The notes under the pieces are model-generated. The model was not told the DNA's origin, did no database searches, and saw only the letters and a program-made list of their open reading frames with translations. A program made the translations under genes and the position numbers. Positions 1 to 64,000 of a DNA stretch of 64,000 nt are shown piece by piece (position 1 is the stretch's first letter; each line of letters begins with the position of its first letter). Where the stretch lies: NCBI RefSeq assembly GCF_014145335.1, contig NZ_JACIVI010000003.1, forward strand, positions 186,001-250,000, given 5' to 3'. Source of the DNA: Aquariibacter albus (GTDB taxonomy: Bacteria > Pseudomonadota > Gammaproteobacteria > Burkholderiales > Burkholderiaceae_C).

Positions 1-390
1 GAAGGCCACGTTCAGCACGACATTGGCCGTCTTGCGGCCGACGCCGGGCAGGGCCTCCAGGGCCTCGCGGGTGCCGGGCACCTCGCCGCCGTGCTGTTCG
101 ACCAGGATGCGGCAGGTCTCGACCAGGTGCTTGGCCTTGTTGCGGTAGAGGCCGATGGTCTTGATCTGCTCGGCCACGCCCTCGACCCCCAGGGCCAGCA
201 TCTTCTGCGGCGTGGGCGCGAGGGCGAACAGCCGCCGGGTGGCCTTGTTGACGCCGACGTCGGTGGCCTGGGCCGACAGCAGCACGGCCGCCAGCAGCTC
301 GAAGACGCTGCTGTAGACCAGTTCGGTGGCCGGATGCGGGTTGGCCGCGGCCAGGGTGGCGAAGAAGGTCTCGATCGCGTCGCGCTTCAT
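1..390 (-). CDS. nth: Endonuclease III (partial, C-terminus outside window)
   Basis: DNA glycosylase/AP lyase that removes oxidised pyrimidines in base excision repair. The visible 130 N-terminal residues begin MKRDAIETFF and contain the family helix LLSAQATD and the helix-hairpin-helix segment LPGVGRKTANV, whose lysine is the expected catalytic residue. The ATG at 388-390 gives the usual family N-terminus. It lies 16 bp after rsxB in the same direction, so it is probably the last gene of a tyrB-phaZ-rsxB-nth run. The aspartate following the HhH and the four-cysteine Fe-S loop are beyond the window edge and cannot be checked. Confidence 0.95.
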   Translation of the reverse strand, partial: MKRDAIETFFATLAAANPHPATELVYSSVFELLAAVLLSAQATDVGVNKATRRLFALAPTPQKMLALGVEGVAEQIKTIGLYRNKAKHLVETCRILVEQHGGEVPGTREALEALPGVGRKTANVVLNVAF

Positions 391-406
391 CGCGGGGGCT
401 TCGGGT

Positions 407-1111
407 TCAGCCGGCGGCACGGGCCCGCGCACGGGCCAGCGCGGCCTCGATCGCGGCGCGCTTGCGGTCGGCTGCGCCGGGTGCGGCCAGGCGCGGGTCC
501 TGGTCGAGGGTGGCAAGCTTGTCCTGCGCACGGGCCGCCTGCCGTTCGGCGTGGGCCGCCTCGCGCTGCGCACGGCGCTGGCGGGTGGCGGCGTGGGCCT
601 GGCGGGCCGATTCGGCCCGGGCGGGCGACCAGGCCGCCCAGCCGCGGGTGGCGGGCTCGGCCGGCGGGTCGAGCGTGATGCAGTCCACCGGACAGGCGGG
701 CAGGCAGAGCGCGCAGCCGGTGCAGTCGGCGGCGATCACGGTGTGCATCTGCTTGGAGGCGCCGACGATGCAGTCCACCGGGCAGGCGGCAATGCACAGC
801 GTGCAGCCGATGCACCAGGCTTCGTCGATGCGCGCCAGGCGCAGCGGGCCTTCGCTGCCGCAGTCCGGATCCAGCGGAAGCGGCGTCTGGCCGCTGAGCG
901 CGGCCAGGCGCTGCACGCCCTCGGCGCCGCCGGGGGGGCAGCGGTTGATGGCCGCACCCTCGAGGACGATGGCCTCGGCGTAACTGCGGCAATCCGGGTA
1001 GCCGCAGCGCGTGCACTGCGTCTGCGGCAGGGCCGCATCGAGTCGATCGATGGCGGCCCGCTGCGCAGCATCGGCCGCGCCCGGGGCCGGGCCCTGCGCG
1101 GCACCCGTCAT
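407..1111 (-). CDS. rsxB: RsxB/RnfB-like iron-sulfur electron transfer protein
   Basis: Predicted 234-residue iron-sulfur protein of the RnfB/RsxB family. An N-terminal 4Fe-4S motif (C33-x2-C36-x4-C41-x16-C58) is followed by two ferredoxin motifs (C100/C103/C106/C110 and C130/C133/C136/C140). The C-terminal third is Ala/Arg-rich and charged. Unlike E. coli RsxB there is no hydrophobic N-terminal anchor, and no rsxA, C, D, G or E gene is nearby, so a soluble electron carrier is more likely than a full Rnf complex (inference). I chose the ATG at 1109-1111, five bases after the phaZ stop, because the longer reading frame runs inside phaZ. In E. coli the rsx operon also ends in nth, so this pairing is conserved. 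Confidence 0.9.
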
Positions 1112-1116
1112 GCTGC

Positions 1117-2367
1117 TTACTCGGCCTTCGCGCTGTGCCGGCCGATGAAGCTGCGGATCTCCGGATAGGCCAGTTCGCGCCAGCGGCGGCCGGAGAAGAT
1201 GCCGTAGTGGCCGGCGCCCACCACGTCGTAGTGCGCTTTGCGCGCGGCAGGGATGCTGCTGCACAGCTCGTGCGCGGCCCGGGTCTGGCCGGCGCCGGAG
1301 ATGTCGTCGAGCTCGCCCTCGACCGTCAGCAGCGCGGTCTCGCGGATGTCCTGCGGGCGCACCGCTGCGCCGTCGATCGTCCAGGTGCCGTTGACCAGCG
1401 CGAAGTCCTGGAAGACGGTCTGGATGGTGTCCAGGTAGTACTCGGCCGGCATGTCGAGCACGGCGTTGTACTCGTCGTAGAACTGGCGGTGGGCCTCGGC
1501 CGAGTCGTCGTCCCCACGGATCAGGTCGAGGAAGTAGTCGTAGTGCGAGCTGAGGTGCCGGTCCGGGTTCATCGCGACGAAGCCGGTGTGCTGCAGGAAG
1601 CCCGGGTAGACCAGACGGCCCGCCCCCGGGTAGTTCGGCGGCACGCGGTAGATCACGTTGTTCTCGAACCAGGCGATGCTCTTGTTCATCGCCAGGTTGT
1701 TCACCGCGGTCGGCGATTTCCGGGCGTCGATCGGGCCGCCCATCATCACCATGGCACGCGGCGCCACCTCACCGCGGCTGGCCAGCAGCGAGACGGCGGC
1801 CAGCACCGGCACGGTCGGCTGGCAGACCGAGATCACGCTGACGTCCGGGCCCAGCAGGCGCAGGAAGTCCATCACGTAGTGCACGTAGTCGGCCAGGTGG
1901 AAGGGGCCGACGGCGGTCGGCACCATGCGGGCGTCGATCCAGTCGGTGATGTAGACCTTGTGATCCTGCAGCAGGGTCTGCACCGTCTGCCGCAGCAGGG
2001 TGGAGTGGTGACCCGACAGGGGCGCGACGACCAGCACCGTCGGCTGGCCGCGCATCTTGTTCAGCAGCTCGACGTTGTCGGTGTAGCGCTTGAAGCGCAG
2101 CAGGCGGCAGAAGGGCCGTTCCTCGGCGACCAGTTCCTGCACGACCACTTCGGTGCCGTCGACCTGCAGGCGGTTGATGTCGAAGGCCGGCTTCTCGTAC
2201 TCCTTGGTCAGCCGGTGCATCAGCTCGAAGCCCGCCGACAGCCGTTGCGAACCCGGCGCATGCGTGAAGGGCGAGAGCGGATGGCTGTACAGCTTGGCCG
2301 TGGCCGAGGCGAACTCGGAAAAGGGACTCAGCAGCGCACGCTGGGTTTCGTAGAGCTGATAGAGCAT
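1117..2367 (-). CDS. phaZ: Intracellular polyhydroxybutyrate depolymerase (PhaZa1 type)
   Basis: Degrades intracellular poly(3-hydroxybutyrate) granules. The 416-residue protein resembles the well-studied Ralstonia eutropha PhaZa1 along its whole length as I recall it: start [10 protein letters not shown], the segment [17 protein letters not shown], the catalytic-cysteine motif VCQPT (C182), [17 protein letters not shown], and the C-terminal [13 protein letters not shown] with the expected catalytic His. This family uses Cys instead of Ser as nucleophile and has no signal peptide, consistent with cytoplasmic action. An AGGAG-type ribosome site precedes the ATG. It implies that the organism stores PHB. 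It sits 50 bp downstream of tyrB, with a perfect hairpin between them. Confidence 0.95.
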
Positions 2368-2389
2368 CGGAGATCTCCTGGTTCCGGTT

Positions 2390-2412
2390 CACGACGGCCG
2401 CTGGCCGTCGTG
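2390..2412 (-). other. Perfect 10-bp hairpin between tyrB and phaZ
   Basis: CACGACGGCC, a three-base spacer, then GGCCGTCGTG. It begins five bases after the tyrB stop in the direction of transcription. No T-tract follows, so it is more likely an mRNA-stabilising or processing hairpin, or a partial attenuator, than a full terminator. Function is inferred. Confidence 0.5.
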
Positions 2413-2417
2413 GTCCG

Positions 2418-3617
2418 TCAAAGCACCGCGGCGATGCCGCGGACGACGGCGTCGAGGTTCTTCTCGTTGAGTGCGGCCACGCAGATGCGGCCGGAGTCGA
2501 CCCCGTAGATGCCGAATTCGCCGCGCAGGCGCTGCATCTGGGCGGCGTTCAGGCCGGAGTAGCTGAACATGCCCTTCTGGCGGGTGATGAAGCTCAGGTC
2601 CTGCTGCACGCCGGCGGCCTGCAGCTTGGCGACCAGGGCGCCGCGCATGGCCTTGATGCGCACCCGCATGCCGGCGAGTTCCTCCTCCCACTGGGCCCGC
2701 AGCGCCGGCGTGGTCAGCACGGTGGCGACCAGGGTGGCGCCGAAGGTCGGCGGGTTGGAGTAGTTGGTCCGGATGACGATCTTGAGCTGGCTCAGCACGC
2801 GACCCGCCTCTTCCTTGCTGCCGCTGACCGCGCTGAGCGCGCCGACGCGTTCGCCGTAGAGGCTGAAGCTCTTGCTGAAGCTGGTCGAGACGAAGAAGTT
2901 CAGGCCGGCTTCCAGGAAGGCCCGGATGACCGCACCGTCCTCGGCGATGCCATCGCCGAAGCCCTGGTAGGCCGAGTCGAGGAAGGCCACCAGGCCGCGC
3001 GCCTTGACGGCGGCGATGACTTCGCTCCACTGCGCGGGCGTCAGGTCGTAGCCGGTCGGGTTGTGGCAGCAGGCGTGCAGCACGACCACGGTGCCGGCGG
3101 CGGCGGCGTTGAGCGCGGCCAGCATCTTGTCGAAGGCGATGCCCTTGGCCTCGGCGTCGAAGTAGGGGTAGGTGCCGACGGTGAAGCCCGCGTTGGTGAA
3201 CAGCGCGCGGTGGTTCTCCCAGCTCGGGTCGCTGATCAGCACGGTCGCACCCGGGTTCAGGCGCTTGAGGAAATCGGCGCCGATCTTCAGACCGCCGGTG
3301 CCGCCCAGGGCCTGCACGGTGGCGATGCGGCCGCTGGCCACGGCGTCGTCGCCGAAGACCAGGGCCTGCACGGCCTTGTCGTACGCGGCGATGCCGTCGA
3401 TGGGCAGGTAGCCCTTGGCCTTCGGGGCCTCGAGCAGCAGCTTCTCCGCCGCAGCCACGGCCTTCAGCAGCGGCAGCTTGCCGTTCTCGTCGGTGTAGAC
3501 GCCGACGCCGAGGTTGACCTTGGCCGGGTTGGGATCGGCGTTGAACTGCTCGTTCAGACCCAGGATCGGGTCACGGGGCGCCATTTCGACGGCGGCAAAC
3601 AGGCTGGAGGACGACAT
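2418..3617 (-). CDS. tyrB: Aromatic amino acid aminotransferase
   Basis: Class I/II PLP-dependent aminotransferase of the aspartate/aromatic subgroup, 399 residues, expected to interconvert tyrosine or phenylalanine and their 2-oxo acids with glutamate. Visible family motifs are NLGVGVYTDENGK at the N-terminus, HACCHNPTGYD around 181-191, FLDSAYQGFGDG around 212-223, and the PLP lysine in STSFSKSFSLYGERVG (K249). The first ATG of the frame (MRVPP) was not used. The ATG at 3615-3617 gives MSSSSLFAAVEMAPRDP, which aligns with family N-termini. Divergent from uvrB. Aspartate aminotransferase activity cannot be excluded from sequence alone. Confidence 0.92.
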   Translation of the reverse strand: MSSSSLFAAVEMAPRDPILGLNEQFNADPNPAKVNLGVGVYTDENGKLPLLKAVAAAEKLLLEAPKAKGYLPIDGIAAYDKAVQALVFGDDAVASGRIATVQALGGTGGLKIGADFLKRLNPGATVLISDPSWENHRALFTNAGFTVGTYPYFDAEAKGIAFDKMLAALNAAAAGTVVVLHACCHNPTGYDLTPAQWSEVIAAVKARGLVAFLDSAYQGFGDGIAEDGAVIRAFLEAGLNFFVSTSFSKSFSLYGERVGALSAVSGSKEEAGRVLSQLKIVIRTNYSNPPTFGATLVATVLTTPALRAQWEEELAGMRVRIKAMRGALVAKLQAAGVQQDLSFITRQKGMFSYSGLNAAQMQRLRGEFGIYGVDSGRICVAALNEKNLDAVVRGIAAVL

Positions 3618-3660
3618 CGGAGGAACTCGCAAGCGAGGGCAGGGGACTGCAGGGGGTGAA

Positions 3661-3745
3661 GTGTTCCCTCCGGGTGGAAGAGCCGCAAGCGGCGGCTGAC
3701 CCGACCATCGGCTACGCTGGAGGGTGGCGCCGACCTGGGGAACAC
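3661..3745. repeat. Inverted-repeat structured element between tyrB and uvrB
   Basis: GTGTTCCC (3661-3668) is exactly repeated in inverse as GGGAACAC (3738-3745). The 69-bp interior contains a second hairpin, AGCCGC/GCGGCT with a five-base loop, at about 3681-3697. It lies in the 169-bp gap between divergent genes, so it could be folded in the tyrB leader, in the uvrB leader, or act as a DNA site. It does not match a riboswitch class that I recognise. Confidence 0.4.
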
Positions 3746-3786
3746 CCTGAGTTTACCGGCCGACACTGACCTGACCCTTGCCGCCG

Positions 3787-5922
<2,136 letters not shown>

Positions 5923-5944
5923 GCCGGCGCAGTCCGGGCCGTCT

Positions 5945-5985
5945 GCGCGGATCCCCCCTTCTTTCGAGGGCTTGAGGGTCCGCGC
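5945..5985 (+). other. Hairpin downstream of uvrB
   Basis: GCGCGGA (5945-5951) pairs perfectly with TCCGCGC (5979-5985), and C-rich and G-rich runs inside could extend the stem. It starts 22 bases after the uvrB stop. There is no T-run, so it may protect the 3' end or act with Rho rather than be a classic intrinsic terminator. Confidence 0.35.
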
Positions 5986-6120
5986 TCTTGACCTTCATCG
6001 GAAAGTCATTTTTCCCAATGAACCCGAGCGATTCTGCTGGGGACCATGTTTTGTCCAAGACGTTGATACGTCAGCAGGGGTGTTCCGACCCGGTGGAGAC
6101 AGGTTCGGGCCGACTCCGCC

Positions 6121-6146
6121 TATAATCGAGTCATTCAGTCGGAAAT
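6121..6146 (+). promoter_or_regulatory. iscR promoter -10 overlapped by an IscR type 1 site
   Basis: A perfect TATAAT (6121-6126) lies 80 bp before iscR; its -35 is not obvious. Positions 6122-6146 match about 20 of 25 positions of the E. coli IscR type 1 consensus (ATASYYGACTRWWWYAGTCRRSTAT as I recall it), including the conserved AGTC half-site. Binding there would cover the -10, fitting autorepression by [2Fe-2S]-IscR. The consensus comes from E. coli, so use here is inferred. Confidence 0.65.
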
Positions 6147-6206
6147 AACCGACGGGGGGTGTGGAGAGGAAACCTGCCGGCCTTGCCTCTGCCAAGGAGT
6201 GATTCC

Positions 6207-6740
6207 ATGCGTCTGACCACCAAGGGCCGTTTTGCCGTGACCGCCATGATCGACCTGGCGCTTCGCGAGCACACCGGACCGGTCGCCCTGGCCGCCATCA
6301 GTGCGCGCCAGCAAATCTCGCTGTCCTACCTGGAGCAGCTGTTCGGCAAGCTCCGTCGCCACGAGCTGGTCGAGTCCACCCGTGGCCCGGGCGGCGGCTA
6401 CTCGCTGGGCCGCAAGGCCGAGGACATCACCGTGGCCGACATCATCGTCGCGGTGGACGAGGCGCTCGATGCCACCGGCTGCGGCGGCAAGGAGAACTGC
6501 ATGGGCGAGGACGCCGGCCGCTGCATGACGCACGACCTCTGGACCAGCCTCAACACCAAGATGATCGAGTACCTCGACTCGATTTCGCTGCGCAAGCTCG
6601 TCGAGGACCAGCTCGCCAAGGGCATCTCGATCGAGGAGGCGCCGGTCAAGCGGGCGATCTCCTCGGCGCCCGTGGTCAAGCCCATCAAGGTGACGGCGCC
6701 GAACTCGGTCTTCGCGCTCGGCAACGCCTTCAGCAAGTGA
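6207..6740 (+). CDS. iscR: Fe-S cluster assembly transcriptional regulator IscR
   Basis: Rrf2-family winged-helix regulator, 177 residues, that senses Fe-S status and represses the isc operon when it carries a [2Fe-2S] cluster. The N-terminus [19 protein letters not shown] and the wing region [13 protein letters not shown] are typical. Cluster ligands are C92, C98, C106 and probably H109 (motif CMTHDLW). E. coli has the third Cys at 104, so there are two extra residues in the loop here. The ATG at 6207 is preceded by AAGGAGT; the longer frame starting at 6159 was rejected. First gene of iscRSUA-hscBA-fdx. Confidence 0.97.
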
Positions 6741-6843
6741 GTCCGGGCGCCTGCCGGCTGGAGTCTGCGGCTCCGTCGGCTGCCCGCCGAGTCCCCCTTT
6801 CCCCGTTTCGCCAGCCCGCCGCGCTATTCCGGCCGAGCCCGCC

Positions 6844-8064
6844 ATGGACATGACCCCGCACTTCCCGATCTACCTCGACTACGGTGCCACCAACCCCTGT
6901 GATCCGCGCGTTGTCGACGCCATGATCCCCTGGCTGCGTGAGCATTTCGGCAACCCAGCCTCGCGCAGCCACGCCTGGGGCTGGGAGGCCGAGGAGGCCG
7001 TCGAGAAGGCCCGCACCCAGGTGGCCGAGCTGATCGGTGCCGATCCGCGCGAGATCGTCTGGACGTCCGGCGCGACCGAGTCGAACAACCTCGCCATCAA
7101 GGGCGCAGCGCAGTTCTACAAGGGCCGCGGCAAGCACATCATCACCGTCAAGACCGAGCACAAGGCCGTGCTCGACACGGTGCGTGAACTGGAACGCCAG
7201 GGCTTCGATGCGACCTACCTGGATGTGCAGGAAGACGGCCTGATCGACCTGAACCGTCTGAAGGACGCGATCCGGCCGGACACCATCCTGATTTCGGTCA
7301 TGTTCGTGAACAACGAGATCGGCGTGATCCAGGACATTCCGGCCATCGGTGCGCTGTGCCGCGAGCGCGGGATCATCTTCCATGTCGATGCGGCCCAGGC
7401 CACCGGCAAGACGCCGATCGACCTGGCGACGCTGCCCGTCGACCTGATGAGCCTGGCCTCGCACAAGACCTACGGCCCCAAGGGCATCGGCGCGCTCTAC
7501 GTCCGCCGCAAGCCGCGCGTGCGGCTGGAGGCCCAGATGCACGGTGGCGGCCACGAGCGCGGCATGCGCTCCGGCACCCTGCCCACGCACCAGTGCGTCG
7601 GCATGGGCGAGGCCTTCCGCATCGCCCGTGAGGACATGGCCACCGAGCTGCCGCGCATCCGCGCCCTGCAGCAGCGCCTGATCACCGGCTTGGCCGACAT
7701 CGAGCAGACCTTCCTGAACGGCCACGCCACCCAGCGCGTGCCGCACAACGTGAACATGAGCTTCAACTTCGTCGAGGGCGAGTCGCTGATCATGGGCATC
7801 AAGGGCCTGGCGGTCTCGTCCGGTTCGGCCTGCACCTCGGCCAGCCTGGAGCCCAGCTACGTGCTGCGCGCCCTGGGCCGCAGCGATGAGCTGGCCCACA
7901 GCAGCCTGCGCATGACGCTCGGCCGCTTTTCGACCGAGGAAGAGATCGACTACGCCGTGGCCACCATTCGCGAGAACGTGGGCAAGCTGCGCGATCTCTC
8001 GCCGCTTTGGGAAATGCATCAGGATGGCATCGATCTGAGCACCATCCAGTGGGCGGCGCACTGA
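6844..8064 (+). CDS. iscS: Cysteine desulfurase IscS
   Basis: PLP enzyme that takes sulfur from cysteine and passes it as persulfide to IscU and other acceptors. It has 406 residues. The PLP lysine lies in [11 protein letters not shown] (K208) and the mobile catalytic cysteine in [14 protein letters not shown] (C330), both intact. A second ATG two codons later is an alternative start. One oddity is the N-terminal motif, which reads [11 protein letters not shown] where most IscS proteins have a form of DYxATTPVDPR. Located 103 bp after iscR and 48 bp before iscU. Confidence 0.97.
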
Positions 8065-8112
8065 GGCCCGGCCCGGCGCAGCCCCCCACACCGCACTGAC
8101 AGGAGCACCACC

Positions 8113-8511
8113 ATGGCCTACAGCGACAAAGTCATCGACCACTACGAAAACCCCCGCAATGTCGGCTCCTTCGCCAAGAGCGACGAGGATGTCGGCACCG
8201 GCATGGTCGGCGCACCGGCCTGCGGCGACGTGATGAAGCTGCAGATCAAGGTCAACCCCGAGACCGGCCGCATCGAGGATGCGAAGTTCAAGACCTACGG
8301 CTGCGGCTCGGCCATCGCCTCGAGCTCGCTGGTCACCGAATGGGTCAAGGGCAAAAGCCTGGACGAGGCGCTGACCATCAAGAACACGCAGATTGCCGAG
8401 GAACTGGCCCTGCCGCCGGTCAAGATCCACTGCTCGATCCTGGCCGAAGATGCGATCAAGGCCGCGGTGGACGACTACAAGGCCCGCCACCCCAGCAAGG
8501 CCGAGGCTTGA
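8113..8511 (+). CDS. iscU: Fe-S cluster scaffold protein IscU
   Basis: Scaffold on which nascent [2Fe-2S] clusters are built before transfer by HscA/HscB. It has 132 residues, a normal length. The conserved cluster-binding residues are present: C37 in GAPACGDV, with D39, C64 in YGCGSA, and H106-C107. The chaperone-recognition motif LPPVK (100-104) that HscA binds is intact, matching the presence of hscBA downstream. An AGGAG ribosome site lies just before the ATG. Confidence 0.98.
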
Positions 8512-8518
8512 TCCGACC

Positions 8519-8842
8519 ATGGCCGTGACCCTGACCGAAGCCGCTGCACGGCACGTGACCCGCTACCTCGCCCGCCGCGGCAAGGGGGTGGGCGTGCGTC
8601 TGGGCGTCAAGACCACGGGCTGCTCGGGCCTGGCCTACAAGCTCGAGTACGCCGACGAGGTGGCCCCGGAAGACGTGATCTTCGAAGGCCACGGCGTGAA
8701 GGTGCTGATCGATCCGAAGAGCCTGCCCTATCTCGACGGCACCGAGCTGGACTTTGTCCGCGAGGGCCTGAACGAGGGCTTCAAGTTCCACAACCCGCGC
8801 GAGCGCGATCGCTGCGGCTGCGGCGAGTCCTTCCGGGTCTGA
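8519..8842 (+). CDS. iscA: Iron-sulfur cluster assembly protein IscA
   Basis: A-type carrier or scaffold, 107 residues, thought to deliver iron or [4Fe-4S] clusters to targets. The three conserved cysteines are C35 ([10 protein letters not shown]) and C99/C101 (CGCGESF). The start [10 protein letters not shown] at 8519 is seven bases after the iscU stop; the track of open frame upstream overlaps iscU and was discarded. A strong hairpin follows in the gap before hscB. Confidence 0.97.
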
Positions 8843-8894
8843 GTCCCCCGGTGCCGGCCGCCGGCCCGGCGCGCAGGCGCCCAGCACCTCCTTG

Positions 8895-8914
8895 ACGCGG
8901 CCCCCGGGCCGCGT
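8895..8914 (+). other. GC-rich hairpin between iscA and hscB
   Basis: ACGCGGCC, a CCCG loop, then GGCCGCGT form an eight-base-pair stem 52 bp after the iscA stop. Only TGTCGTT follows, not a U-tract. It may set differential expression of the iscSUA and hscBA-fdx halves by partial termination or 3'-end protection (inference). Confidence 0.4.
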
Positions 8915-8970
8915 TGTCGTTCCTCACTGTCCTGCGTGCACCGCGCCCACCGCATCGCTGCCTTCCCACG

Positions 8971-9504
8971 ATGAGCCTGCCCGCCCTCGATGCCGACGAT
9001 TTCCAGCTCTTCGGCCTGCCCGCCCGCCAGGCGCAGGACCGTGCCGAGATCGACCGCCGCTGGAAGGAACTGCAGGCGGCCGCCCATCCCGACCGCCACG
9101 CCGCCGCCGGGGCTGCCGCGCAGCGGGTGGCCATGCAGTGGGCGGTGCGCATCAACGAGGCCCATCGCCGTCTCAAGGACCCGCTGCAACGCGCCGCGCT
9201 GCTGTGCGAACTGGCCGGTGCGCCCATCGAGGCCGAGCGCAACACCGCGATGCCGGCCGACTTCCTCATGCAGCAGATGGCCTGGCGCGAGGCCCTGGAT
9301 GAAGCTGGCGACGTGCTGCCCGCCATCGAGGCGCTCGACGCCGAACTGCAGGCCGAACAGCGCCGCCGCCTGGCCGCCGTCGAGACCCTGCTTGACGGCC
9401 AGCCGCGCGATGCCGCCGCCGCCGCCCGCGAAGTGCGTGCCCTCATGTTCATCAAGCGCTTTGCCGCCGACGTGCAGGACCGCCTCGACGCGCTGGGACA
9501 ATGA
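8971..9504 (+). CDS. hscB: Fe-S co-chaperone HscB
   Basis: J-domain co-chaperone (177 residues) that brings IscU to HscA and stimulates its ATPase. The N-terminal J-domain carries the essential HPD (39-41), followed by the C-terminal three-helix IscU-binding domain rich in Ala and charged residues. The start MSLPALDADDFQLFGL at 8971 fits the family; the longer frame from 8914 adds an unrelated leader. It ends 21 bp before hscA. Confidence 0.95.
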   Translation: MSLPALDADDFQLFGLPARQAQDRAEIDRRWKELQAAAHPDRHAAAGAAAQRVAMQWAVRINEAHRRLKDPLQRAALLCELAGAPIEAERNTAMPADFLMQQMAWREALDEAGDVLPAIEALDAELQAEQRRRLAAVETLLDGQPRDAAAAAREVRALMFIKRFAADVQDRLDALGQ

Positions 9505-9525
9505 CGCCCTGATTCCCGACACCCG

Positions 9526-11394
<1,869 letters not shown>

Positions 11395-11429
11395 ACCTGC
11401 CGGCCGCACCCCTTCCCCCAAGGATTCCC

Positions 11430-11768
11430 ATGCCCCTCATCCGCATCCTGCCGCACCCCGAGTACTGTCCCCAGGGCACCGAGCTGCAGGCCGAGCCCGG
11501 CAGCTCGATCTGCGAAGCCCTGCTCGAGCACGGCATCGCCATCGAGCATGCCTGCGACATGAGCTGCGCCTGCACCACCTGCCACGTCATCGTCCGCGAA
11601 GGCTTCCGCAGCCTCAATGACATGGACGAGAACGAGGAGGACCTGCTCGACCGCGCCTGGGGCCTGGAGCCCGATTCGCGCCTGAGCTGCCAGGCCTTCA
11701 TTGCCCAGCAGGACCTGGTGGTCGAGATTCCCAAGTACTCGATCAACCACGCCAAGGAAAACCACTGA
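11430..11768 (+). CDS. fdx: ISC-system [2Fe-2S] ferredoxin
   Basis: Adrenodoxin-type ferredoxin of 112 residues that supplies electrons for cluster assembly. The four cluster ligands are C42, C48 and C51 (within ACDMSCACTTCHV) and C87 (LSCQAF), matching E. coli Fdx numbering. Last isc gene seen: the iscX gene that often follows fdx is absent, and dnaQ begins 19 bp later. The ATG at 11430 follows CAAGGATTCCC, a usable ribosome site. Confidence 0.97.
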   Translation: MPLIRILPHPEYCPQGTELQAEPGSSICEALLEHGIAIEHACDMSCACTTCHVIVREGFRSLNDMDENEEDLLDRAWGLEPDSRLSCQAFIAQQDLVVEIPKYSINHAKENH

Positions 11769-11787
11769 GCCTTCGGAGTCTCACGCG

Positions 11788-12507
11788 ATGAGCCGCCAGA
11801 TCATCCTCGACACCGAAACCACCGGCCTTTCTGCTGCCGACGGCGATCGCGTGATCGAGATCGGCTGCGTCGAGCTGCTGAATCGCCGCCTGACCGGTCG
11901 CAACCTGCACCTGTACCTGAATCCGGATCGCCCCAGCCATCCGGACGCGCTGAGGGTCCACGGCCTGACCGAGGAATTCCTGGCCGACAAGCCCCGCTTT
12001 CCGGCTGTGGCCCAGCGCCTGCTCGACTACCTCGCAGGCGCCGAGCTGATCATCCACAACGCGGCCTTCGACCTCGGCTTCCTCGATGCCGAGCTCGAGC
12101 GCATCGGCCGCCCCCCGCTGAAGCAGCAGGTCGAGGGCGTGCTCGACACCCTGCTCCTCGCGCGCGAGACCTGGCCCGGCAAATCGGCCTCGCTCGACGC
12201 ACTGTGCAAGCGGCTGGAGGTGGACAACAGCGGCCGCCAGCTGCACGGCGCGCTGCTCGATGCCGAACTGCTGGCCGAGGTCTACCTGCGCATGACGCGG
12301 GGTCAGGACTCGCTGGTGATCGACGCACTCGACACCGCCGATGTCGCACACCCGGCGGCCCAGGCGGCTGCGGCCCTGGAGCTCAGCCGCATCCCCCTGA
12401 TCGACATCCAGGTCAGTGCCGAGGAGGCTGCAGCCCACGAAGCCCTGCGGGCTGAACTGGACAAAGCCTGCGGTGGGCTGTCCAAGTGGTCCGCAGTCAT
12501 GGCATAA
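11788..12507 (+). CDS. dnaQ: DNA polymerase III epsilon subunit
   Basis: 3'-5' proofreading exonuclease of the replicative polymerase, 239 residues. It has the DEDDh motifs: Exo I DTETTG (8-13), Exo II HNAAFDLGFLD (90-100) and Exo III HGALLDAE (153-160) with the catalytic His. A C-terminal tail that would bind the alpha subunit follows. The start MSRQIILDTETTG at 11788 was chosen because the earlier start lies inside fdx. The stop overlaps the CATAAT hexamer that may be the -10 for the downstream tRNA. Confidence 0.95.
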   Translation: MSRQIILDTETTGLSAADGDRVIEIGCVELLNRRLTGRNLHLYLNPDRPSHPDALRVHGLTEEFLADKPRFPAVAQRLLDYLAGAELIIHNAAFDLGFLDAELERIGRPPLKQQVEGVLDTLLLARETWPGKSASLDALCKRLEVDNSGRQLHGALLDAELLAEVYLRMTRGQDSLVIDALDTADVAHPAAQAAAALELSRIPLIDIQVSAEEAAAHEALRAELDKACGGLSKWSAVMA

Positions 12508-12604
12508 TCTTGCCTCTCGATTGGTGGTGCATCGAGACAAGCCAAAGGCAGTCTGAATGCACACAGCAGGCGAAGCTGCCTTTAAGCAGCAAACCCGAAC
12601 GATC

Positions 12605-12679
12605 GGGCGGTTAGCTCAGCGGTAGAGCACTGCCTTCACACGGCAGGGGTCGCAGGTTCGAACCCTGCACCGCCCACCA
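12605..12679 (+). tRNA. tRNA-Val (anticodon CAC)
   Basis: Cloverleaf with acceptor GGGCGGT/ACCGCCC, discriminator A and an encoded CCA. The anticodon stem CTGCC/GGCAG holds loop TTCACAC, so the anticodon is CAC, reading GTG (Val). T arm is GCAGG-TTCGAAC-CCTGC. A possible promoter has CATAAT at 12503-12508, implying a leader of about 90 nt. A strong terminator follows directly. Confidence 0.97.
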
Positions 12680-12684
12680 GATGA

Positions 12685-12718
12685 AGCCTCGCGAACGCAA
12701 GTTCGCGAGGCTTTTTTC
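12685..12718 (+). terminator. Intrinsic terminator after tRNA-Val
   Basis: Perfect 12-bp stem AGCCTCGCGAAC/GTTCGCGAGGCT with a GCAA loop (12685-12712), followed by a run of T from 12712 to 12717. It closes the tRNA unit and insulates it from the convergent SDR gene. Confidence 0.95.
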
Positions 12719-12768
12719 TTGCCTGCTGCCCTCGCGGCGGATGCCGGTGTGGCCGGGGCAGGGGAGGT

Positions 12769-13467
12769 TCACCAGGGAATGGTCTGTCCCCGGGCGTCGA
12801 TGAACCACGCACCGCGCTGTGCGGGCAGCGCGTCCAGGGCCTGCATCAGGCCCTGGACGGCAAGCTCTGCAGCTGTGGTGGGGTAGCCGGCCAGGAAGGG
12901 CGCGGACAGGGCCGAGGGCACCGTGCCGGGCTGCAGCGCGGCGAACACAGCCTCGGGCCGGCTGCGGGTGCACTCGATGGCGGCGGTCTGCAGCAACATG
13001 TTGCCGGCGGCTTTGGCTGCGCGGTAGCCATACCAACCGCCGGCACGGTTGTCGCCGATGCTGCCGACCCGGGCCGACAGCACGGCGAACACGCTGCGCC
13101 CCTGTCGCGGCAGCAGCGGGATGAAGTGCTTGAGCACCAGGGCCCGGCCGATGGCATTGACTTCGAAGCAGCGGGCCAGGGCGTGCGGATCGAGATCGTC
13201 CAGGCGCTTCTCGGGCCCGCGGCCATCCAGGCTGAGGGCGCCGCAGGCATCGACGATCAGCGCAAAGGGCCCGGCCGCTCGCAGCGCCTCGGCGGCGGTG
13301 CGCAGCGTGCTTTCGTCCTCCAGCACGAGCGGCGGCTGGCTGCGTCGGCTCAGGCCCTGCACGGCCGCGCAGCGCGGCTCGGCCTCCAAGGCCTGCATCC
13401 AGGCCGAACCCAGTGTGCCGCTGGACCCCAGCACCAGTGCGCGATAGCCCTCAGGCAGTTGCTTCAT
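12769..13467 (-). CDS. Short-chain dehydrogenase/reductase family protein
   Basis: Rossmann-fold SDR of 232 residues, resembling small CsgA/YdfG-like oxidoreductases. The nucleotide-binding motif is the variant GSSGTLGSA near residue 14, and the catalytic YxxxK is visible in GYRAAKAAG, with a serine in VLSARVGS upstream. The substrate is unknown. It follows the P450 gene in the same direction with a 93-bp gap, so both could belong to one oxidative pathway (inference). It converges with the tRNA-Val terminator. Confidence 0.75.
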   Translation of the reverse strand: MKQLPEGYRALVLGSSGTLGSAWMQALEAEPRCAAVQGLSRRSQPPLVLEDESTLRTAAEALRAAGPFALIVDACGALSLDGRGPEKRLDDLDPHALARCFEVNAIGRALVLKHFIPLLPRQGRSVFAVLSARVGSIGDNRAGGWYGYRAAKAAGNMLLQTAAIECTRSRPEAVFAALQPGTVPSALSAPFLAGYPTTAAELAVQGLMQALDALPAQRGAWFIDARGQTIPW

Positions 13468-13560
13468 GCCACGTCCTTTCCGTCGGGCGCACTGTGCCCG
13501 ACGGCGAACTGCAGCTCCCTGCGCGGGGTCTTGTGACGCGGCCGGCTGCCGGTCTGGGCC

Positions 13561-14868
13561 TCAGCTGGTCTGCAGGGGCAGGCGGCGCAGGCCGCGGTAG
13601 AGCGGGCTGGGCAGCCAGTCCGCCACGCGATCCACCAGACGCAGCCGTGGCCAGCGCCGCAACAGTTCACGCAGCACGACCTCTGCTTCCATCAGGGTCA
13701 GCGCCGCGCCCAGGCAGACGTGCGGTCCGCTGCCGAAGGCGAGTGCGCCGGGCGCGGCACGGTCGGGGTCGAAGCGGTCCGGCTCGGCGTGGCGGACCGG
13801 ATCGCGATTGGCCGCGCCGATCAGGGCGATCAGCAACTGGCCGCGGGCCAGCGGCTGGCCGGCCCGCACATGGCCCTGGGCCACACGCCGAACCGTGTAC
13901 TGCACGGGGCTGTGCAGGCGTAGCACCTCGCGAACGACCCGTGGCACGGCCTCGGGCTCCGCCTGCAGACGGCTCCAGAGGCCGGGCGTGGCCAGCACCG
14001 TGTGCAGCAGGCTGCCGAGCAGGTGGCGGGTGGTCTCATGGCCGGCAAAGAGCAGCATCACCGCCTGAGCCAGCAACTCGTCGGCGTGGGGCAGCAGGCC
14101 GGCAGACTCGGCGGCCAGCAGGCGGTCGATCAGGTCGCGCGGCGCATCGTCGTGGGTTCGCGGGGCGGCGCGACGGGCGGCGATCAGGGGCTCGAACAGG
14201 CCCGCCAGGATCAGCAGGCGCCGCTGCGCGCGGCGCACCTGCGAGGCTTGCGGATCCAGCGTGGCGAGCAGGTCGGCCAGATCCCCGGCCCCAGCGGCGA
14301 AACGGGACAGCCGGGCCTCGGGCACGCCGAGCATGCTGCCGATCACCCCAGCCGGCAGCGGCCGCGCGACGGCATCGATGAAATCGAAGGGCCGGTCCGC
14401 CGGCAGGGCCGACAGCAGCCGCCCGAGCCGGCCCTCGATGGCCGGACGCAGGGCCTGCAGGGCCGCAGGTCCGAAGCCGGCCTGCATCAGCGGGCGCAGG
14501 CGGCGGTGGTCGGGGTCGTCGACGAACAGCAGGGCCCGGGCCAGCAGGCGCTGGAAGCGGGGCGGGGGGGCGGCTTCCACCGGGGCCTCGGTGCCCTGCA
14601 GGCCCAAGCGCCGGGCCAGCTCCCCCCAACCGGCCACCCGCGCGACCGACAGGCGGGGATCGCGCAGCGCAGCTTCCACCTCGGCATGGCTGCTCAGCAG
14701 CCAGCAGCCGCCGAAGGCGGTGTCCCACCAGTGCAGCGGACCGCGGCGGTGCAGGGCGGCCATCGGCATCTCCGGGCCGCCGCGGGCCAGGGCCTCGGCC
14801 AGGTCAGCGGGCAGCATCGGCCGCGTCGTGGGCGCGTCAAGCAGCGGGCGGGGCAGGGCGAGGTTCAC
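13561..14868 (-). CDS. Cytochrome P450
   Basis: Soluble bacterial-type P450 monooxygenase of 435 residues with no membrane anchor. Landmarks are the I-helix oxygen-activation motif AGHETT (275-280), ExxR as E314-V-L-R317 in the K-helix, and the haem loop FGSGPHVCLG with proximal thiolate C385. Haem-contact histidine region DDPDHRRLRPLM is also present. Substrate cannot be read from sequence, and no dedicated ferredoxin or reductase gene is adjacent. It lies between two tRNA genes together with the SDR, which may mark an accessory segment. Confidence 0.93.
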   Translation of the reverse strand: MNLALPRPLLDAPTTRPMLPADLAEALARGGPEMPMAALHRRGPLHWWDTAFGGCWLLSSHAEVEAALRDPRLSVARVAGWGELARRLGLQGTEAPVEAAPPPRFQRLLARALLFVDDPDHRRLRPLMQAGFGPAALQALRPAIEGRLGRLLSALPADRPFDFIDAVARPLPAGVIGSMLGVPEARLSRFAAGAGDLADLLATLDPQASQVRRAQRRLLILAGLFEPLIAARRAAPRTHDDAPRDLIDRLLAAESAGLLPHADELLAQAVMLLFAGHETTRHLLGSLLHTVLATPGLWSRLQAEPEAVPRVVREVLRLHSPVQYTVRRVAQGHVRAGQPLARGQLLIALIGAANRDPVRHAEPDRFDPDRAAPGALAFGSGPHVCLGAALTLMEAEVVLRELLRRWPRLRLVDRVADWLPSPLYRGLRRLPLQTS

Positions 14869-15047
14869 GGAAGGCGGGATGCGGGAGGCAGGTGCAGCAG
14901 GGGTGCATCCCCCGTGCCCGTCCGATCAAGCGACCATCAAGCCGGAGGGGCGGTCCGGCGGCGGATGTCGCCCGGGGCCATGCCGGTGCATGGGCACCGC
15001 GCAGGGTCCGCGAAGGGCGGGCCCCGCAGTCGCCCAGTCTGCATGGC

Positions 15048-15382
15048 TGGTGCCCCGACCCGGGTTCGAACCGGGACGGACCGGTCAAGGTCCGGCGGAT
15101 TTTCTTACCTCCACGGCTTTCGCCGCCCGCGGCCAGGGCCGCGGTTCGGGGTCTGGAGCGCGCCTTCACCATGCCGGCCGCCAAGCCGGTGCAGGTGCCC
15201 GCCGTCCGCTCTCTACACCTTCCACCCGCGGCCGGGCCGCGGGGGCTTGGCTCGGCGTTGCCTCGCAGCGGCCGGGGCCGTGCAGGGGGTTCGCCGAATT
15301 TGACGGGATTCACGCCGGCCGTTTCCGCGCCGGGTGCTCAATGACTCAAGTCCGCTGCGTCTGCCTGTTTCGCCATCGGGGC
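15048..15382 (-). tRNA. tRNA-Leu (anticodon UAA), interrupted by a group I intron
   Basis: On the minus strand the 5' exon (15382-15348) carries acceptor GCCCCGA, a D arm with GCG/CGC, anticodon-stem strand GCGGA and loop bases CTT. The 3' exon (15103-15048) carries AAAA, stem strand TCCGC, a long class II variable arm with CGGACC/GGTCCG, T arm CCCGG-TTCGAAC-CCGGG, acceptor TCGGGGC, discriminator A and encoded CCA. Joined, loop CTTAAAA gives anticodon UAA with the break after U34, the known site of tRNA-Leu(UAA) introns. The 91-nt mature length, all stems and the Leu-type long arm agree. Open frames across this locus are spurious. Confidence 0.95.
15104..15347 (-). ncRNA. Self-splicing group I intron (IC3-like) in tRNA-Leu(UAA)
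   Basis: A 244-nt intron without a protein gene. It starts after U34 of the anticodon and ends in G (15104), the expected omega-G. Recalled landmarks of the Azoarcus tRNA-Ile intron recur: GTCAAATTCGGCGAA (P4 side, about 15289-15303), GGCAACGCCGAGCCAAGC, GGTGTAGAG..GGACGG (about 15202-15220) and ATGGTGAAGG..TCCAG (15153-15172). P4 pairs as TCGGCG/CGCCGA. The P7 strands, ACUA/UAGU in Azoarcus, are AGCG/CGCT here, a compensatory change. Near the 5' end ATTGAG can pair with exon CUU through a terminal U-G to form P1, as in cyanobacterial tRNA-Leu introns. Confidence 0.93.
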
Positions 15383-15426
15383 GACGCGGACCGCATGGTA
15401 GCCGCCCCGTCCGGGGCGGCTGTCGC

Positions 15427-15801
15427 TCACAGGCGACCGGCCAGGCTCAGGGCCATCGTCTCGTCCTCGGTGAAGAGGCGCGAGCGGGTCAGGAAGGCCT
15501 TGCCCTCCGGCCCTTCGAGCGAGAAGGTGCCGCCGTGGCCGCCTTCGACCACGTCGATGATGAGCTGGGTGTGCTTCCAGTACTCGTACTGCTGGGCGCC
15601 GATGTAGAAAGGCAGACCGCCGATCTCGCCAAGCTTCACGTCGGCCGTGCCGATCATGACCTCGCCTTCGAGGTAGCAGTTGGCCGCGCTGTTGTCGCAG
15701 CAGCCGCCCGACTGGTGAAAGATAAGCTTCGGGCCGTACTTCTGCTTGAGCACGCCGATCAGCTCGATCGTCGCCTGGGTGGCAATCACCTTGTCGACCA
15801 T
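15427..15801 (-). CDS. DUF779 domain-containing protein
   Basis: Small cytosolic protein of 124 residues matching the DUF779 family. The family signature HQSGGCCDNSAANC is present, suggesting metal or redox chemistry at the paired cysteines (inference), together with FYIGAQQYEYWKHTQL. The function is not established. Genes of this family are typically found beside acetaldehyde-type aldehyde dehydrogenases, as here: it follows the dehydrogenase gene by 78 bp and probably shares its promoter. It ends 44 bp before the intron-containing tRNA gene. Confidence 0.85.
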   Translation of the reverse strand: MVDKVIATQATIELIGVLKQKYGPKLIFHQSGGCCDNSAANCYLEGEVMIGTADVKLGEIGGLPFYIGAQQYEYWKHTQLIIDVVEGGHGGTFSLEGPEGKAFLTRSRLFTEDETMALSLAGRL

Positions 15802-15879
15802 GATGTTTTCCTCCTGGGAATGCGAACGGGGGCTTGGAGGCCCCCGTTCGTGGTCAAGCGCTGAGGCCTACTTCGTCGA

Positions 15880-17400
<1,521 letters not shown>

Positions 17401-17481
17401 GCGAGGTCTCCTCGAATCGCGGACGGATGGTGATGTCGACCGCATATGCAGCGTGGGGTCTGCCGGTCGTCTGAGTACAGT

Positions 17482-17498
17482 GCGCAGGGCCCGTGCCA
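17482..17498 (-). promoter_or_regulatory. Sigma-54 (RpoN) promoter for the aldehyde dehydrogenase gene
   Basis: On the minus strand, from 17498, the sequence TGGCACGGGCCCTGCGC matches the -24/-12 consensus: TGGCACG, exact GG-N10-GC spacing, and an invariant GC at -12 (CTGCG for TTGCW). Transcription would begin near 17472. The remaining 17499-17673 stretch is noncoding and includes a GAACGTTC palindrome that could serve an activator, which is speculative. Family members such as acoD are RpoN-dependent in other bacteria. Confidence 0.65.
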
Positions 17499-17673
17499 AG
17501 TCGGGACGCTTCGGCGATCTTGCGGGTTCCCCCGGGGGGCTTGCGCCCTTTTGGGTCCGCTCTCCCGACAGATCGCCTCGCTGAGGACCGTCGGAACGTT
17601 CGGCGTGCTCCTGGATGAGACGAGGTCTGCGGCTGCGGTGTGCGAGCTCTGGCCCAGACTGGCGCATCACCGT

Positions 17674-19170
17674 TCATCCATCCCGGGATGAAAAATAGGC
17701 ATGTGAGTGCATAGCTTGGAGGGGCCACTCCAGCCCCACGCTGAGCGCCTGCCCTTCGGGTTCGGCAAAGACCGTTCCCTCGTGCATGTGGGCCACCGCC
17801 TGCACGATGGCCAGGCCCAGGCCGTAACCCTCGCGCTCGGAGCGGGCGGCATCGCCGCGCACGAAGCGGTGGAACATCCGTGCCCGCAGGGCCTCGGGCG
17901 GCGGCGTGCCGGGGTTGAGCACGTCCAGCCGCAGGCGGCCCAGCGGACCCGGGCCCGCCCGCCAGCGGGCCCGCAGCAGCACCTCGCTGCCGGGCGCGCT
18001 GTGCGCGATGCCATTGCTCAGCAGATTGCACAGGGCCCGTCGCAGCAGGGCCGGATGGCCGTGCAGCGGCGGCGCATCGGCCCCCTGCAGGGCGGGGTCC
18101 ACCTCGATGCGCAGCTTCACCCGGGCGGCCTCGGCCAGGGCTTCGACGAAATCGGTGCAGTGGCTCAGCTCCCGCGCCAGGCTCAGGGGCTGAGACTGCG
18201 CAGCCTGCACCCGGTCGCCACGGTCGGCGCGGGCCAGGAAGAGCATGTCCTTGACCAGGCCGCCCAGGCCCTCCAGCACTTCGAGCTGCGCGCCGAGGGC
18301 CTCGCGCAGTTCCTCGGTCGAGCGGGGGCCGGCCAGCATCACCTGGCCGCCGTTGATCAGGGTGGCCAGGGGCGTCCGCAGCTCGTGGGCCACGTCGGCA
18401 TTGAAGGTCTCGAGCTGGCGGTAGGCCGCCTCGCGGCGCGCCAGCACGCCGTTGAAGGCCTGGGCAAGGGCATCGAGACCGGGATCGCCATGCCGTTCGG
18501 GCAGGCGTTGGCCCTCCGCGCTGGGGGCCAGCGCGGCACTTGCCCGGGCCAGTCGGCGCAAGGGCTGCAGGCCCTGCCAGCACGCCAGCCCGCCCAGCAG
18601 CGCCGTGGCCAGCAGCCCGGCCAGGCCCAGGCCCAGCAACTGCCGCAGGTGGCCTGCCAGCAGGGCCTCGCGCGGGCGGCCGTCCAGGGCCACCACGATC
18701 TCGCCCACCCCCAGGCCGACGCCATCGCGCGGGTTCAGGCCCAGGTCCAGGCCGTTGGTATGTGGCATGGGCATGGGCAGCGGCAGCCTCAGGGCCTGCA
18801 TCAAGGTACCGTCCTCGCGGCGCACCTTGCAGGGCCCGTCGGCCTGGCCGGTCTCGACCAGCTCGGGCCGGCCCGGGCCACCGTGCAGGGGCTGGCCGGC
18901 TGCGTCCAGCAGCCACATGCGCAGGCGGCCGTGGCCCAGCAGCAGGGTGTCCAGCTCGCCGCCCAGGGCGGTCAGGTAGGGGTCGCGGACCCGTGCCTGC
19001 TCGATCTTCTGCCGCAGCAGTTCGGCCCGGCCCACCAGCTCGACCCGATCCAGCTCCTGCAGCGTGGTCTCCAGCGTGTGCTGAAAGGCCCAGCCCATGG
19101 CCAGCATCACCAGGCTCACGATCAGGCCCAGCGTCAGCGTGAGCCGGCGCGCCATCGAGGGCCGCTTCAT
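17674..19170 (-). CDS. Heavy-metal-type sensor histidine kinase (CusS/CopS-like)
   Basis: Inner-membrane sensor kinase of 498 residues. A TM helix near residues 10-29 and a second ahead of the HAMP region enclose a periplasmic sensor of about 150 residues. The H-box DVAHELRTP carries the phosphorylated His. The catalytic domain shows NLLSNGIAH (N box) and [10 protein letters not shown] (G2 box). It overlaps the upstream response regulator gene by ATGA, so the pair is translationally coupled. Similarity is to CusS/IrlS/CopS kinases, but the metal ligand is not evident from sequence. Confidence 0.9.
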
Positions 19171-19865
19171 CGCGGGGCCGCCGCGCCGCGCGACTCCAGC
19201 ACATAGCCCATGCCCCGCACGGTGTGCACCAGGGGCTCGCCGAAGGGTTCGTCCACCTTGGCGCGCAGGCGCCGCACGGCCACGTCGACGAGGTTGGTGT
19301 CGCTGTCGAAGTGCATGTCCCAGACCTGCTCGGCCAGCAGGGTGCGCGAAAGCACCTCGCCCTGGCGCCGCATCAGCAGCGAGAGCAGGGCGAACTCCTT
19401 GGCGGTCAGGTCGATGCGCTGGCCGCCGCGCTCGGCCCGGCGCTTGAGCAGGTCCAGCCGCAGGTCGCCGGCCAGCAGCTCGGTCGCGGCCCGGCCCGGG
19501 CCGCCCGGGCCGCCGCGCCGCAGCAGGGCCTGGATGCGCGCGAGCAGCTCCGAGAACGCGAAGGGCTTGACCAGGTAGTCGTCCGCCCCGCCCTGCAGGC
19601 CGCGCACGCGGTCTTCCACCGCATCGCGGGCGGTCAGCATCAGCACCGGCGTCTGGCGCTTCTCGCGCAGCGCAGCGAGCACGCCGAAGCCGTCCAGGCC
19701 GGGCAGCATCACGTCGAGCAGGATCAGGTCGTAATCGCCCTCCAGCGCCAGGTGGCGGCCGTCGATGCCGTTGTTCGCACGGTCGACGATGCCGCCCTGC
19801 TCGCGCAGGCCCTTGTGCAGGTAGTCGCCCAGTCGGGGCTCGTCTTCGATCAGCAGGATGCGCAT
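19167..19865 (-). CDS. OmpR-family response regulator (CusR/CopR-like)
   Basis: Response regulator of 232 residues with an N-terminal receiver domain (MRILLIEDE, phospho-acceptor aspartate in [13 protein letters not shown], lysine in [12 protein letters not shown]) and a C-terminal winged helix ([35 protein letters not shown]). The motif style fits the CusR/IrlR/CopR heavy-metal branch. It is transcribed divergently from the small secreted protein gene at 20000, and a Cus-box-like palindrome lies between the two. Confidence 0.92.
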
Positions 19866-19887
19866 GGGGCAGGACTCGCAGGGCCGT

Positions 19888-19907
19888 GGATGACAACTTG
19901 GTCATCC
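19888..19907. promoter_or_regulatory. Cus/Cop-box-like operator
   Basis: GGATGAC and GTCATCC flank AACTTG. The core TGACAA-CT-TGGTCA differs at one position from the TGACAA-NN-TTGTCA element recognised by E. coli CusR, as I recall it. It lies 22 bp upstream of the regulator gene and 92 bp upstream of the divergent gene, so it could control both. Function inferred from match and position. Confidence 0.6.
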
Positions 19908-19999
19908 GGGCGCCCGATTCCTGACGGGGTCCGATCGCCACAGTACGTTCCATGCACTCGACACGGAGTCGGTGCAGCCCCCCGAAACAGGAGCCTCTC

Positions 20000-20479
20000 A
20001 TGACCCCCCGCACCTCTCGCACCTCCCGCACCACCGCCACCCGCCAGGCCCTCCGTGGCTTCGCCGCCAGCCTCGGCCTGCTCGCCCTGGCCGGTGCCGC
20101 CCAGGCCGCTGGCCTCCATGGCCTCAGCCACGACGGCTACATCAACCAGGGCGATCACCTCGTCTTCGTCGGCGTGCCGCAGGGCGGCGAGGTCGGCAAG
20201 ACGCGCGCCCAGGTCGACGCCGAGCTGAAGGCCGCCCGCGCCAATCCCGTGCTGCAGGACGGTTGGCGCCAGGACGGCGACGGCCTGCGCTATGTCGGCC
20301 ACTACGCCCCGGCGGGCGCCGGCAAGAGCCGCATGGCCGTGCTCGAGGAACTGCGCGCCTGGCGCGCCCGGCCGGTTCACCCCGACGGCTGGACCAGCCT
20401 CGGCGACGGTGCCTATTTCCACGGCGTCGCCACCGAGTACAAGCTGAGCGCGATGCCGGCGGAAACGGTGCAGCGTTGA
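20000..20479 (+). CDS. Small secreted DUF4148-like repeat protein
   Basis: 159-residue protein with a signal peptide (basic, Thr/Arg-rich start, hydrophobic GLLALAGAAQA near residues 40-50). The mature part has two tandem copies of a roughly 40-residue unit, seen as GKTRAQVDAELKAARANP and GKSRMAVLEELRAWRARP, each followed by DGW and a stretch with glycine and aromatic residues. The KTRAxVxAEL pattern resembles DUF4148 proteins of Burkholderiales; I am not sure of membership. The divergent two-component system and intervening box suggest metal-stress induction. Start ATG at 20000 follows CAGGAGCC. Confidence 0.75.
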   Translation: MTPRTSRTSRTTATRQALRGFAASLGLLALAGAAQAAGLHGLSHDGYINQGDHLVFVGVPQGGEVGKTRAQVDAELKAARANPVLQDGWRQDGDGLRYVGHYAPAGAGKSRMAVLEELRAWRARPVHPDGWTSLGDGAYFHGVATEYKLSAMPAETVQR

Positions 20480-20537
20480 GTCGCGGCATCTGGGGAGGGG
20501 GGCGTCGATGACGGCCCTCTCCCCGGCCCGCGGCGCC

Positions 20538-21182
20538 TCAGCCGAACAGGCGGCTCAGGCCCTCGGCCCCCAGCCAGAACACCCCGCCGATGTAGACCAT
20601 GCCGACCAGCGAGACGAGGTAGCCGGCGATGACCGCCGCGCCGTCCTCCTCGATCATGCCCAGGGCGACCAGCAGGATGGCCCAGGCCGGGAAGGTGTTG
20701 GACAGCGGAATCGGCAGCGGCAGCATGAACACCGCCGCGCTGATCACGATGGCCAGGCCATTGACCCGCTGCATCAGCGCCGGCCGCACCAGGCCGCCCA
20801 GGCGCGGATGCACCAGCTTCTCCAGCCAGCCGGCCACCTTCAGGCCGATCTGGATCACTTTCTGCAGCGTGGCGAACCCCACCTCCACCTGCATCAGCCG
20901 CGCCGGCAGCCAGGGCGGCTGGCGCAGCGCGATGCGCAGCCCCAGCAGCAGCATGACCAGGCCGAAGGGCGTGGACATGCCCGGGGGCGTCACCGGCTGG
21001 CAGAAGGGCAGGGCCATGAAGATGATCAGGATGTTGAAGCCCCGGTCCTTCAGCACGTCGACGATGCCGGCCACCGTCATCGGCCCGCCGGCCGCCCGGG
21101 CCAGCACGCTGCGCAGATCGTCCGAGAGGGTGGGCGGCGGCGCGGCGGGCGCGGCAGGCGGGGTGGGGGCGGAAGGCGGCAT
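20538..21182 (-). CDS. Exopolysaccharide synthesis ExoD-family membrane protein
   Basis: Integral membrane protein of 214 residues resembling rhizobial ExoD. The family region runs from LSDDLRSVLA through ILIIFMALPFCQP with a conserved TPPGMSTPFG segment. Hydrophobic segments cluster near the middle (FGLVMLLLGLRIAL) and C-terminus (LAIVISAAVFMLPLPIP, WAILLVALGMI, LVSLVGMVYIGGVFWL). The ATG at 21182 was chosen over an upstream start overlapping the spacer to the next gene. ExoD is linked to exopolysaccharide production or alkali tolerance; the biochemical role is unknown. Confidence 0.8.
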   Translation of the reverse strand: MPPSAPTPPAAPAAPPPTLSDDLRSVLARAAGGPMTVAGIVDVLKDRGFNILIIFMALPFCQPVTPPGMSTPFGLVMLLLGLRIALRQPPWLPARLMQVEVGFATLQKVIQIGLKVAGWLEKLVHPRLGGLVRPALMQRVNGLAIVISAAVFMLPLPIPLSNTFPAWAILLVALGMIEEDGAAVIAGYLVSLVGMVYIGGVFWLGAEGLSRLFG

Positions 21183-21234
21183 CGGGTCGGGTCGGGTCAG
21201 GACAAGGGGGCGGCCCTTGGAGCCGGGCCGGCGA

Positions 21235-21822
21235 TCAGGGTTGCAGCCAGCAGGCGGCGTGCCGGTCGAAGCGGGCGCGACGGTGGCCATCGCGGTGCAG
21301 CTCCAGCCAGTCGATCTGCAGCACCTCGGCTTCGAGCGCGGCGAAGTGCGCGCGTTCCTCGGCCGGCGGCGCCGTCGGGCCGTCGTCCAGGGGCGCGCCC
21401 GGGGCGCGGGCCGAGAGGTAATCGCCCACGCTGGGCGACAGCTTGACCCGTGCCCAGCGCGAGGCCAGCGCCAGGCCGCCGGTGTGCAGCATCACCCGCA
21501 GCCGCAGCCGCAGCTGCCAATGCAGGCGCGGTGACCAGGCCAGCAGCACCGCCTGCGGCTGCCGCGCCAGATGCGCCACCTTGGCGGCGCGGGCATCGCT
21601 GTAGATCCACAGCCGCCGCTGCGCCGCATCCACCTCGCGCAGCACCACGGTGCGGGCCTCGGGCAGGCCTTCGGCATCCACCGTCGCCAGGGCCGGGGTC
21701 CGCCAGGCGTGGTGGCGGTCGTGGCAGGCGCGGGCCAGCTGTTGCCAGATCGCCGCCTCGATGGCCGGCAGCCCGGTCAGCCGGGGCGGCTGGGCCTGGT
21801 CGGCGGCTTCGGCGCTGCTCAC
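21235..21822 (-). CDS. Pyridoxamine 5'-phosphate oxidase family protein (FMN-binding)
   Basis: 195-residue split-barrel flavoprotein. Typical segments are TPALATVDAEGLPEARTVVLR, WIYSDARAAKVAHL and a C-terminal WLELHRDGHRRARFDR, resembling Alr4036/PNPOx-like proteins rather than true PdxH, whose C-terminal signature is only partly matched. It probably binds FMN. It lies 20 bp after the lysS stop and 52 bp before the exoD-like gene, consistent with a lysS operon. Confidence 0.8.
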   Translation of the reverse strand: MSSAEAADQAQPPRLTGLPAIEAAIWQQLARACHDRHHAWRTPALATVDAEGLPEARTVVLREVDAAQRRLWIYSDARAAKVAHLARQPQAVLLAWSPRLHWQLRLRLRVMLHTGGLALASRWARVKLSPSVGDYLSARAPGAPLDDGPTAPPAEERAHFAALEAEVLQIDWLELHRDGHRRARFDRHAACWLQP

Positions 21823-21841
21823 CGTGAGGCGGCGGCCGGCC

Positions 21842-23380
21842 TCAGCCCTGTTCCCGGCGCAGTGCCGGGAAGAGCAGCACGTCGCGGATGCTCGGGGAGT
21901 CGGTCAGCAGCATCATCACCCGGTCGATGCCGATGCCGCAGCCGCCGGTGGGCGGCATGCCGTACTCCAGCGCACGCACATAGTCGGCGTCGAAGAACAT
22001 GGCCTCGTCGTCGCCGGCGTCCTTGGCCTCCACCTGGCCCTGGAAGCGGGCAGCCTGCTCCTCGGCGTCGTTCAGCTCGGAGAAGCCGTTGGCCATCTCG
22101 CGGCCGGTGATGTAGAGCTCGAAGCGCTCGGTCACCTCGGGCCGCGTGTCGCTGGCGCGGGCCAGGGGCGAGATCTCGGTCGGGTGCTCCATGATGAAGG
22201 TCGGCTGCCAGAGCTTGTCCTCCACCCCTTCCTCGAAATAGGCCACCTGCAGCGCGGCCAGGCTCTTGGCCGAGAGGCGGTGCTTGGCCTCGCTCAGGCC
22301 CAGGCGCAGCAGCTCGCCGCGCAGCCAGTCGGCATCGTCCACGCGCTCGCCCGCGTCGGTGTGGGCCAGGATGGCCTCGCGGATCGTCAGCCGCGCGAAG
22401 GGCTGCGACAGGTCCACCTCGCGGCCGGCATAGCTCAGCACCTCGGTGCCCACCGCGCTGCGCGCGGCATGGCGCAGCACCTGCTCGGTGAAGTCCATCA
22501 GATCGCGGTGGTCCCAGTAGGCCGCGTAGAACTCCATCATCGTGAACTCGGGGTTGTGGCGGACGCTGATCCCCTCGTTGCGGAAGTTGCGGTTGATCTC
22601 GAAGACCCGCTCGAAGCCGCCGACGATCAGGCGCTTCAGGTACAGCTCCGGCGCGATCCGCAGGTACATCTGCTGGTCCAGCGCGTTGTGGTGCGTGACG
22701 AAGGGCTTGGCATTGGCGCCGCCCGGGATCGGGTGCAGCATCGGCGTCTCCACCTCCAGGAAGGCGTGGTCCACCATGAAGCTGCGGATCGCCGACACGG
22801 CCTTGCTGCGTGCGGTGAAGCGCGCCCGGGCCTCGGCATCGGTGATCAGGTCCACATAGCGCTGGCGGTACTTCTGCTCCTGGTCCGTCATGCCGTGGAA
22901 CTTGTCCGGTAGCGGCCGCAGGCTCTTGACCAGCAGGCGCACCGAGCTGGCCTTCACCGTCAGCTCGCCCGTCTTGGTGCGGAACAGCGTGCCCTCGCAG
23001 GCCAGGATGTCGCCCAGGTCCCAGTGCTTGAAGGCGGCGAGGGTCTCGGCGCCCACCGCATCCTGCGTCACGTAGATCTGGATGCGGCCACCGGTCGGGC
23101 CGGCCGAGCCGTCCTGCAGCGTCGCGAAGCAGGCCTTGCCCATCACCCGCTTGAGCATCATCCGGCCGGCGATCGCCACCGCATAGGGTGTGGCCTCCAG
23201 CGCCTCGCCGCTGACCTCGGCCTGGCTGGCATGCAGCTCGCCCGCGGCATGGCGGGGCTTGAAATCGTTGGGGAAGGCGATGCCCTGGCTGCGCAGCGCC
23301 GCCAGTTTCTCGCGGCGCTCGGCGATCAGCTGGTTCTCGTCGACGGGGGCGGTGGCGGAGGAGGGATGGGGGGCGCTCAT
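21842..23380 (-). CDS. lysS: Lysyl-tRNA synthetase (class II)
   Basis: Class II synthetase of 512 residues that charges tRNA-Lys. The N-terminal OB-fold anticodon-binding domain is visible ([18 protein letters not shown]). Class II motif 1 is around [15 protein letters not shown], motif 2 around [13 protein letters not shown] and [11 protein letters not shown], and motif 3 [13 protein letters not shown] near the C-terminus. The start [17 protein letters not shown] at 23380 is used; the long upstream open frame is antisense to the polysaccharide genes and is spurious. Confidence 0.97.
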
Positions 23381-23716
23381 GGAATGTCCGGCTGCGGGTG
23401 CGGGCCCTGGGTGGCGGCGCACGAAACCCACGATTCTAGAAAGTCTTGGGGCTTGTCCCGGGGCGGGGCAGGAGGGAGTCCTGGGCGCACGATTTCTACA
23501 ATGCCGCGCCGAGCTCCTGGCTGCATCCCGGTCGCCTGCCGGTGCCTCGCGGTGACCCCTGCCCCCGCGGGACGGACCCGGCGACCGTGCCCCCCGGCTG
23601 CGGCGGCTCGCAGCGCGGACAATCCCGCCGCCCCGGGCGGACGGTGGCCGGTCCGCCCGGCGTGGTGCCCCGTCCCGGCATTCCCCCGCCGCATCCCCCG
23701 AGCCTCTTCGACCCCC
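23381..23716. promoter_or_regulatory. Divergent intergenic region, lysS / polysaccharide block
   Basis: A 336-bp gap without a gene. For lysS the minus strand has TAGAAT (23433-23438) as a possible -10. For the plus-strand polysaccharide block TACAAT (23497-23502) is a possible -10. Neither has a convincing -35. The remainder is GC-rich and shows no clear structure. Confidence 0.4.
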
Positions 23717-24529
23717 ATGAGATTGCGTCCCTGCGTCGTCTGCGATCACCCGAACCCCGAGCCGGTGTTCGAGAAGGACGCCCATCAGATCGTGCGATGC
23801 AGCCACTGCGGCATGGTCTACGTCGGCGACGATCCGGCGGCGATCGATTTCTTCGCCCTCTACGGGGAGAGCTACTACACGGGCGGCAGCGAGGCCGTCT
23901 TCGCCGACTACGTGGGCCAGCAGGCCCTGCGCCGTGCCCATGCGCGGCGCAAGCTCGCGATCCAGCGCCACCTCGCGCCGCGGCTGCCGCGCAGCGGGCG
24001 CCTGCTCGACGTGGGCTGCGCGGCCGGCTTCTTCCTGGCCGAGGCGCAGGCGTATTACGAGGTGCAGGGCGTCGAGCTGTCCGAATGGAGTTCGCAGTTC
24101 GCCCGCGAGCAGCTCGGTCTGCCGGTCCGCACCGGCACCCTGCAGGAGGCCGCCTTTCCGGGCGAGCACTTCGACATCGTCACCCTCTGGGATGTGATCG
24201 AGCATGTGCCCGAGCCGCTCGCGCTGCTGCAGGAGGTCGCCCGCGTGCTGCGTCCCGGCGGACGCGTGGTGCTGACGACCGGCGACTGGGGCAGCGACTA
24301 CGCGCAGGCCCGCGGGGCCGACTGGCACCTGATGACGCCGCCCTGGCATCTGAGCTTCTTCAGCCGCGCCACCCTGGCCGAGAGCGCGCGGCGCGCCGGG
24401 CTGAAGGTGATCGGCTGGCGCAGCGAGGGCGTCTACGGTGACGGGCGCTTCTGGCGCAGCCGGCCCGGCCTCTTGCTGACCCGCCTGCTTGACCGCGGCG
24501 ACATCGTTCGCCTCACCCTGGGCAAGTGA
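23717..24529 (+). CDS. Class I SAM-dependent methyltransferase
   Basis: 270-residue methyltransferase. An N-terminal zinc-ribbon-like element ([11 protein letters not shown] and CSHCGMVYV) precedes a Rossmann domain with the SAM motif [12 protein letters not shown], then [15 protein letters not shown] and [11 protein letters not shown]. This architecture is common in sugar or lipid-linked glycan methyltransferases of polysaccharide clusters. The start at 23717 ([10 protein letters not shown]) is preceded only by noncoding sequence. First gene of the plus-strand envelope polysaccharide block, six bases before the flippase gene. Acceptor unknown. Confidence 0.85.
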
Positions 24530-24535
24530 TCCGCC

Positions 24536-25843
24536 ATGGACCCGGTGGCCCGTGGGACCCTGATCAACTTTTCCACCCGTGTCCTGTCGGTGGCCGCCCT
24601 GCTGGGCCTGACCACGCTCAGCGCCCGGATGGGCACCGAGGTGCAGGGGGCCTTCGCCCTGTTCACCAGCGCCGAGGGCGTGCTGATCGCCCTGCTGTCC
24701 GGCTTCGGCGTCGCCCTGGCCCGTCAGACCTCGCAGGGTGGCGCACGGCAGGCCGCGCCCCTGGCCGGGGCCACCGTGCTCGCCTGCCTGCTGGCGGGCT
24801 GGGCCGCAGGGCTCTTGCTGGCTGGGCTGGCCTGGTTCGGGCCGGCCGCCTACGGCATGTTCCTCTGGCTGGCGCTGGCCGCACCGCTGCTGCTGCTGGG
24901 GCCCAGCCTGGCGGGGCTCTGGCTGGGTGCGGGGCGCATGGCGCCGCTGGCCGCCCAGACCCTGCTGCCGCCGCTGCTGGCCCTGGCCGGCCTGGGCCTG
25001 GCCGCGCTCGGCTGGCCGGAACAGGTCGGCCTGGGCCTGCTGCTGGCGATCTGGCTGCTGGCCAAGGTGCTGGTCAGCCTGGGCGTGGTCGGCGTGCTGT
25101 GGCACGGGGAGGGGCTGGCCCGACCCGATCTGCCGCGTCTGCGGGCCGAGCTGCCCTTCGTGCTGACCATCGGTCTGACCAATCTCGTCGGCCTCTTGAA
25201 CTACCGCGCCGGCCTGCTGCTGGTCGAGCGGCAGCTCGGCCTGGACCGTGCCGGCGTGTACTCGATCGGCATCGTGGTGGCCGAGCTGCTGTGGTTCGTG
25301 TCCTCCTCGCTGACCCAGGCGGTCTATGGCCGCATCGGCACGCCGGACGGTGAGCGTGCCGCCCAGCTCACCGTGCGCACGGCCCAGCTGTCCTGGGTGG
25401 CGCTGCTGGTCTGCATGCTGCCGCTGGGCCTGCTGGCGACGGCGCTGGTGCCGCGCGTGCTCGGTCCGGCCTATGCCGACAGCCTGGCGGTGATGGCCTG
25501 GATGCTGCCCGGCGTGCTGCTCTTCGGCGGCGCGTCCTCGCTGTCGGCCTACTTCACCAACCATGCCGGCCGGCCGCAGGTGGCAGCCCGGGTGGCCGGG
25601 CTGTCGCTCGGGCTCAATATGCTGCTGTCGCTGGTGCTGATCCCCGGCCTGGGCATGCGTGGCGCGGCGCTGGCGACCTCGCTGTCCTACGCGCTCGGCG
25701 TGGTCTATCTGGGCGGACTCTTTGCGCGCCACGCCGGTCTGCCGCTTTCGGCGCTGTGGTGGCCGGGGGCATCCTTGCGGCAGGATCTGCGGACGGTGGC
25801 GGGGCTTCTCGGCCGCTGGCTGCCCTGGAGGAAGGCTTCGTGA
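24536..25843 (+). CDS. Polysaccharide biosynthesis flippase (Wzx/MATE-like)
   Basis: 435-residue polytopic membrane protein with about 12 to 14 hydrophobic helices spread over its length and no large soluble domain. The start [21 protein letters not shown] and the mid-protein [20 protein letters not shown] are like O-antigen/PST-type flippases, which move undecaprenyl-linked oligosaccharides across the inner membrane. It overlaps the next gene by GTGA, indicating translational coupling. Substrate cannot be inferred. Confidence 0.85.
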
Positions 25844-26421
25844 AGCGCTTGATCAACCGCGTCTGGCGGGCCCTGGTGGCGCCGCGCATGGTCTACGGCT
25901 GGCGCCGTCCGGGCGGGGGCCGCTGGCTGGCCCACACCCGCATCAGCACGGCCACCCGGATCGAGCGGCCCGAACAGCTCGACCTCGGCGATCACGTCTA
26001 CATCGGCCCTTTCAACCTGATCGATGCCTCGGGCGGCCTGCGCATCGGCGAGGGCTGCCAGATCACCACCCATTGCGCCCTGCTCAGCCATTCCAGCCAC
26101 CAGGCCCTGCGCCTGGCCGGACGGGCTTATTGGGGGCATGCCGCGCCGCCCGGCCTGGTGCGCCGGGCGGTCGCCATCGGTCCCTACACCTTCATCGGCC
26201 CGCACAGCACGGTGATGCCGGGGGTCTCGATCGGCCGAGGCGTGCTCGTCCGCGCTTACAGCTATGTCGATGCCGATGTGCCCGATTTCGCGATCGTCGG
26301 GGGCCAGCCCGCCCGCGTGCTGGGCGACACCCGCGATGCGGACCGGCGCGCGCTCGAGGCCGATCCGGCCTGGCAGGCGAGCTATGCCGCCTGGGCCCAC
26401 CCCGGGGATGCCGATGCCTGA
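25840..26421 (+). CDS. Hexapeptide-repeat acyltransferase
   Basis: 193-residue left-handed beta-helix acyltransferase (WbbJ/maltose acetyltransferase-like). Hexapeptide-type repeats are visible in [34 protein letters not shown] and [18 protein letters not shown], then [11 protein letters not shown] near the end. A catalytic His candidate lies in HSSHQ. A GTG start at 25840 overlaps the flippase stop and has GGAGGAAGG just upstream; the ATG at 25756 lies inside the flippase gene. It probably O-acetylates the polysaccharide (inference). Confidence 0.85.
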
Positions 26422-26586
26422 GTTCCTTGCCCGCCTGGCTCCTGCGGCCCTCCGCGCCCGCTGGCGGCCTGCCTCGCCGCGCCCCCTGCCTGCCCCTGCC
26501 CCCTTGAGCCAAGGTCCCCGGCCCGAGGCCGATCCGTGGCATCCGGGCCCCGCCAGACGGCCGACGATCCGGTCCGGGGGCTGCCG

Positions 26587-27666
26587 ATGAGCCGCGGGCA
26601 TGTCACTTTGCTGGGCGATGCCAACAGCGTCCACGTCCAGCGCTGGGTCCGCGAGATGCAGCAGCGCGGCTGGACGCTCAGCCTGGTCACCGCCCGGCCC
26701 CAGCCGATCGAGGGGGTCGAGATGCACGTGCTGCGCCCTGTGCGCCGGACGAGCGACTGGCTGTTCCGCGTCGACGAAGCCCGCCGCGCCGTCGCGGCCC
26801 TGCGGCCGGATATCCTCCATGCCCACTACATCACGTCCTACGGCTACCTCGCGGCCCGCTGTGCGCACCCGCGCCGCGTGATGACTGCCTGGGGCACGGA
26901 CCTGCTCGTCAGCCCCTGGCGCACGCCCTGGCTCCGGTGGCTGACGGCCTGGACCCTGGGCCGGGCCCGCTGGGTGTCCGGCGATTCGGCCGACCTGCTC
27001 GCCGCGGCGGAGCGGCTGTGTCCGGCCACCCCGCGGGCGCTGATCCACTGGGGCGTGGACCGCAGCCGCTTCCAGCCTGCGCCCTGGGCCGAGAAGCCCG
27101 CGCTGGACATCGTCAGCCTGCGCAGCTGGGAGCCCAACTACCGCATCGATCTCATCCTGGAGGCCGTGGCCCAGCTCGCGGCCCAGCCCGGCGGCCTCGC
27201 GTCCCCGTTGCACCTGCACCTGCTCGGGGGGGGATCGCTCGCGTCCGAGCTGCGCGAGCAGGTCCGACGCCTGGGGCTGAGCGATCGGGTCACCCTGCAT
27301 GGCCGGCTCGACGACGCTGGCATGGCGGCCGTGATGCGGCGCTGCAAGCTGTCGATCTCCGTGCCGCTGAGCGACGCCACCTCGGTGTCCGTGCTCGAAA
27401 GCATGGCGTGCGGCCTGGCGGTGATGGCCAGCGACCTGCCGGCCAATCGCTGCTGGCTGGCCCCCCGGATGCTGGTGCCGGCGGGCGACGGTCCGGGCCT
27501 GGGCCAGCGCCTGATGGCGCTGGCGGCAGACGATGCCGCGCTGCGCGAGGAGGGGCAGCGCAATGCCGAGCGGATCGCCCGGGATGGCGACCGCCGCGTC
27601 CAGATGGACGCGGTCGATCGCCTCTACCAGGCGCTGATGGCCGGGCCGGGAGCGGATCGGCCATGA
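26587..27666 (+). CDS. Glycosyltransferase family 4-like
   Basis: 359-residue GT-B glycosyltransferase. N-terminal acceptor domain starts VTLLGDANSVHVQRWV; the C-terminal domain has LIHWGVDRSRFQP and the GT4 E-x7-E region SVSVLESMACGLAVMAS. It is cytoplasmic and likely adds one sugar of the repeat unit. The ATG at 26587 was preferred over 26536. A 165-bp spacer separates it from the acyltransferase. Its TGA overlaps the ATG of the next glycosyltransferase, so both are coupled. Confidence 0.88.
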   Translation: MSRGHVTLLGDANSVHVQRWVREMQQRGWTLSLVTARPQPIEGVEMHVLRPVRRTSDWLFRVDEARRAVAALRPDILHAHYITSYGYLAARCAHPRRVMTAWGTDLLVSPWRTPWLRWLTAWTLGRARWVSGDSADLLAAAERLCPATPRALIHWGVDRSRFQPAPWAEKPALDIVSLRSWEPNYRIDLILEAVAQLAAQPGGLASPLHLHLLGGGSLASELREQVRRLGLSDRVTLHGRLDDAGMAAVMRRCKLSISVPLSDATSVSVLESMACGLAVMASDLPANRCWLAPRMLVPAGDGPGLGQRLMALAADDAALREEGQRNAERIARDGDRRVQMDAVDRLYQALMAGPGADRP

Positions 27667-28715
27667 CGGGCACGCCCGACGCACGGTCGGCCCAGACCGT
27701 CTCCCTCATCGTCCCCTGCCGCAACGAGCGCGAGCATGTCGATGCCTTCCTCGACTCGGTGCTGGCCCAGCGCCTGCCCCCGGGCCTGGCCCTGGAGATC
27801 GTGCTGGCCGACGGGGCCAGCGACGACGGCACCCGGGCGCGGCTGGAGGCCCGCGCGGCGGCCGAGCCGCGGCTGCGCGTGGTCGACAACCCCGAGCGCA
27901 TCACGCCCACCGCGCTGAACCACGCGATCGCGCAGGCGCGCGGCGAGGTCGTCGTGCGCATGGACGTGCACACGGTCTACGCCGAGGACTATGTGGCCGC
28001 CTGTGTGCAGGCCTTGCAGACCACTGGCGCGAGCTGTGTCGGCGGGGCCTGGCGCCCCGGCCCGGCGCGCAGTGCGCGGCAGGCGGCGATCGCGCGGGCC
28101 TTCGAGAGCCGCTTCGGTTCGGGCGGTGCGGCGTCGCGGCGGGAGGGCTGGTCGGGGCCGGTCGACACGGTCTACCTCGGCGCCTGGTGGCGGGACGAGC
28201 TGCTGCGCCTGGGGGGCTTCGACCCGGCCCTGGTCCGCAACCAGGACGACGAGCTGAACCTGCGCATCCACCGCAGCGGCGGCATGGTCTGGCAGAGCGC
28301 GGCGATCCGCAGCTGGTACACGCCACGGGCCAGCTTTGGCGCCCTGGCGCGGCAGTTCTACCAGTACGGCTACTGGAAGGTGCCGGTGATCCGCAAGCAC
28401 CGGCTGCCGGCCGCGCCGCGGCATCTGGTGCCCTTCGGCTTCGTGGCCACGCTGCTGGGTGGCGGGCTGCTGGCGCCCTGGTGGCCGCCGGCCGGCGGCC
28501 TGGCCGCCAGCCTGGGCGGTCTCTATGCCGTGCTGGCGCTGGGCGCTGCGGCCGCCGACGCCCGGCCCTGGCGTGAGCCACTCGCCTGGCTCGGCATTGC
28601 CTGCGCCTTTGCCTGCATGCACCTGAGCTACGGTCTGGGCTTCGGCCGCGCGCTGCTGGAGACGGTGCTGCTGCGTCGCGGCCCGGCGGCCTCGGCCACC
28701 CGCCTGACGCGCTGA
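27663..28715 (+). CDS. Glycosyltransferase family 2, membrane-associated (ExoA-like)
   Basis: 350-residue GT-A enzyme. It has the nucleotide-binding start SLIVPCRNE, LADGASDDGT, and a DxD-like MDVHTVY, then the acceptor-side NQDDELNLRIHR. Hydrophobic segments at the C-terminus (VPFGFVATLLGGGLLAPWW and ASLGGLYAVLALGAAAA) anchor it to the inner membrane. This layout resembles succinoglycan ExoA-type enzymes. ATGA overlap with the previous gene. Sugar specificity unknown. Confidence 0.88.
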   Translation: MTGTPDARSAQTVSLIVPCRNEREHVDAFLDSVLAQRLPPGLALEIVLADGASDDGTRARLEARAAAEPRLRVVDNPERITPTALNHAIAQARGEVVVRMDVHTVYAEDYVAACVQALQTTGASCVGGAWRPGPARSARQAAIARAFESRFGSGGAASRREGWSGPVDTVYLGAWWRDELLRLGGFDPALVRNQDDELNLRIHRSGGMVWQSAAIRSWYTPRASFGALARQFYQYGYWKVPVIRKHRLPAAPRHLVPFGFVATLLGGGLLAPWWPPAGGLAASLGGLYAVLALGAAAADARPWREPLAWLGIACAFACMHLSYGLGFGRALLETVLLRRGPAASATRLTR

Positions 28716-28749
28716 GCCCCCTGCATTCCCCGCTCTGCTGAGCTGCCCC

Positions 28750-29493
28750 ATGAGCCCGTCCCCTGCCTCCGACGAGACCGCCCGTGTCGTCGAGCGCTAT
28801 GCCCGCCGGCCTGCGCTGGATGCGCGCTACAGCATGCTCCGGGCCGAGGTGATGCAGGCCGTGCACGAGCGCCAGCGCGCGCTGGCCGGCCTGCTGCGCG
28901 CGGCCGCGCGGCGCGATCCGCGCTGGGCCGAGCTGCCCGCCCTGCGGCTGACCGAGGTGGGCTGCGGCGCTGGCGGCAACCTGCTGGAGTGGCTGCGCCT
29001 GGGCCTGCTGCCCGAGCACCTGACCGGGCTGGAGCTGCTGCCCGAGCGCGCCGCCAGCGCCCGCGACCTGCTGCCCGCCGGGCTGGCGGTGATCGAGGGC
29101 GATGCCTGCATCGCGCCCGTCGAGCCCGGTAGCCAGGACCTGGTGCTGGCCTCCACCGTGTTCAGCTCGCTGCTCGACGCGGCCTTCCAGCAGCGCCTGG
29201 CCGATGCCATGTGGCGCTGGCTGCGCCCGGGGGGCGCGGTGCTCTGCTACGACTTCGCCGTCGACAACCCGCGCAATCCGGACGTGCGCGGCGTGCCGGT
29301 GGCCCGGCTGCGCCAGCTCTGGCCGCAGGGGCGTCTTGCCTGTCGTCGGGTGACGCTGGCCCCCCCGATCGCCCGGCGCCTGGCGGCCCTCCACCCGGCC
29401 CTGCCGGCCCTGGCCAATGCGCTGCCCCTGCTGCGCACCCATCGCCTGGCCTGGATCGAGCGACCGCCTTTCCGGGGGGCGGATGCAGGCTGA
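28750..29493 (+). CDS. SAM-dependent methyltransferase
   Basis: 247-residue class I methyltransferase. The SAM-binding motif is LTEVGCGAGGNLLEWLRLG near residue 75, with LVLASTVFSSLLD and LRPGGAVLCYDF downstream. It differs from the cluster's first methyltransferase, having no zinc ribbon, so two different positions of the glycan or lipid carrier may be methylated (inference). It lies 34 bp after the GT2 gene and 90 bp before ugd. Confidence 0.8.
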   Translation: MSPSPASDETARVVERYARRPALDARYSMLRAEVMQAVHERQRALAGLLRAAARRDPRWAELPALRLTEVGCGAGGNLLEWLRLGLLPEHLTGLELLPERAASARDLLPAGLAVIEGDACIAPVEPGSQDLVLASTVFSSLLDAAFQQRLADAMWRWLRPGGAVLCYDFAVDNPRNPDVRGVPVARLRQLWPQGRLACRRVTLAPPIARRLAALHPALPALANALPLLRTHRLAWIERPPFRGADAG

Positions 29494-29583
29494 CACCGGC
29501 CCGGCCCTTGCATGGCGATACAGTCCCGGGCAATCGCTGTCGCGCCCGCCCGGCAGCTTCCACCCCCACCCAAAGATATCCAC

Positions 29584-30921
29584 ATGAAGATTACTGTCGT
29601 CGGCACCGGTTATGTCGGTCTGGTTACTGGGGCCTGTCTGGCCGAAATGGGCAACCATGTGGTTTGCCTGGACCTGGACGCCCGGAAGATTGAAATCCTC
29701 AACAACGGCGGCATCCCCATCCACGAGCCGGGTCTGCTGGAGGTGGTGCAGCGCAATGCGAAGGGCGGTCGCCTGGAGTTCACGACCGATGTCGACGCGG
29801 CCGTGGCCCATGGCACGGTGCAGTTCATCGCGGTGGGCACGCCGCCGGACGAGGATGGCTCGGCCGACCTGAAGTACGTGCTGGCCGCGGCCCGCGCGAT
29901 CGGCGAGCGCATGACCGACTACAAGGTCATCGTCGACAAGAGCACGGTGCCCGTCGGCACGGCCGACAAGGTGCATGCGGCGGTGGCCGAGGCCCTGGCC
30001 GCGCGGGGCGAGACGATGGAGTTCTCGGTGGTGTCCAACCCCGAGTTCCTCAAGGAAGGCGCGGCGGTCGAGGACTTCATGCGGCCCGACCGCATCATCG
30101 TCGGCGCCGAGGACGAGCGCGCGATCCTGCTGATGCGCTCGATCTACGCCCCCTTCGTGCGCAACCGTGACCGCCTGCTGGTGATGGACCTGCGCAGCGC
30201 CGAGTTCACCAAGTACGCGGCCAACGCCATGCTGGCCACCCGGATCAGCTTCATGAACGAGCTCTCGCGCCTGGCCGAGCGCGTGGGCGCCGACATCGAA
30301 TGGGTGCGCCAGGGCATCGGCAGCGATCCGCGCATCGGCACCCACTTCCTCTACCCCGGTGCCGGCTACGGCGGTTCCTGCTTCCCGAAGGACGTCAAGG
30401 CCCTGGTGCGCAGCGGCGCCGAGGTCGGCCTGAACCTGGGCGTGCTGGAGGCCGTGGAAGCCGCCAACGAACGTCAGAAGCAGGTGCTGGTCGAGAAGGT
30501 GGTGGCGCGTTTCGGCGCCGACCTGAGCGGCCGCCGCTTCGCCATGTGGGGCCTGGCCTTCAAGCCCGGCACCGACGACATGCGCGAGGCGCCGAGCCGC
30601 GTGATCGTGGCCGACCTGATCGCCCGGGGGGCCGAGGTCGTGGCCTACGACCCGGTGGCGATGGAGGAGGCCCAGCGCGTCATGCCCGGCCAGGCCGGCC
30701 TGCGCTACGCCGCCAGCGCGCCCGAAACCCTGCCGGGGGCCGACGCGCTGCTCATCGTGACCGAGTGGAAGGAATTCCGCAGCCCGGATTTCGATGCGAT
30801 CCGCGCCCAGCTCAAGCAGCCGCTGGTCTTTGACGGCCGCAATCTCTTCGAGCCGATCGACATGGCCCAGCTCGGCATCGAGTACCACGCCATCGGCCGC
30901 CCGGCGCCCAAGCGCGCCTGA
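29584..30921 (+). CDS. ugd: UDP-glucose 6-dehydrogenase
   Basis: Oxidises UDP-glucose to UDP-glucuronate with two NAD. It has 445 residues, a normal length for the short bacterial class. The NAD fold starts [15 protein letters not shown]; the substrate region PEFLKEGAA and the thiol catalytic cysteine C266 in [10 protein letters not shown] are intact. The ATG at 29584 was selected; the in-frame start at 29512 gives an unrelated leader. The product is a precursor for glucuronic acid or related acidic sugars in the polysaccharide. Confidence 0.96.
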
Positions 30922-30939
30922 AGCCCGCATGGCCTGCCG

Positions 30940-32187
30940 ATGAGTGAACGCGCCGCGGACCTGCCGCCCTTCGTCCCCTTCGCCCTGCCGGAGATCGGCG
31001 AGGCCGAGATCGCCGAAGTCGTCGACACCCTGCGTTCGGGCTGGGTGACGACCGGGCCCAAGGCGCGTCGCTTCGAGCAGGACTTCGTGGCCTTCCTGGG
31101 GGGCGATCCGGCGCTGCAGGCGATTGCGGTGAACTCCGCCACCGCCGGCCTGCACCTGGCGCTGGAGGCCCTGGGCATCGGCCCGGGCGACGAGGTGATC
31201 ACCACCACCCACACCTTCACGGCCACGGCCGAGGTGGTGCGCTACCTGGGGGCCGATGTGGTGCTGGTCGACATCGACCCGGCCACGCTCTGCATCGACC
31301 CGGCGGCGGTGGAGGCGGCCCTCACCCCGCGCAGCAAGGCCATCGTGCCGGTGCACTACGCCGGCCTGGCCGCGCCCATGGAGGCGCTGCTGGCCCTGGC
31401 CCGCCGCCACGGCCTGAAGGTGGTGGAAGACGCTGCCCACGCCCTGCCCACGAGCTGTGGCGGCGCCCTGGTGGGCACGCTGGGCAGCGACGCGACCGTC
31501 TTCAGCTTCTACGCGAACAAGACCATCACCACGGGGGAGGGCGGCATGCTCGTCACCCGCGATCCGGCCCTGGCCGAGCGCGCCAAGGTGATGCGCCTGC
31601 ACGGCATCAGCCGCGATGCCTTCGACCGTTTCACCGCGCAGGCCCCGAGCTGGTACTACGAGGTCGTGGCGCCCGGCTTCAAGGTCAACCTGACCGACAT
31701 CGCCGCGGCCCTGGGCCTGCAGCAGCTCCGCCAGGCCGAAGCCTTCCGTGCGCGCCGCGCCGCGATTGCCGCGCGCTACGACGCGGCCTTCGCCGACCTG
31801 CCGGTGATCCTGCCGCCGCGGCCCGGCGCGGCCGGCGCCACCGCGCCGGACGACCTGCATGCCTGGCACCTCTACGTGCTGCGCCTGGCCGACGATGCGC
31901 CCGCCCTGGGCGCCGGCCGGCCGGGCGCCGGCGGCGACACCGGCGACCGCGATGCCTTCATCGAGCAGCTCTACGCCCGCCGCATCGGCTGCAGCGTGCA
32001 CTACATCCCCCTGCACCTGCACCCCTACTGGCGCGAGCGCTACGGCCTGCGCGCCACCGACTTCCCCCACAGCCAGCGCGCCTACGAGCGCATGCTCAGC
32101 CTGCCGCTGTTCAGCGCGATGCGCGACGAGCAGGTCGATCGCGTGATCGCCGCCGTGCGCGACACGCTGCGGGGTGCGGCGGCCTGA
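30940..32187 (+). CDS. DegT/DnrJ/EryC1/StrS-family sugar aminotransferase
   Basis: PLP-dependent nucleotide-sugar aminotransferase of 415 residues. The PLP lysine is K194 in [15 protein letters not shown], with D164 in VVEDAAHAL contacting the cofactor nitrogen, and [11 protein letters not shown] typical of the family. It likely converts a 4-keto-6-deoxy nucleotide sugar to the 4-amino sugar. The membrane dehydratase two genes downstream could supply that keto sugar. Start 30940 is 18 bp after ugd. ArnB, PglE/WbpE or perosamine synthase-like roles cannot be separated from sequence alone. Confidence 0.9.
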
Positions 32188-32206
32188 ACGGGCTGCCCGG
32201 GGCACC

Positions 32207-32839
32207 GTGGGCAAGCGCCTTCTCGACCTGCTGGCCGCCGGCCTGGGCCTGCTGCTGCTGGCCCTGCCGATGGTGGCGATCGCCCTGGCCGTGCGGCTCG
32301 ATTCGCCCGGGCCGGTCTTCTTCCGCCAGCTGCGCGTCGGGCGCCACGGCCGGCTGTTCCGCATCCACAAGTTCCGCACCATGGTGGCGGATGCCGAGCG
32401 GCGCGGCCCGGGCATCACCGTGGGCGAGGATACGCGCATCACCCGCGTCGGCGCCTGGCTGCGGCGCCACAAGCTCGACGAGCTGCCGCAGCTGATCGAT
32501 GTGCTGCGGGGCCGGATGAGCCTGGTCGGTCCGCGGCCCGAACTGCCCCGCTACGTGGCCCACTACGGGCGCCTGCTCGGTGCGGCCGATGCGGCCCGCC
32601 TGCTGGCACTGCGGCCGGGCCTCACCGATCCCGCCTCGCTTGCCTTCCGCGACGAGGCGGCCCTGCTGGCCGGTGACGCCGACCCCGAGCGCCTCTACGT
32701 CGAGGAGCTGCTGCCGCGCAAGCTGGCCCTGGCCCTGGCCTATGCCGAGCGTGCCAGCCTGCGCACCGATCTCGGCCTGATCCTGCAGACCCTGGCCGCG
32801 CTGCTGGGGGCGACCGCCCCCCGGCCGCCGACCTCCTGA
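32207..32839 (+). CDS. Phosphoglycosyl transferase (bacterial sugar transferase)
   Basis: Monotopic phosphoglycosyl transferase of about 210 residues, PglC/WbaP catalytic-domain size. It has one N-terminal re-entrant helix (LLDLLAAGLGLLLLALPM), then SPGPVFFRQLRVG, KFRTMVADAE, HKLDELPQLIDVL and MSLVGPRPELP. It starts glycan assembly by moving a sugar phosphate from a nucleotide sugar to undecaprenyl phosphate. The GTG at 32207 is used because it puts the hydrophobic helix at the N-terminus; an alternative GTG at 32174 overlaps the aminotransferase stop. Placed between aminotransferase and dehydratase. Confidence 0.9.
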   Translation: MGKRLLDLLAAGLGLLLLALPMVAIALAVRLDSPGPVFFRQLRVGRHGRLFRIHKFRTMVADAERRGPGITVGEDTRITRVGAWLRRHKLDELPQLIDVLRGRMSLVGPRPELPRYVAHYGRLLGAADAARLLALRPGLTDPASLAFRDEAALLAGDADPERLYVEELLPRKLALALAYAERASLRTDLGLILQTLAALLGATAPRPPTS

Positions 32840-32849
32840 GACCCCAGCG

Positions 32850-34757
32850 ATGAGCCGCCTGCCACCCTCCGTTCCGCCCCCGGCCGAGCCGCCCGGGGGC
32901 TGGCTGCTGCGCGTCGAGGCGCTGCTCACCCGGCTGCGGCCAGCCCGCACCGCGCTTTCGCTGCTGATCGACGCGCTGGTCGTGGCCTTCACCTGGCAGG
33001 CCACCTACCTGTTCCGCCTGGGCTTCGACGACTGGTTCGCGCTGCGGCCGTCCTACGACCCGCTGGTGCTGCTGGGCATCGTCATCGTCTATGCCGCGGC
33101 GGGCGTGGCCCTGGGCGTGCCGCGGGCCGTCTGGCGCTTCATCGGCTTTGGCGAGGTGCAGCGCCTGGCCCTGGTCTGCCTGGTGGCCGGGGCGGTCTCG
33201 GCCAGCGCGGTGCAGATGGCCGGGCTCTACGCCACGCCGCGCGCGGTGCTGGCCCTGCATCCGCTGATGACGCTGTTCGGCCTGGCCGGCGTGCGCATTG
33301 CCTACCGCATGTTCTACGAGCACCTGCGGATGCGGCTCAGCGGCCGCGGCGGGGCCGCGCGGCGCGCCATCGTGCTCGGCGCCGGCGATGCGGCGCGGCT
33401 GCTGATCGCCGGCATCCAGCACCAGGGCTGGACCGTGGTCGGCCTGCTCGACGACGACGCGGCCAAGCAGGGCAGCCGCATCGGCAATGTGCCGGTCCTC
33501 GGCCGGCTCGACCGCCTGCGTGCACTGGCCGAACTGCATGGCGCCAGCCATGTGATCGTGGCCATGCCCTCGCTGCGGCGCGAAATCCGCCGCAAGGTCT
33601 TCGAGCAGGCCGCGGCCGTCGGCCTGCCCGTGCTGACCGTGCCGAGCGAGGCCGAGCTGCGCGAAGGGGCCGCCGTCAGCCGCGTGCGCGACATCGAGCC
33701 CGAGGACCTGCTGGGCCGCGAGCCGGTGCTGCTCGACGAGGCCGGCATCGCCGAGGGCGTGGGCGGCAAGGTGGTGCTGGTCACGGGTGCGGGCGGCTCG
33801 ATCGGCAGCGAGCTGTGCCGCCAGCTGGCCCGCTACGGCCCGGCCCGCCTGCTGCTGCTGGAGCTCAGCGAGTTCAACCTCTACGCGATCAGCGAGGAGC
33901 TGGCCGAGCGCTTCCCGCACCTGGCGGTGGAGCCCCTGATCGGTGACGTGCGCGACCTCGACGGCCTGCGCCGCCTGTGGGCCGCGCGCCAGCCGCAGAT
34001 CGTCTTCCATGCCGCGGCCTACAAGCATGTGCCGCTGATGGAGGAGGCCAATGCCTGGCAGGCCCTGCGCAACAACACCCTGGGCACCTGGCAGGCCGGC
34101 CGGGTCTCGGCCGAGCAGGGTGTCGAGCGTTTCGTGCTGATCAGCACCGACAAGGCGGTGAACCCCACCAATGTGATGGGCGCCAGCAAGCGCGCGGCCG
34201 AGATCGCACTGGCCCATCTGGCCGCCACCGAGCCCGGCACGCAGTTCATGGCCGTGCGCTTCGGCAATGTGCTGGGCAGCAGCGGCAGCGTGATCCCGAA
34301 GTTCAAGGCGCAGATCGCCCGCGGCGGGCCGGTGACGGTGACCCATCCGGACATCACCCGCTACTTCATGACCATCCCCGAGGCCGCACGCCTGGTGGTG
34401 CAGGCCGCGGTGCTCGGCGAGAGCGGCCGCGTCTACGTGCTGGACATGGGCGAGCCGGTGAAGATCGTCGACCTGGCCCGCGAGATGATCCGCCTGGCCG
34501 GCCACAGCCTGGAGGAGATCCCCATCGCCTTCAGCGGCCTGCGACCCGGCGAGAAGCTCTACGAGGAGCTGCTGGCCGATGCCGACGCCACCCTGCCCAC
34601 GGCGATCGAGCGCCTGCTGGTGGCGCGGATCGCGCCGCCGGCCGAGGCCGCGCCTGCCCTGCTCGACTGGATCCAGGCCCGCGACAGCGCCAGCCCGGCC
34701 GAAGTGCGGGCCCTGCTGGCCCGCGTGATTCCGGAGTACCGGCCGGCGCGGCACTGA
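32850..34757 (+). CDS. Membrane-bound nucleotide-sugar 4,6-dehydratase (WbpM/PglF/CapD-like)
   Basis: 635-residue protein with four N-terminal membrane helices, a flavodoxin-like middle (AIVLGAGDAARLLIAG) and a C-terminal extended SDR domain. The NAD site is VTGAGGSIGSELCRQ. The catalytic area STDKAVNPTNVMGASKRAAE has the SxxK form in place of YxxxK, as in WbpM/PglF. It probably converts UDP-GlcNAc to the 4-keto-6-deoxy sugar. It is the last plus-strand gene of the block and converges with cysN, the stops lying 12 bp apart. Confidence 0.93.
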   Translation: MSRLPPSVPPPAEPPGGWLLRVEALLTRLRPARTALSLLIDALVVAFTWQATYLFRLGFDDWFALRPSYDPLVLLGIVIVYAAAGVALGVPRAVWRFIGFGEVQRLALVCLVAGAVSASAVQMAGLYATPRAVLALHPLMTLFGLAGVRIAYRMFYEHLRMRLSGRGGAARRAIVLGAGDAARLLIAGIQHQGWTVVGLLDDDAAKQGSRIGNVPVLGRLDRLRALAELHGASHVIVAMPSLRREIRRKVFEQAAAVGLPVLTVPSEAELREGAAVSRVRDIEPEDLLGREPVLLDEAGIAEGVGGKVVLVTGAGGSIGSELCRQLARYGPARLLLLELSEFNLYAISEELAERFPHLAVEPLIGDVRDLDGLRRLWAARQPQIVFHAAAYKHVPLMEEANAWQALRNNTLGTWQAGRVSAEQGVERFVLISTDKAVNPTNVMGASKRAAEIALAHLAATEPGTQFMAVRFGNVLGSSGSVIPKFKAQIARGGPVTVTHPDITRYFMTIPEAARLVVQAAVLGESGRVYVLDMGEPVKIVDLAREMIRLAGHSLEEIPIAFSGLRPGEKLYEELLADADATLPTAIERLLVARIAPPAEAAPALLDWIQARDSASPAEVRALLARVIPEYRPARH

Positions 34758-34769
34758 GGCCGCGCGGCC

Positions 34770-36506
34770 TCAGCCCAGCAGGGCGAGCAGCCAGGCGCGC
34801 AGCGCGGGATCGCCGTCTTCGCCCTCGGGCAGGCTGAGCGGCTGAGCTTGTGCCGCCTTCAGGCTGAGGCCGCCGGCCGTGGCCTCCAGCTGCAGCGGGA
34901 TCAGGCCCTCGCCCAGACCCTCGGCCGTGTCGTTGCCGATCAGCACGATCAGCCCGGCCTCGCGCAGCAGCGCCAGGGTGGCGGGCAGCTCGGCCTGCAG
35001 GCCTGCGGGCAGCGCGCTGCGCTCCAGGCGCAGGGTGTGGCGACCCGCGGCGTGAAGGGCCCGCTCGGCCTGGTCGAGCAGGCTGGCGCGCACGCCGGCC
35101 TCGCCCCCGACGAAGGCCAGCACCGCCGCCTGCTGGTGCTTGATCGCGGCCCGTGCCGCTGCATCCACCGGCGTGCTGCGGGCCTGCGGGCCCTGCAGGG
35201 CCTGCAGCAGCATGCCGGCGCCGACGGTGTTGTTGCTGAGCCGGTCGATCAGGATGAAGCCGCCGGTGTCCCGGTTGGCCACGTAGGGATCGAAGGGCAG
35301 GGCCTTGTCCAGCGTCAGCGTGCAGACCGCGATGCCGTTGAGCTCCAGCTGTTCGGCCGGATGCTTCTCCAGCGTGTTCACGTTGAGCTGGTGACGGATC
35401 GCGCCGACCGTGGCCGGCACGGTGGCCGTGCCCAGCTTCATCAGGTAGCGACGACCCGGGCGCATCGGCTCTTCGTGCATCCAGACCAGGGTGGTCTCGA
35501 ACTGGCTGGCCGCCGCGGCCGGCTGGTCCGGGCCGCAGAGCAGGTCGCCGCGCGAGCAGTCGATCTCGTCGGCCAGGGTCAGCGTGACGGACTGGCCCGC
35601 CACGGCCTCGGGCAGGTCGCCGTCGGCGGTGACGATGCGCGCGACCGTGCTTTCCTTGCCCGAGGGCAGCACCCGCACGCGGTCGCCGGGGCGCACCACG
35701 CCGCCGGCGATCTGGCCGGCGAAGCCGCGGAAATCCAGGTTGGGCCGGTTGACCCACTGCACCGGCAGGCGGAAGGGACCGCGCTGCAGGCGGGTGTCGT
35801 CGATCTCGACGGTCTCCAGGAACTCCATCAGCGCCGGGCCCGTGTACCAGGGCATGCGCGCGCTGCGCTCGGTGATGTTGTCGCCCACCAGGGCCGACAT
35901 CGGGATCGGGTGCAGCGTCACGCCCTGCATGCCGAGCTGCTGCGCGAAGGCGCCGAAGTCGGCCACGATGCGGTCGAAGACGGCCTGGTCGTTGCCCATC
36001 AGGTCCATCTTGTTGATGGCCAGCACGATGTGGCGGATGCCAAGCAGCGAGACCAGGGTGGCGTGGCGGCGGGTCTGCGTCAGCACGCCACGGCGGGCAT
36101 CGATCAGCAGGATGGCGACATCGGCCGTGGACGCGCCGGTGACCATGTTGCGGGTGTACTGCTCGTGGCCCGGCGTGTCGGCGACGATGAACTTGCGCCG
36201 GTCGGTGCTGAAGAAGCGGTAGGCCACATCGATGGTGATGCCCTGCTCGCGCTCGGCCGCCAGGCCGTCGACGAGCAGCGCGAAATCGATGTTCTCACCC
36301 TGGGTGCCCCACTTCTTGGAGTCAGCCTCGATCGCGGCGAGCTGGTCCTCGAAGAGCATCTTCGATTCATAGAGCAGGCGGCCGATCAGCGTGCTCTTGC
36401 CGTCGTCCACGCTGCCGCAGGTGATGAAGCGCAGCAGGCTCTTGCGCTCGTGTTGCTGCAGGTAGGCGTCGATGTCCTGGGCGATGAGGTCGGAAACGTG
36501 GGCCAT
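34770..36506 (-). CDS. cysN: Sulfate adenylyltransferase subunit 1 with degenerate APS-kinase-like tail
   Basis: GTPase subunit that, with CysD, makes adenylyl sulfate from sulfate and ATP. It has 578 residues. The EF-Tu-like G domain is intact: GSVDDGKSTLIGRLLY (P-loop), DTPGHEQYTRNM and NKMDLMG. After the beta-barrels, residues from about 461 (34773-35126) align by eye with the APS kinase part of CysNC fusions (ALHAAGRHTLRLE against ALHALGRHTYLLD), but the GLSGAGKST P-loop has become GGEAGVRAS and much of the domain is missing. The tail is therefore probably non-catalytic. One base separates it from cysD. Confidence 0.92.
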   Translation of the reverse strand: MAHVSDLIAQDIDAYLQQHERKSLLRFITCGSVDDGKSTLIGRLLYESKMLFEDQLAAIEADSKKWGTQGENIDFALLVDGLAAEREQGITIDVAYRFFSTDRRKFIVADTPGHEQYTRNMVTGASTADVAILLIDARRGVLTQTRRHATLVSLLGIRHIVLAINKMDLMGNDQAVFDRIVADFGAFAQQLGMQGVTLHPIPMSALVGDNITERSARMPWYTGPALMEFLETVEIDDTRLQRGPFRLPVQWVNRPNLDFRGFAGQIAGGVVRPGDRVRVLPSGKESTVARIVTADGDLPEAVAGQSVTLTLADEIDCSRGDLLCGPDQPAAAASQFETTLVWMHEEPMRPGRRYLMKLGTATVPATVGAIRHQLNVNTLEKHPAEQLELNGIAVCTLTLDKALPFDPYVANRDTGGFILIDRLSNNTVGAGMLLQALQGPQARSTPVDAAARAAIKHQQAAVLAFVGGEAGVRASLLDQAERALHAAGRHTLRLERSALPAGLQAELPATLALLREAGLIVLIGNDTAEGLGEGLIPLQLEATAGGLSLKAAQAQPLSLPEGEDGDPALRAWLLALLG

Positions 36507-36507
36507 G

Positions 36508-37413
36508 TCAGAAATAACCTTCCTGCTTCTTCTTCTCCATCGAGGCGGCGGTGTCGTGGTCGATCATGCGACCCTGGCGCTCGGAGGTGGTCGTCAGCAG
36601 CATCTCCTGGATGATCTGCGGCAGCGTGGTGGCGGTGGATTCCACCGCCCCGGTCAGCGGGTAGCAGCCCAGGGTCCGGAAGCGCACGCTCTTCAGCTGC
36701 GGCTGCTCGCCGGGGCGCAGGGGCATGCGATCGTCGTCGACCATGATGAGGGTGCCATCGCGTTCGACCACCGGCCGCTCGGCCGCGTAGTAGAGCGGCA
36801 CGATGGGGATGTTCTCCAGGTGGATGTATTGCCAGATGTCCAGCTCGGTCCAGTTGGAGATCGGGAAGACGCGGATCGACTCGCCCTTGTGCTTGCGTGC
36901 GTTGTAGAGCTTCCACAGCTCGGGTCGCTGGCTCTTCGGATCCCAGCGGTGCTCGGCGCTGCGGAAGCTGAAGATGCGCTCCTTGGCGCGGCTCTTCTCC
37001 TCGTCGCGCCGTGCACCGCCGAAGGCGGCGTCGAAGCCGTGCAGGTCCAGGGCCTGCTTCAGGCCCTGGGTCTTCCACATGTCGGTGTGGATCTGCGAAC
37101 CGTGGCTGAAGGGGCTGACCCCCAGGGCCTTGGCTTCGGGGTTCTGGTGCACCAGCAGTTCCATGCCCAGTTCGCGCGCCATGCGTTCGCGCATCGCGTA
37201 CATGGCCTGGAACTTCCAGGTGGTGTCCACATGCAGCAGCGGGAAGGGCGGCGGGGCCGGGTAGAAGGCCTTCTTCGCCAGGTGCAGCATCACCGAGCTG
37301 TCCTTGCCGATGGAATAGAGCATCACCGGCTTGTCCGCCTCGGCCACCACTTCGCGCAGGATGTGGATGCTTTCGGCTTCGAGGCGTTGCAAATGGGTCA
37401 GGGCGGCAGTCAT
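36508..37413 (-). CDS. cysD: Sulfate adenylyltransferase subunit 2
   Basis: Catalytic ATP-sulfurylase subunit, 301 residues. The PP-loop motif is [18 protein letters not shown]. The family segments [18 protein letters not shown] and [10 protein letters not shown] follow, and the C-terminal [11 protein letters not shown] is standard. The start [15 protein letters not shown] at 37413 was chosen over a nine-codon longer ATG. Upstream partner of cysN with one-base spacing. No cysH, cysI, cysG or separate cysC gene is nearby, which is unlike the usual sulfate assimilation cluster. Confidence 0.96.
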
Positions 37414-37522
37414 CGGACGATCAGCACGGGACAGGAACACGGAAAGCGGCCGGCGGCGGCGCGCAACCCGTCAGGATAGCCGACCCGGCGGCTCCGGCCT
37501 GGCCGGGCCACCGGCCGCGGGC

Positions 37523-39052
<1,530 letters not shown>

Positions 39053-39053
<1 letters not shown>

Positions 39054-39934
39054 CAGAACACCTTCTCCGTGAGGATCTTCAGCAGGTACTGACCATAACC
39101 GTTTTTCTTCAGCGCCTGACCCAGGCGTTCGAGGGTTGCGGCATCGATCCAGCCGCTGCGGTAGGCGATCTCCTCCGGGCAGGCCACCTTCAGGCCCTGG
39201 CGCTTCTCCAGGGTGGCGATGAACTGGCCGGCCTCGAGCAGGCTGTCGTGGGTGCCGGTGTCCAGCCAGGCGTAGCCGCGGCCCATGATCTCGACGCTGA
39301 GCTGCTGCTGCGCGAGGTAGCGGGCGTTGACTTCGGTGATCTCCAGCTCGCCGCGGGCCGAGGGCTGGATGTCGGCCGCGATGTCGCAGACCTGGCTGTC
39401 GTAGAAGTACAGGCCGGTGACGGCGTAGTGGCTCTTGGGGACGGCCGGCTTCTCCTCGATGCTGATCGCGTTCTGCGCGGCGTCGAACTCGACGACGCCG
39501 TAGCGCTCCGGATCCTGCACGTGATAGGCGAACACGCTGGCGCCTTCCGTCCGTGCTGCGGCATTGCGCAGCAGGCCCTGGAAGTCGTGGCCGTAGAAGA
39601 TGTTGTCGCCCAGCACCAGCGCGCTGGGTGCGCCGCCGACGAAGTCGCGGCCGAGGATGAAGGCCTGGGCCAGGCCGTCCGGGCTGGGCTGCACGCAGTA
39701 GCTGAGGTTCAGGCCCCATTGCGAACCGTCGCCCAGCAGGGCCTGGAAGCGCGGCGTGTCCTGCGGCGTGCTGATGATGAGGATGTCGCGGATCCCGGCC
39801 AGCATCAGCGTCGTCAGCGGGTAGTACACCATCGGCTTGTCGTAGACCGGCAGCAGCTGTTTGCTGACGGCCAGGGTGGCCGGATGCAGTCGGGTGCCGG
39901 AGCCGCCCGCGAGGATGATGCCTTTGCGTTGCAT
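39053..39934 (-). CDS. rfbA: Glucose-1-phosphate thymidylyltransferase
   Basis: Makes dTDP-glucose from dTTP and glucose 1-phosphate, the first step toward dTDP-rhamnose. It has 293 residues. The N-terminal nucleotide-binding motif [16 protein letters not shown], the metal/substrate region [13 protein letters not shown] and [16 protein letters not shown] are intact. Fourth gene of the minus-strand sugar-nucleotide operon, 27 bp after rfbD. Confidence 0.97.
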
Positions 39935-39961
39935 GGGAAACCGTGGAGTCGGGAAAGGACG

Positions 39962-40858
39962 TCAGGCGCCGAGCACTTCGCTCAGCATGCGGTCGACCCC
40001 CGGCTGCCAGTGCGGCAGGTTTAGGTCGAAGGCGCGGCGCAGCTTGCGGGTGTCGAGGCGGGAATTCAGCGGACGCTGCGCCGGCGTGGGGTAGGCGCGG
40101 GTCGGGATCGGCAGGATGGCCTCGGGGGCTACGCGCAGGGCGTGGCCGCGGGCGCGGGCCCATTCGATGACGTGCCGGGCGTAGCCGTGCCAGCTCACCT
40201 CACCGCCGGCCACCGCGTGGTAGGTGCCCGCCAGGGTGGGCTCCTGGGCGAGGCGGCGCAGGGCGTGCGCGCTCAGGTCGGCCAGCAGGTCGGCCCCGGT
40301 CGGTGCGCCGATCTGGTCGTCGATGACCGTGAGCTGCTCGCGCTCACCCGCCAGACGCAGCATGGTCTTGGCGAAGTTGCCCCCGCGGGCCGCATAGACC
40401 CAGCTGGTGCGCAGGATCAGGTGGCGGCAGCCGCTGGCCCGGATGGCCTCCTCGCCGTCCAGCTTGGTCCGGCCGTAGACGCTGAGCGGGCCGGTGGCAG
40501 CCTCCTCGTCGCGCGGTGTGTCGCCGCTGCCGTCGAAGACATAGTCGGTGCTGTAGTGCAGCAGGGTCGCGCCAAGCGCGGCGGCCTCGCGGGCCAGCAC
40601 GCCGGGCGCAACGGCATTGATGGTGGCCGCCACGGCCGGCTCGCTCTCCGCCTTGTCGACGGCGGTGTAGGCCGCGGCATTGACGATCACGTCGGGTCGC
40701 ACCGCCTGCACGGTGGCGGCCAGGGCCTCGGGCTGGCGGAAGTCTGCGGCCAGATCCTGGCTCTGGGTGCCCAGCGCGACCAGTTCGCCCAGCGGCGCGA
40801 GGGCACGCTGCAGCTCCCAGCCGACTTGGCCGCCCTTGCCCAGCAGCAGGATCTTCAT
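39962..40858 (-). CDS. rfbD: dTDP-4-dehydrorhamnose reductase
   Basis: Final step of dTDP-L-rhamnose synthesis, using NAD(P)H. 298 residues. N-terminal dinucleotide motif GKGGQVGWELQRAL, NAAAYTAVDKAE, the STDYVFDG segment and catalytic Y-x-x-x-K in VYGRTKLDGE are present. The start MKILLLGKGG at 40858 was preferred over the frame extension, which overlaps rfbB. Follows rfbB by 10 bp. Confidence 0.96.
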   Translation of the reverse strand: MKILLLGKGGQVGWELQRALAPLGELVALGTQSQDLAADFRQPEALAATVQAVRPDVIVNAAAYTAVDKAESEPAVAATINAVAPGVLAREAAALGATLLHYSTDYVFDGSGDTPRDEEAATGPLSVYGRTKLDGEEAIRASGCRHLILRTSWVYAARGGNFAKTMLRLAGEREQLTVIDDQIGAPTGADLLADLSAHALRRLAQEPTLAGTYHAVAGGEVSWHGYARHVIEWARARGHALRVAPEAILPIPTRAYPTPAQRPLNSRLDTRKLRRAFDLNLPHWQPGVDRMLSEVLGA

Positions 40859-40868
40859 CGGGGCGGCC

Positions 40869-41945
40869 TCAGGCGGGGTCCGCGACGCGGCCGCCATAGT
40901 TGCGGGCCAGCCAGTCGCGGTAGCTGCCGCTCTGCACCTCGGCCACCCACTCGCGGTTTGCCAGGTACCAGGCCACCGTCTTGCGGATGCCGGTGGCAAA
41001 GGTCTCGGCCGGGCGCCAGCCGAGCTCGCGCTCGATCTTGCGGGCGTCGATGGCGTAGCGGCGGTCGTGGCCCGGACGGTCGGTCACGTAGGTGATCAGG
41101 CGTGCATAGGGGCCGGCCGGGTCGGGCTGCAGCTCGTCGAGCAGGCTGCAGACGATGTTGACGATGTCGATGTTGGCCTGCTCGTTCCAGCCGCCGATGT
41201 TGTAGGTCTCGCCGAGGCGGCCGCCGGCCAGCACGGCGCGGATGGCGCTGCAGTGGTCCTTCACATAGAGCCAGTCGCGGATCTGCTGACCATCGCCGTA
41301 GACGGGCAGGGGCTTGCCGGCCAGGGCGTTGACGATCATCAGCGGGATCAGCTTCTCGGGGAAGTGATAGGGCCCGTAGTTGTTCGAGCAGTTGGTTGTG
41401 ACCACCGGCAGGCCGTAGGTGTGGTGCCAGGCCCGCACCAGGTGGTCCGACGCGGCCTTGCTGGCCGAGTAGGGGCTGTTGGGCTCGTAGGGGTTGGTCT
41501 CGGCGAAGGGCGGGTCGCTGGGCTTGAGCGAGCCGTAGACCTCGTCGGTGCTGACGTGGTGGAAGCGGAAGGCCGCCTTCTCCGCGCCTTCGAGCGTGCC
41601 CCAGAAGGCGCGTGCGGCCTCCAGCAGCGTGAAGGTGCCGTCGACGTTGGTGCGCATGAAGGCGCCCGGACCGTGGATCGAGCGGTCCACATGGCTTTCG
41701 GCCGCGAAGTGCACGAGGGCGCGCGGGCGATGGGTGGCCAGAAGGCGGTCGATCAGTGCGCGGTCGGTGATGTCGCCATGCACGAAGACATGCCGCGGGT
41801 CGTCCTTCAGCGAGGCCAGATTGGCCAGGTTGCCGGCATAGGTCAGGGCGTCGAGGTTGACGACGCCCTCGGCGGCCGGATCGGCCAGCCAGTCGAGGAC
41901 GAAATTGCTGCCGATGAAGCCGGCGCCTCCGGTCACGAGAATCAT
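40869..41945 (-). CDS. rfbB: dTDP-glucose 4,6-dehydratase
   Basis: Extended SDR that forms dTDP-4-keto-6-deoxyglucose, 358 residues. NAD motif [11 protein letters not shown], catalytic region STDEVYGSL (with the Asp-Glu pair), YSASKAASD for YxxxK, and the family segment [15 protein letters not shown] are all visible. ATG at 41943-41945 overlaps the manC stop (ATGA), showing coupling. Second gene of the operon. Confidence 0.97.
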
Positions 41946-43405
41946 GTCTTGTCTGCCGAGTTGCGGCCGTAGGTGTCTTCGAAGCGGACGATGTCGTCCT
42001 CGCCCAGGTAGCTGCCGGACTGCACCTCGATGATCTCGAGCGGGATGCTGCCGGGGTTGGCCAGACGGTGGGTCTCGCCCAGCGGGATGTAGGTGCTCTG
42101 GTTCTCGCTGAACAGGCGCTTGCTGCTGCCGCAGGTGACCTCGGCGGTGCCGGAGACGACGATCCAGTGCTCGGCACGATGATGGTGCATCTGCAGGCTC
42201 AGCGAGGCCCCGGGCTTCACCAGGATGCGCTTGACCTGGAATCGCGGCCCGGCGTCCACGCTGTCGTACCAGCCCCAGGGGCGGTGCACGCGGCGGTGCA
42301 GTTCGCCTTCCCCGCGGCCGGATTGCTGCAGGCGCGCGACGATCTGCTTGACCTGCTGGCTGCGGCTGCGGTCGGCCACCAGCACGGCATCGGGGGTCTC
42401 GACGACGACGAGGTCCTCGACGCCGACGGTGGCCACCAGCCGGCTCGTGGCATGCACCAGGGTGTTCTGGCTGTCCTCGAACAGCACGTCGCCCTGGGCC
42501 ACATTGCCCTGGGCATCGGCTGCGCCGACCTGCCAGACGGCATCCCAGGCGCCGAGATCGCTCCAGCCGGCATCCAGGGTCAGCGTGACCAGCGGGGCCG
42601 GGGCCTGGGCATCGCCGGGCAGGCGTTCCATGACCGCGTAGTCGATCGAATCGGAGGGCGTGGCCTCGAAGGCGGCCTTGTCCGGCCGCACGAAGGGCGC
42701 GTCCAGCTTGCGCGCGGCCCAGGCTGCGCGCGCGCCGGCGGCGATGTCGGGCCGGTAGCGGTCCAGCGCCGCCAGCCAGGCCGAGGCCTTCAGCACGAAG
42801 AGGCCGCTGTTCCAGGCATAGCCGCCCTCGGCCAGGTAGCGCTCGGCGGTCGCGCGGTCGGGTTTCTCGACGAAGGCCTGCACGCGGCGCACCGGGCCAC
42901 CGTCGGCGGCGGCCGTGCTCTTGATGTAGCCGTAGCCCGTCTCGGGGCGGGTCGGGGCCACGCCCAGGGTGACGATCTGGCCGGCCTGCGCGGCCTCGAC
43001 GGCCTGGGCCAGCAGGGCCGTGAAGGCGGCGGTGTCGCCCACCGTCTGGTCGGCCGGGCTGACCAGCAGCACCGGGTCGCCGCCGTCTTCCAGCGCCGCC
43101 AGGGCAGCCAGCGCCAGGGCCGGCGCGGTGTTGCGCGCCGCAGGCTCCAGCACGACGGCAGCGGGTTGAACGCCGATCTCGCGCAATTGGTCCAGCAGCA
43201 GGAAGCGGTGTCCCTCGGCGCCGATCAGCAGCGGGGCTCCCATCGTGCCGGCCCGATGTCCCAGGGCCTGCAAACGCTGGACGGCCTGTTGCAGAAGGGT
43301 GTGCTCGCCCCCGAGGGCGAGAAACTGCTTCGGATACAGCGCGCGGCTCAGCGGCCACAGGCGGGTGCCGGAACCCCCGGACAGGATGACGGGAACGATG
43401 GACAT
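41942..43405 (-). CDS. manC: Mannose-1-phosphate guanylyltransferase / mannose-6-phosphate isomerase
   Basis: Bifunctional type II enzyme (487 residues) supplying GDP-mannose. The N-terminal guanylyltransferase has [16 protein letters not shown] and [14 protein letters not shown]; the C-terminal cupin isomerase has [17 protein letters not shown]. In many clusters this AlgA/XanB/ManC type feeds mannose, fucose or perosamine synthesis. No GDP-mannose dehydratase is in the window, so mannose itself is the simplest use (inference). First gene of manC-rfbBDAC and divergent from the helicase gene. Confidence 0.95.
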
Positions 43406-43600
43406 GGGTGGACGTGCCGCGCGTGGCGGTATCGAAGGGGCGAGCGCACTATAACGACGGAGTCTTGCGTGTCCCCCGGGAGGCGAGGCCGTCCCGCCAC
43501 AGGCGCGGGGCCGCGATCCCGGGGTCGCATCGACAGGGCTTGCAAAACCCGGGCCGGCTGTTTCGGGCGATTCCCGCTTCGCGTCGATAATCCCCCCCCG

Positions 43601-45057
<1,457 letters not shown>

Positions 45058-45061
<4 letters not shown>

Positions 45062-45432
45062 AGCCCGCGGTCCTCGCGGCGCCGTCGACCTGGCGGCGGC
45101 TGCTGATCGGCGGTCTGCTGCTGGGCCTGGTCGTCGCGCTGCAGCCCTACCACCCCGAGCCGGGTGAGCTGCCGCACTTCGACAAGGTCAAGCACGTCGC
45201 AGCCTTCCTGGTCTTCGGCTGGATGGCGCAGCGCGCCTGGCCGGATCGGCTGCATCTGCCCCTGCTGGGTCTGCTGGCCTATGGCGGGCTGGTCGAGATC
45301 GGCCAGGGCCTGCTCACCACCACCCGCAGCGCATCCTGGGCCGATCTGCTGGCCGATGCCCTGGGCCTGCTGCTGGCCTGGGGCTGGGCGGCGTGGCGGC
45401 TGCGCCAGGCGCCACGGCCCACGGCGGGCTGA
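45058..45432 (+). CDS. VanZ-like membrane protein
   Basis: 124-residue membrane protein with about four helices (LLIGGLLLGLVVALQPY, VAAFLVFGWMAQRA, LPLLGLLAYGGLVEIGQGLL, LLADALGLLLAWGWAAW). The conserved FDKVKHVAAF and GGLVEIGQ patterns match VanZ-family proteins. TTG at 45058 overlaps the helicase TGA (TTGA), the only plausible coupled start. In Burkholderiales such genes often follow rhlE-type or other housekeeping genes; a role in glycopeptide resistance is not implied. Confidence 0.8.
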
Positions 45433-45502
45433 GCGGCGCGCTCAAGCCCCGCCTCCGCAAGCCCCGGGGCTTGCGCATTGCCGGCGCGCCGGCCCCGGCC
45501 GC

Positions 45503-46288
45503 TCAGGCCGCCAGCCAGGCAAAGACCGCTGGCCGGTGGCGCGGGAAGCTGGGCGGTTCCGTCCGCCAGGCCGACACGCTGCGCGTGCGGCACCAGCCGC
45601 CCGGCAGCGTCAGGCCGCAGGCCACGGCCAATCGGGTGCCGGGCTGCAGATGGCGCAGCAGGGCCTCCATCAGCACGGCATTGCGGTAGGGCGTCTCGAT
45701 CGCGAGCTGGGTCTGCTGCTCGCGCGCTGAACGCTGTTCCAGCTCGCGCAGGCGCTGCGCCCGGCCGGCCTCGTCCTGCGGCAGGTAGCCGGCGAAGGCG
45801 AAGCTCTGGCCCTGCAGGCCGCTGGCGGCCAGCGCCAGACTCAGGCTGCTGGGACCGGCCAGCACCTCCACGGCCAGGCCTTCGCGGTGGGCCGCGGCCA
45901 CCAGCTCGGCGCCTGGATCCGCCACCCCGGGCAGGCCGGCTTCCGAGATCAGTCCCAGGTCCTGCCCCGCGCGCAGCGGCGCGAGCAGGGCCTCGTGCGC
46001 CTTCAGCAGCGCGACCCGGTCGGCTGCCTGCGGCCGGCCCTTGGCCGGGCGCGGCAGCTCGGTGATGGCCACGGCCTGCAGCGGCTGGGCCAGGGGCTGC
46101 ACGGCATCGACCCGTTTCAGGAAGGCGCGGGTGGTCTTGGCGTTCTCTCCCACCCAGTGGCCGAGCCGGGCGGCCTCGCGCAGCACGGCCTGGGGCAGCA
46201 CCTCGCGCAGGTCGGGCGGCGCTTCGCCGGCCTCGAGGGCACCGAGGTCCAGGGTGTTGGGCACCAGGATCAGGCGGCCGGCGCTCAT
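45503..46288 (-). CDS. SAM-dependent methyltransferase (tetrapyrrole methylase fold, RsmI-like)
   Basis: 261-residue methyltransferase with a tetrapyrrole-methylase fold. Motifs are LILVPNTLDLG at the N-terminus, LGLISEAGLPGVADPGAELV, and VLAGPSSLSLALAASGLQGQSFAFAGYLP. RsmI methylates 16S rRNA C1402, but this protein is shorter and its N-terminus (PNTLDLG) differs, so it is probably a related paralogue. The ATG at 46286-46288 overlaps the maf stop (ATGA). Confidence 0.85.
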   Translation of the reverse strand: MSAGRLILVPNTLDLGALEAGEAPPDLREVLPQAVLREAARLGHWVGENAKTTRAFLKRVDAVQPLAQPLQAVAITELPRPAKGRPQAADRVALLKAHEALLAPLRAGQDLGLISEAGLPGVADPGAELVAAAHREGLAVEVLAGPSSLSLALAASGLQGQSFAFAGYLPQDEAGRAQRLRELEQRSAREQQTQLAIETPYRNAVLMEALLRHLQPGTRLAVACGLTLPGGWCRTRSVSAWRTEPPSFPRHRPAVFAWLAA

Positions 46289-46878
46289 GCCGCAGCCCCC
46301 AGCGGGTCCAGACCGACGCCACGCAGCAGGGCGGCGGTGGCGATCAGGGGCAGGCCGATCAGGGCCGTCGGGTCCTCGCTTTCGATCGCTTCCAGCAGCG
46401 CAATGCCCAGGCCTTCGCACTTCGCGCTGCCCGCGCAGTCGAAGGCCGGCTCCCGCGCGATGTAGCGCGCGATCGCCGCCTCGTCCAGGCGGCGGAAGCG
46501 CACCCGCACGGGGATGCAGTGTTCGCCCTGCAGGCCGCCCGGCCCGACCAGGGCCAGGGCGCTGTGGAAGACCACGGACCGGCCCGAGAGGCGCTGCAGC
46601 TGGGCGCGCGCGCCTGCCGCGTCGCCGGGCTTGCCGAGCGCTTCGCCGGCCAGGTCGGCCACCTGGTCGGCGCCGATCACCCAGGCGTCGGGGTGGCGGC
46701 GGGCCACCTCCAGCGCCTTGCTGCGGGCCAGGCGCTCGGCCAGGGCCTGCGGGGATTCGCCCGGCCGCGGGCTTTCGTCGACCTCGGGCGCGACGCAGGT
46801 GAAGGGCAGGTGCAGGCGGGCCAGCAGCTCGGCGCGGTAGCGCGAGCTGGAGCCGAGAATCAGCGGGGCGGCGGTCAT
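46285..46878 (-). CDS. Maf-family nucleotide pyrophosphatase (YceF type)
   Basis: 197-residue nucleoside triphosphate pyrophosphatase. N-terminal GSSSRYRAELLARLHLPF, PEVDESPRPGESP, VIGADQVADL and CEGLGIALLEAIESEDPTALIGLPL match E. coli YceF, a 7-methyl-GTP pyrophosphatase, better than YhdE. It would prevent incorporation of modified nucleotides. Divergent from yceD, as is conserved in proteobacteria, and coupled to the methyltransferase downstream. Confidence 0.9.
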   Translation of the reverse strand: MTAAPLILGSSSRYRAELLARLHLPFTCVAPEVDESPRPGESPQALAERLARSKALEVARRHPDAWVIGADQVADLAGEALGKPGDAAGARAQLQRLSGRSVVFHSALALVGPGGLQGEHCIPVRVRFRRLDEAAIARYIAREPAFDCAGSAKCEGLGIALLEAIESEDPTALIGLPLIATAALLRGVGLDPLGAAA

Positions 46879-46943
46879 GCCGGGATTGTCGGCGTCGCGC
46901 CCGGCCGGCCGGGCGTGAGGGGCCGCCGCCTAAACTGTGGTGG

Positions 46944-47627
46944 ATGAGTCTGCGCCCCGCCAACCCCCGAGCCCTCGATGTCGCTGCCTTTGCCGAGGCC
47001 GGCCAGGACCTCTCCGGCCGCTGGCCGCTGGCCGAGCTGGAGCGCCTGAGCGAGTCCGCCGCGCCCGAGGCCCGGCCCGGTGCCGAGGACCTGGTGCAGT
47101 GGTCGCTGCGCGGCGAGCATCGCCCGCGGACCGGCGGCGACCCCGTCGTCCGTCTGCACCTCCGGGCCGAGGCCCGCCTCTTCCTGAGCTGCCAGCGCTG
47201 CCTGGCCCCGGTGGAGACGCTGCTGCAGATCGACCGCAGCGTGCGCTTCGTCCGCGACGAGCACCAGGCGGCCGAGCTCGATGCCCTGAGCGACGAGGAT
47301 GTGCTGGCGATGACGCGCCGCCTCGATGTGCAGGCCTGGGTCGAGGACGAACTGCTGCTCGACCTGCCGCTGGTGCCGCGCCATGCCCGCTGCCCCGCGC
47401 CCCTGCCGGGTGCGCAGGCCCTGGGGGTGGGGGATGCCCTGCCCGAGGTCGAAGGGGCCGATCTGCCGCAGGCCGAGGCACCGGAGGCGCCGCGGATCCA
47501 GCCCTTCGCCGGCCTGGCCGCGTTGCGGGCCAGCCTGGGCGGTCCGCCGGCCGGGTCCGAAGCCGGGTCCGGCGCGGCGGAGCCGGCGCGCCCGCCGCGG
47601 CGCAAGGGCCGTGGGCCGGCACGCTGA
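46944..47627 (+). CDS. yceD: YceD family protein (DUF177)
   Basis: 227-residue member of the YceD/DUF177 family, whose bacterial and plant members affect 23S rRNA accumulation. The conserved core includes LFLSCQRCLAPVETLL and VEDELLLDLPLVPRH. It is longer than the usual 170-180 residues because of an Ala/Pro/Arg-rich C-terminal tail. Located directly upstream of rpmF, the typical order. A TAAACT hexamer ends eight bases before the ATG, hinting at a near-leaderless transcript. Confidence 0.88.
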   Translation: MSLRPANPRALDVAAFAEAGQDLSGRWPLAELERLSESAAPEARPGAEDLVQWSLRGEHRPRTGGDPVVRLHLRAEARLFLSCQRCLAPVETLLQIDRSVRFVRDEHQAAELDALSDEDVLAMTRRLDVQAWVEDELLLDLPLVPRHARCPAPLPGAQALGVGDALPEVEGADLPQAEAPEAPRIQPFAGLAALRASLGGPPAGSEAGSGAAEPARPPRRKGRGPAR

Positions 47628-47726
47628 AACCGGACGCCCTTCGCCACCCTGCTACACTCGCGGGCTTTACCTCGGACGCCACTGCGGCTTTCGAGCCCCG
47701 TCCGTCTTGCTTTACTGGAGCCAACC

Positions 47727-47909
47727 ATGGCCGTTCAACAGAACAAGAAGTCGCCCTCCAAGCGCGGCATGCACCGCTCGCACAACGCCCTGAACCAGCC
47801 GGGCACCGCGATCGAGCCGACCACGGGCGAAATCCACCTGCGCCACCACATCAGCCCGACCGGTTTCTACCGCGGTCGCAAGGTGCTGAAGACCAAGGCC
47901 GATGCCTGA
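47727..47909 (+). CDS. rpmF: 50S ribosomal protein L32
   Basis: 60-residue ribosomal protein L32. Start [20 protein letters not shown] and the C-terminal [15 protein letters not shown] are characteristic. It lacks the zinc-binding cysteines, so it is the C-minus form usual in proteobacteria. A ribosome site TGGAGCC precedes the ATG. It lies between yceD and plsX in a conserved order, although the 99-bp upstream gap may contain its own promoter (TACACT, 47653-47658). Confidence 0.98.
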
Positions 47910-48047
47910 GCGTGATCCGGCCGGTCGCCGTTCGCGCCGCGGACGGCAATCGGCCCCGCACGGCGCGACCCTGCCGCCCGGCCCCCTGTTCTGCAGGCGG
48001 CCGGGCGTCTCCTTTGCAGTCGCGCTGAGCCCCGGCGCCCGCATGCG

Positions 48048-49112
48048 ATGAGCGCAGCCCTGCCGATCCGGCTGGCGGTCGACGCGATGGGGGGCGACCA
48101 CGGTCCGGCCATCACGCTGCCGGCCTGCCGTCGTTTCCTCGAACAGCATTCGGAGGCGGAGCTTCGGCTCGTCGGCCGGCCCGAGGCCCTGGCCGAGGCC
48201 GCCGGCTGGCCGCGCACGCGCATCGTCGCCGCGACCGAGGTCGTGACCATGGACGATGCGGTCGAGGTGGCGCTGCGCCGCAAGAAGGACTCCTCGATGC
48301 GTGTCGCGCTCGGCCTGCTGAAGGCCGGCGAGGACGGGCGCGCGCAGGCCGATGTCTGCGTGTCGGCCGGCAACACCGGCGCGCTGATGGCGGTGGCCCG
48401 CTACCTGCTCAAGACGGTCGAGGGCATCGACCGGCCGGCCATCGCCACCGTGATGCCCAACCAGCTCGATGGCTACACCACCGTGCTGGACCTGGGGGCC
48501 AATGTCGATTGCACGGCCGAGCACCTGCTGCAGTTCGCGCTGATGGGCAGCGCCCTGGTCGCGGCCGTCGACGGCAAGAACGATCCCAGCGTCGGTTTGC
48601 TGAACATCGGCGAGGAGGCGATCAAGGGCAGCGAGGTCATCAAGCAGGCCGGCGAGCTGCTGCGCGCCGCCGGCGAGTCCGGTCGCCTGAACTTCCACGG
48701 CAACGTCGAGGGCAACGACATCTTCAAGGGCACGACGGACATCGTGGTCTGCGATGGCTTCGTCGGCAATGTCGCGCTGAAGACGGCCGAGGGCCTGGCG
48801 GCCATGCTGTCGAACTTCATCAAGCAGGAATTCACCCGCACGCCCTACGCCAAGCTGGCGGCGCTGGTCGCCCTGCCGGTGCTCAAGCACTTCAAGGCGC
48901 GGGTCGACCACCGGCGCTACAACGGTGCGGCCCTGCTCGGCCTGCGGGGCCTGGTCTTCAAGAGCCACGGCTCGGCCGATGCCTTCGCCTTCGAGCAGGC
49001 CCTGAGCCGCGCCCACGATGCGGCCCGGCGCGGTCTGATGCAGCGGGTTCACGATCGCCTGCAGGCCGCGCCGCCGGCCCGTGCCGACGCGCCGACCCCC
49101 GCCGCGGCCTGA
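48048..49112 (+). CDS. plsX: Phosphate acyltransferase PlsX
   Basis: Makes acyl-phosphate from acyl-ACP for phospholipid synthesis; peripheral membrane enzyme. 354 residues. Motifs [11 protein letters not shown] at the N-terminus, [35 protein letters not shown] and [17 protein letters not shown] are typical. Last residues are Ala/Pro-rich. Separated from rpmF by 138 bp; a further 31 bp precede fabH. Family length is 330-360. Confidence 0.97.
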
Positions 49113-49143
49113 GGCCGCCCGCGTTCCCTTCGAGATTCCGCGC

Positions 49144-50139
49144 ATGGCCTCCTCTCCTTCCCCGACGCGCTTCACGCGCATCGCCGGCACCGGCAGCCAC
49201 CTGCCGCCCCGGCGCCTGAGCAACCAGGACCTGGTGGATCGCCTGGCGGCCGACGGCATCGAGACCTCGGACGACTGGATCGTCGAGCGCACCGGCATCC
49301 GCTTCCGCCACTTCGCCGCCGAGGGCGTGAGCGCCAGCGACCTGGCGGTGGAAGCCGCCCGCCACGCGCTGGAGGCCGCCGGCTGCACCCCGGCCGACAT
49401 CGACCTGATCGTGGTCGCCACGTCCACGCCGGACATGGTCTTCCCCTCGACCGCCTGCATCGTGCAGCGCAAGCTCGGCGTGCCGGGCGGCGCGGCCTTC
49501 GACGTGCAGGCCGTCTGCTCGGGCTTTGTCTACGGCCTGACGGTGGCCGACGCACTGATCCGCACCGGCACCGCGCGGCGCGCGCTGGTGATCGGCGCCG
49601 AGGTCTTCTCGCGCATCCTCGACTTCAAGGACCGCACGACCTGCGTGCTCTTCGGCGACGGTGCCGGCGCCGTCGTGCTGGAGGCCAGCGAGACCCCCGG
49701 CCTGCTGGCCAGCACGCTGAATGCGGACGGTCGCCAGGTCGAGATCCTCTGCACGCCCGGCACCGTGTCCGGCGGCCGGGTGATCGGCGAGCCGCTGCTG
49801 CGCATGGACGGCCAGGCCGTCTTCAAGCTGGCCGTCGGCGTGCTGGAAGAAGCCGCCCGCAAGGTGCTGGCCCAGGCCGGCCGCACGCCCGAGGACGTGG
49901 ACTGGCTGATCCCGCACCAGGCCAACATCCGCATCATGCAGATGACGGCCCGCAAGATGCGTCTGCCGGCCGAGAAGCTGGTCGTCACCGTGGACCGCCA
50001 CGGCAACACCTCGGCCGCCTCCGTGCCCCTGGCGCTGGACGAGGCCGTGCGCAGCGGCCAGGTGCAGCGCGGCGACACCGTGCTGCTCGAAGGCGTCGGC
50101 GGCGGCTTCACCTGGGGTGCGGTGCTGCTGGACTTCTGA
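49144..50139 (+). CDS. fabH: 3-oxoacyl-ACP synthase III
   Basis: Starts fatty acid elongation by condensing acetyl-CoA with malonyl-ACP. 331 residues. Catalytic triad motifs are [10 protein letters not shown] (Cys), [12 protein letters not shown] (His) and GNTSAASVP (Asn). The start [15 protein letters not shown] at 49144 was chosen; the earlier ATG at 49081 lies inside plsX and adds a basic leader. [13 protein letters not shown] near the end is normal for FabH. Confidence 0.97.
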
Positions 50140-50200
50140 GTCCGCCGCCGCGGCGGCCTGCGGGCCGCGCCCTTTCATCCTTCCTGTTTCCCGATCTCCC

Positions 50201-51145
50201 ATGACGACGACCCCGCTTGCTTTCGTCTTCCCCGGCCAGGGCTCGCAGACCGTGGGCATGCTCGATGCCTGGGGCGACCACCCCGCCGTGCGCGACACGC
50301 TGGCCGAGGCCTCGGCCGCGCTGGGCGAGGACCTGGGCGCGCTGATCGCCCAGGGCCCGAAGGAACAGCTCGACCTGACCACCAACACCCAGCCGGTCAT
50401 GCTGACCGCCTCGGTCGCCGCCTGGCGGGCCTGGCGGGCCGAGGGTGGGGCGCTGCCGGCCGCGGTGGCCGGCCATTCGCTGGGCGAGTACAGCGCCCTG
50501 GTCGCTGCCGGCGTGCTCAGCCTGGCCGATGCGGTGCCGCTGGTCCGCTTGCGCGCCCAGGCCATGCAGGCGGCGGTGCCGGTGGGCACCGGTGGCATGG
50601 CCGCCATCCTCGGCCTGCCGGCCGAGAAGGTGGTCGAGCTTTGTGCCGAGCTGGCCGCGGCCAGCGGCGAAGTCGTCGAGGCCGCCAATTTCAACGACCC
50701 GGCGCAGACGGTGATCGCCGGCAGCGCCGCCGGCATCGCCCTGGCCTGCGAGAAGCTCAAGGCGGCGGGCGCCAAGCGCGCGCTGCCGCTGGCGGTGTCC
50801 GCGCCCTTCCACTCCAGCCTGATCCGCCCGGCTGCCGAGGCCCTGCGCGAGCGCCTGGCGCAGACCCCGCTGAACGCGCCGCAGATCCCGCTGATCCACA
50901 ACGTCGACCTGAGCTGGGCCGGCACGCCCGACCAGATCCGCGACGCGCTGGTGCGCCAGACCTACAGCGCGGTGCGCTGGGTCGGCACCGTGCAGGCCCT
51001 GGCCGCACGCGGCATCACCCACGTGGTCGAGTGCGGCCCCGGCAAGGTGCTGCAGGGCCTGGTCAAGCGCATCGAGCCCGCGATGACGACCGCCGGCATC
51101 GCCGACCCGGCCAGCCTGGCCGACACCCGCGCGCTGCTGGGCTGA
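50201..51145 (+). CDS. fabD: Malonyl-CoA:ACP transacylase
   Basis: Transfers malonyl from CoA to ACP. 314 residues. The active-site serine is in GHSLGEYSALVAAG and the N-terminus FVFPGQGSQTVGML is canonical. QTVIAG and APFHSSLIRPA (His) follow. The ATG at 50201 comes 61 bp after fabH. Order fabH-fabD-fabG-acpP-fabF is the usual proteobacterial arrangement. Confidence 0.97.
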   Translation: MTTTPLAFVFPGQGSQTVGMLDAWGDHPAVRDTLAEASAALGEDLGALIAQGPKEQLDLTTNTQPVMLTASVAAWRAWRAEGGALPAAVAGHSLGEYSALVAAGVLSLADAVPLVRLRAQAMQAAVPVGTGGMAAILGLPAEKVVELCAELAAASGEVVEAANFNDPAQTVIAGSAAGIALACEKLKAAGAKRALPLAVSAPFHSSLIRPAAEALRERLAQTPLNAPQIPLIHNVDLSWAGTPDQIRDALVRQTYSAVRWVGTVQALAARGITHVVECGPGKVLQGLVKRIEPAMTTAGIADPASLADTRALLG

Positions 51146-51180
51146 GCCCGCCCGAACGAACGTCGAAGAAAGCCCATCCG

Positions 51181-51930
51181 ATGAGCCTGAACCTCTCCCT
51201 CGCCGGCCAGGTGGCCCTGGTCACCGGCGCCAGCCGCGGCATCGGCCGTGCCATCGCGCTGAGCCTGGCCGAACAAGGCGCCAAGGTGATCGGCACCGCC
51301 ACCAGCGACAGCGGCGCGGCGGCCATCGGCGAGGCCCTGGCTCCGCAGGGCGGCCTGGGCCTGAAGCTGGATGTGACCGACGACGCCGCGCTGGACGCCG
51401 CCATCGAGGGCATCGTCAGCACCCATGGCGGCCTGCACATCCTGGTGAACAACGCCGGCATCACCCGCGACACCCTGGCCATGCGCATGAAGGACGCCGA
51501 CTGGGACGCGGTGCACGACACCAATCTGCGCGCCGTCTTCCGCGCCAGCCGTGCGGCCATCCGGCCGATGATGAAGCAGCGCCAGGGCCGCATCATCTCG
51601 ATCACCTCGGTGGTCGGCGCGTCCGGCAATGCCGGCCAGGCCAACTACGCGGCGGCCAAGGCGGGCGTGGCAGGCATGACCCGTGCATTGGCCCGCGAAC
51701 TGGGCAGCCGCAACATCACCGTCAACTGCGTGGCGCCCGGTTTCATCGCCACCGACATGACGCATGAGCTCCCCCAGGCGCAGAAGGATGCGCTGATGCA
51801 GCAGATTCCCCTGGGCCGTCTGGGCCAGGCCGAGGAGATCGCCGCCGCCGTCACCTTCCTGGCCTCGCCGGCCGCCGCCTACATCACCGGCAGCGAGCTG
51901 CATGTGAACGGCGGCATGTTCATGGCCTGA
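51181..51930 (+). CDS. fabG: 3-oxoacyl-ACP reductase
   Basis: NADPH-dependent SDR that reduces beta-ketoacyl-ACP. 249 residues. TGASRGIGRAIA binds the cofactor, NNAGITRDTL is the family segment, and catalytic S-Y-K are seen in SITSVVG and ANYAAAKAG. C-terminus YITGSELHVNGGMFM is canonical. A strong palindromic hairpin follows, before acpP. Confidence 0.97.
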   Translation: MSLNLSLAGQVALVTGASRGIGRAIALSLAEQGAKVIGTATSDSGAAAIGEALAPQGGLGLKLDVTDDAALDAAIEGIVSTHGGLHILVNNAGITRDTLAMRMKDADWDAVHDTNLRAVFRASRAAIRPMMKQRQGRIISITSVVGASGNAGQANYAAAKAGVAGMTRALARELGSRNITVNCVAPGFIATDMTHELPQAQKDALMQQIPLGRLGQAEEIAAAVTFLASPAAAYITGSELHVNGGMFMA

Positions 51931-51959
51931 GGCCGCTCCCGGCCTCCCGTTTCTTCACC

Positions 51960-51984
51960 CCGGACGGTCAAGCCGACCGTCCGG
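51960..51984 (+). other. Perfect 10-bp hairpin between fabG and acpP
   Basis: CCGGACGGTC, loop AAGCC, GACCGTCCGG. It lies 29 bp after the fabG stop and is followed by CCCCC rather than T, so it is not a standard terminator. It may protect the upstream 3' end or allow partial readthrough, with acpP also driven by its own promoter (possible -10 TAGAAT at 52019-52024). Confidence 0.5.
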
Positions 51985-52021
51985 CCCCCGCAGCCCCGGG
52001 ACCGTCTCACGGACCGCATAG

Positions 52022-52300
<279 letters not shown>

Positions 52301-52314
52301 GCGGAAGCGGAGCG

Positions 52315-53559
52315 ATGAGCAAGCGTCGTGTCGTCGTCACCGGCCTCGGGCTGATCACGCCCGTGGGCAACACGGTGGCCGAATCCTGGTCCAACCTCGT
52401 CGCCGGCAAGAGCGGCATCGGGCCGGTCACCAAGTTCGACGCCTCGGCGCTGGCCTGTCGTTTCGCCGGAGAGGTCAAGGGCTTCAACGTGGAGGATTAC
52501 TTCCCTGCGAAGGAAGCCCGCCACATGGACACCTTCATCCACTACGGCCTGGCGGCTTCGCTGCAGGCCGTGGCGGATGCCGGCCTGCCCACCGGCGATG
52601 CGCTGTCGCCGGAGCAGGCCGAGCGCATCGGCTGCCTGGTCGGCTCGGGCATCGGCGGCCTGCCGATGATCGAGGCCACCCAGTCCGATTACCTGGAACG
52701 CGGTCCCCGCCGCATCTCGCCCTTCTTCGTGCCGGCCTCGATCATCAACATGATCTCGGGCCATGTCTCGATCAAGTGCGGTTTCAAGGGCCCGAACCTG
52801 GCCATCGTCACCGCCTGCACCACCGGCCTGCATTCCATCGGCCAGGCCGCGCGCCTCATTGCCTACGGCGATGCCGACGTGATGGTGGCCGGCGGCGCCG
52901 AGAGCACGGTCTCGCCGCTGGGCATCGGCGGCTTCGCCGCGGCCCGCGCGCTGTCGAGCCGCAACGACGATCCGGCCACCGCCTCCCGCCCCTGGGACAA
53001 GGACCGCGACGGCTTCGTGCTGGGCGAGGGCGGCGGCGTGATGGTGCTCGAGGAGTACGAGCACGCCAAGGCGCGCGGCGCCAAGATCTACGCCGAGCTG
53101 GCCGGCTTCGGCATGAGCGCCGACGCGTACCACATGACCGCCCCGGACGTGGACGGCCCCAAGCGTTCCATGCAGCTCGCGCTGAAGGACGCCGGCCTGA
53201 ACACCGACCAGGTGCAGTACCTGAACGCCCATGGCACCTCCACGCCGCTCGGCGACGTGAACGAGACGAATGCGATCAAAGCCGCCTTCGGCGCCGACGC
53301 CAAGCAGCTCGTCGTCAACTCGACCAAGTCCATGACCGGCCACCTGCTGGGCGGCGCGGGCGGCATCGAGTCGGTCTTCACGGTGCTCGCCATCCACCAC
53401 CAGATCTCCCCGCCGACGATCAACATCTTCAACCAGGATCCCGAGTGCGACCTGGACTACTGCGCGAACACCGCGCGCGAGATGAAGATCGATGCCGCGC
53501 TGAAGAACAACTTCGGCTTCGGTGGCACCAACGGCTCGCTGGTCTTCAAGCGGGTCTGA
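52315..53559 (+). CDS. fabF: 3-oxoacyl-ACP synthase II
   Basis: Elongation condensing enzyme, 414 residues, 14 bp after acpP. Catalytic cysteine in VTACTTGLHSIGQA, histidines in NAHGTSTPLGD and KSMTGHLLGGAG, and the C-terminal NNFGFGGTNGSLVFK are complete. Start MSKRRVVVTGLGLITPVGN is standard. It completes the fab run. Confidence 0.98.
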   Translation: MSKRRVVVTGLGLITPVGNTVAESWSNLVAGKSGIGPVTKFDASALACRFAGEVKGFNVEDYFPAKEARHMDTFIHYGLAASLQAVADAGLPTGDALSPEQAERIGCLVGSGIGGLPMIEATQSDYLERGPRRISPFFVPASIINMISGHVSIKCGFKGPNLAIVTACTTGLHSIGQAARLIAYGDADVMVAGGAESTVSPLGIGGFAAARALSSRNDDPATASRPWDKDRDGFVLGEGGGVMVLEEYEHAKARGAKIYAELAGFGMSADAYHMTAPDVDGPKRSMQLALKDAGLNTDQVQYLNAHGTSTPLGDVNETNAIKAAFGADAKQLVVNSTKSMTGHLLGGAGGIESVFTVLAIHHQISPPTINIFNQDPECDLDYCANTAREMKIDAALKNNFGFGGTNGSLVFKRV

Positions 53560-53624
53560 GCCGGCTCGGTTTCCGCCCGGCCCGGCGGTCCGCCTGCCGT
53601 CCGGTCCGAGCCTGAGGCCTCCTG

Positions 53625-54101
53625 ATGTCCACCCCCCGCGCCGTGCAGGTGCAGGTCGCTCCGGCTCCCCGGTGGCGCCTTGCGCTGCGCGTCGTGGCCG
53701 GCCTGGCGGCCCTCGTCCTCGGGGTCTGGCTGCATGCGCACGGGCAGGCGCTCGCCCTGGTGCTGGGCCTGCCGCTCGCCATCGGACTGCCGCTGCTGCT
53801 GGCGCCGGCCCGGCTCCTCGGTCCGGACCGTCCGCGCGCCCTGGCCTGGGACGGGCGCCAGTGGCGCCTGCCTCCTGAGGATCGGCCCGTCGCCATCCGC
53901 CCCATGCTGGACCTGGGAGACGCCCTGCTGCTGCGCCTGGACGGTCACGGTGCACGGCGGCCGATGCCGCGCTGGTGGGCCCTTCAGCGCCGCTGCACTG
54001 CGGGCGACTGGGCCGCCCTGCGCGCTGCGCTATATTCCGCCCGCCCCGAAGGGAGCCCCCCCGCGTCGGGCGAGCCCCTGCCGCCCGACCGCCTGCCGTG
54101 A
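53625..54101 (+). CDS. YgfX-like small membrane protein
   Basis: 158-residue protein with two N-terminal membrane helices (LALRVVAGLAALVLGVWL and LALVLGLPLAIGLPLLL) and a soluble domain with WDGRQWRLPPED and WALQRRCTAGDWAALRAALY. The layout resembles YgfX/CptA proteins, known from other bacteria as inner-membrane partners of small cytosolic antitoxin-like genes, but similarity is only by eye. TGA overlaps the rpoE GTG start (GTGA), so it is probably coupled to rpoE. No SdhE-type partner gene is adjacent. Confidence 0.6.
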   Translation: MSTPRAVQVQVAPAPRWRLALRVVAGLAALVLGVWLHAHGQALALVLGLPLAIGLPLLLAPARLLGPDRPRALAWDGRQWRLPPEDRPVAIRPMLDLGDALLLRLDGHGARRPMPRWWALQRRCTAGDWAALRAALYSARPEGSPPASGEPLPPDRLP

Positions 54102-54715
54102 CGACCCCTGACGCCGAAGCCGATGCCCTGCTGGTCGACCGTGTGAAGCACGGCGACGTCCGGGCCTTCGAATTGCTGGTCGTCAAGTACCAGCGCCGCA
54201 TCGAGCGTCTGATTGCGCGCATGGTCCGCGACGTCGATCTGGTGCAGGACATTGCGCAGGAGACCTTCATCCGCGCCTACCGGGCTCTCCCGCAGTTCCG
54301 CGGCGAAAGCGCCTTCTACACCTGGCTCTACCGCATCGCGGTGAACACGGCCAAGAAGGCCCTGATGGAACTCAAGCGTGACCCATTGATCACGGAATCC
54401 GCCCGTCTCGGTCGCGACGAAGACGGCGAGGAAACTTCCCGCCTCGAAAACGAACTGAGCGATGGCGAGACCCCGGACAACGTGCTGGCCAGCCGTCAGG
54501 TCGCGGCAGCGGTCAACACCGCCATCGAGCACCTGTCCGACGATCTCCGCCAAGCGATCCTGCTCCGCGAGATCGAGGGGCTGAGCTACGAGGAGATCGC
54601 CACCGTGATGAACTGCCCGATCGGCACGGTGCGCTCACGTATCTTTCGGGCACGGGAAGCCATCGCCGAGCGCCTTCGTCCGCTGCTCGACACCCGCGAA
54701 GGGGAGCGGTGGTGA
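54098..54715 (+). CDS. rpoE: RNA polymerase sigma factor RpoE (AlgU)
   Basis: ECF sigma factor for envelope stress, 205 residues. Region 2 is YQRRIERLIARMVRD followed by DLVQDIAQETFIRAYRALPQF and FYTWLYRIAVNTAK; region 4 is LREIEGLSYEEIATVMNCPIGTVRSRIFRARE. A GTG start at 54098 overlaps the upstream stop; an ATG-initiated frame from 53975 is inside the preceding gene. Followed by rseA, rseB and mucD, the full sensing module. Confidence 0.96.
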   Translation: MTTPDAEADALLVDRVKHGDVRAFELLVVKYQRRIERLIARMVRDVDLVQDIAQETFIRAYRALPQFRGESAFYTWLYRIAVNTAKKALMELKRDPLITESARLGRDEDGEETSRLENELSDGETPDNVLASRQVAAAVNTAIEHLSDDLRQAILLREIEGLSYEEIATVMNCPIGTVRSRIFRAREAIAERLRPLLDTREGERW

Positions 54716-54758
54716 GTCCTGTCCCGCACTGTGTGTCTGCTGTTTCCGGAGTCCGGTC

Positions 54759-55382
54759 GTGAATCCCCAGTCCGCCCCTGCTGACGCCCGACAGGCTGAG
54801 CACCTGTCCGCCCTGGTCGATGGTGAAGCCCGTGCCGAGGATCTCGGTGCGTTGCTGGCGGGCTGGCGCACCGAGCCGGCGCTGCGCAAGCGCTGGCACG
54901 ACTACCACCTGATCGGTGACGTGCTGCGTTCCGACGAGCTCGCAGCCGAGCCCGCGCATGACGCCGCCTTCCTCCAGCGCTTCCGCGAGCGCCTGGCCCA
55001 GGAGCCGGTGGTGCTGGCCCCGGCTGCGGCGTCGCCGCCGGTGCGGCGGCTGCGGCCCGGACGCTGGGCGGCCTCGGCCGCGGTGGCCGCAGCCTGCGTG
55101 CTCGTGCTGGGTGCGTTGCTCGTCACCCGCGGTCCGGGCGAGCCGGCGGCCGGTCCGCAGCTCGCGGCGGCGCCGGCCGAGCTGCGGCCGGTGCTGGTCG
55201 GGCCGGCCGCGCCCAAGGCCCTGGCCACGGCGGCGGTCTCTCAGGCCGAGACCGGGGTCGTGCTGCGCGATGCAGGCCTCGATCACTACCTGGCAGCCCA
55301 CAAGCAGTTCGCCGACCGCCTGGGTTCGGGCGAGCCTTCGCCCTTCCTTCGCAGTGCCGCCCATGCGGACACGGAGCGCTGA
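54759..55382 (+). CDS. rseA: Anti-sigma-E factor RseA
   Basis: Single-pass inner-membrane anti-sigma factor, 207 residues. The cytoplasmic sigma-binding domain contains AEHLSALVDGEARAEDL and WHDYHLIGDVLRSD. One TM helix is around residues 103-123 (WAASAAVAAACVLVLGALLV), followed by a periplasmic Ala/Pro-rich tail of about 80 residues that RseB would shield. A GTG start at 54759 is used; no ATG fits. Overlaps rseB by 20 bp. Called from position and domain layout as well as sequence. Confidence 0.92.
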   Translation: MNPQSAPADARQAEHLSALVDGEARAEDLGALLAGWRTEPALRKRWHDYHLIGDVLRSDELAAEPAHDAAFLQRFRERLAQEPVVLAPAAASPPVRRLRPGRWAASAAVAAACVLVLGALLVTRGPGEPAAGPQLAAAPAELRPVLVGPAAPKALATAAVSQAETGVVLRDAGLDHYLAAHKQFADRLGSGEPSPFLRSAAHADTER

Positions 55383-56427
55383 GTCGGGCCGCCTCGCCGG
55401 CCTGGCCCGGCGCCGTCTGGTCGGCCTCGGCCTGGCGGGCCTGATGGTCGGGGCGCTGGCCGCGCCGGTGGCCGAGCCGCCGGCGAGTGCGCCCGAGGCC
55501 CTGGAGACGCTGGAGCGCATGCAGGAGGCCCTGCGTCGCAAGAACTTCCAGGGGACCTTCGTCGTCACCGCCGGCGGGCAGGCCCGCAGCACGCGCATCA
55601 GTCACTTCAATGTGGGCAACCAGCAGTACCAGCGTGTCGAAACCCTCGACGGCCTGCGCTGCGAGGTGTTCCGCCACAACGATCAGGTGCACACCGTCTG
55701 GCCCGGTCTCGGCAAGGCCCTGATCGAGGAGCGCCGGCCGCTGGCGGCCTTCCCGGCCTTGATCGAAGGCGGCAGCGAGCGGCTCGACAAGCTCTACCAG
55801 GTCCGCGAGGTCGGCAGCGATCGCGTCGCGGGCCACGAGGCCCGGGTGCTTGAGCTGCGTCCGCGTGACCGCCTGCGTTTCGCCCATCGCCTGTGGATCG
55901 AACGACGGACCGGTCTGCTGCTGCGCACCGAGGTGCTGGGCGAGGATGGCACCGTCCTCGAATCGGTGGCCTTCTCCGAACTGCAGCTCGGCGTGAAGCC
56001 TCAGCCCGAGCTGGTGCTCGGGCCGATGCGCCAGCTCGACGGCTACCGCGTCCAGCGCAGCCGGCTCGATCCGGTGGCGCTCGACGAGGCCGGCTGGATG
56101 CTGCCGGCCCTGCCGCCGGGCTTCCGCCACCTCAGCTCGGTGCGGCGACCCATCGAACGGCCGCTGGCTCCTGCCGCGCCGTCCGGCCGGGCCGAGGCGC
56201 CCCAAGGGGTCGAGGTGCTGCAGGCCATCTACTCCGACGGCCTGACGCATGTCTCCCTCTTCATCGAGCCCTTCGAGGCACGGCTGCATCGCCGCGAGCT
56301 GATGTTGAGCACCGGTGCGACGCAAACCCTCGTCCGTCGTCAGGGCGATTGGTGGATCACCGTCGTGGGAGATGTTCCTGTCGCCACACTCCAAGCCTTC
56401 GCGGCCGGCTTGGAGCGACGTCGCTGA
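55363..56427 (+). CDS. rseB: Sigma-E factor regulatory protein RseB (MucB)
   Basis: Periplasmic protein, 354 residues, that binds RseA and protects it from the DegS protease until it senses misplaced lipoproteins or LPS. N-terminal signal sequence RRRLVGLGLAGLMVGALAAPVA. The lipoprotein-localisation-like fold is seen in RKNFQGTFVVTAGGQARSTRI, then RRTGLLLRTEVLG, and the C-terminal domain includes HVSLFIEPF. The ATG at 55363 lies within the end of rseA in another frame, as often in this operon. Confidence 0.92.
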   Translation: MRTRSAESGRLAGLARRRLVGLGLAGLMVGALAAPVAEPPASAPEALETLERMQEALRRKNFQGTFVVTAGGQARSTRISHFNVGNQQYQRVETLDGLRCEVFRHNDQVHTVWPGLGKALIEERRPLAAFPALIEGGSERLDKLYQVREVGSDRVAGHEARVLELRPRDRLRFAHRLWIERRTGLLLRTEVLGEDGTVLESVAFSELQLGVKPQPELVLGPMRQLDGYRVQRSRLDPVALDEAGWMLPALPPGFRHLSSVRRPIERPLAPAAPSGRAEAPQGVEVLQAIYSDGLTHVSLFIEPFEARLHRRELMLSTGATQTLVRRQGDWWITVVGDVPVATLQAFAAGLERRR

Positions 56428-56486
56428 GCGGCTGCGGGGCGAGGGCGTGGTGCGGTGAACGCACGGCTTCAGCTCCCCGCCAGGAA

Positions 56487-56507
56487 ACTCCGGCGCTCGC
56501 CCGGAGT
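56487..56507 (+). other. Hairpin between rseB and mucD
   Basis: ACTCCGG, loop CGCTCGC, CCGGAGT: a perfect seven-bp stem in the 148-bp gap. No T-tract. May reduce readthrough or stabilise the rpoE-rseA-rseB mRNA. Confidence 0.35.
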
Positions 56508-56575
56508 CCCTGCGTCGCGACGGGCCCGCGCCGCCCTGCGCTTCCCAAGAGAACGACAGCATTCACGAGGCCACC

Positions 56576-58174
56576 ATGTCCATCGATCCGACCCCTGTTC
56601 GTGCCGACGCGTCGCGTCGCGCCTCACCCTTCCGGCTCGGCCTGTTCGCGGTGACGATGCTTGCCCTCGGAGGCGCGGCGGGCGTCGCGCTCTGGTCGCC
56701 GCTGCCCACCCAGGCCCAGGCCGGTCCCGCGGTCGCCCCGCAGCCCCTGGCAGCCCTCCCGCTGGCCGCGGCGCCGGCACCGCTGGTGCGTGGCCTGCCC
56801 GACTTCAGCAGCCTGGTCGAGGCGGTCGGCCCCTCGGTCGTCAACATCCGCACGACCGAGAAGACCAAGGTTAGCCAGGGCGGCGAAGGCGATGAGGAGA
56901 TGCAGGACTTCTTCCGCCGCTTCTTCGGCGCCCCGCCCGGCGCCATGCCGCCCGGGGCCATGCCCCCGGGGGCTGCACCCGCCCCCCGTCGCGGCGGCCC
57001 GCCGCGTGGCGGCAACGGGCCCGACGAGGAGACCAATCGCGGCGTTGGTTCCGGCTTCATCCTGACGCCAGACGGCTATGTGATGACCAATGCGCACGTG
57101 ATCGACGGCGCCGACGAGGTCTACGTCACCCTGCCCGACAAGCGCGAGTTCAAGGCCAAGGTGATCGGTGCGGACAAGCGCACCGACGTGGCCGTGGTCA
57201 AGATCGAGGCCAGCGGCCTGCCGGCGGTGAAGATCGGCGACGTGAACCGCCTCAAGGTCGGCGAATGGGTGATGGCCATCGGCTCGCCCTTCGGCCTGGA
57301 GAACACGGTGACGGCGGGCATCGTCAGCGCGAAGGCGCGCGACACCGGCGAATTCCTGCCCTTCATCCAGACCGACGTCGCGATCAACCCCGGCAACTCC
57401 GGCGGCCCGCTGATCAACATGGCGGGCGAGGTGGTCGGCATCAACTCGCAGATCCTGAGCCGCTCGGGCGGCTTCATGGGCATCAGCTTCGCCATCCCGA
57501 TGGACGAGGCCACCCGGGTCTCGGATCAGCTGCGCAGCCTCGGCCGCGTGGTGCGGGGGCGCATCGGCGTGCAGATTGCCGAAGTGCCCAAGGAGATCGC
57601 CGAATCCATCGGGCTGGGCAAGCCCAGCGGGGCACTGGTGCGGGCGGTCGAGCCCGGCGGCCCGGCCGACCGGGCCGGCATCGAAGCGGGCGACATCATC
57701 ACGCGCTTCGACGGCAAGACGGTCGAGAAGTCGGGGGACCTGCCGCGTTTCGTCGGCAACACCCAGCCGGGTGCGAAGTCCTCCATCGAGGTCTTCCGCC
57801 GCGGCCAGAGCCGCCAGCTCGGCGTGACCGTGGCCGAACTCGAGCCGGAAAAGGTCAAGACCGCGCTCAAGCCCACGCCCAGCGCCCCGTCGCCGGTCGG
57901 TGCGCTCGGCCTGACGCTCAGCGACCTCAATGCCGAGCAGAAGAGCGAGCTCAAGCTCAAGGGCGGCGTGCGCATCGAGAAGGTCGAGGGCGCGAGCGCC
58001 CGGGCCGGGCTGAACGAGGGCGACATCATCCTCGCCGTGGCCAATGTCGAGATCAGCGACATCCGCCAGTTCGAGGCCGTGGTCGCCAAGGCCGACAAGA
58101 GCAAGCCGATCAGCGTGCTGTTCCGGCGGGGGGACTGGGCGCAGTACGCGCTGGTGCGCCCCACCGCGCGCTGA
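56576..58174 (+). CDS. mucD: Do-family periplasmic serine protease (MucD/DegP-like)
   Basis: HtrA protease/chaperone, 532 residues, that removes misfolded envelope proteins under RpoE control. A hydrophobic N-terminal signal region (LGLFAVTMLALGGAAGVALW) is followed by the trypsin-like domain with His in TNAHVIDGADE, Asp in KRTDVAVVKIE and Ser in NPGNSGGPLIN. Two PDZ domains follow (around RGRIGVQIAEVPKEIA and LGLTLSDLNAEQ). The LA loop carries tandem repeats of PPGAM and an RGGPPRGG segment. Last gene of the rpoE module. Confidence 0.95.
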   Translation: MSIDPTPVRADASRRASPFRLGLFAVTMLALGGAAGVALWSPLPTQAQAGPAVAPQPLAALPLAAAPAPLVRGLPDFSSLVEAVGPSVVNIRTTEKTKVSQGGEGDEEMQDFFRRFFGAPPGAMPPGAMPPGAAPAPRRGGPPRGGNGPDEETNRGVGSGFILTPDGYVMTNAHVIDGADEVYVTLPDKREFKAKVIGADKRTDVAVVKIEASGLPAVKIGDVNRLKVGEWVMAIGSPFGLENTVTAGIVSAKARDTGEFLPFIQTDVAINPGNSGGPLINMAGEVVGINSQILSRSGGFMGISFAIPMDEATRVSDQLRSLGRVVRGRIGVQIAEVPKEIAESIGLGKPSGALVRAVEPGGPADRAGIEAGDIITRFDGKTVEKSGDLPRFVGNTQPGAKSSIEVFRRGQSRQLGVTVAELEPEKVKTALKPTPSAPSPVGALGLTLSDLNAEQKSELKLKGGVRIEKVEGASARAGLNEGDIILAVANVEISDIRQFEAVVAKADKSKPISVLFRRGDWAQYALVRPTAR

Positions 58175-58223
58175 GCCCCACCGTCCCCGGGGGCAGGCCG
58201 GCTCAGCCCGGTTGGTCCCCAGC

Positions 58224-58247
58224 TTGTCCACAATGCTTTGTGGATAA
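58224..58247. promoter_or_regulatory. Inverted pair of DnaA-box-like sequences
   Basis: TTGTCCACAA (58224-58233), TGCT, then TTGTGGATAA (58238-58247). The second contains an exact TTATCCACA box on the minus strand; the first differs from it by one base. The two form a near-perfect palindrome 50 bp after the mucD stop. Could be a DnaA-regulated site or a promoter region; the sequence that follows (TAAAAT, 58245-58250) could be a -10. Confidence 0.5.
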
Positions 58248-58339
58248 AATGTGGGCAACTTGGGTCGAATCCGGCTGTTCCCGCCACCGGTCCGGCCCTG
58301 CGCCGCGGTCGGCAGGATCTGCTTGGCTACAATGAAGCC

Positions 58340-58404
58340 CCAACAAGCAGTTGCCAAACCTTCTGTTGGAGGGCACGTTCGATCTTGGACGTGCCATTTT
58401 TTTT
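58340..58404 (+). ncRNA. Candidate small RNA or terminated leader upstream of lepA
   Basis: A TACAAT hexamer (58328-58333) could start a transcript near 58340 that ends at the terminator at 58404. Two stem-loops fit: CCAACA/TGTTGG enclosing an 18-nt single-stranded loop (58340-58369), then the terminator hairpin. The -35 is weak. It could instead be the 3' end of the mucD mRNA or a lepA leader attenuator. I do not recognise an Rfam family. Confidence 0.4.
58372..58404 (+). terminator. Intrinsic terminator between mucD and lepA
   Basis: GGCACGTTC, loop GATCTT, GGACGTGCC make a nine-bp stem with one G-T pair (58372-58395), followed by A and eight T (58397-58404). It is one of two textbook terminators in the window and lies 105 bp before lepA, so either lepA has a separate promoter or some transcripts read through. 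Confidence 0.93.
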
Positions 58405-58508
58405 GCGTGCGGCCAGGTCCCTCAGGGCCCGGCCCCGCCTCGCGAGACGGCCCCTGATGCGGGGGCCTCGCCCCCGGGCGATCGCGTCGATCGCACAGCA
58501 CGGACCGC

Positions 58509-60323
<1,815 letters not shown>

Positions 60324-60386
60324 GCGCGCCGTCCTGTCCCCGCCCGCTGCTGCGCCCTCCGTTCCCGCCTTCCACGCCTTCATGCC

Positions 60387-61370
60387 ATGAGCGCACTCAC
60401 CGGCCTGCTCTACGCCGTCCTGCTGACCTACCTGGGCGGCTGGTACCTCGGTCACTGGACCGGCAACTTCTCGCTGCTGCTCTTCCTGCTGACGGTGGCC
60501 ACCGGCGTCTACTGGCTGGCCGAGCGCTTCCGCTTCGCGCCCGCCCGGGCGGATGCCGCGCGCGCGCTGGAGCAGCAGGATGCCCAGCGCCGCGAGCAGC
60601 TCGCCCGCCAGGGCATCACCCAGGTCGACGGCAGCCTCGACGAGGCCCGCCGCCGGGTGCTGGCCCAGCCCTGGTGGCTGGACTGGACCGCCGGCCTCTT
60701 CCCGGTGATCCTGATCGTCTTCGTGCTGCGCTCCTTCCTCTTCGAGCCCTTCAAGATCCCCTCCGGCTCGATGATCCCGACCCTGGCCATCGGCGACCTG
60801 ATCCTGGTCAACAAGTACCACTACGGCGTGCGCCTGCCGGTGCTGCACACCAAGGTCATCGACAACCATGCGCCGCAGCGTGGCGACGTGATCGTCTTCC
60901 GCTACCCGGTCGACGAGCGCATCGACTACATCAAGCGCATCGTCGGCCTGCCCGGCGACCGCGTCGCCTACGTGAACAAGCGTCTGTCGATCAACGGCCA
61001 GCCGGTGGCCCGCACCGCGCTGCCCGAGTTCTACGACGAGGACAGCCTGCGCTACGCCCTGCAGTTCGAGGAGGCCCTGCCGCGTGCCGAGGGCCAGACC
61101 CACCGCTTCCGCATCCTCAACGACCGCGACCGCAGCGGTTTCGTGCTGCCGATGCCCGAGTTCCGTGGCCCCAAGGACGCCTGCAGCTACACCGCCGAGG
61201 GCGTGAGCTGCACCGTGCCGGCCGGCCACTACTTCGTCATGGGCGACAACCGTGACAACTCGCAGGATTCGCGCTTCTGGGGCTTCGTCCCCGAGGGCAA
61301 CATCGTCGGCAAGGCCTTCTTCGTCTGGATGAACTTCGGTAATCTGGGCCGCATCGGGGCCTTCGACTGA
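60387..61370 (+). CDS. lepB: Signal peptidase I
   Basis: Inner-membrane protease that removes signal peptides of exported proteins, 327 residues. N-terminal membrane helices include LTYLGGWYLGHW and LLLFLLTVATGVYWL, with a third near GLFPVILIVFVLRSFLF. The catalytic dyad is S128 (PSGSMIPTL) and K183 (YIKRIVGLPGD). C-terminal box MGDNRDNSQDSRFWGFVP is canonical. Usual length for this family. Confidence 0.97.
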   Translation: MSALTGLLYAVLLTYLGGWYLGHWTGNFSLLLFLLTVATGVYWLAERFRFAPARADAARALEQQDAQRREQLARQGITQVDGSLDEARRRVLAQPWWLDWTAGLFPVILIVFVLRSFLFEPFKIPSGSMIPTLAIGDLILVNKYHYGVRLPVLHTKVIDNHAPQRGDVIVFRYPVDERIDYIKRIVGLPGDRVAYVNKRLSINGQPVARTALPEFYDEDSLRYALQFEEALPRAEGQTHRFRILNDRDRSGFVLPMPEFRGPKDACSYTAEGVSCTVPAGHYFVMGDNRDNSQDSRFWGFVPEGNIVGKAFFVWMNFGNLGRIGAFD

Positions 61371-61396
61371 GCCCCGGCCTGCTGCACCGCCCGCCG

Positions 61397-61807
61397 ATGC
61401 CCGAATCCACCGCCGACCGCTCCCGTCCCACGCACCCGCTGCGGCCTCGCAGCCTGCGCCGTCCGGCGCGGGGCCTGGGCCTGATCGGCCTGCTGCTGGT
61501 GATCAGCCTCGGTGCGATGGCCGCCGTCCTGGCCCTGCGCGCCGCTCCCCTGGTCGGCGAGCGCCTCACCATCCAGCGCACGCTGCAGCGCATTGCCAGC
61601 CAGGGCCTGGAGAGCGAGGCCGCCATCCGTGCGGCCTTCGACAAGCAGCGGCAGGTCGATGCCGCCATCGTCAGCCTCGACGGCCGCGACCTGGAGATCC
61701 GCCGCGCGGACGGCCGCTTCCTGATCGACTATGCCTACGAGAAGGAACTGCCCCTGGTCGAGCCGGTGTCGCTGCTGATCCGTTTCCATGGCTCGGTGGC
61801 GCCCTGA
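61397..61807 (+). CDS. DUF4845 domain-containing membrane protein
   Basis: 136-residue protein with one N-terminal TM helix (GLGLIGLLLVISLGAMAAVLALR) preceded by a basic Pro/Arg leader, and a soluble domain with LTIQRTLQRIA and FLIDYAYEKELPL. It matches the DUF4845 type found between lepB and rnc in many beta- and gammaproteobacteria. Function unknown; its location suggests involvement in secretion or processing (inference). Spacing 26 bp after lepB and 20 bp before rnc. Confidence 0.85.
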   Translation: MPESTADRSRPTHPLRPRSLRRPARGLGLIGLLLVISLGAMAAVLALRAAPLVGERLTIQRTLQRIASQGLESEAAIRAAFDKQRQVDAAIVSLDGRDLEIRRADGRFLIDYAYEKELPLVEPVSLLIRFHGSVAP

Positions 61808-61827
61808 GCCGCGCCGGGTCGCCTGAC

Positions 61828-62583
61828 GTGCCCTCCCCCCGTCCCCCGGTCCGGCGCGGTGGCCCGCGGCTGAAGCCGCCGGCTCCTCCGCGGCCGCAAC
61901 CCGCCGCCGCGACCACCGCCGAGGAGCTCCAGCAGCAGCTGGGCCACCGCTTCAGCGACCTCGGCCTGCTGCGCCGGGCGCTGACCCACAAGAGCTTCGG
62001 CAGCGACCACAACGAGCGGCTCGAATTCCTCGGCGATGCCGTGCTCTCGGCCGGGGTGTCGGTGCTGCTGTACCGCAGCTACCCGCAGGCCGACGAGGGC
62101 GAGCTCAGCCGCGTGCGGGCCCATCTGGTGCGGGAGGAGTCGCTGCACCAGATCGCCGTCGAGCTGGGCCTGCCCGCGCTGATCCGCCTGTCCGAGGGCG
62201 AGGCCCGCAGCGGCGGGGCGCAGCGCCCCTCGATCCTGGCCGACGCGCTCGAGGCGCTGATCGGCGCGGTGCAGCTCGATGCCGGCCTGGCCGCGGCCGC
62301 GGCCATGGTCGAGCGCCTCATCGCCCCGCACCTCGACCGCACCGCCACCGCCGCCTGGACCAAGGACCCGAAGACCGAGCTGCAGGAGTGGCTGCAGGCG
62401 CGCCGCGAGCCCGTGCCCAGCTACCGCATCGCCGCCACCCTGGGCCGCGAGCACGACCAGACCTTCGTCGTCGCCTGTGCGATCCCCACCCGCCAGATGG
62501 AGGTGCAGGGCGAAGGCCGTTCGCGCCGTGCTGCCGAACAGGCGGCCGCCCAGCTGGCCCTCGACACCTTGAAGGGCCGCTGA
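61828..62583 (+). CDS. rnc: Ribonuclease III
   Basis: Double-strand-specific RNase that processes rRNA and mRNAs, 251 residues. The catalytic signature NERLEFLGDAVLS, the second acidic site DALEALIGAV and the C-terminal dsRNA-binding domain (PKTELQEWLQARR, VQGEGRSRRAAEQAAAQLAL) are present. A GTG start at 61828 gives a 30-residue Pro/Arg-rich leader before the domain; a shorter start is possible but no good ATG exists. Followed by era, as is conserved. Confidence 0.96.
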   Translation: MPSPRPPVRRGGPRLKPPAPPRPQPAAATTAEELQQQLGHRFSDLGLLRRALTHKSFGSDHNERLEFLGDAVLSAGVSVLLYRSYPQADEGELSRVRAHLVREESLHQIAVELGLPALIRLSEGEARSGGAQRPSILADALEALIGAVQLDAGLAAAAAMVERLIAPHLDRTATAAWTKDPKTELQEWLQARREPVPSYRIAATLGREHDQTFVVACAIPTRQMEVQGEGRSRRAAEQAAAQLALDTLKGR

Positions 62584-62595
62584 GCCCGCCGTCCC

Positions 62596-63678
62596 ATGAG
62601 CCCCACCCCTGACGACCTGCCCGAGGACATGCTGCCGGAGGACGCGCTGCCCGACGAGCCGCCGTCCGAGGACGACGGGCCCGATCCCACCGCCGACGTG
62701 CTCGCCGCTGCCTTCGGCGCGCCCAAGGCGGGCGGCCCCGTCGGCGCGCCGGTGCCCACCCGCTGTGGCCATGTCGCCATCGTCGGCCGGCCCAATGTCG
62801 GCAAGTCCACGCTGCTGAATGCGCTGGTCGGGCAGAAGGTCAGCATCACCTCGCGCAAGGCGCAGACCACGCGCCACCGCATCACCGGCATCCGCACGGT
62901 CGGCACGGCGGCCGCCGGCGGCGCGCAGTTCGTCTTCGTCGACACGCCCGGCTTCCAGACCGAGCACATCGTCCGCGGCACCGCCACGCTCAACCGCAAG
63001 CTCAACAAGCAGGTGCAGGCCGCGGTCGAGGATGTGGACCTGGTGCTCTTCCTCGTCGAGGCCGGCCGTTTCGATGCGGCCGATGCCAAGGTGCTGGCCC
63101 TGATGCCGGCCGGCACGCCGGTCGTGCTGGTGGCCAACAAGCTCGACAAGGTCACGCGCCGCCAGGACCTGCTGCCCTGGCTGCAGGGCATGCAGGCGCG
63201 CCATCCCTTCGCCGAGTTCATTCCCATGTCGGCCACGCGTGAATCCGACATCGAGCGCCTGCTCGCCATCCTCACGCCCTACCTGCCCGAGCAGGCCTGG
63301 CTGCATGAGGAGGACGCGCTGACCGACCGCAGCGAGCGCTTCCTGGTCGCCGAGCTGATCCGCGAGAAGCTCTTCCGCCTGACCGGCGACGAGCTGCCCT
63401 ACACCTCGACCGTCGTGATCGAGAAATTCGAGGAGGCCGCGCCCAAGGCCGATGGCACGCCGATGCACCGCATCGCCGCGTCCATCGTCGTCGAGCGGGA
63501 TGCGCACAAGGGCATGGTCATCGGCGATGGCGGCGAGCGCCTCAAGCGCATCGGCACCGAGGCGCGGGTCGAGCTGGAGCGCCTGCTGGGCGCCAAGGTC
63601 TTCCTGGAGCTCTGGGTGCAGGTGCGCTCCGGCTGGGCCGACGACGAGGCCCGCTTGCGCGCCTACGGCTACGAGTGA
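62596..63678 (+). CDS. era: GTPase Era
   Basis: GTPase for 16S rRNA maturation and 30S assembly, 360 residues. G1 [13 protein letters not shown]3 VDTPGFQ, G4 ANKLDKV, and a KH domain with [17 protein letters not shown] that binds the 3' end of 16S rRNA. An acidic, Pro-rich N-terminal extension of about 55 residues is longer than in E. coli Era (301 residues). ATG at 62596 is 12 bp after rnc. Followed by recO. Confidence 0.96.
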
Positions 63679-63700
63679 GCTGCCGGCCCGGCCTCCGCGC

Positions 63701-64000
63701 ATGAGCCCGGCCGCCGCCTCCGGCCGCGCGCGCGCCGCGCCGCGTGCGGCGCCGCCGCAGGCGGCCTACCTGCTGCATCGCCATGACTGGAGCGAATCCA
63801 GCCTCATCCTCGACCTGCTGGGCCGCGACGAGGGCCGCGTCGTGCTGGTCGCCAAGGGCGCCAAGCGACCGCATTCCAACTTCCGCACCGTGCTGCTGCC
63901 GCTGCAGCGCCTGCTGGTCGTACACGGCCGGCGCAAGCCGCAGCCGCTGGATGCGCAGGAGGAGGGCGGCGAAGTCCTGCCGCTCAGGAGCGCCGAATGG
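63701..64000 (+). CDS. recO: DNA repair protein RecO (partial, C-terminus outside window)
   Basis: First 100 residues of RecO, which helps RecR load RecA on SSB-coated DNA. After an Ala/Arg-rich leader the OB-fold begins with [20 protein letters not shown] and continues [17 protein letters not shown]. The ATG at 63701 is 22 bp after era; the gene order rnc-era-recO is conserved. The zinc-finger and C-terminal helices lie outside the window. Confidence 0.92.

Follow-up and report, generated by a model that had tools for sequence, protein, structure and literature searches.

A predicted IC3-type group I intron in the only tRNA-Leu(UAA) gene found in an Aquariibacter albus genome assembly, with relatives on putative integrative elements

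The minus strand of the window, as the whole 64,000-nucleotide stretch of Aquariibacter albus DNA under analysis is called here, carries at positions 15382-15048 a tRNA-Leu(UAA) gene that is interrupted after U34 and measures 91 nt once joined. With introns allowed, ARAGORN reported in this region a tRNA-Leu(taa) of 91 bases with a 244-nt intron ('gactt-Intron-aaaat'). The 5' exon of 35 nt (15348-15382) ends in U34, the intron occupies positions 15104-15347, and the 3' exon of 56 nt (15048-15103) includes an encoded CCA. In ARAGORN the joined tRNA folded into a regular cloverleaf whose variable arm is long. A preliminary description of this DNA had already placed a 244-nt insert in a tRNA-Leu(UAA) gene; its coordinates, strand, insertion point and lengths proved exact to the base in ARAGORN's intron mode. 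The break after U34 and the final G of the insert (omega G, position 15104) that it named also hold at the exon and intron boundaries, and these boundaries are the same in relatives. The final base was G in 253/253 labelled introns from all sources, a set separate from 30 intron matches without host label. The last exon base of the labelled introns was U save in 29 tRNA-Leu(CAA) genes, where it was C; three Thr rows were moved by one base so that the exon ends in U.

The neighbour at 15427-15801 is a DUF779 gene. Between it and the tRNA, at 15390-15426, lies a strong GC hairpin with no T run behind it, and a weak match of this hairpin to a CRISPR repeat was judged to be due to chance. ORFs that cross the intron continue into the tRNA and past it, and were likewise attributed to chance. 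No homing endonuclease gene was found in the 244-nt intron, which has no room for a usual one, and the intron should therefore not home by itself.

In the window, default ARAGORN and Rfam at gathering level reported a tRNA-Val(CAC) only and missed the tRNA-Leu(UAA). Such genes escape default searches with these programs, and the genome then appears to be without an essential tRNA. In intron mode ARAGORN often named shifted frames. Calls of tRNA-Phe and tRNA-Tyr with Leu(UAA) exons were relabelled, as were Gln and Arg calls with Ile(CAU) exons, and genes named 'tRNA-Met' (cat) were assigned to Ile(CAU) on the basis of their exons. The Rfam model RF00028 gave no match to the window at gathering level and none in the region at E values up to 10. 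The preliminary description had named a missing RF00028 score as evidence against the intron. The score is indeed missing, but the test is weak: in a control with 20 loci, the window's and those of 19 relatives, 0/20 reached the 50-bit cut-off, the best with 40.3 bits, and the model gave 31.7-40.3 bits in 8 loci and no match at E <= 0.1 in the other 12. As all 20 loci of this intron group stayed below the cut-off, the miss in the window says little, and RF00028 was dropped as the deciding test.

A group I fold was drawn for the minus strand, and 54/54 of the drawn pairs are standard in the window (with P3 there in another register). P1 (15337-15350) joins the exon CUU (15350-15348) to the guide GAG (15339-15337), with a U34.G wobble at the 5' splice site. 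The P2 hairpin (15311-15336) has a GAAA loop and standard pairs throughout in the window; 6/10 of its pairs show changes in both strands in a 34-row alignment of Leu introns whose other rows are partly out of register. The low pairing percentages of P1 and P2 in this alignment are an alignment effect, most other rows being out of register there. P3 is formed by CCCG (15304-15307) and CGGG (15198-15201), the 3' strand being placed by a wider alignment of 42 cores. P4 (15252-15297; strands 15297-15293 and 15256-15252) encloses the P5 stem in both alignments, and two P5 pairs drawn were paired in 100% of cells in the Leu-only alignment versus 43% in the wider one. The P6 hairpin (15222-15245) was paired in 84.9% of cells among the 42 cores. 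P7 combines GAGAGCG (15207-15213) with 15155-15161, the latter strand again placed by the 42-core alignment, and the alignments put the P8 hairpin, with a loop longer than in the other 33 rows, at 15167-15197. An extra hairpin (15127-15144), in which 7/8 pairs change on both sides in the 34-row Leu alignment, precedes the P9 hairpin GGC-GAAA-GCC (15115-15124), which was drawn from that alignment and the sequence.

The 42 sequences of the wider alignment were the window together with Leu, Ile and viral introns. P3 and P7 were paired in 100% of their cells, with changes on both sides in 4/4 P3 pairs and 3/6 P7 pairs. The covariation score was 0.459, compared with 0.137 when shuffled and at most 0.120 when slid. 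Among the 34 Leu introns with flanks, 25/54 pairs changed on both sides against 19.1 in shuffles, and the score was 0.188 against 0.084 in shuffles. This alignment used an earlier P3 register, CCGUC/GACGG, taken from the window alone, which gave way to CCCG/CGGG once the wider alignment was made. The compensated change in P7 that the preliminary description had pointed out is real and comprises three pairs in the 34-row and 42-row alignments. Two are common to 32/34 Leu rows; the third, a G-C pair, occurs among the rows of both alignments only in the window and in locus L106.

As a single sequence the intron folded with z = -1.53, 4/100 shuffles folding equally well or better, and the pseudoknot was absent from the minimum-energy fold. 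This weak z-score and the high G+C content are what a chance GC-rich sequence between two tRNA-like halves would lead one to expect. Many homologues lie at the same tRNA position and covary, however, and the 42-core alignment refutes this explanation, to which we give practically no weight. Core pairing and covariation support the assignment of the insert, already made in the preliminary description, as a predicted Azoarcus-like group I intron (IC3). The window intron shows IC3 traits: it is small, lies in a tRNA anticodon loop, lacks a P5abc extension and ends both P2 and P9 in GAAA loops. Passages of PMC11835236 describe IC3 introns as being without P5a-d regions.

The genome assembly consists of 11 contigs with 3,313,822 bases, is 99.66% complete and contains 44 Rfam tRNA matches. 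ARAGORN, run on loci covering all 44, typed the other leucine tRNAs as CAG, CAA, UAG and GAG. Searches of the 11 contigs with Rfam, ARAGORN in intron mode and BLAST revealed neither a second complete tRNA-Leu(UAA) nor a half of one; the joined tRNA, used as BLAST query on the genome, matched nothing beyond the two exons of the window gene. The window gene is the sole tRNA-Leu(UAA) found within this assembly; ARAGORN and BLAST produced no other intact copy of the sort that the preliminary description had set against its reading. As no other UAA-decoding leucine tRNA was found, splicing should be needed to read UUA.

By established group I chemistry, the precursor would be self-splicing and react in two steps that depend on guanosine. 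In P1 the exon CUU would be held by the guide GAG of the intron, with the U34.G pair located at the cut. In the first step a free guanosine would be bound in P7, and in the second the last G of the intron would replace it there. Conservation, together with the presence of only one detected gene copy, suggests that the window intron probably splices itself. A decayed insert that no longer splices, in a pseudogene whose UUA codons are read by another tRNA, would agree with the missing RF00028 score. It is very unlikely, as the core pairs are intact and compensated, a genome of the same genus differs by 13 substitutions and no indel in the intron, and no alternative tRNA-Leu(UAA) was detected with ARAGORN or BLAST.

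That second genome of the genus, G001, carries the same intron in the same place (2/2 genus genomes). Window and G001 agree in 231/244 intron bases, and their exons differ by 1 change. The flanking DUF779, P450 and aldehyde dehydrogenase genes have identities of 93%, 81% and 97%, respectively, and the tRNA may be co-transcribed with the DUF779 and aldehyde dehydrogenase genes. The anticodon arm of the window gene, GCGGACTTAAAATC, is that of 23/30 intronless family genes read. A second class of Leu(UAA) intron genes, called class H, has an exon ending in ACACAAGGGACTT or close to it. For an intron tree 165/253 rows were kept, those longer than 300 nt or shorter than 150 nt and near-copies being dropped. 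In this quick tree, calculated without bootstraps and with the window row flagged for odd base composition, the window, G001 and four Methylibium-type introns (L106, L329, L344, L373) formed one clade with an SH-aLRT value of 92, and the nearest named intron to that of the window is from Methylibium. The clade adjoins another that contains nearly all class H rows and all Leu(CAA) rows. The label LeuUAA_N (class N) needs 4 changes on the tree and is not one clade, and only the six-row part with the window was used; L103 and L132 carry this label only through an ARAGORN frame shift. These data indicate that the tRNA gene with the window intron is solitary and of native type, and that the intron is inherited within the genus.

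The position of the gene differs between the window's genus and the Methylibium-type loci. In the latter it lies behind tRNA-Cys, with tRNA-Gly in addition where the stretch reaches that far. In the window's genus it lies outside the Gly-Cys-Leu cluster, behind the DUF779/aldehyde dehydrogenase pair, and the Gly-Cys pair of the window's own genome is not followed by a Leu gene. The gene or the cluster was accordingly rearranged within the genus or between genera.

The spread of related introns was examined with a core pattern, free of tRNA sequence, that combines P7, P8 and the strand connecting them. In the genome collection the pattern matched at least 119 stretches, and 113/119 listed matches lie within introns that interrupt tRNA anticodon loops. 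Among the matches listed there were 69 Leu(UAA), 20 Leu(CAA), 21 'Met' (CAU, read as Ile), 3 'Phe' and 6 uncalled genes, the three 'Phe' calls being shifted Leu(UAA). A covariance model of the core, termed R1, detected matches in 77/299 genomes of the family (54/126 genera), in 76/370 genomes of the class and in 47/397 genomes of the phylum, each count including the window's genome and the weakest matches, which were taken without one-by-one checking. R1 scored 87 bits on the window (E 2.7e-24), which is one of the 42 training rows, and 87.6 bits on G001, which is outside the training set. Many other places in the family reached 100-124 bits, compared with 87 for the window core. Such introns thus appear to be frequent in beta- and gammaproteobacteria and not rare, and the impression of rarity left by the preliminary description needs correcting.

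Among the host tRNAs of the family are Leu(UAA), Leu(CAA), Arg(CCU), Thr(UGU) and Ile(CAU), the last at two positions. In L342, L348-L352 and L354 the tRNA-Ile(CAU) intron follows U33, giving this tRNA a further insertion point. The tRNA-Leu(CAA) introns (L084, L151, L116, L139, L112 and others) follow C34 in 29/29 cases, and their 5' splice-site pair would be C-G, not U.G. At L098 an ORF with a NUMOD1 domain, which is common in homing endonucleases, lies at 1046-1972 near an intron-bearing tRNA-Ile gene. Intron genes of proteobacterial type were also seen in a Mycobacterium MAG (L094), a Chloroflexi MAG (L096) and the alphaproteobacterium Sphingobium (L127); wrong binning, contamination or transfer may account for them. 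The Klebsiella plasmid NZ_CP139688.1 (L283, IncL/M) contains at 4994-5294 a tRNA-like gene with a related intron and the ARAGORN anticodon tta, about 95 bases from an ORF adjoining aac(3)-IId.

The viral contigs L170, L185, L202, L230 and others carry tRNA genes (Leu-UAA, Arg-UCU and others) with this kind of intron. Phage proteins adjoin the intron-bearing genes in L170, L185 and L202, and none of the three proteins tested in L230 had a named phage function. Three uncultured phages with genomes of 595-735 kb (LR756501.1, LR756503.1, LR756511.1) showed about 77% identity to the intron part of the L170 query. According to passages of a 2014 review (PMC3984707), the phage introns known at that time lay in protein genes despite the many phage tRNA genes.

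About 170 nt before 18/71 Leu(UAA) intron genes, at named loci, a motif search found the 5' half of another tRNA-Leu(UAA). The halves are cut after ...GACTTAAAATC, and all 18 loci are of class H. With a native tRNA as query, the 5' half was found near the class H gene in ten class H genomes of the family. In 7/10 of these genomes the 5' half shares its contig and strand with a matching 3' half at a distance of 41-64 kb; the halves were on two contigs in G183, G127 had no clear 3' half, and the pieces in G137 were far apart. Eight genomes were compared, with the locus pairs L447/L408 (G065), L445/L412 (G109), L439/L418 (G269), L440/L414 (G205), L438/L421 (G239), L442/L417 (G273), L444/L426 (G284) and L443/L427 (G183); the element size of 41-64 kb was measured in seven of them. 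In 8/8 genomes both halves contain CTTAAAATC, which belongs to the anticodon loop. Their acceptor ends pair 7/7 in seven genomes by computation and, judged by eye, with one G.U in the eighth, G109. The shared CTTAAAATC and the pairing acceptor ends identify the halves as one split gene.

Just inside the 3' half lies an integrase ORF of about 400 aa with the domains PF00589 and PF13356 (two tested), and similar ORFs occur at the other right ends. A TrbI-like ORF was found near the class H gene of L131. The ORFs behind the class H gene of L061 looked by eye like an efflux operon and not a transfer module. The left-end motif was present in 10/299 family genomes, with an R1 match a few hundred bases onward in 10/10. 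In a separate, score-based search, similar 5' halves lay upstream of 19/29 Leu(CAA), 15/46 Ile(CAU, U36) and 20/89 class H genes; there were none at Ile(U33) (0/7), Thr (0/2) and Arg(CCU) (0/3) genes or in shuffled flanks. Pfam, run on ten ORFs in the neighbourhood of Leu(CAA) and Ile(CAU) genes, detected one TrbI (L151) and no integrase, so the whole element is documented for Leu(UAA) only.

The tRNA halves speak against the view that class H genes are mere extra copies. Pattern matches in 168/299 genomes overcount intact intronless genes, at least 4 of these genomes (G065, G109, G183, G284) holding the cut 5' half. Full-length matches of about 80% in 4/10 class H genomes were typed as intact tRNA-Leu(CAA), not UAA; weaker full-length matches, of 78% and below, occur in G065 and G183. 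Judged from gene order and sequence, some integrative elements with a tyrosine integrase appear to split the native tRNA-Leu(UAA) in its anticodon loop and to supply a complete, intron-bearing replacement, and the sister class H thus appears to spread horizontally. Replacement tRNAs borne on such elements would offer tRNA group I introns without an endonuclease a concrete means of spreading horizontally.

As some sister introns are carried on elements, the tRNA-intron gene of the window could have arrived whole on an element that was since lost. Its place behind the DUF779/aldehyde dehydrogenase pair, outside the Gly-Cys-Leu cluster of several relatives and with no Leu gene at its own Gly-Cys pair, would suit such an arrival. 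Against this, BLAST found no tRNA half anywhere in the genome, the exons are of native and not of class H type, the Methylibium-type sister introns lie behind tRNA-Cys in the cluster, and the window's intron clade is separate from class H in the tree. Upstream of the window gene and the class N genes 5' halves were found at 0/11 loci (L106 and L326 being the same place, and L286 and L287 belonging to one genus). An arrival on a lost element is thus improbable. Of the two modes of descent raised in the preliminary description, vertical and horizontal, both occur in the intron family, and genus mate, tree and missing tRNA half place the window copy on the vertical side. We consider it highly probable that a small group I ribozyme of the IC3 kind interrupts the sole tRNA-Leu(UAA) found here, and that it belongs, as a resident, to a family in which the sister branch travels partly on elements. 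The window thereby adds an example of a resident betaproteobacterial tRNA-Leu(UAA) intron that is conserved in its genus.

The insertion point of the Leu(UAA) intron falls inside the repeated core of the halves, which fits the view that the intron may hide the replacement tRNA from the integrase. It is conceivable, and we put it forward only tentatively, that the intron of the replacement breaks the integrase target, that a resident intron such as that of the window shields the sole tRNA-Leu(UAA) in the same way, and that such introns are kept as a protection and not as harmless parasites. Target hiding would offer a directly testable reason for intron retention.

The window intron belongs to an already known kind of intron. 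We take the group I intron (IC3) in tRNA-Ile(CAU) of Azoarcus BH72 to be of the same size class, with the same core blocks, GAAA loops on both P2 and P9, and a terminal G; it differs in its host tRNA and in its site after U36, whereas the window intron follows U34 of tRNA-Leu(UAA). The core of the window intron could be aligned with that of Ile(CAU) introns from other bacteria, whose P7 differs by compensation, with ACU in the Ile rows versus AGC in nearly all bacterial Leu rows. The tRNA-Leu(UAA) intron of cyanobacteria and plastids, likened here by description, has the same host tRNA as the window intron and the same position, U34/A35. A gammaproteobacterial tRNA-Leu intron was reportedly described in 2002. 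Excerpts of PMC4476775 attribute the tRNA-Leu(UAA) intron to most cyanobacterial genomes, and excerpts of PMC5733544 place the cyanobacterial and plastid intron in the UAA anticodon of tRNA-Leu. An interrupted tRNA-Leu(UAA) of giant sulfur bacteria, again the same host tRNA and likened by description, is mentioned in part of PMC4853749. Group I introns of tRNA-Ile2 in Acidovorax and Burkholderia, betaproteobacterial like that of the window and in another host tRNA, were missed by a tRNA finder according to a section of PMC8450103. According to part of PMC4033280, group I introns occur in tRNA genes of cyanobacteria, alpha- and betaproteobacteria. Among the literature matches listed, which lay mostly outside subscription journals, no report of betaproteobacterial tRNA-Leu(UAA) introns or of elements carrying intron-bearing replacement tRNAs was recognised.

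Genomic islands that split tRNA genes, with island sequences restoring the split gene, are described in the Islander paper (PMC4383910). The window's own tRNA gene bears no sign of an island, having no upstream half and no tRNA half elsewhere in the genome. The class H elements share with the Islander islands a tyrosine integrase, a split tRNA target and a fragment at the far end. In the Islander islands the split gene is restored, whereas in the class H elements it would stay split and a whole second, intron-bearing tRNA would be supplied.
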